This document shows positions 1 to 24,001 of a DNA stretch of 24,001 bases, in pieces. The stretch comes from a virus. Below the pieces are notes generated by a model that saw nothing but the letters and a program-made list of their open reading frames with translations, searched no databases and was not told where the DNA came from. The stretch spans positions 1-24,001 of the IMG/VR virus record IMGVR_UViG_3300044627_004788. One strand, given 5' to 3'. The stretch's first letter is position 1. Every line of letters starts with the position of its first letter. The translations under genes and the position numbers were made by a program.

Positions 1-38
1 CTAAATTACTAATATTAGTTACAGTTTTTTTAGTATTA

Positions 39-362
39 TCAATTAGCTGGTTTAGTTGCGCTTTTAATATTACGTTTAACACTTTTTCTTCTCCTATTTA
101 TTTTTTCTTGGATTTTTCTCTCTTCTGGTGTTGCTGTACTCCACCAAGTTTGTTTTAATTTTGTTCGACCATTAATATATTTAAATAATACTATTAGCTG
201 TCCCATAACTAATATAGTTGCTTCTAGCCCCCTGCTAGTTTCATGTATAAGATTTTCTTTTTGAGCATTATCTTCTAATAGTCCAACAAGATATAATCCA
301 CTAAATAAAAAACTCACTAATGTAAACCAAAATTCGCTTGTTCTATATCCGGGCTTAATCAT
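39..362 (-). CDS. Small two-helix membrane protein, holin-like
   Basis: This 107-aa protein has two hydrophobic stretches, residues about 11-29 (FWFTLVSFLFSGLYLVGLL) and 47-62, joined by a short charged loop. A very basic, probably cytoplasmic tail follows from about residue 66 (many K and R). Length, two helices and charged tail fit a phage holin or holin-like protein, but no diagnostic family motif is visible. The start has a clear Shine-Dalgarno sequence (GGAG, 7 nt before ATG). It lies at the end of the leftward late block beside a second small membrane protein, which supports a lysis role; no endolysin is seen in the window. A structural inner-membrane role or an accessory membrane protein remains possible. 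Confidence 0.6.
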   Translation of the reverse strand: MIKPGYRTSEFWFTLVSFLFSGLYLVGLLEDNAQKENLIHETSRGLEATILVMGQLIVLFKYINGRTKLKQTWWSTATPEERKIQEKINRRRKSVKRNIKSATKPAN

Positions 363-406
363 TATATCTCTCCAATTATTTTTTATTAAAAACTATATAA
401 TAAATA

Positions 407-414
407 TATACACC
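407..414 (-). promoter_or_regulatory. GGTGTATA motif upstream of the holin-like gene
   Basis: The leftward strand reads GGTGTATA here, 44 nt before the ATG at 362, inside a 144-bp gap (363-506) with no other gene. The same 8-mer recurs upstream of other leftward genes in this window. It may be a phage late-promoter element, but this is inferred from recurrence only. The rest of the gap is AT-rich; a 5-bp TAAGG/CCTTA inverted repeat lies at about 450-470 without a following T-tract. Confidence 0.35.
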
Positions 415-506
415 ATTTTATAAAGAGATATTTTGGGCATATAAACTAAGGGAAGCCACCTTATACTAGATGTGATAACAACTCCGCCAATACTATTGCT
501 GATTTA

Positions 507-824
507 TTATTTTTCGATCCTATCCTCTAAAGCCTCTAGTGTTTTACCTAACATAGCTATTTGAATTTTTAATTCAGTCATAACTTCTGTGTTTCTTTGT
601 AGGGCATTAGAAAATGCTGCTTGAGTTTCTTTATTACTAGCTAATCTTTCCATAATAAATTGTTTATCATGCAAATAAGGAGATTGGGTTTCTATCAGAT
701 GTAAAACTTCAGCCTTGGTTGCCATATTACGACCGATAGTTACCCAAAATCCTAACATGGTAATAATAACGCCTATTAATGTAGTAGCTATATTTTCCCA
801 GAAATGAATTATGTTTTCATTCAT
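507..824 (-). CDS. Small membrane-anchored coiled-coil protein
   Basis: This 105-aa protein has one hydrophobic helix near the N terminus (residues about 12-31, IATTLIGVIITMLGFWVTIG). A polar, largely helical remainder ends in a heptad-like segment (TELKIQIAMLGKTLEALEDRIEK region). A short anchor followed by coiled coil resembles haemolysin XhlA-type or spanin-like lysis accessory proteins of phages, although no lipobox or signature confirms this. No good Shine-Dalgarno sequence precedes the ATG at 824. A GGTGTATA motif lies 57 nt upstream. It sits next to the two-helix holin-like gene, so the pair may form a lysis or membrane module. This is inferred from topology and position only. Confidence 0.55.
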   Translation of the reverse strand: MNENIIHFWENIATTLIGVIITMLGFWVTIGRNMATKAEVLHLIETQSPYLHDKQFIMERLASNKETQAAFSNALQRNTEVMTELKIQIAMLGKTLEALEDRIEK

Positions 825-881
825 ATTAATACTATATATTTAAACTCGATCAGATAAAATAAATTAATTATACCATATTAG

Positions 882-889
882 TATACACC
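882..889 (-). promoter_or_regulatory. GGTGTATA motif upstream of the coiled-coil membrane gene
   Basis: The leftward strand reads GGTGTATA, 57 nt before the ATG at 824, in a 149-bp gap (825-973) without a gene. Eleven nt downstream of the motif the same strand reads GGTATAAT, a good sigma70-like -10 in its own right. Either element could drive the two small membrane-protein genes. Confidence 0.4.
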
Positions 890-973
890 AATAAGGTATT
901 ACGATATATAAGACAAATTTGGCGCAGTAAAATTACTATTATAGCCTGCGGATCTGTTTATAGGCGTTGCTAA

Positions 974-1195
974 TCATTCTTGATTACAGTCTAGAAACAT
1001 ATTAAGAATATTTTTAATCTCACCATTTGTTTGTATTGGACCGCTACTATAAATAGGCTGGTCTACTCCATACTTATATAATTTAATTATATGATAATTT
1101 TCGTTATTAGAATTTTGATTTTTAAAACTAACAGATAAATTACAAAAACATTGATTATTCTGAGAGACGAAATTTTGATTATTAGTTATTTCCAT
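974..1195 (-). CDS. Hypothetical 73-aa protein
   Basis: This short Asn-rich protein has no recognised family. It contains three Cys (two in QCFC near residue 18 and one near the C terminus) and a YxIIKLYKYG-like beta segment, so a small beta-rich fold is plausible. It starts 14 bp after the stop of the 773-aa adhesin and is probably cotranslated with it. The Shine-Dalgarno sequence is weak (GGTATAAGT before ATG). Cotranscription suggests a small virion component or a chaperone for the adhesin, but nothing in the sequence proves this. Codon and base use match its neighbours, which argues for a real gene. Confidence 0.5.
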   Translation of the reverse strand: MEITNNQNFVSQNNQCFCNLSVSFKNQNSNNENYHIIKLYKYGVDQPIYSSGPIQTNGEIKNILNMFLDCNQE

Positions 1196-1209
1196 ACTTA
1201 TACCACATA

Positions 1210-3531
1210 TTAGTTAGAGCATATGTACTGTGAATTTTGTGTTATTCCATCTGGTTGTCCATTTCCATTAGTATCAGATGTGACGCATATAGCATCATTA
1301 TCATTTTGTGTTGCGAAAGACCAGTATCCAGGACCTGATCCGTTTTTATTAAATGTATAGAACGCTGCTTTGTACCATTCATTTTCAGTGGGTATATAAT
1401 ATTTAGCATTGCTATTTTTAATCGGAGTAACTCCGCTGGTTATACCATTTAAAGTATAGGCTCCTGTCTCTGTGGATCCTGGTGTTTTATTATTATGTAG
1501 CCAATTACAATATCTTGCTGCGTCAAACCAACTGACAAAAATTACTGGCTTATATAACATATTAGTCTTTGAAGAATAAGTAAAGCTACCAGATGATCCG
1601 TTTCTAACTATTCCTCCATTTATATTATCGTTCATATTAATATTATATAAACCATATAGGTCTGTTTGTGCTGTGCTATTAAGAAAATTAATATAATCGC
1701 AGTTAGTTATAGGATACTGTGATATATAGTATACATAATTTATTGAACCATATCCATTTGAATCTGGGCTATTCGCAGTATTACTTATCTGATTAAAATA
1801 ATTTAAATTTAAACTATTGTTATCAGAAGCAATTCTAAAACCTGTATCAAGATCTTCATATGAGGAATCAACCATTGCTATACGATAAGATGATTTTAAT
1901 ACAGCTACCGAACTTTGCCAATATCCTCCTCTGAGACCCTTATATTGACCTGAAGAATTATTTAAATTATTCCATTCAAAAATATTTCCTATTTGATCAT
2001 ATGTGTTATGTGAGCTAGGTCCTCCATTTGTACCAACAGTTGTTAATCTACCAGCACAATTATTAAAATTTGCTGTATTTATACCTATACTAGGAGCAGG
2101 CGTTGTGCTAACTGTAGGAGTTATAGTCGCTGTGATACTAACCGATGGCGTCACAGTAGAAGTTGAAGTAGAAGTTATGGTTGGTGTTGTTGTTATAGTA
2201 CTTGTTGGAGTAATAGATTTAGTTATTGTTGGCGTTGGCGTAATTGTTGGCGTTATAGTTGAGGTGCTAGTTACCGTCGGTGTTATTGTGGGAGTAATAC
2301 TTTCTGTAGGAGTTATAGTTGGGGTAGTTGTTTTTGTTGGTGTTATAGTATTAGTTAATGTGATCGTCGGAGTTGTCGTTGGGGTTTGCGTAGGAGTATC
2401 TGTGACGGTCGGTGTTGTTGTTGAAGTTTTAGTTATTGTCGGAGTAATACTTTTAGTTAAAGATATGCTAGGAGTCAGAGATATAGTAGGAGTAGGCGTC
2501 ACGCTTTGTGTGTCAAAAGTATATGGGTCATCATATGTTATTATCAACTTCCAGGAATCAATTCTGCCACTACCTATAGGATCGGTGTCCTTTATAATAA
2601 GATTCCAAACTCCTGTAACTGAATTATTAAATAAATGATTAAATGAATATAGTAAATTTTCACTATTATAGTTAATAATAGATGTTTTATTATAAATATT
2701 ACAAATTTGTCCATTAGATATATTATATATATACTTATCTTGATCTGCTTTATTACTAAACATAAAACTAAAATTATTATTAAAATTACTAATTTTATGA
2801 TTAGCGGATAAAAGTATTTTATCTCCGCTTGGTGGGGCTAAAAGAAAAATAAGATCGCTTGGACTAGAGTGAGATAATTTATTAATCGCTAGTTCTATAT
2901 TCGATATATTATTTGTATTAGTAGTTATTACATTTCCACTAACTGAGGATAAATCCGCTATAGACAAACCGCTACCAGTGTATACAACAGATGATATATC
3001 TATTGGATCACAGTCATATGGCAAACAAAAATCCTCAACAGTCGATGTTGACATAGATGGCGTTGGAGTTGTATTGGTTGTGGTTGGAGTATCTATAATT
3101 ATTTGATCAATTCTCTTGCGAAAAATATCTAAATTTATAGCACACTCTGAGCTAGATGTGTCTAATGGTATATTTCGTTGTATTATTTGTATAGATCCCT
3201 GGGATAATCTAGTATTATTTAATGGAAGTGTAAGAGATTTTATATCTAAATCATATGTAGCCGTATCAAAATTAAATAATGATGTTTTTGAAGCACCAAG
3301 TTTCCAATTAATAGTGCCTAAATTATTAGCTGTTAATGACCACCCATCAACAGAATAATTGGCTAAAGCTTGACTTGAGCATTCTCCAACATCGCCATTA
3401 TTTCCAGAGAAACTTATGCTAACGCACTTATTGCTAAGGTCTATCGGATTTCCTTGACTATCATTGTATACAAAAGAGATATCAAAATCAGACCCTTTTT
3501 CTATATCAAAATTTAAATTAACTGCTGCCAT
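1210..3531 (-). CDS. Multidomain phage adhesin: anchor + P-like domain + Thr/Pro stalk + permuted C-lectin/FGE-fold domain
   Basis: This 773-aa protein has four parts. Residues 1-122 are an 'EKGSDFDISF' virion-anchor domain, paralogous to the 131-aa protein encoded at 11060-11455. Residues about 180-335 look like a P/Homo-B domain (SDLIFLLAPPSGDKILL, GVWNLIIKDT, GRIDSWKLII). Residues 345-481 are an almost pure Thr/Pro/Ser/Ile stalk. Residues 485-773 carry all hallmarks of the FGE-sulfatase/C-type-lectin fold but in swapped order: YDQIGNIFEWN (511-521), LRGGYW (533-538) and TGFRIAS (563-569) precede YYISQYPITNCDYINFLN (601-618), VSWFDAARYCNWLH (666-679) and YYIPTENEWYKAAFY (711-725). The catalytic Cys pair of true FGE is absent, so ligand binding is more likely than catalysis. 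The Shine-Dalgarno sequence is AGGA. It is probably a receptor-binding or surface-display protein. Confidence 0.75.
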   Translation of the reverse strand: MAAVNLNFDIEKGSDFDISFVYNDSQGNPIDLSNKCVSISFSGNNGDVGECSSQALANYSVDGWSLTANNLGTINWKLGASKTSLFNFDTATYDLDIKSLTLPLNNTRLSQGSIQIIQRNIPLDTSSSECAINLDIFRKRIDQIIIDTPTTTNTTPTPSMSTSTVEDFCLPYDCDPIDISSVVYTGSGLSIADLSSVSGNVITTNTNNISNIELAINKLSHSSPSDLIFLLAPPSGDKILLSANHKISNFNNNFSFMFSNKADQDKYIYNISNGQICNIYNKTSIINYNSENLLYSFNHLFNNSVTGVWNLIIKDTDPIGSGRIDSWKLIITYDDPYTFDTQSVTPTPTISLTPSISLTKSITPTITKTSTTTPTVTDTPTQTPTTTPTITLTNTITPTKTTTPTITPTESITPTITPTVTSTSTITPTITPTPTITKSITPTSTITTTPTITSTSTSTVTPSVSITATITPTVSTTPAPSIGINTANFNNCAGRLTTVGTNGGPSSHNTYDQIGNIFEWNNLNNSSGQYKGLRGGYWQSSVAVLKSSYRIAMVDSSYEDLDTGFRIASDNNSLNLNYFNQISNTANSPDSNGYGSINYVYYISQYPITNCDYINFLNSTAQTDLYGLYNINMNDNINGGIVRNGSSGSFTYSSKTNMLYKPVIFVSWFDAARYCNWLHNNKTPGSTETGAYTLNGITSGVTPIKNSNAKYYIPTENEWYKAAFYTFNKNGSGPGYWSFATQNDNDAICVTSDTNGNGQPDGITQNSQYICSN
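2089..2499 (-). repeat. Thr/Pro-rich low-complexity stalk repeat
   Basis: This stretch encodes residues 345-481 of the 773-aa adhesin as degenerate T-P-T-I/S/T units (for example TITPTITPT, TPTESITPT). The plus strand reads as repeated gttggngttat-type units. It separates the P-like domain from the lectin-fold domain and probably acts as an extended spacer. The DNA repeats are imperfect but could allow in-frame length change by recombination. Confidence 0.8.
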
Positions 3532-3553
3532 TATAAAATTCCTATTTTATTTT

Positions 3554-4072
3554 TTAACTATATATATCTCTTTTATTATCACCAGGATATTGTAAATATG
3601 TAGGATCAAAATTATTTCCAACAAAAGGACTAAGAACAGCTCTTAATAGACTTGTGTTGCCTAATTCATAATCTATCTTAAAATCTTCATAGGCTTTACA
3701 TGGACCATTCAATAATAAAAATTGTAAAGAGCTATTTGCTCCAACGCTTATATTTGCTGGGCCCAAAGCTGCTCTTATGCCTTCTGTCGCGGCTCGTGTT
3801 CTTAATGAGCTTTGATCAAGTATACAAGCAGATTTTAGTGCTATAAAACTTATAAAATCCATATCTTTATCTTCAAGTAGTGTTGGATCTGGAGATATAT
3901 TTGGATTTATTATATTAATATTATAATCAATATTAAGATTAACTTCTCTAGTAACATACTGAGCCGCAACAACTATAAGCTGTCTTAGCCTATCATCCGA
4001 GTATGTGGGACTATCGTCTAAATCATTAATTAGATTACGAATAATAATAGGTATTTCAATTTGCCATGACAT
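3554..4072 (-). CDS. Putative head-tail connector/neck protein
   Basis: This 172-aa protein begins MSWQIEIPIIIRNLINDL and has a central helix-rich part (YSDDRLRQLIVVAAQYVTREV) that resembles phage connector or head-completion proteins. The later motif LLLNGPCKAYEDFK and the tail AVLSPFVGNNFDPTYL match, from memory, a family common in uncultured aquatic phage genomes and usually labelled virion structural protein. I infer a neck or adaptor role from that resemblance and the helical N-terminal half. Its position among adhesin genes rather than beside the portal is unusual for a connector and lowers certainty. The Shine-Dalgarno sequence AGGA precedes the ATG, and the gene lies 21 bp after the LamG adhesin. 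Confidence 0.55.
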   Translation of the reverse strand: MSWQIEIPIIIRNLINDLDDSPTYSDDRLRQLIVVAAQYVTREVNLNIDYNINIINPNISPDPTLLEDKDMDFISFIALKSACILDQSSLRTRAATEGIRAALGPANISVGANSSLQFLLLNGPCKAYEDFKIDYELGNTSLLRAVLSPFVGNNFDPTYLQYPGDNKRDIYS

Positions 4073-4093
4073 ATATTATAATTCCTATTTATT

Positions 4094-5446
4094 TTATGGT
4101 TCTATTGCAAAACCAGATATTATTTTAAATTCATCAATATTACCAATGAATCCAGCACCGGCTCCCACATTATCTCCTTCACCAATATTAAGTTGTGGGC
4201 ATTGGAACGCATAAGAGCTGGTACCACTAGCTTGTTGAATATCGTTAACAAAGATTTTAATGGCGGTACCACTTCTAGTGATTACAATATGGCTCCATGT
4301 ATCAATAGGAGCTGTTCCAGTACTAGTGTTAACAATATCGGATGTGGCTGCAACACCAACATTAATTGATTCAGAACTTATTTGATCCCAACTAATAAAT
4401 ATTCCATTAGCAGTAGTATTTAGAGATGTTGTCATTACAATACCATATCCAACACTAGGAATGCCTGATGGATACATCCAGAAATCTATTGTAAAATCTC
4501 CAGTAAGATCAATATCTGCCGTGTCTGTAGTATATAAATAACCATTTTGATCAACAGATAAAGAGCCGCTACCAACTTGTTTATTTGTAGTATCTAGTAC
4601 TGCCGTTGGACTACTGTTAATAGTTCTTTCAGTATCTATAGAATCAACGAATGGAGAAGAGTTCATATTTAAATATATATTATAAGGAATAGCTGTTGGT
4701 ACTATGCCACTACTAGAACCACTATATGGTCCTACATCAATATTATTTTGTGCAGCAACTCTAAAGATATAGGAAGTATTATTAACTAATCCGGTAACTG
4801 ATACTGATGTAGACGCACCAATACCATCGTTGAAAGTACTCCATGAAGTTCCGCTATTTGCACTATACTGAATAATATAGTCTATGATAGCATTGCCGCC
4901 ATCTGATGGTGCGCTCCAAGATAGATCAACAAGGCTATCTCCAGGAGTGCCAGTCACTCCGCTTGGTGCTGAAGGCGCTATGGCTGGTAGGTTGGAGTAT
5001 ATTATACTGTCCCATCTATTTGAGATGCTATCATAAATACCATCTATAAATGTTGTGGTATGATTTGTGTTATCTATTACTCCACTATTAATAATACGAA
5101 AATTACTATGTAACGTTAAAACTTGTCCATTTGTTCTTTTTACTCTCCATAAACTTCTTTGTCCATCTGACGAATTTGATGGAGCTGCCAAGGTACCACT
5201 ACCAGATAAATTGATATTAAATACATTATATAGACTAACATCGGTACTAATTGTTCCACTAGCAGAATTAATATTTTGTATATTAGGCGTTATAGTATCC
5301 TGAGCAATTATTGACGACAATACCGATAATGATACTTTACTTGTAACAGCAGATCCACTTGGATCGTCCATCATTAGAAAAATATCATCATTACTTAATA
5401 GTCCACTACCATCTGGTAATTGATTAAGCCTAGTAATTCCACCCAT
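4094..5446 (-). CDS. Tail fibre/adhesin with FN3 and LamG-like domains
   Basis: This 450-aa protein has a virion-attachment head at residues 1-50 (LPDGSGLLSNDDIFLMMDDP). A beta-rich region at about 55-150 (LWRVKRTNGQVLTLHSN, NRWDSIIY) resembles the fibre modules that report on a surface. Residues 157-253 are a fibronectin type III domain (PSAPSGVTGTPGDSLVDLSW, TGLVNNTSYIFRVAAQN). Residues about 255-450 are a concanavalin-like LamG domain (GDFTIDFWMYP, DTWSHIVITRSGTAIKIFVN, GFIGNIDEFKI), typical of carbohydrate binding. The probable role is host-surface glycan recognition at the tail or capsid surface. AGGG precedes the start, and the upstream 69-aa gene ends 5 bp before it, so translation is probably coupled. 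Confidence 0.8.
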   Translation of the reverse strand: MGGITRLNQLPDGSGLLSNDDIFLMMDDPSGSAVTSKVSLSVLSSIIAQDTITPNIQNINSASGTISTDVSLYNVFNINLSGSGTLAAPSNSSDGQRSLWRVKRTNGQVLTLHSNFRIINSGVIDNTNHTTTFIDGIYDSISNRWDSIIYSNLPAIAPSAPSGVTGTPGDSLVDLSWSAPSDGGNAIIDYIIQYSANSGTSWSTFNDGIGASTSVSVTGLVNNTSYIFRVAAQNNIDVGPYSGSSSGIVPTAIPYNIYLNMNSSPFVDSIDTERTINSSPTAVLDTTNKQVGSGSLSVDQNGYLYTTDTADIDLTGDFTIDFWMYPSGIPSVGYGIVMTTSLNTTANGIFISWDQISSESINVGVAATSDIVNTSTGTAPIDTWSHIVITRSGTAIKIFVNDIQQASGTSSYAFQCPQLNIGEGDNVGAGAGFIGNIDEFKIISGFAIEP

Positions 5447-5451
5447 ATTAT

Positions 5452-5661
5452 TTATATCCCTATAATACCGGAACCAATTATATTAACAAAAATACCATTA
5501 TAAAATCTATTATCATATTTATCTTCAATATCACCAATAACGGGAGTATTATTTGCATAAAGATCATTAATAGTGGATTCTCCTGTAACAGTAGTAGACA
5601 TTACAATAGAGCCATTTTTTATAGGCTGGTTGCTAACAGCAACATCAATATCATTGGCCAT
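5452..5661 (-). CDS. Hypothetical 69-aa virion-associated protein
   Basis: This is a short protein of unknown family, hydrophilic then hydrophobic at the C terminus (VNIIGSGIIGI). A strong Shine-Dalgarno sequence (AGGAG, 8 nt before ATG) supports translation. It stands 5 bp upstream of the LamG adhesin gene. It may be a small structural or assembly factor for that adhesin, which is inferred from adjacency only. The 68-bp gap on its upstream side (5662-5729) contains a GGTGTATA motif, so it could begin a transcription unit with the adhesin, the connector and the 773-aa protein. Confidence 0.6.
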   Translation of the reverse strand: MANDIDVAVSNQPIKNGSIVMSTTVTGESTINDLYANNTPVIGDIEDKYDNRFYNGIFVNIIGSGIIGI

Positions 5662-5701
5662 ATTTACACTCCTATATTTTTAGAAAAAGGTATAATATAT
5701 C

Positions 5702-5709
5702 TATACACC
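5702..5709 (-). promoter_or_regulatory. GGTGTATA motif upstream of the 69-aa gene
   Basis: The leftward strand reads GGTGTATA, 40 nt before the ATG at 5661, in a 68-bp gap between closely packed genes. A TATTATACC sequence follows 5 nt downstream and could be a -10. It is one copy of the recurring candidate phage promoter. Confidence 0.4.
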
Positions 5710-5729
5710 GGCATTAAATCTGTCTAATT

Positions 5730-6029
5730 TTATGAAATGATCCAAGTAAAAGTACTTGTATCTAAAACAGCTTCTTCTGTTGGTTTGGGTGGTATAAAAA
5801 CATCTAAATTAATATCATAATAATAACCAATACCAGCATAATTACCCCTATAAGGAATTCCACCAGTTTTGTGTTGATTAGCGTAAGTATTATAGCTGGT
5901 TCTTTTACAAACCTGACCTCTAAAATCACCATAATATTTTTCCCAATCAATATCAAGTTCGCCTTCATCTCTACCAACAATAACTTCGGTTACAATATTA
6001 TTTTCATCTAAAAATGCATAATGTGCCAT
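5730..6029 (-). CDS. Conserved phage structural protein ('MAHYAFLDENN' family)
   Basis: This 99-aa protein matches, from memory, a family widespread in marine and freshwater phages. Its features are an N-terminal MAHYAFLDENNIVTEVIVG, a central TSYNTYANQHKTGGIPYRGN, then YAGIGYYYDINLDVFIPPKP and an acidic or aromatic end. The family is usually encoded among tail-fibre genes and is believed to be virion-associated, but its biochemical role is unknown. Its length is normal. It starts after an AAGGAA Shine-Dalgarno sequence and lies 15 bp downstream of the Gly-rich tip gene. I am confident in the family resemblance and not in the function. Confidence 0.75.
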   Translation of the reverse strand: MAHYAFLDENNIVTEVIVGRDEGELDIDWEKYYGDFRGQVCKRTSYNTYANQHKTGGIPYRGNYAGIGYYYDINLDVFIPPKPTEEAVLDTSTFTWIIS

Positions 6030-6044
6030 AATTTAATTTCCTTA

Positions 6045-6881
6045 TCAACTAAATGTAACTGTTCCAGTTCCACCAGTAATTGTTATGATAGTATCACTAC
6101 CGCTAGTTTCTGTAGTGCTAGTTAACCCAGCACCAATAGTTATTTTTAATGCAGAATTAAAACGTAATATAATAATTCCAGATCCGCCAGCAGCACCTAA
6201 AAGCGTGGCTGATGTACCTCCTCCACCACCCCCACCTCCAGTATTTGTGCCTCCAGCAGTAGCGTTCGTAGCTGTTCCGCTTGCAGAACCAGTCCCACCT
6301 CCACCAGCACCAGCGATACCTCCCACTGTTCCGCCACCGCCACCACCACCTGAGTAGGTTGTGCTGTTGACAGGCACTGTTGACGCAGAACCTGCTCCAC
6401 CCGCGCCGCCCGTTGTACCAGCAGCACCCGTTCCGCCGCCTGCGACTCCAGCACTACCGCCTCCACCACCGCCGCCGCCATAGCTCGCAGCAAGTCCGCG
6501 ACCGCCGGTTGTGCCTTGCGGGCCAGCAAGAACAGCCTGAGCAACTCCGGCGTGCGTACCACCACTAGTACCACCCGGACCTACGGTTGATCCATTTGTT
6601 CCGGGTCCACCAGCGATAGCGAAAAACGGACCAAAGCGAGAATAAGTACCGATAGCTTGTATAGCCCCGCCACCGCCAATAACAACTGTATACGTTATTC
6701 CGCGTGTAATTGTAATTGAATCATCAATCATTCCTCCACCACCACCGCCGCCGCATGGTCGAGTGCCGGCCACCCCGCCCCCGCCGCCGCCAGCAACAGC
6801 GAGAACGCGGACAGCGCGAGAGATCGGAGCGCGAAAACTAGAGGTACTGGCTATTGAAGTTGAAGCAAAACGCAGGCTCAT
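6045..6881 (-). CDS. Polyglycine-rich phage tail-tip/adhesin protein
   Basis: This 278-aa protein is dominated by Gly runs of six to eight residues between short variable loops, beginning after VRVLAVAGGGGGG and closing with GAAGGSGIIILRF. The lead-in ITYTVVIGGGG and that ending are typical of Gly-rich phage tip domains. Such domains in phage adhesins (for example S16 gp38) fold as polyglycine-II helix bundles whose variable loops bind the receptor. About residues 245-278 are a normal beta tail. The coding DNA is clearly GC-rich against AT-rich flanks because of GGN codons. The start overlaps the end of the 109-aa gene by 4 bp, giving coupled translation. The likely role is receptor recognition at the fibre tip. 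Confidence 0.75.
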   Translation of the reverse strand: MSLRFASTSIASTSSFRAPISRAVRVLAVAGGGGGGVAGTRPCGGGGGGGMIDDSITITRGITYTVVIGGGGAIQAIGTYSRFGPFFAIAGGPGTNGSTVGPGGTSGGTHAGVAQAVLAGPQGTTGGRGLAASYGGGGGGGGSAGVAGGGTGAAGTTGGAGGAGSASTVPVNSTTYSGGGGGGGTVGGIAGAGGGGTGSASGTATNATAGGTNTGGGGGGGGTSATLLGAAGGSGIIILRFNSALKITIGAGLTSTTETSGSDTIITITGGTGTVTFS

Positions 6882-7207
6882 GTTATTTCAGTTCCAAATA
6901 ATGAAAATGATACCCCAGAACTTGCTGCGTAAACACTAACAATATCAGTAGTACCTAAAGACACACCTATGGTCAAAATAGTTGTATCATTAGCTGGTAG
7001 TGAAGCATCATAAGCTAAATAGTGTTTATTAGCTATAGCTTCTCCGGTTGGTCTTACGGCTAGTCTATAAGTTGTAGCAGTATTTAGTAAATTACAAACT
7101 GAAAATGAACTAACTACCGCTTGAGTAGCACTAGGCACAGTGTATAGCGTTGTTAATCCAGAAGCAGAAGGATTATTTTGTCCTAAAACTTTATATGTTA
7201 ATGGCAT
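6878..7207 (-). CDS. Small phage structural protein, fibre-associated
   Basis: This 109-aa beta-rich protein (LTTLYTVPSATQAVVSSFSV, YRLAVRPTGE, TDIVSVYAASSGVSFSLFG) resembles small virion proteins found next to tail fibres in marine phages. The pattern of a protein reporting on 'PSATQAVVSS' resembles a beta-sandwich collar domain. Its specific function is unknown. The start is exactly adjacent to the stop of the 660-aa fibre gene, with a perfect AGGAGGT Shine-Dalgarno sequence (7214-7220) embedded in the last codons of that gene. It is therefore likely to be made in high amount. The stop overlaps the Gly-rich gene by 4 bp. Confidence 0.65.
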   Translation of the reverse strand: MPLTYKVLGQNNPSASGLTTLYTVPSATQAVVSSFSVCNLLNTATTYRLAVRPTGEAIANKHYLAYDASLPANDTTILTIGVSLGTTDIVSVYAASSGVSFSLFGTEIT

Positions 7208-9190
7208 TTACATACCTCCTAATAAGAATGGATGAATAATAGTATTATTAACAGTATTTGCAAAATCACTAATATTTGAAGCTGTATGAGAATGACCACT
7301 AACACTAACATCAATATTATTAACTTTTAAACTAGTTCCATCAAAAGTTAAATTACTCTCAGCATTTATTCCTGTGGATGTGCCATCAGATGTTAATATT
7401 CTATTATCACCAGCATTAGCTATACTAACTCCACCGCCGCCACCCGTTCCACTACTACTAATAGTTAAAGTATTAGCACTATCATTATAGTCAAGAGTTA
7501 TTCCACTGCCAGCAATCAGAAACCCAGAAGCCCCAACAACATCTTGAACAGATTCAGTAAAATCGGTTATGTTAGAACTAGTGTGATCATGACCACTCAA
7601 ACTAACGCCCGTTGAGTTAACAGTAAGAGAACTAAAATTGCCACTTCCACCAGTAATATTAACAGAATTTGGTAAGTATGCTCCAGTTTGAGTTCCACTA
7701 CCACTAAAAGTTATTCCATTACTAAGAGTATGAATAGCATCTATAGTTCTTGCATTATTTATATGAACATATTGAGCATGATCGTCATCTGCTAATCCGA
7801 ATAAGCTTCCGTGATCATTCTGAGCAACTCCAGCAATAGTGCTAATTACGGCTACTCGTATATCAAGAATACTAAGTAAACTACATTTAGGAACATTTGT
7901 ATAATCGCTATCGCCAGCAAATATTAATCGATAAAGAGGTTTAACTTCGCTTAATGGAAGATTAGTAAGATTAACATCAGCCCAAGAATTATTACTCTCA
8001 GCCGATCCTTGATTGCTATCTACTCTCTGACCCATAATACTAATTATAGGATCATCAATCTGATTAGTTGCAAGAATCCATACTGCGAAGTATCTTGTTG
8101 CTCCACCGGGACTAACATCTGGAGTTGTCCAATTGCCACCAGTTAATAAGTTATATTGTGGTCCATTAGCGCCATATTTAACAGGATAGTCTGTTGCTGT
8201 ATTTTTCACCCATTGACCAGTAGTTCCGTCATGATAGTAAACTGGAATTTGAGCGATAGGACTTAGTTCTTGGTGAAATGGTTCAGTACTACTACTATCA
8301 GTAATATTTATCTCAATATCTTCTTGATAAAGAGTACCATTACCAATTGATATAGTTGCATGACTATTGCTAGACCCATTTCCACCTAGAACATAGTTAC
8401 TAATACTTAAACCGCCAACATATTGCATACCAAAAGTATTATGAATCCACTTGTGAGTACTAGTATCCATCACAATACCGTGACGTTCTTCAGCAAAAAA
8501 AGTCATCTGTCCACTAGGACCAACTCCACTATTCCAAGCTACATATGCGATAGGAATATCACTACTAAAATCAAACATTGTTGTTTTAGAATGTAGAGCA
8601 TGAGTTGTAGCGTCAAAATGAATATAGTTAATTTGAGTAGCGTTAGGTATTGTTAAGCTTTCTGAGGTTGTTTTTGTTACCTTCAATCCTTTTGCATAAA
8701 AACTATATGAAGTTCCGGTAGGAGCTATTGTAAAAATATTACCACTAACACTAATAACACTATCAGTTCTATTAATAAATCCTTGAGGTTGTTGACTATC
8801 AACATGGACTAAGTTTGTAGAGGCAACGGTATAAACACCGCTATTATTAGTAATATTAATATCATAACCAGCAGTTATATTTTTAACGGGTATCAGTCCG
8901 CTAACAGTACTATTAAAATCGCTAATATATCCACTGTTTAATCCACTAACACTAATTGTAGCATCTTTATAGTTAGAGCCAAAATTAATATTTATTCCAC
9001 TACTGCTAATTAATCCTGATGGAATTATATGAGAATAATTGAGGTTATTCCATAAACTATTACCATTTCCTATTTTGAGTCTTCCAGTATCAGTTTCATA
9101 TCCTGCTTCTCCGCTACCAAGAATTGGATTAACAGAAGTCCAAGTTGCTTGATCTCCTTTGCGAAATTGTATTAGATTATTAATGGCCAT
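7208..9190 (-). CDS. Tail fibre with Mtd-type N-terminal domain
   Basis: This 660-aa protein has residues 6-55 matching the major-tropism-determinant N-terminal domain (IQFRKGDQATW, AGYETDTGRLKIGNG). A long central region (about 160-450) holds beta-rich modules including PIAYVAWNSG and TRYFAVWILATNQIDDP. Next is a characteristic DHGSLFGLADDDHAQYVH segment. The C-terminal part has SGHDHTSSNITDF and SGHSHTASNISDF repeats plus one copy of the 'GSGITLDYNDSANTLTISS' module shared with the 525-aa fibre. These repeats usually form trimeric fibrous shafts. The protein probably attaches to the virion by its N terminus and presents binding parts distally. AAGGA precedes the ATG, and the gene lies 9 bp after the 525-aa gene. 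Confidence 0.85.
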   Translation of the reverse strand: MAINNLIQFRKGDQATWTSVNPILGSGEAGYETDTGRLKIGNGNSLWNNLNYSHIIPSGLISSSGININFGSNYKDATISVSGLNSGYISDFNSTVSGLIPVKNITAGYDINITNNSGVYTVASTNLVHVDSQQPQGFINRTDSVISVSGNIFTIAPTGTSYSFYAKGLKVTKTTSESLTIPNATQINYIHFDATTHALHSKTTMFDFSSDIPIAYVAWNSGVGPSGQMTFFAEERHGIVMDTSTHKWIHNTFGMQYVGGLSISNYVLGGNGSSNSHATISIGNGTLYQEDIEINITDSSSTEPFHQELSPIAQIPVYYHDGTTGQWVKNTATDYPVKYGANGPQYNLLTGGNWTTPDVSPGGATRYFAVWILATNQIDDPIISIMGQRVDSNQGSAESNNSWADVNLTNLPLSEVKPLYRLIFAGDSDYTNVPKCSLLSILDIRVAVISTIAGVAQNDHGSLFGLADDDHAQYVHINNARTIDAIHTLSNGITFSGSGTQTGAYLPNSVNITGGSGNFSSLTVNSTGVSLSGHDHTSSNITDFTESVQDVVGASGFLIAGSGITLDYNDSANTLTISSSGTGGGGGVSIANAGDNRILTSDGTSTGINAESNLTFDGTSLKVNNIDVSVSGHSHTASNISDFANTVNNTIIHPFLLGGM

Positions 9191-9199
9191 TTTAAATCC

Positions 9200-10777
9200 T
9201 TATGGAGTTCCACCATCTATTATAACATAATATAGGGTTGTGGGACTGTTTATGCTAGTTCCACTAATATATGATAATCCACTAATAGACGATGATGATT
9301 GTCCTAAATTAATAGTGGTAGAACCTATAGTTATTCCACTAGAAGCTAAATTAGCTACAGGAATTCCAGTTGGTAAAATGTTAACACTTAAAGTACCAGT
9401 ACTAATATTACTAGCATTAAGATCTGTTAATCCAGAGCCGCTACCACTAATACTAGTTGATGTAATAGCTCCTGCGCTAAAATTGCCACTACTATCTCTT
9501 GATACTATAGTACTAGGAGTATTAGAGGATGTTGCATTACTGCTAATAGTATATGTGGCATTTTCTCCACTACCACTAACACCTAAACCAACACCAGTTA
9601 CCGCTACTACAGCAACATAATCTCCAGTGGTATCTGATCCAAGAGTTACAGAATTAGCTTGGATTGTGGAGTTAATATTGATGGCTCCACCAGCCAGCTC
9701 GCTCATGGTTAAATTACCACTACCGCTAATATCACCACTAATATTTACAGCAATTATTGGACTGGGTTTACTATTAATGTTACTCCAATCCACCTTAGCG
9801 TCCAACTCTCCAACTGTTCCACTAAATACTTCGCTTGTATTAGTAGCATCTGGAATAAATTTCCATTTGCCACTAGCATCACTATAACCAAAAAATCCTG
9901 TTTTACTAGAACCATTGTAATAATTAAAGGCTATACCCCTATCCTTATTATCATCGCCAGAAGCTGCTACATCACCACCAATAGTGAAAACAGGATCATC
10001 AATGGTGACCACCGTGCTATTAACTGTGGTTGTGCTTCCATTAACAATAAGATTTCCACCAACAGTCACGTTTCCTGTTGTAGAGACTATACCAACATTT
10101 AAAGTACCACTACTAGTAACGTCATTTAATCCGGTAATATTTTTACTACCATCTAAAACTACAGCTTTATTAGCTTCTGCTGTGCCAGCACCAGTGGTTA
10201 AGTCTAAAGCGTTAACCTCACTAGCTGTAGCAGTAACATCTGTGGCACCAGAAGATAGTGTATGAGTATGATTACTTAATGCTAATCCTGTAGCAGATAC
10301 TGTTAGGGTGTTGGAGTTATCATTATAGTTTAATTGAATGCCCGATCCACTAACTAATAAGCCATTAACCCTGTCGTCTATAGCTTCATCAAGACCGGAT
10401 AGTCCAGAAGCTGAGATTAATGAAGTATCTAAATTAATAGTATAATTACCACTAGAATAAGCTAAAGATACTCCGGTTCCTGCTGTTAATGGACTACTAA
10501 TTGTGAGACTATTACCACTGTCATTATAGTTTAAAACAACACCAGACCCACCAACTAGTAAATCATTAATTCTATCGTCCACAGACTCATTAAGCTCAGA
10601 CGGAAGCACCGCAGCATAGGGTAATGAACTCCATTGTGTTATACCATCTCCAATTTTAAATTTACCAGTATCTGTCTCGTAGCCCACCTCACCTATGTAC
10701 AAGACCTGATTCGTCCACTGATTAGCTCCAGCGGCAGCTGTTCCTCGACGTAACTGAATTCTATTTTGGACTGGCAT
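9200..10777 (-). CDS. Tail fibre with Mtd-type N-terminal domain, second paralogue
   Basis: This 525-aa protein starts with an Mtd-N-like domain (NRIQLRRGTAA, VGYETDTGKFKIGDG), related to that of the 660-aa fibre. Two copies of a shaft module (about residues 61-95 and 129-163, DDRxNxLLVxGSGxxLNYND) follow. A conserved phage segment comes next (GNVTVGGNLIVNGSTTTVNS, DNKDRGIAFNYY, ATNTSEVFSG). The C-terminal repeats are rich in Ser, Gly and Thr, and the protein ends in IIDGGTP. It is probably a trimeric fibre. The Shine-Dalgarno sequence is GGGAG, 7 nt before ATG. It follows the 87-aa gene, which ends in the same DGGTP residues. Two Mtd-N fibres side by side suggest a duplicated anchoring domain with diverged shafts. 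Confidence 0.85.
   Translation of the reverse strand: MPVQNRIQLRRGTAAAGANQWTNQVLYIGEVGYETDTGKFKIGDGITQWSSLPYAAVLPSELNESVDDRINDLLVGGSGVVLNYNDSGNSLTISSPLTAGTGVSLAYSSGNYTINLDTSLISASGLSGLDEAIDDRVNGLLVSGSGIQLNYNDNSNTLTVSATGLALSNHTHTLSSGATDVTATASEVNALDLTTGAGTAEANKAVVLDGSKNITGLNDVTSSGTLNVGIVSTTGNVTVGGNLIVNGSTTTVNSTVVTIDDPVFTIGGDVAASGDDNKDRGIAFNYYNGSSKTGFFGYSDASGKWKFIPDATNTSEVFSGTVGELDAKVDWSNINSKPSPIIAVNISGDISGSGNLTMSELAGGAININSTIQANSVTLGSDTTGDYVAVVAVTGVGLGVSGSGENATYTISSNATSSNTPSTIVSRDSSGNFSAGAITSTSISGSGSGLTDLNASNISTGTLSVNILPTGIPVANLASSGITIGSTTINLGQSSSSISGLSYISGTSINSPTTLYYVIIDGGTP
10289..10597 (-). repeat. Duplicated beta-module in the 525-aa fibre
   Basis: Two copies of a roughly 35-residue module (encoded at 10493-10597 and 10289-10393) share the pattern DDR-N-LLV-GSG-LNYND-N-LT. 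A third copy lies in the 660-aa fibre (about 7450-7557). These are typical shaft building blocks of trimeric phage fibres. Confidence 0.7.
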
Positions 10778-10792
10778 TATATCTCTCCCTTA

Positions 10793-11056
10793 TTATGGTG
10801 TGCCGCCATCAACGTCTATAGTGGACAAATAAAGATCTAAATTATTTATTCGTGAAACATCTAAATTACCAATAATTTTACTCATTGGAATATTGTCTGG
10901 TAAATCACCAGCTAATATTTTTTCAGTATTAATTATTTCTAAATTATAACTATCATATAAAATAACTTCCACATCTTCAAGTTCACTAGTATAACTAGTT
11001 TCTAATGATATAATTGTTGTTTGGGGTTCTAATAATTCAATAATATAATTACTCAT
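10793..11056 (-). CDS. Small fibre-associated protein (87 aa), ends in DGGTP
   Basis: This 87-aa protein has an acidic beta-rich first half (IIELLEPQTTIISLETS, LEDVEVILYD). Its second half reads LAGDLPDNIPMSKIIGNLDV, which resembles linker or collar segments in phage fibres, where 'IPMSKIxGxLxxxRI' precedes the shaft. It ends in STIDVDGGTP, the same end as the 525-aa fibre. I infer a short fibre or adaptor that shares the terminal motif, but no direct assignment is possible. The Shine-Dalgarno sequence is GGAG, and the gene starts 3 bp after the 131-aa anchor-domain gene. The tight spacing with the fibres suggests a common complex. Confidence 0.6.
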   Translation of the reverse strand: MSNYIIELLEPQTTIISLETSYTSELEDVEVILYDSYNLEIINTEKILAGDLPDNIPMSKIIGNLDVSRINNLDLYLSTIDVDGGTP

Positions 11057-11059
11057 ATT

Positions 11060-11455
11060 TTAACACTCCAATTTATCGCTAGTATTACTAAATCTTTTTA
11101 TTATACTAACAACCCCATATAGTATTCGTGTGGTATATTTGCCTCCTCCAACATAAATTTCATCCGGACTTTGTAATTCAATATCATATTTAGCCGAATA
11201 AAAATTAAAATTATTCGTAGTTTCTGCTGGCAAATTAAAGGTTACTTTTCCATTTAGTCCATCAACATCTAGACTATATATTGAATTTGTGGTATCAGAA
11301 CTAAATTCTTGGGTACTTCCACTATTGGTTACCCATGTTATTCTAGCACACCAACCGCTCAAATCTTGAGCTACCCCACTAGCATTTTTATATATAAAAG
11401 ATAGTCTAAAAGAAGTGCCTTGCTCAATAGAAAAATCATATTTACTAGCTGCCAT
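11060..11455 (-). CDS. Virion anchor-domain protein (BppU-N-like)
   Basis: This 131-aa protein is a stand-alone copy of the domain that starts the 773-aa adhesin: SIEQGTSFRLSFIYKNASG, DLSGWCARITW, FNFYSAKYDIELQS, TRILYGVVSIIKR. The pattern EQG-TF...LTG...AR...YDLEI...G-V-V is a familiar phage domain, similar to baseplate or receptor-binding-protein N termini, and is thought to attach proteins to the virion. As a single domain it could be a neck, decoration or adaptor protein. It starts the post-terminator block, with an AGGA Shine-Dalgarno sequence and a GGTGTATT motif 44 nt upstream of its ATG. Confidence 0.7.
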   Translation of the reverse strand: MAASKYDFSIEQGTSFRLSFIYKNASGVAQDLSGWCARITWVTNSGSTQEFSSDTTNSIYSLDVDGLNGKVTFNLPAETTNNFNFYSAKYDIELQSPDEIYVGGGKYTTRILYGVVSIIKRFSNTSDKLEC

Positions 11456-11499
11456 AAAGATTTCCTATCGTGTTAAATACTCATTCTAGTATAAGAAGA

Positions 11500-11507
11500 A
11501 ATACACC
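11500..11507 (-). promoter_or_regulatory. GGTGTATT motif, variant copy, after the capsid terminator
   Basis: The leftward strand reads GGTGTATT, one mismatch from the recurring GGTGTATA, 44 nt before the ATG at 11455. It overlaps the downstream edge of the intrinsic terminator. A TATACT sequence follows 8 nt later and may serve as -10. The placement suggests a restart of transcription for the adhesin block. Confidence 0.4.
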
Positions 11508-11508
11508 T

Positions 11509-11540
11509 AAAAAAAAAGGCCGAGGCAAGAGCCCCAGCCT
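11509..11540 (-). terminator. Intrinsic terminator downstream of the capsid gene
   Basis: On the leftward strand a 10-bp GC-rich stem (AGGCTGGGGC, loop TCTT, GCCTCGGCCT, two G-U pairs) is followed by eight T residues (11516-11509). It begins 31 nt after the major capsid stop. Outer arms ACCTAAA (11505-11511) and TTTAGGT (11544-11550) extend the symmetry, so it may also act weakly in the other direction. It would isolate high capsid transcription from the adhesin genes. Confidence 0.9.
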
Positions 11541-11571
11541 TTCTTTAGGTTTCTGATAATTTACTATTAAA

Positions 11572-12582
11572 TTATAGTGAGCCAAGAAGAACTCTACGGT
11601 TATCTAGAACGGCAAAGCCTTGCTCTGCCCATCCGTAAAATCCTGCTCTCTTCTGACGATGTAGTGTATCGTCTTCAAAGATCTGAACTTCTTGACGAAT
11701 TGGCATTACAAAACTATCATTCTTTCTTAGATCAAGACCAACAACAACCTCTGTGTCGTTTGCTGGTAATGAGCCACTAAGAGTAGAAGTATAGAATAGC
11801 TGATACTCTTGGCCAACACCTAGTTCATCAAGATCATGTAGGTTGACACCAAAAACTCTATTTAGAGCGCCGTCAGCAGCGGTGTAGATTTCACGACGAG
11901 TAACTTCGTCAACTTGATCAACGCCCCAGTTACGGATATCTTCCATAGCTTCTGGAGAAACATAAAGATCTGTAAGCATTCCTCTGTTATTTGATGTGGA
12001 GTTACCGCCACCATTGCGTCTCATAACAGTCTTCATAAGACTTACAAGTCTCTTTGTAAACTGACTAGCATTGGCATCACTATCATAAACTACAATATTG
12101 CGATCAACACCAGCAGCTAATAGTGTATGCCAGCCATCATCGTTCATTTTCTTAACAAATGATGCTTCTAGCACTTCCATAGCACGACCAACAACGTCCC
12201 AACGGGCGTCACGGGCATACTTTAGAAGATAATCAATGCTAGCTCCAATATCATAAGTTGGAACCATAACATAATCACCCTCAACATGTCTCTCTGGAAT
12301 ATATCCATGATTAGGAATTGTATATGCTACAAAGTCCTTTTCTGTTCCAGGGGCCAAAAAGTCTAGTGGAAACTCTGGAGTGGCACTTTGATCAAGTCTA
12401 ATTGGTTCAAAAATACCATTAAGAACATCGCCATTAAGAATACCTTGGCGTAGAGGTAGTTCTAGGGCTTTTGCAAATTCGGCATTAGCTGCTAAAGCAA
12501 CCTCTCGCTGTGCTGAACCAGAGCGCTTTAGTAGATCACTAAGTTCTGGTGTTGGTTGAAATCTTTCAGTTTTAGCTGACAT
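11572..12582 (-). CDS. Major capsid protein, HK97-fold
   Basis: This 336-aa protein is placed at the expected position after portal, protease-scaffold and decoration genes. The sequence has an N-terminal helical segment (LSDLLKRSGSAQREVALAAN), an E-loop/P-domain-like middle (DWxxSDYVMVPTYDIGASIDYL region, SFVKKMNDDGWHTLL) and the end FVMPIRQEVQIFEDDTLHRQ followed by GFYGWAEQGFAVLDNRRVLLG, typical of HK97-type capsid proteins. I chose the start at 12582 (MSAKTERF) because a GGAG lies 8 nt upstream; an in-frame ATG at 12627 would overlap the decoration gene and lacks a ribosome site. A strong terminator follows, consistent with very high expression. Confidence 0.9.
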   Translation of the reverse strand: MSAKTERFQPTPELSDLLKRSGSAQREVALAANAEFAKALELPLRQGILNGDVLNGIFEPIRLDQSATPEFPLDFLAPGTEKDFVAYTIPNHGYIPERHVEGDYVMVPTYDIGASIDYLLKYARDARWDVVGRAMEVLEASFVKKMNDDGWHTLLAAGVDRNIVVYDSDANASQFTKRLVSLMKTVMRRNGGGNSTSNNRGMLTDLYVSPEAMEDIRNWGVDQVDEVTRREIYTAADGALNRVFGVNLHDLDELGVGQEYQLFYTSTLSGSLPANDTEVVVGLDLRKNDSFVMPIRQEVQIFEDDTLHRQKRAGFYGWAEQGFAVLDNRRVLLGSL

Positions 12583-12601
12583 ATTTATTTCTCCGTTTAA
12601 A

Positions 12602-13060
12602 TTATAGGTTAACTGATACTTTAGCATAGCCGTCAGTGTCTTTGCCGCTCAAGAACTGACCAATTTTAACGCTGTTGGTACTGCTTGTACCAATTAAACC
12701 ACTGGCGCCAAGATAAGCATCTACACCAGCGGATGGTGTGACGCCAGCAACGAGTCTATCTGTAGTAACTTGGCCTTGACGTAACAAAGTTACCTTGCCA
12801 CCAAGTTGAACCTCATCTTTATGCCAGTTTATATGCTGACGTGTAAGATCAAGATTTACAACATCATTGAGTAGAACGCCTAGTGGACGTGAACCAGATT
12901 GATTAGCGGCATATGCTACAACCGCATTGGCATCGTCCATGGACACGCCAACTCCGGTTGTAGATGTAACAGCGCTAACAACTCCTCCGCGCTCTGCAAC
13001 AGTACTCATGAAAAAGGAAATATCTGTTAGATATTCGATACGATCAGGTTTTAGAGCCAT
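12602..13060 (-). CDS. Capsid decoration (head-stabilising) protein
   Basis: This 152-aa protein lies between protease-scaffold and capsid genes, the standard position for a decoration or head-stabilisation protein. It is beta-rich, with an N-terminal arm (RIEYLTDISFFMSTVAERGG), a central QSGSRPLGVLLNDVVNLDL, the Gly-rich LGGKVTLLRQGQVTT and an end with KIGQFLSGKDTDGYAKVSVN, which resembles phage decoration proteins as I know them. It probably binds the outer capsid surface. A GGAG Shine-Dalgarno sequence sits 7 nt before the ATG. It is separated by 19 bp from the capsid start and is probably expressed at a similarly high level. No enzymatic motif is seen. Confidence 0.7.
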   Translation of the reverse strand: MALKPDRIEYLTDISFFMSTVAERGGVVSAVTSTTGVGVSMDDANAVVAYAANQSGSRPLGVLLNDVVNLDLTRQHINWHKDEVQLGGKVTLLRQGQVTTDRLVAGVTPSAGVDAYLGASGLIGTSSTNSVKIGQFLSGKDTDGYAKVSVNL

Positions 13061-13082
13061 TTTATTTCTCCGTATAAAAATT

Positions 13083-13868
13083 TTACTTAGTTTTTTTACC
13101 TAACTTACTATAAACAAATTCAACAAGAGCTGCGCGAGTGGTGTCTTCTTCATCCGAAGAATCTGATCCAACTGTTAGTTCTACTGAGTCTTCTGTTTCA
13201 ACAGATTCTAGATCAGAAGCACTAACTTTAGTTTTAGCAGGTTTATTCTCCACTTTGGCCGTTTCTGTTTCTGTTTCTGTTTCTTCGGATGCTTTCATTT
13301 TTGTTTTCATGTCATCTTCTTTTTTTACCTTTACAGCAGCAAACAAAGAAGCCATAGCATCAAAAGCCTCATCTTCTAGAGAAACAAACTTTTCAACAAA
13401 TGCAGCAGCAGCATCATCCTCTATTCCACTATCTACTAGCGCTGCTTTACGCTTGTTCATTTTTTCTTTCTTGAGCATTTCTTCTTCTTTGCTCTTATAG
13501 GCGGCTACTGTTTCTGTGGCAGCCTCTAGCTCTGCTTTCATTTTTTTCATTTCTTCGTCCTTCTTCTTCATCTCTTCATCCTTCATAACCATAGCTTCTG
13601 AAAGCTCTGTTATTTTAGCTTCTAAAGTAGTTTGTAGATTAACAAGTTCTTCTGAAGTCGAAGCTTTGACTTCTTCTAGTTCTTTTTTCATAAGCTCTTC
13701 TCTTTCTATAAATTCATTACTTTGAGTTTGTAATTTTGATTCTAAAGCAATATTTTGTTCTTTTAAAGAGTTAACAGATGCTGTTGCTTCTGCGACTGTT
13801 TCTTGACAAGATGTTTCCATCGATACTAACTTATTTTTGATTTCAGTAACGTCTTGTTCTACACTCAT
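13083..13868 (-). CDS. Possible internal in-frame scaffold product (261 aa)
   Basis: Within the protease-scaffold gene an in-frame ATG at 13868 (MSVEQDVTEIKNK) is preceded by GGAG 9 nt upstream (13878-13881), the same ribosome-site type as most other genes here. Translation from it would give only the coiled-coil scaffold and acidic tail, without the protease. Lambda makes Nu3 in this way from gene C. This is a prediction from the nested site and domain boundary; the position of the boundary at about residue 277 fits well. Confidence 0.45.
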   Translation of the reverse strand: MSVEQDVTEIKNKLVSMETSCQETVAEATASVNSLKEQNIALESKLQTQSNEFIEREELMKKELEEVKASTSEELVNLQTTLEAKITELSEAMVMKDEEMKKKDEEMKKMKAELEAATETVAAYKSKEEEMLKKEKMNKRKAALVDSGIEDDAAAAFVEKFVSLEDEAFDAMASLFAAVKVKKEDDMKTKMKASEETETETETAKVENKPAKTKVSASDLESVETEDSVELTVGSDSSDEEDTTRAALVEFVYSKLGKKTK

Positions 13869-14696
13869 TATATTATTCTCCATTGTATCATTTGATCGAA
13901 TACTAATTACACCTAAATCTGAAAAATTGTTATTTTTTTCTAGATTATTATTTTCATTGTTCTCTGCTAATAAATTTTTATTAAAAATTATACTCTCTTC
14001 ATTTGCTGGTCTGTCAACAAATCCTTTGCCTGTAAATGTTATATTTCTTAAAACACGTCCTATTTTATATTCATTATTTTCTCCTCTTCCACCATATGCT
14101 TTAAGATATTTGGTAAGATATGCAGTATCGTTATTTCTACTTAATATTTTATATTCATTTGTTGACTTATTGATAATTCCATAGTCAAATCCCTTAAATA
14201 AACATTCCATGCTAACAAATTTACTTCCAGATTCTATTTCACTAATTAATTTTTCTGATCTTTCTCGTAATTCAGTATTACTAAAAGCTTTATATATCAC
14301 AGATCCTGTTAAAATATGAAATTTATCTGGTAAATTTTCTATTGGTGTTTCAGGGTCTATTAATATACCATCTGTTGTTATAGGCCAGTTTGATATTATG
14401 TGACCGACAATAATATTCTCATTATGCTCCAGATTTGTAGGCTTATGTGTTGGGGTATTTTTAGCCTGCCAAACTTCATTTTTATCAAAAATATCGTCAT
14501 TTTTATTCCAATTAGAACTAACTAGAATAGATTGAACATAATAAAGATCGCTATCGTTGTATGAGGCTAGGCTTTTAAAATATCTTGTTGACGAATTAAA
14601 AGAACAAGGCTCTGCAACAGAAGCATATGAGACAGATGATGCTGCTAAGATTTTAGCGGATAGGCCGTCATCTTGTTCTTGATCATATATTATCAT
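13083..14696 (-). CDS. Prohead protease fused to scaffold
   Basis: This 537-aa protein has an N-terminal protease part of about 235 residues. Candidate catalytic His91 lies in NLEHNENIIVGHI and Ser162 in SKFVSMEC, followed by a GxVDRPANEESI-like strand. This matches the His/Ser prohead proteases of tailed phages. From about residue 277 it turns into a Lys/Glu-rich coiled coil (repeated KKDEEMKK) and then AALVDSGIEDDAAAAFVEKF and an acidic tail with TETETETE, typical of scaffolding proteins. Fusion of protease and scaffold is known in lambda C/Nu3 and other phages. It should cleave scaffold and capsid N termini during maturation. The third catalytic residue could not be identified. An AAGG Shine-Dalgarno sequence precedes the ATG. 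Confidence 0.85.
   Translation of the reverse strand: MIIYDQEQDDGLSAKILAASSVSYASVAEPCSFNSSTRYFKSLASYNDSDLYYVQSILVSSNWNKNDDIFDKNEVWQAKNTPTHKPTNLEHNENIIVGHIISNWPITTDGILIDPETPIENLPDKFHILTGSVIYKAFSNTELRERSEKLISEIESGSKFVSMECLFKGFDYGIINKSTNEYKILSRNNDTAYLTKYLKAYGGRGENNEYKIGRVLRNITFTGKGFVDRPANEESIIFNKNLLAENNENNNLEKNNNFSDLGVISIRSNDTMENNIMSVEQDVTEIKNKLVSMETSCQETVAEATASVNSLKEQNIALESKLQTQSNEFIEREELMKKELEEVKASTSEELVNLQTTLEAKITELSEAMVMKDEEMKKKDEEMKKMKAELEAATETVAAYKSKEEEMLKKEKMNKRKAALVDSGIEDDAAAAFVEKFVSLEDEAFDAMASLFAAVKVKKEDDMKTKMKASEETETETETAKVENKPAKTKVSASDLESVETEDSVELTVGSDSSDEEDTTRAALVEFVYSKLGKKTK
13261..13284. repeat. Four perfect GTTTCT hexamer repeats in the scaffold tail
   Basis: Four tandem copies of GTTTCT (GAAACA on the coding strand) encode the alternating Thr-Glu run near the scaffold C terminus. 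The unit is a multiple of three, so copy-number change would lengthen or shorten an acidic linker without shifting the frame. Confidence 0.9.
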
Positions 14697-14729
14697 ATTT
14701 ATTACCTTGGCTTATAGAAAATAATATTA

Positions 14730-16925
14730 TTAATTATTATACACCATAGTATAAAAAGACGCTTTTGCTTGCTTTATTTCTTCAACTGTTAGTTCTCTAT
14801 TCAGCTCAGATTTTAAATGAGATAACCATATATAAAAATCTTTACTGATAGAATTATTATTTGACATATTACTTGATAACATAATATCTTTATTGATCTT
14901 ATTAAATGGTTTAGTATCAAATAGAATATTGGTTTTTATATTTTCTAATGTTTCATTTTCAGTATTAGATAAACTTCTTATATTTTTTTTGTTAAAGTAT
15001 TCTAAAATAATTGGATTTATTATATTGCTTATTTGATCTTGTGCAGAAGATGACCATAGCATTAATTTCGCGCCTGTTTGGGGCGAAAATATTTTTTGTT
15101 TGCGTTTTTCAGAATCTTTAGATAATTTTGGCCTTCCTTCGCCTGATTCTTTTGGCAACGATTCCTGTGCGGGATCGTTGGCCATTTTGGGCTGCAACTG
15201 AGTCTTTAGTTGTTGGTTTTTAAGTTCTATGGCCGTTTGTTCACCTGGTTTTTTCTTTAGTAAATCTAATCCTATTTGACTTGGGGTGACAATACCTAAT
15301 TGTAAAGATATTTTCTTAAGAGCATTCTCAAATTGTGGATCATGCCATGGCCCAGCTTTATCTATCATTCTTTGTGACTCTCTATCTCTATATTCTCTAT
15401 TTAATCTGGATTTTTCCATATCAGGATCAAAACCAAATCTACTTTGAAGTAATTCGTCACTAATAAGATTTCTATCAGCTAATTGTATTAGTAGTGCTTT
15501 TTCAGTATCTTCATTACTAAGATCCATTCTATCAAATTCAATCTTAGCCGGATATCTGAATCCCATAGCCTTCTGAACAAGTTCAATTTCATTTTCCCAA
15601 AATTTAATTAATGTGTCTCTACCATATTGTAGTCTCTGTGTTAATGTTTTGAGGCTTATGAAATTATTTGTTGTGCCCGCTGCTCCAAATGTTCCCGTAA
15701 GAGTAGGAGGAATACCAAGTCCAGCATATATACTATTTAAATGTGGAGTATATTTACCTTCTCCTAAGAAGTTATGAACATTGGTATTGCTTTCTAATAA
15801 TTCAATATCTGGACCCCATATAAGATCCATTGTTCCTCCTCCAACATTATTTCCAAGAATTTGAGCGAGTTTAGCTGTTGCTGCTTTTGTTGGGGCTATT
15901 CTGTGTTCTAGATTACCTAATTTAAAAATTCTTATATTGCTTATAGCACCATCTAAAGCTGCCATATCTGCTAGTTTAAGTTTTTCTATAACTGTGATAT
16001 CGTCCATAATTGCATATATCATAGGATATGCCCAACTCTGCCAATCATCTTTTTTATAATGATATACTATAGTTTTATCTGGTTCTAAAGGATATGCTTT
16101 TTTTGTTTTTGCTGCTTGTATAATAGCATCTGGTAATGAGTCTATTATTTCTTTTTCAGCTGCTGTTTTAGGAGAATTAATAATTTTTCTTAATGATGCT
16201 GGTAAAATTAATTCATATCTTTTATTTTTTACAAATGATGATAGTGAGCCAGCAGCACATTCAACATATACAGGATCTATAAAAGTATATGCCCATGGTA
16301 TTTCTTTTTTTTCTACTAGTATAGTCTCTGGATCTTTTATCTGCAAATCTGGAGATCCTATGCTTTTGTATAGATTATCAGTAACTTTTAAGCTTATTTT
16401 TGCTGTTTGTTTATGAATAATAATATTGCCAGTTTTATATAGATTATTTAAAAATCTCTCGCTTCTATCTTTTCCATTTATTTTTTTAAACCATGTTCTA
16501 TAAAATTTTTCTATTCTTTTATTTTTATGAACAAGTTTTATGCCCTGAACGGCAAAATCGCCCATCAAATCTATAACATTTTTAACTAAGCCTATTCTCT
16601 GATAAATATCGTCTGCTCTGCGTATAATTAATTTGATTCTTTTTGGAACAGCTTCATCCGGTCTGAATGCATAGTAATCATTTCTTGTTAATCCTGGGCG
16701 ACCACCAGTATTTCCATCTAAATTAGAAAAATCTATGCTATATCTTCTTCCAGATCCGTATGAGGCGGATGACGATTGTATGCCGGCAAACTCATCCAAA
16801 GATTCAGAAGATTTTTTAAGAGCCTCTTGCTTGCTTGATAAATCGTCTCCCCATGTGACATAAGCATCTTCTGGAATAGAAGAACTATTTTTGATAATAT
16901 TGTTTTTTTCTGGTTTTCTAGGCAT
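14730..16925 (-). CDS. Portal protein
   Basis: This 731-aa protein sits between terminase and protease-scaffold, the classic portal slot, and has portal-like features. These include an N-terminal disordered basic part, LVKNVIDLMGDFAVQG, PDEAVPKRIKLIIRRADDIY, a central beta-rich stem region (DLQIKDPETILVEKKEIPWAYTF), the LEKLKLADMAALD-type helix (ITVIEKLKLADMAALDGA), and a long helical C-terminal half with GLGIPPTLTG near residue 410, a hallmark of portals where the clip and wing meet. It should form the dodecameric DNA channel at one vertex. Residues about 585-620 are basic and polar (KKKPGEQTAIELKN, SEKRKQKIF). No clear Shine-Dalgarno sequence precedes the ATG, which is unusual here. The length is large but within the known range. 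Confidence 0.85.
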   Translation of the reverse strand: MPRKPEKNNIIKNSSSIPEDAYVTWGDDLSSKQEALKKSSESLDEFAGIQSSSASYGSGRRYSIDFSNLDGNTGGRPGLTRNDYYAFRPDEAVPKRIKLIIRRADDIYQRIGLVKNVIDLMGDFAVQGIKLVHKNKRIEKFYRTWFKKINGKDRSERFLNNLYKTGNIIIHKQTAKISLKVTDNLYKSIGSPDLQIKDPETILVEKKEIPWAYTFIDPVYVECAAGSLSSFVKNKRYELILPASLRKIINSPKTAAEKEIIDSLPDAIIQAAKTKKAYPLEPDKTIVYHYKKDDWQSWAYPMIYAIMDDITVIEKLKLADMAALDGAISNIRIFKLGNLEHRIAPTKAATAKLAQILGNNVGGGTMDLIWGPDIELLESNTNVHNFLGEGKYTPHLNSIYAGLGIPPTLTGTFGAAGTTNNFISLKTLTQRLQYGRDTLIKFWENEIELVQKAMGFRYPAKIEFDRMDLSNEDTEKALLIQLADRNLISDELLQSRFGFDPDMEKSRLNREYRDRESQRMIDKAGPWHDPQFENALKKISLQLGIVTPSQIGLDLLKKKPGEQTAIELKNQQLKTQLQPKMANDPAQESLPKESGEGRPKLSKDSEKRKQKIFSPQTGAKLMLWSSSAQDQISNIINPIILEYFNKKNIRSLSNTENETLENIKTNILFDTKPFNKINKDIMLSSNMSNNNSISKDFYIWLSHLKSELNRELTVEEIKQAKASFYTMVYNN
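14738..14745 (-). promoter_or_regulatory. GGTGTATA motif at the end of the portal gene
   Basis: The leftward strand reads GGTGTATA across the last codons of the portal gene (Val-Tyr-Asn), 41 nt before the ATG at 14696 of the protease-scaffold. Because it also codes protein, the match may be partly forced, but its distance to the next start agrees with the other copies. It could drive head-gene transcription. Confidence 0.3.
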
Positions 16926-16984
16926 GTTCTATTTCTATTGTAATAGTATTATTAATTCGATTACTTTATTTTAATATATAAATT

Positions 16985-16992
16985 TATACACA
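16985..16992 (-). promoter_or_regulatory. TGTGTATA motif, variant copy, upstream of portal
   Basis: The leftward strand reads TGTGTATA, one base from GGTGTATA, 59 nt before the portal ATG at 16925, in a 68-bp intergenic gap (16926-16993). The sequence around it is AT-rich and promoter-like. It is the weakest of the candidate copies. Confidence 0.3.
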
Positions 16993-16993
16993 T

Positions 16994-19024
16994 TTATCTA
17001 TAAATTCCCTGATAAATATTATCGTCTCCATTAACGTTAGACGTAAACCACTCGGGACCTTTATATAGTTGTTTATCTTTATTGTTAACTATATCTATCC
17101 TATTATCTCCTATAAGATCATAATTAACTGGCTGTAAAGACCTATTTATTTGTCTAGCTATCATATTTGCTATTAATAAAGAGCTATATCTATCTTTTCT
17201 TAGTCTTCCCTTTTTACCATTTGGTAATTTTACCTCTGGCGTGTCCCATCTGTCTCGTGCTTGAGGACCAGTACTAGTTTGTGTCATAACTATAGTTGTC
17301 AATTCATTTTTTAGTTCTTCTATTTCTAGAATACATTCGCTAACACTATCATATAATGGATTAAGATCAGAATCGATAATATTTTTTCCTTCTTTTTCCA
17401 TAGCCAATCCGAGTGTTAAATTATCAAATTGTGGAAATAATAGTACTTTATCTTCTAGATCTTTTCTTAAACCATGATTAGCCTGACCTGTCCAATCAGC
17501 TTTTGCGAACTGGACTAATTCTAGTATATGTAATCCTTGTTGAGAGTCTGTATCCTTGCTCTTTTCATAATCTATCACTGGCCATATTAGTTGTTCATTT
17601 TCCTGTAATTTACCAGGATCGTGTAGCGCTTCTTCTATAGCTACTCCTCCTCCCTGAGCATCCATTCCTATTCTTATAGGTGGGAAAGTTTTCATAAGAT
17701 CTCTAATTTTTCTAGCGCAAAAACTGTAGAAGTCATATTCTTTTACTAGTCCTATCTTCTGTCTTTCTTTAAAATTATTACGATTTGTTGCCCAACAATA
17801 GACAATTCTGGAATGCGTTGGATGAACTTCTAGTATCACTATACTAAAATTATCTTGTTCACTAGCAGGGTCTATTCCATAAACATATTGACAATTCTGA
17901 TTGCCTTGGGTTATCGCATTAAAAATAATGGACTGATTATTTATTGTTATAGGCGGATAGTCTTTTACAACACAACTCTCTATGAGACTTCTTCTAAAGA
18001 ATCCTTGACTATCATTAACAAAACAAGCTGCATACTCCATATTATAAATACCAACATGTATAGTAGCTTTTGCTCTACTAACTTGCTTATCATCCATGAA
18101 GCCCTTTGGTATTAATTCATATGGGATACGAATAATACTATAGTCTTTCCAATTAAAATTCGAAGGAACCTCGCCATTGAAAACATCTTCTAGTTTTCTG
18201 ATATTGCCTTTGCTCTCAATAATACTCTTATATCTTTTCCAATACTGTGCAAAATGTTTGAATCCATAATCTGCTGTGCCACTAATAACAGCTTGGTTAT
18301 TAATTTTTCTAGAAATTGAATCTAATTCTTTATTCCATATTCCAGCTGTTCTCATCGCTTCTTTTTTTGCTTCATCTTTCACGTTTTGTATTGGGCTTGC
18401 GCTAACAGCTGCGAATCCAGAAACAACGGTCTCGTAAATGTCCGGAGATATGCTGCTAAACTCATCAGCAAGAATAATATGTGCTCTTAAGCCTCTAATT
18501 TTGTCGCCATTACCTAATGGAATAGCAATAGCCCAGCTATCCCCTAGTCTTATAGTACATCTGTCAACATCTCTTCTTGGTCCATCTTCATTGCCATTAA
18601 AAATACTTCTTAATATAGGACTATTTTTCCATATATTTTCCATATATTCAAAAATAATTTTACTCTGTCTAAAAGCTGCTCCGACTATAACTACTTTTGT
18701 ACCAGGGAAAAATGTGCATTTTAATACTGCGTATAATGCTAGTAGAAAACTTTTACTAAATCCTCTGCTACCAATTAACATAGGAAAGGGTCTGTCCCAT
18801 ATTTCTTGTAGAACAACTATCTGCATTGGATGAAGCTCTATATTAAAAATGAGCTTGCATGTAGATCCTAAATAATTTGGATCTTTTAGCATTCTTAATA
18901 AATGAAGATCTGGATTCTCTATATCTTCTTTAGTCCTATGTATCATAGGATTTTTACTTAAAGCTAAAGAGTTTAGATCTCCAAGACCTAACCATGCATC
19001 GTCAAAATTTTTAATATCAATCAT
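16994..19024 (-). CDS. Terminase large subunit
   Basis: This 676-aa DNA-packaging motor has both halves visible. In the N-terminal ATPase, the adenine-binding Q-motif is LHPMQ (about 65-68), Walker A is GSRGFSKS (85-92, Lys91), Walker B is HIILADEF (182-189, Asp187/Glu188) and a coupling motif SGT follows near 248-250. The C-terminal RNase H-like nuclease has acidic residues at Asp385 (YGIDPASEQDN), Asp455 (RIGMDAQGGG) and Asp611 (RKDRYSSLLIAN). It cleaves concatemers and pumps DNA through the portal. The start overlaps the end of the 189-aa gene by 8 bp (ATGATTGA), with no independent Shine-Dalgarno sequence, so translation is coupled. It is intact by every visible motif. Confidence 0.95.
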   Translation of the reverse strand: MIDIKNFDDAWLGLGDLNSLALSKNPMIHRTKEDIENPDLHLLRMLKDPNYLGSTCKLIFNIELHPMQIVVLQEIWDRPFPMLIGSRGFSKSFLLALYAVLKCTFFPGTKVVIVGAAFRQSKIIFEYMENIWKNSPILRSIFNGNEDGPRRDVDRCTIRLGDSWAIAIPLGNGDKIRGLRAHIILADEFSSISPDIYETVVSGFAAVSASPIQNVKDEAKKEAMRTAGIWNKELDSISRKINNQAVISGTADYGFKHFAQYWKRYKSIIESKGNIRKLEDVFNGEVPSNFNWKDYSIIRIPYELIPKGFMDDKQVSRAKATIHVGIYNMEYAACFVNDSQGFFRRSLIESCVVKDYPPITINNQSIIFNAITQGNQNCQYVYGIDPASEQDNFSIVILEVHPTHSRIVYCWATNRNNFKERQKIGLVKEYDFYSFCARKIRDLMKTFPPIRIGMDAQGGGVAIEEALHDPGKLQENEQLIWPVIDYEKSKDTDSQQGLHILELVQFAKADWTGQANHGLRKDLEDKVLLFPQFDNLTLGLAMEKEGKNIIDSDLNPLYDSVSECILEIEELKNELTTIVMTQTSTGPQARDRWDTPEVKLPNGKKGRLRKDRYSSLLIANMIARQINRSLQPVNYDLIGDNRIDIVNNKDKQLYKGPEWFTSNVNGDDNIYQGIYR

Positions 19025-19586
19025 TATTATTTTTTAATAATCTACGAGATGTTTTAATTGCTCTCTTCACTATCATAGACGCTATAGTTTCTATAAATGG
19101 TAGGTGTCTTTTTTCACTTTCTTCTTTTAGCCATGATAAAATTACTGGTAAGTTTGTCTCACACCAATCAACTCCTCTTTCATTCATTTCTATAGCGTGC
19201 CGACGACAAGAACAGTTTGCTGTACTTTTTATTCCTAAAGAACTTATCATACTGGTCAATATTGTTCCTGGACCATTAGGATCTTCTTCAAGAGTTCTTG
19301 GAAATTTTTTTCTTAATTTCATTGACATATCGTCTTTAATCTGATCGTACAACAATTCTTCTAGTTTTGATCTATTAACATTTCCAAGTTTTTCGTAATC
19401 TATTCCATATGCCAATAAGAAAGAACCAGGAATATTTTTTATAGTTGCCGATACTGATTTACTTGTTGGATTATCGTGATAAGTAATATCTAAAAAATCT
19501 ATAAATAGTGCTGGTGGATTTACTAATTTGTTTTCATGATCTGTATATGGGGGCGGGTTAATGATAATAGGATTCTCAAGTTTCAT
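19017..19586 (-). CDS. Conserved protein with Cys/His cluster, upstream of terminase
   Basis: This 189-aa protein has two parts: an N-terminal half with a short beta region (PPALFIDFLDITYHD, GSFLLAYGIDYEKLG) and a C-terminal half with a Cys cluster (TANCSCRRHAIEMNERGVDW with Cys125, Cys127, His130, Cys142), followed by a helix (LPFIETIASMIVKRAIKTSRR). The cluster suggests a metal site but has too few ligands to be sure. I know similar C-x-C-x10-16-W-C segments from phage and bacterial proteins of unknown function. A longer frame starts at a TTG (19604), but I chose the ATG at 19586 because AGGA lies 9 nt upstream. It overlaps both neighbours, so it may assist packaging. Confidence 0.6.
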   Translation of the reverse strand: MKLENPIIINPPPYTDHENKLVNPPALFIDFLDITYHDNPTSKSVSATIKNIPGSFLLAYGIDYEKLGNVNRSKLEELLYDQIKDDMSMKLRKKFPRTLEEDPNGPGTILTSMISSLGIKSTANCSCRRHAIEMNERGVDWCETNLPVILSWLKEESEKRHLPFIETIASMIVKRAIKTSRRLLKNNND

Positions 19587-20064
19587 TTGATTTTTTCCTT
19601 TCAATAGATGTTGTCAGATAAATTCTTTTTAAAATGTATTCTGCTATTTTTTCTGCATTAGAGGCATTATTACAAAATAATACTTTAATATTATGTTTTA
19701 ATTGCCAATCTAAGATATTCTTCATAATAAATGCTGGAGTTATTTTAACTTTATCCCACATTTTTTTAGGTAAATTAGAACCTATGGGATAATTTAAAAC
19801 GTCGGTCATGCTAAATTCAAGTAGTAAAAATGAATATTTAAGTTGGGACAGTCGTGCTACAACATCTTTAAATCTTGGTTCAACAATATTATTTGCTATC
19901 TCATTAATACTCTTTTTCCTTTCAATAGCAAAAATTTCTTGTAGGCCATCTATACTATAGTCACCAGTGTCTAATTTTTTATTGGCCACAACATACTCTG
20001 AAAAAGACCATGGTTGTTGCTCTCTAGTATCTATTATAATTGTAAAATCTTGATTATTTATCAT
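19576..20064 (-). CDS. ERCC4-type nuclease
   Basis: This 162-aa protein has the ERCC4/XPF-type nuclease signature in order: IIDTREQQPWSF (Asp12, Glu15), KLDTGDYSI (Gly34-Asp35), and FAIERKKSINE (Glu48-Arg49-Lys50). Later parts (LKYSFLLLEF, HNIKVLFCNNASNAEKIAEYIL) match the rest of the core fold. ERK and GD are the metal-binding catalytic residues in this family, which cuts branched or flap DNA. Phage-encoded single-domain members may process replication or packaging intermediates. It overlaps the HNH gene by 11 bp and lies upstream of terminase, so a packaging or recombination role is likely but inferred. No helicase or HhH domain is attached. Confidence 0.85.
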   Translation of the reverse strand: MINNQDFTIIIDTREQQPWSFSEYVVANKKLDTGDYSIDGLQEIFAIERKKSINEIANNIVEPRFKDVVARLSQLKYSFLLLEFSMTDVLNYPIGSNLPKKMWDKVKITPAFIMKNILDWQLKHNIKVLFCNNASNAEKIAEYILKRIYLTTSIERKKSNET

Positions 20065-20329
20065 TAGATTTCTTATCCGCTATAATTTTAAAAAAAACAG
20101 CCTCATATGCATTTTCATTTCCTTCTATCATCTGGTGATGAAATTTGCATAATGTTATACCATTATTTATATTATATCTTAAATCTATGCTGTCAGCCCA
20201 TCTTTTGATATGATGAACATGTAATTTTTTAGATGATAAGCACCCAGGCCACTGACATTTATGATGATCTCTTTTTCTTATACTATTTCTCCATTGTTTA
20301 TATAGTGGATCATTATAATTCCTAAACAT
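20054..20329 (-). CDS. HNH endonuclease
   Basis: This 91-aa HNH nuclease has Cys25 and Cys30 (KCQWPGC) for structural zinc, LHVHHIKRW with His39/His40, then NINNGITLCKFHH with the Asn and final His65 of the motif, and a third and fourth metal-binding position at Cys61/His64. It is the small, stand-alone type found beside terminase in many phages. In HK97-like cos phages, such HNH proteins cooperate with terminase in cleavage of the packaging site. The ATG overlaps the gmd stop by 8 bp and no Shine-Dalgarno sequence is visible, so translation is coupled. A homing role is less likely because it is not inside an intron and does not split a gene. Confidence 0.85.
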   Translation of the reverse strand: MFRNYNDPLYKQWRNSIRKRDHHKCQWPGCLSSKKLHVHHIKRWADSIDLRYNINNGITLCKFHHQMIEGNENAYEAVFFKIIADKKSNDK

Positions 20330-21311
20330 TTTGATAACTATTTATATCATGGTCCACCATCTCATGTACCAGCTCATCAAAAGATGTTGATGGTTTCCAG
20401 CCTAATACTTTTTGAGCTTTTGTTGAACGACCACATAAATAATCAACTTCTGCTGGTCTATATAAACTAGGATCTATTGTTATATATTGTTTATAATCTA
20501 AATTAGCATACTCAAATGCTTTTTTAACAAAATCTAAAGCTTTGTAGCTGGTTTCTGTACATATTACAAAATCATCGGCAAAATCTTGTTGTAGCATCAG
20601 ATGCATAGCATATACATAATCCTTAGCATGGCCCCAGTCTCTGTATGACTGTAAATTACCGAGCTTTAATAATTCGTTAGTTTTGTTATTAATAACTTGG
20701 CCTATATATTTGGTTACTTTTCTTGTTAAAAAGTTTTCTCCTCGTCTGGGACTTTCATGATTAAATAATATGCCAGAGCAACAAAATAGATTATAAGCAT
20801 CGCGATATATTTGTACTAAACGATGACTAGATAATTTAGCAACAGCATATGGACTTTGTGGTAAAAATGGAGTATTTTCATCTTGATATTTAATATTATT
20901 ATCAATATCAAAATTTCTACCAAACATTTCACTAGTACTAGCTTGATAAAATTTTGTTGCAGATGATGCGGATTTTATACTCTCCAAAATATATAAAACC
21001 CCCATGGTATTAATATCAAATGTTGTTGTTGGCTGATCAAAGCTACTACCAACGTGGCTCATTGCTGCTAGATTATAAAATTCATCTGGTTGGTATTTAT
21101 GAAGGATATGATTAATAGATGATGGATCAGTAAGATCAAATTCTATTAAAGTTAAATTATGATGATGTATTATATTATTTATTCTTTGAAAATTATAGTT
21201 ACTATTTCGTCTATATAATCCTATAACCTTATAGTCTTTTTCTAAAAGTAATTCGGCTAAATAACTACCATCTTGTCCTGTTATGCCTGTTATGATAGCT
21301 GATTTATTCAT
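20322..21311 (-). CDS. gmd: GDP-mannose 4,6-dehydratase
   Basis: This 329-aa short-chain dehydrogenase converts GDP-mannose to GDP-4-keto-6-deoxymannose, the first step to GDP-fucose, GDP-rhamnose and related sugars. The NAD(P) site is GITGQDGSYL (9-18). Catalytic Thr126 and Glu128 lie in STSEMFG, and Tyr155 and Lys159 in SPYAVAK. Signature stretches LFNHESPRRGENFLTRK, YRDWGHAKDYVYAMHLMLQQ and YRPAEVDYLCGRSTKAQKVLGW are those of true Gmd. It appears intact and near full length. It is the only sugar-nucleotide gene here; no reductase or epimerase follows. It overlaps both neighbours with a GGAG Shine-Dalgarno sequence, so it is locked in the packaging operon. Phages use such genes for host or virion glycan change. 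Confidence 0.93.
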   Translation of the reverse strand: MNKSAIITGITGQDGSYLAELLLEKDYKVIGLYRRNSNYNFQRINNIIHHHNLTLIEFDLTDPSSINHILHKYQPDEFYNLAAMSHVGSSFDQPTTTFDINTMGVLYILESIKSASSATKFYQASTSEMFGRNFDIDNNIKYQDENTPFLPQSPYAVAKLSSHRLVQIYRDAYNLFCCSGILFNHESPRRGENFLTRKVTKYIGQVINNKTNELLKLGNLQSYRDWGHAKDYVYAMHLMLQQDFADDFVICTETSYKALDFVKKAFEYANLDYKQYITIDPSLYRPAEVDYLCGRSTKAQKVLGWKPSTSFDELVHEMVDHDINSYQNV

Positions 21312-22134
21312 TATTTTTCTCCATTAATTCTGGGCTTAATAGGGGAAAGTCAACAATTCCATCCTGATATGAATGATATTCTTCTAATTTATTTTTTGAT
21401 TTATTAGCGGCCATTGATAATATTTCCATTTCTCTTCCTTCTTTTTCTCTTATAGCCTCGTCTTCTAACATGCGTATCAAGCCAACCCAACTACTTTTTC
21501 CGTCTTCTATTCTTTTGATTCGTTGTTCTCTTGTTGCTTTGAGATCTTTGCTTATTTTTTGTTGCTCATTTAATAATTTAGTATATTCATTAGTATAATT
21601 GGCTATACTATTTCGAGCAAAACTGAGCTGTTGTTCGAGGTTGGCCAGTTTAGGAATATCACGATCACTTTCTTTTTTCTCATATTCTTGGTCAACAAGT
21701 TTTTGCAATTTTTCTGTTTCGCTGATGTGTCGTTTTCGTTCTTTCATAGAGCGATTAATTAATATATCAATTGTTATAAATTGTTTGATCTGTAGTTCTT
21801 CTGCTGGTAATACGTCTTCTCTGAATTGTTTTATCAGACTAACCCATGTATTTTCAAAATATTCTAATTCTCCGGTTTCTTTATCGAATTGTCTTGTTAT
21901 TTCTTGCCAAAATGTTTTACTATGTAGTTTATCTTTTAAGGTATCGTATGCTATTTTTTCTTCGGGATCTGTTAATAAATTATTTTCATTAATATATCTT
22001 TTAATAGGATTAGAGTGTCTATTAAGTTTTTGGGCGATCTGATCAACAGATAAGCTATTAATATTCTCTCTTATAAAAGCCTCTTCATCAAGACTTAATT
22101 GTCCTCGTTTTTTGGAAATTCTGTCTGGTTCCAA
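21304..22134 (-). CDS. HTH/coiled-coil protein, candidate terminase small subunit
   Basis: This 276-aa protein has a predicted helix-turn-helix at residues about 11-53 (LSLDEEAFIRENI, VDQIAQKLNRHSNPIKRYIN) and a long charged coiled coil at about 110-240 (MKERKRHISETEKLQKLV, QKISKDLKATREQRIKRIED). DNA-binding head plus coiled-coil body is the usual plan of small terminases, and it is encoded a few genes upstream of the large subunit, but no sequence signature proves this. It starts with TTG: a perfect GGAGGA (22141-22146) lies 6 nt upstream and no ATG exists nearby, so the start is well supported. The HTH resembles that of the 69-aa protein encoded rightward at 22969. An alternative role is a transcription or replication accessory factor. 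Confidence 0.6.
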   Translation of the reverse strand: MEPDRISKKRGQLSLDEEAFIRENINSLSVDQIAQKLNRHSNPIKRYINENNLLTDPEEKIAYDTLKDKLHSKTFWQEITRQFDKETGELEYFENTWVSLIKQFREDVLPAEELQIKQFITIDILINRSMKERKRHISETEKLQKLVDQEYEKKESDRDIPKLANLEQQLSFARNSIANYTNEYTKLLNEQQKISKDLKATREQRIKRIEDGKSSWVGLIRMLEDEAIREKEGREMEILSMAANKSKNKLEEYHSYQDGIVDFPLLSPELMEKNNE

Positions 22135-22739
22135 TTGTGTTCCTCCATCAGTTCCTGAATGTGTTTTTTAAGTTTGATTAATTCTGATTTATTAATTTTA
22201 TGATTATGTTTTAATTTTAAATAATTTTCTCTAAATTCTGATCTTATATATTTATCTAAAAAGCTTATCAGATCAGAACTATCTGATGGGTTTTTATTCA
22301 TACAAAATAGTGTTTGATCCTCGACGTAGGATGGCTTTGCAATATTTTTTTTAGCATTATTTCTCTTAAACCACGATGAGTATAGGTCGCACTCTGTTTT
22401 CTCTATATATTTGGAACATTGACTTTGGGACACTTTATTTTTTGGATCATATAATGGACATGTTAAACACGGCTTGTCTGGTCTTTGATAGTTATTTCTT
22501 TTGTAGTTAAACAATCTATTTCTAACATGGGTCCACAAGAAGTTCTCTAATGGTCTTTTGTGATCGTAGTTTTTAAGTCCTTCTAGAGCAAATATAGCAG
22601 CTTGCTGTTTCATATCCTCAACACTATGGTATCCAAATTTAAATTTATATGCTAATCTTTTAGTTATTTTATCTAAAACTTCTAGAAATTCTTGGTCAGA
22701 AACTGTTTGTTTATTTGGTGTTTTTGTTTTTTTCTTCAT
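22095..22739 (-). CDS. Sigma-region-2-like protein with Cys cluster
   Basis: This 214-aa protein has an N-terminal part (about 15-85) reading like sigma-70 region 2: ITKRLAYKFKF, VEDMKQQAAIFALEGLKNYD, then NFLWTHVRNRLFNYKR, the core-binding and -10-recognition helices. After this comes a Cys cluster, Cys91-x2-Cys94 and Cys108-x8-Cys117, which could bind zinc or iron-sulphur. No convincing region 4 is visible; the C terminus is a basic helix. It may direct RNA polymerase to phage promoters, but binding has not been shown. The ATG overlaps the 54-aa gene by 29 bp. It is near the start of the leftward operon, suiting early synthesis to permit late transcription. Confidence 0.7.
   Translation of the reverse strand: MKKKTKTPNKQTVSDQEFLEVLDKITKRLAYKFKFGYHSVEDMKQQAAIFALEGLKNYDHKRPLENFLWTHVRNRLFNYKRNNYQRPDKPCLTCPLYDPKNKVSQSQCSKYIEKTECDLYSSWFKRNNAKKNIAKPSYVEDQTLFCMNKNPSDSSDLISFLDKYIRSEFRENYLKLKHNHKINKSELIKLKKHIQELMEEHNWNQTEFPKNEDN
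22141..22146 (-). promoter_or_regulatory. Shine-Dalgarno GGAGGA deciding a TTG start
   Basis: GGAGGA lies 6 nt before TTG at 22134. It is the strongest ribosome site in the leftward operon and fixes the start of the HTH/coiled-coil gene at a non-ATG codon. It lies within the end of the sigma-like gene, so translation may be coupled. Confidence 0.8.
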
Positions 22740-22875
22740 TGGCTAAAAGAATACTTATATCATCTCCGTCTGGTAGTTGAAGATCGTTTTGTATGTCGCT
22801 AATAATAGATCCAGATGCCTTAATATCTAAGACTGATGGGATAAGATCATCAATATTAGAATCAAAATTAATCAT
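22711..22875 (-). CDS. Small acidic protein (54 aa), first gene of the leftward operon
   Basis: Reading leftward from ATG at 22875 gives 54 codons (start MINFDSNIDDLIPSVLD) and a stop at 22711. The protein is acidic (many Asp) and ends in a Lys/Asn-rich segment, with no known family. A purine-rich AAGGGG lies 6 nt before the ATG. The -10 of the strong leftward promoter is about 40 bp upstream, so it is the first translated frame of the transcript. It overlaps the sigma-like gene by 29 bp, which has no own ribosome site, so it may couple translation to that gene. Function is unknown; an inhibitor or cofactor of the sigma-like protein is possible but speculative. Confidence 0.65.
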   Translation of the reverse strand: MINFDSNIDDLIPSVLDIKASGSIISDIQNDLQLPDGDDISILLANEEKNKNTK

Positions 22876-22890
22876 AAATGACCCCTTGCT

Positions 22891-22919
22891 TTAAAAGTAT
22901 CAATCTGGTATTATATAAT
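22891..22919 (+). promoter_or_regulatory. Candidate rightward promoter
   Basis: TTAAAA at 22891-22896 and a perfect TATAAT at 22914-22919, 17 bp apart, form a moderate sigma70-type promoter for the 69-aa HTH gene (start 22969). The -10 lies in a perfect 12-bp palindrome (TATTATATAATA, 22909-22920) which also carries the leftward -10, so RNA polymerase can bind only one of the two at a time. Confidence 0.55.
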
Positions 22920-22942
22920 AGTACCAAGTAGTTGGTTGTCAA
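22915..22942 (-). promoter_or_regulatory. Strong leftward sigma70-type promoter
   Basis: Leftward strand: TTGACA (22942-22937), 16 bp, TATTAT (22920-22915). The -35 is perfect and the -10 five of six. A start site near 22908 gives a leader of about 33 nt before the ATG at 22875. It probably drives the whole packaging and head operon in the host by host RNA polymerase. Confidence 0.75.
22923..22936. promoter_or_regulatory. Putative operator: ACCAA-N4-TTGGT
   Basis: A perfect 5-bp inverted repeat with 4-bp centre (ACCAAGTAGTTGGT) fills almost exactly the 16-bp spacer of the leftward promoter. A repressor bound here would block the leftward promoter and be placed just downstream of the rightward -10. 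The adjacent 69-aa HTH gene is a natural candidate for the binding protein. Confidence 0.5.
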
Positions 22943-22968
22943 TATTTACACTAATACTGGAGATTATT

Positions 22969-23178
22969 ATGAATTATAGAAAATGGGGCCAAATGGAACT
23001 AGATTTTATTAAGGATAATTTTGGTAATATTTCTGATAATGAACTAGCAGCAAAGCTTAGTCAAATGACAAATAGCTCTATTACAACTCCTATGATAAGG
23101 CGTCAACGACGAAAGCTTGGTATTCAAAAGGCAAGAGGTCGTCGTCCAAAAGCTCATGCTTCACTAAATAATGGATGA
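22969..23178 (+). CDS. Small HTH DNA-binding protein (69 aa)
   Basis: The first rightward gene encodes a basic 69-aa protein. Its helix-turn-helix-like core reads WGQMELDFIKDNFGNISDNELAAKL followed by a recognition-like helix (TTPMIRRQRRKLGI) and a basic tail (ARGRRPK). The pattern is a common phage SANT/HTH-like head. I chose ATG at 22969 (MNYRKWGQ) because GGAG lies 6 nt upstream; the alternative upstream start would add 11 residues without a ribosome site. The protein is likely to bind DNA, and its position beside the divergent promoters suggests autoregulation or repression of the leftward operon. It resembles the N-terminal HTH of the 276-aa protein. Confidence 0.7.
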   Translation: MNYRKWGQMELDFIKDNFGNISDNELAAKLSQMTNSSITTPMIRRQRRKLGIQKARGRRPKAHASLNNG

Positions 23179-23189
23179 TATGATACATC

Positions 23190-23669
23190 ATGAAATATAT
23201 TATAATTTGGGCGATTCTATTATCTAGTATTATAAGTAATAGAATATTTGGGAATGACGAGCCTGTTATTCAAAATCAAAGACCAGTAATGGTTGAGGAC
23301 TTGTCATCAGTAGCAGATATGGAACAAGCTATCCTGTCTGCTATTGATGCTGCCAATACTGAAGATTTATCTGTTTTTTTGGACCACTTTACAAATAATG
23401 CAAAGGGTAGGATTCGTAAAAAAATCGCTATTTTATTTGTTAAAGAAACAGTAAGAGTAGAGCTTATAGAACATCATGTTATAGATAATAATAGCTCGAA
23501 GGGCAGCATGGCCGTACGGTATAAAGCTATAATTTCTGATAATACTAAGGAAATAGTATCTATAATTAAGCTAGTAAATGAGAATAATAGCTGGAAAATA
23601 GATAATGAAAAGATATATAGCTCTAGTGAATCTGAATACTCTTTATCCGATCCATTCAGATTAAAATAA
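23190..23669 (+). CDS. Secreted NTF2-like protein
   Basis: This 159-aa protein has a signal peptide: a short basic start then hydrophobic residues 3-20 (YIIIWAILLSSIISNRIF), with cleavage near residue 21-23. The mature part has an NTF2/SnoaL-like pattern: an initial helix pair (MEQAILSAIDAANTEDLSVFLDHF) and curved strands with MAVRYKAIIS, IVSIIKLVNENNSWKIDN, where the final 'W-K-I' strand is typical. No catalytic motif is seen, and a lipobox Cys is absent. It would act outside the inner membrane. It starts 11 bp after the HTH gene and is probably cotranscribed. As a secreted product in a phage it could be a lysogenic-conversion or exclusion factor, but this is inference. Confidence 0.6.
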   Translation: MKYIIIWAILLSSIISNRIFGNDEPVIQNQRPVMVEDLSSVADMEQAILSAIDAANTEDLSVFLDHFTNNAKGRIRKKIAILFVKETVRVELIEHHVIDNNSSKGSMAVRYKAIISDNTKEIVSIIKLVNENNSWKIDNEKIYSSSESEYSLSDPFRLK

Positions 23670-23683
23670 TTATGCAGGGGTAG

Positions 23684-23887
23684 GTGGTGATAAAGATTTT
23701 GGTAAATGATGTAATTGTGAAAGTTTCAACTGCTCGTAGTTATAGGGGAGACTTAAGAAGTAACTTAGGATCAAGCTATCATGGATTTAATACGAAACTA
23801 AATCCCAAGTGGTTTATTGGCGGGGAAAATAGGGTGAGTGTGAAAGTTGGAGATAGTGTCATTTGGAGTGGTAAGATTAATAAATAG
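23684..23887 (+). CDS. Small beta-sandwich-like protein ('HGF' domain), 67 aa
   Basis: This 67-aa protein starts at GTG (23684; a second GTG follows at 23687) after an AGGGG purine tract. The pattern YRGDLRSN-LGSSYHGFNTKL...WFIGGENRVSVKV matches a beta-sandwich module that I know as part of larger glycan-related bacterial proteins, with the motif R-DL-x-x-x-G-(D/S)-x-x-HGF-x-x-x-LP followed by a GGxxHxVxV strand. Here it stands alone, which is unusual: it may be a free carbohydrate-binding or interaction domain, or a fragment of a longer gene. No signal peptide is present, and it lies 15 bp after the secreted NTF2-like gene. Confidence in the module is moderate, in function low. Confidence 0.5.
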   Translation: MVIKILVNDVIVKVSTARSYRGDLRSNLGSSYHGFNTKLNPKWFIGGENRVSVKVGDSVIWSGKINK

Positions 23888-23944
23888 TAACTATTGAATT
23901 CTAATAAGGTTCTAGGGTCTAATACCAATAGAAGCATAGAAACC

Positions 23945-23957
23945 AACCTAGTAGGTT
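23945..23957. other. Weak inverted repeat AACCT-AGT-AGGTT
   Basis: A 5-bp stem with a 3-nt loop lies 58 bp after the last rightward gene, followed 16 nt later by a TTTTT tract. It could be part of a weak terminator for the rightward genes but is too small and too far from the T-tract to be called with confidence. The rest of 23888-24001 shows no other clear feature; an ATG near the very end may start a further gene. Confidence 0.25.
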
Positions 23958-24001
23958 TAGGTGATACATTTAGTTTTTAATGTGCTTATTATGTTTGGAC
24001 C

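Follow-up and report, generated by a model that had tools for sequence, protein, structure and literature searches.

Does a palindromic –10 block lying between two divergent phage genes serve two promoters that face opposite ways, or does its symmetry merely reflect A+T-rich DNA in front of a single promoter? The question arises at the right end of the window, by which we mean the whole stretch of DNA analysed, namely IMG/VR record IMGVR_UViG_3300044627_004788 in full (24001 bases, phage-like). There, a divergent gap of 93 bp separates a leftward gene for a 54-aa protein (22711-22875, minus strand, identified as an ORF) from a rightward gene for a 69-aa HTH-type protein with an AT-hook-like tail (22969-23178, plus strand; alignment, structure model and profile search).

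Genes around the divergent gap

The leftward block contains packaging and structural genes. No family among the Pfam, PHROG and NCBIfam profiles matched the 54-aa protein encoded by its first gene. The second product is a 214-aa protein resembling sigma-70 region 2 and carrying conserved cysteines (22095-22739, minus strand; profile matches and alignment). It matched Pfam Sigma70_r2 (9.4e-5; 22.6 bits, below the cut-off of 24), phrog_1740 (1.9e-5) and NCBIfam TIGR02937 (5.7e-4; 19.6 bits, below the cut-off of 42.9), and since region 2 scores below the curated Pfam and NCBIfam cut-offs we call the protein sigma-like only. A 276-aa protein follows (21304-22134, minus strand), with a weak match to a D5-like regulator family (phrog_323, 9.6e-5). 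The leftward genes succeed one another with no gaps in the order 54-aa, sigma-like, 276-aa, GDP-mannose dehydratase, HNH nuclease, ERCC4-type nuclease, 189-aa protein and terminase large subunit, the last of which (16994-19024, minus strand; phrog_2, 3.5e-22) closes this unbroken run of overlapping genes. Elsewhere in the window, a 773-aa protein with long Thr/Pro-rich repeats is encoded at 1210-3531 (minus strand), and by eye its C-terminus resembles formylglycine-generating-enzyme folds; at about 11508-11540 (minus strand), a hairpin followed by nine T probably ends transcription past the capsid-region genes. No cultured relative was matched in the phage collection searched (at the DNA level and with the two proteins tried), and the genome matches were two small contigs, one in an alphaproteobacterial bin and one in a Flavobacteriales bin. 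Use of a sigma-70-type holoenzyme was assumed throughout.

On the minus strand, the gap contains a –35 element TTGACA (22937-22942; read from the sequence and found by consensus scan), a 16 bp spacer (22921-22936) and a –10 element TATTAT (22915-22920), with a start predicted near 22908; here and below, starts are predictions placed 7 nt from the –10 hexamer. This –10 forms one half of a 12-bp palindrome, TATTATATAATA (22909-22920, both strands), which consists of two abutting –10 hexamers. Its other half, read on the plus strand, is TATTAT (22909-22914; predicted start near 22921), separated by a 17-bp spacer from TTGCTT (22886-22891, plus strand), a –35 of which TTGC is conserved in relatives. 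The original prediction had chosen another rightward register, with TTAAAA (22891-22896, plus strand) lying 17 bp before TATAAT (22914-22919, plus strand; predicted start near 22926), and had singled out a perfect inverted repeat, ACCAA-N4-TTGGT, in the leftward spacer (22923-22936, both strands; ACCAA at 22923-22927, then GTAG, then TTGGT at 22932-22936). The leftward TTGACA-16-TATTAT, the rightward TTAAAA-17-TATAAT, the common palindrome and the spacer dyad are indeed all present at these positions.

We scanned positions 19001-24001 for the consensus and found that the leftward site was the best (11/12) and that TTAAAA-17-TATAAT reached 10/12; TTGCTT itself has 3/6 consensus bases. Promoter-like sites were not in excess in this region (28 versus 30.6 in shuffled sequences). 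Promoter-like pairs with a common –10 numbered 8 in the window, compared with 5.9 ± 2.7 in 100 shuffles, so that in A+T-rich DNA a common –10 alone is ordinary. A common –10 pair with a summed score of at least 21/24 occurs once in the window, whereas 0.04 were expected from shuffles. The chance frequency of weak pairs favors the explanation that the leftward promoter alone is real, the rightward half arising incidentally from an A+T-rich –10 and a ribosome-binding site: the leftward 54-aa gene has its ribosome-binding site in GCAAGG, complementary to the rightward –35 region, and the –35 that coincides with it is weak. Because a single sequence was unable to settle more, relatives were examined.

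The paired promoters among related loci

Scans that used the sigma-like and HTH proteins, singly and as alignments, yielded at least 283 loci (284 with the window); three of these scans used the best 80 of 143, of 319 and of 180 matches, respectively, and many of the 283 loci were the same record caught twice. Merging identical upstream stretches and dropping those near contig ends left 130 distinct loci, 127 of them with the divergent HTH gene in view. The sigma-like proteins were about 45% identical between the most distant loci and 48-77% identical to that of the window among distinct loci. The related loci are not independent of one another, which bears on every conservation count given here.

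Both predicted promoters with a common core were found in 117 of the 127 distinct loci that pair this HTH gene divergently with this sigma-like gene. When the rightward –35 was required to be TTGC, both were present in 70/74 distinct loci. When any TTG box was accepted on each side and the genes had to lie <700 bp apart, 118/125 loci passed, compared with 28/2500 dinucleotide shuffles (1.1%); the figure of 117/127 was derived from this count by dropping L241, a chance match in a split locus (see below), and by adding two long-insert loci to the denominator. The leftward –35 reads TTGAC[A/T/G] in 107 of the 118 loci passing the relaxed test, and nearly all loci place each TTG box 16-17 bp from its own –10, leftward and rightward alike. 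The layout put forward in the original prediction, divergent sigma-70-type promoters with a common palindromic –10 beside a small HTH-type protein, is thus, as judged from sequence, kept across the group. Its choice of TTAAAA as the rightward –35 fared otherwise, for this hexamer is not kept at that place even in the nearest relatives, and the conserved pair is TTGCTT (22886-22891) and TATTAT (22909-22914), 17 bp apart. A TA...T hexamer exists in the alternative register in 117/117 dual loci by virtue of core symmetry, with a poor –35 in most, and because of this symmetry a start from that register, 18 bp from the leftward start, is possible.

The genes served by the two directions could also be narrowed. 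It had been proposed that one protein might decide between the packaging/head operon and the rightward genes. The overlapping leftward genes do reach the terminase; however, the 276-aa protein is present in 129/129 related loci, and the constant cargo of the predicted leftward promoter is the 54-aa, sigma-like and 276-aa genes. To the right, the HTH gene alone is constant behind the predicted promoter, the 159-aa and 67-aa neighbours beyond it being found in 0/129 and 2/129 loci, some of which end before them.

The arrangement of the –10 hexamers was then informative (counts are given for the 117 dual loci). In the commonest form (83/117), a leftward TTGAC[A/T]-16-TAnTAT and a rightward TTGCnn-16-TAnTAT overlap by 2 bp in their hexamers and generate a symmetric 10-bp core, TAnTATAnTA. 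The hexamers abut in 32/117, the window included, and overlap by five in 2. A tree built from the sigma-like proteins by a quick method (LG+G4) shows at least 5 changes of the –10 register, with both –35/–10 spacings staying at 16-17 bp in nearly all loci, and the window has the abutting register inside an otherwise overlapping clade. In a promoter that works one way, the four bases after the –10 hexamer are expected to be largely free. In 42/42 relatives, these four bases read AnTA (preceded by TAnTAT in 40 and by TATAAT in 2).

These patterns bear on the proposal that the leftward promoter alone is real. Rightward spacing holds at 16-17 bp, whereas a change of register alters how far GCAA lies from the leftward –10. 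Moreover, GC precedes AAGG at 68/77 sites of the 54-aa gene, compared with 7/620 other AAGG-ATG contexts of the same loci. The conserved rightward –35 predicted from these comparisons is TTGC(TT), its GC being peculiar to the promoter site.

Exceptions were few. Four of the 127 loci failed the dual test (L178, L179, L203 and L227), and by eye L179, L203 and L227 keep the rightward promoter with no leftward TTG box. In six distant loci (L198, L221, L235, L237, L247 and L249), the –35 boxes look exchanged, with TTGACC rightward and a TTGC-type box leftward; the geometry is the same and the predicted promoter strengths are apparently swapped, as if the strong direction had flipped. L014, in which the HTH gene is out of view (2985 bases available), is a single case with a symmetric core and, by eye, no rightward –35. 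The exact leftward pattern with a symmetric core is rare, matching 8 times in eight phage records (122-244 kb); 6 of the matches were the promoter locus, in 6/8 records, and the other two lay in what by eye is a coding stretch.

Loci in which the two genes are parted

Six split loci provide a natural comparison. Four of them (L134, L136, L155 and L241) have a gap longer by roughly 70-110 bp, and the other two (L165 and L176) carry an extra gene within it. All six retain the rightward promoter, with a spacer of exactly 16 bp, and have lost the leftward partner hexamer and –35. In the four in which a leftward promoter was found nearer the 54-aa gene, the rightward half of that promoter is gone. 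By eye, TTGC / GCAAG persists in the same four although no gene begins after it, and a different ribosome-binding site, one lacking GC, serves the 54-aa gene. As the six loci fall at two places on the tree, at most two split events can be claimed. It was also observed that in L165 and L176 a gene that by eye is glycosyltransferase-like is inserted exactly in the divergent gap between the HTH and 54-aa genes.

We consider that both predicted promoters are under constraint, because AnTA is kept, register shifts preserve the spacings, GC is peculiar to the site and split loci lose the partner half. Taken together, sequence comparison establishes two promoters by their predicted elements, their common core, its conservation, the changes of register and the decay that accompanies the parting of the genes. 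The locus is very probably a bidirectional promoter, in which two sigma-70-type promoters on opposite strands use one common –10 block, a palindrome, and each has a separate –35 at 16-17 bp. The retention of the site-specific GC in split loci with no gene start behind it, together with the fixed rightward spacing, makes it improbable that the leftward promoter alone is real. We also regard it as quite unlikely that the palindrome is chiefly a binding site for the HTH/AT-hook protein with a secondary promoter look, as its perfect symmetry in the window, its A+T-rich core and the adjoining small basic AT-hook protein might suggest, for split loci keep the HTH gene and promoter yet lose core symmetry (6/6), and the 10-bp core is free to vary at positions 3 and 8 but not at the –10 recognition bases. 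For one case, the split loci thus offer an evolutionary answer, in which a symmetric half persists as long as two genes use it and deteriorates after an insertion has separated them; bidirectional promoters have been found by start-site mapping, and such maps alone cannot tell selection from mere –10 symmetry.

The HTH-type protein, operator candidates and known systems

We further considered what might govern the choice of direction. The model of the HTH protein contains three helices (mean pLDDT 85), and RRQRRKL is invariant at the end of the third helix in the family. The AT-hook-like tail reads RGRRP in the window and RGRP in most relatives; Pfam AT_hook matched 18/32 family members (best E 0.002), the window's own member giving no match at 0.1. 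With the model as query, Foldseek returned no PDB structure at E ≤ 0.001. Weak matches to a D5-like PHROG were obtained for both the HTH protein and the 276-aa protein, so that two related regulators may sit on opposite strands of the locus; by eye, the N-terminus of the 276-aa protein looks like the same HTH type. On the basis of the three-helix model and the AT-hook, it is plausible that the HTH protein is a putative regulator that binds or controls the promoter region.

The inverted repeat ACCAA-N4-TTGGT, whose conservation in related phages had been suggested as a check, was found in 1/43 distinct regions, that of the window alone, and is for that reason no conserved operator. It is private to the window's phage, and any 5-bp spacer dyad was found in 0/40 relatives scanned; about 0.4% of shuffled spacers contain a 5-bp dyad within 16 bp, a figure to be read with the dyad having been chosen after the fact. 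A larger palindrome around the core was likewise rejected as a general feature (arm likeness 5.14 within a locus versus 5.24 ± 0.16 between loci); some loci, such as L066, have long arms around the core. In the window's clade, the dyad and arm-symmetry tests revealed no repeated or conserved regulator motif over or beside the core promoters. The likeness of the two spacers to each other was weak in a first test (z 3.0 versus shuffled sequences; 0.368 versus 0.349 for mispaired loci). With more loci, leftward spacers scored on the rightward profile gave z 4.5 at zero offset and at best 6.5 at offset –2, versus shuffles. Part of this signal may stem from the A-rich sequence that follows the –35, and the occurrence of similar A-rich/CAA elements in the two spacers, strongest outside the window's clade, is no more than suggestive. 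In L138, L160 and their relatives, the 12-mers AAAGTGTACAAA and AAAGTGACCAAA (10/12 identical) stand in both spacers, inverted about the common –10, and form a candidate operator pair that is absent from the window.

A separate motif was also observed. GTGTAT boxes at 413, 888, 5708, 11506 and 16991 (minus strand) precede leftward structural genes by 47-66 nt, and 5/6 minus-strand copies fall within the 4% of the window that is intergenic. As a phage-specific promoter the box was unsupported: in eight records, GGTGTATA occurred in 76 copies versus 66 for the reversed control, and GTGTAY-N5-7-TATNNT gave 41 versus 36 in the control (eight related records). GTGTA is found in the leftward spacer of 63/117 related dual loci. 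Ahead of the window's structural genes, no pattern of the T4-like late promoter TATAAATA was detected.

For the bidirectional promoter, we infer that both directions are active, that a host-type holoenzyme is used, that the two directions exclude each other and that the HTH/AT-hook protein feeds back on the site. Polymerase docked leftward, at the stronger TTGACA-16-TATTAT, would produce mRNA for the 54-aa, sigma-like and 276-aa proteins and, through the overlapping genes, as far as the terminase; docked rightward, at the weaker TTGCTT-17-TATTAT, it would produce mRNA for the HTH/AT-hook protein. Since both holoenzymes need the same bases, the geometry predicts that docking in one orientation bars the other, and any influence on promoter occupancy would determine how much HTH protein is made relative to sigma-like protein. 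Selection for such mutual exclusion might be what keeps the promoter bidirectional, with one docking site in two orientations dividing transcription between the HTH/AT-hook regulator and the sigma-like operon in a large uncultivated phage clade, and with register shifts tolerated only as both spacings are restored; we put this forward tentatively, at somewhat short of an even chance. The locus would in any case offer a small testable circuit, in which the sigma-like and HTH proteins compete for one docking site, in a phage group with no cultured member in the collection searched.

In a literature search made mainly by title, no phage promoter of such layout was found described; at that level of search, the kind of promoter is already known, and the phage instance, the depth of its conservation and the natural splits appear to be new. 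Compared by layout, the lambda PR/PRM repressor switch is similar in having divergent promoters by a small HTH regulator. Unlike those of the phage locus, however, the lambda promoters are not known to have a common –10.

The Pc/Pr region of plasmid pLS20 is described as a strong promoter of a long operon overlapping the weak divergent promoter of the operon's regulator (PMC4207663). The phage locus is alike in layout, in that its divergent promoters overlap, and its apparently unequal strengths are judged from sequence, mostly TTGAC[A/T] leftward versus TTGC rightward. By that account, pLS20 is set apart by numerous mapped operator motifs, by looping and by a regulator whose role is proven (PMC4207663). 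The bidirectional promoter might be extended to a switch of this kind: the HTH protein would shut off the strong leftward promoter while turning on the weak rightward promoter of its own gene, and one state would thereby be locked in. The unequal promoter strengths, the constant HTH gene rightward and the constant sigma-like regulator leftward are consistent with this, and a switch of such build is reported as proven in pLS20 (PMC4207663); however, the tests for a conserved operator in the window's clade were negative, and the A-rich/CAA spacer elements, which stand out most in another clade, are no more than suggestive. We regard this extension as possible, though less likely than not.

Bidirectional promoters are known in E. 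coli, Salmonella and other prokaryotes from the work of Warman, Grainger and colleagues, who describe a pseudo-symmetric common –10, divergent starts 7-25 bp apart (modes 18, 10 and 23 bp) and one polymerase at a time; PacrA/acrR and PsoxS/soxR are given as cases with a regulator divergent from its target (PMC12825309, PMC10268837). According to Warman and colleagues, two polymerases are unable to dock together on such a site, the five promoters tested had a basal activity too low for competition, and activating one direction can repress the other (PMC12825309). By analogy with these promoters and with pLS20, initiation at the phage locus would be shared out between the HTH gene on one side and the sigma-like operon on the other. 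It resembles the E. coli type, as described there, in its overlapping, reciprocal –10 elements and in having a regulator gene beside a divergent partner. It differs from the reported modes in the distance between its predicted starts, which is 13 bp for the window and 15 bp for most relatives where both directions use the conserved registers (the alternative register, present by symmetry, would give 18 bp). It differs also in having a conserved –35 for each direction and in being one locus kept over >100 distinct sequences.
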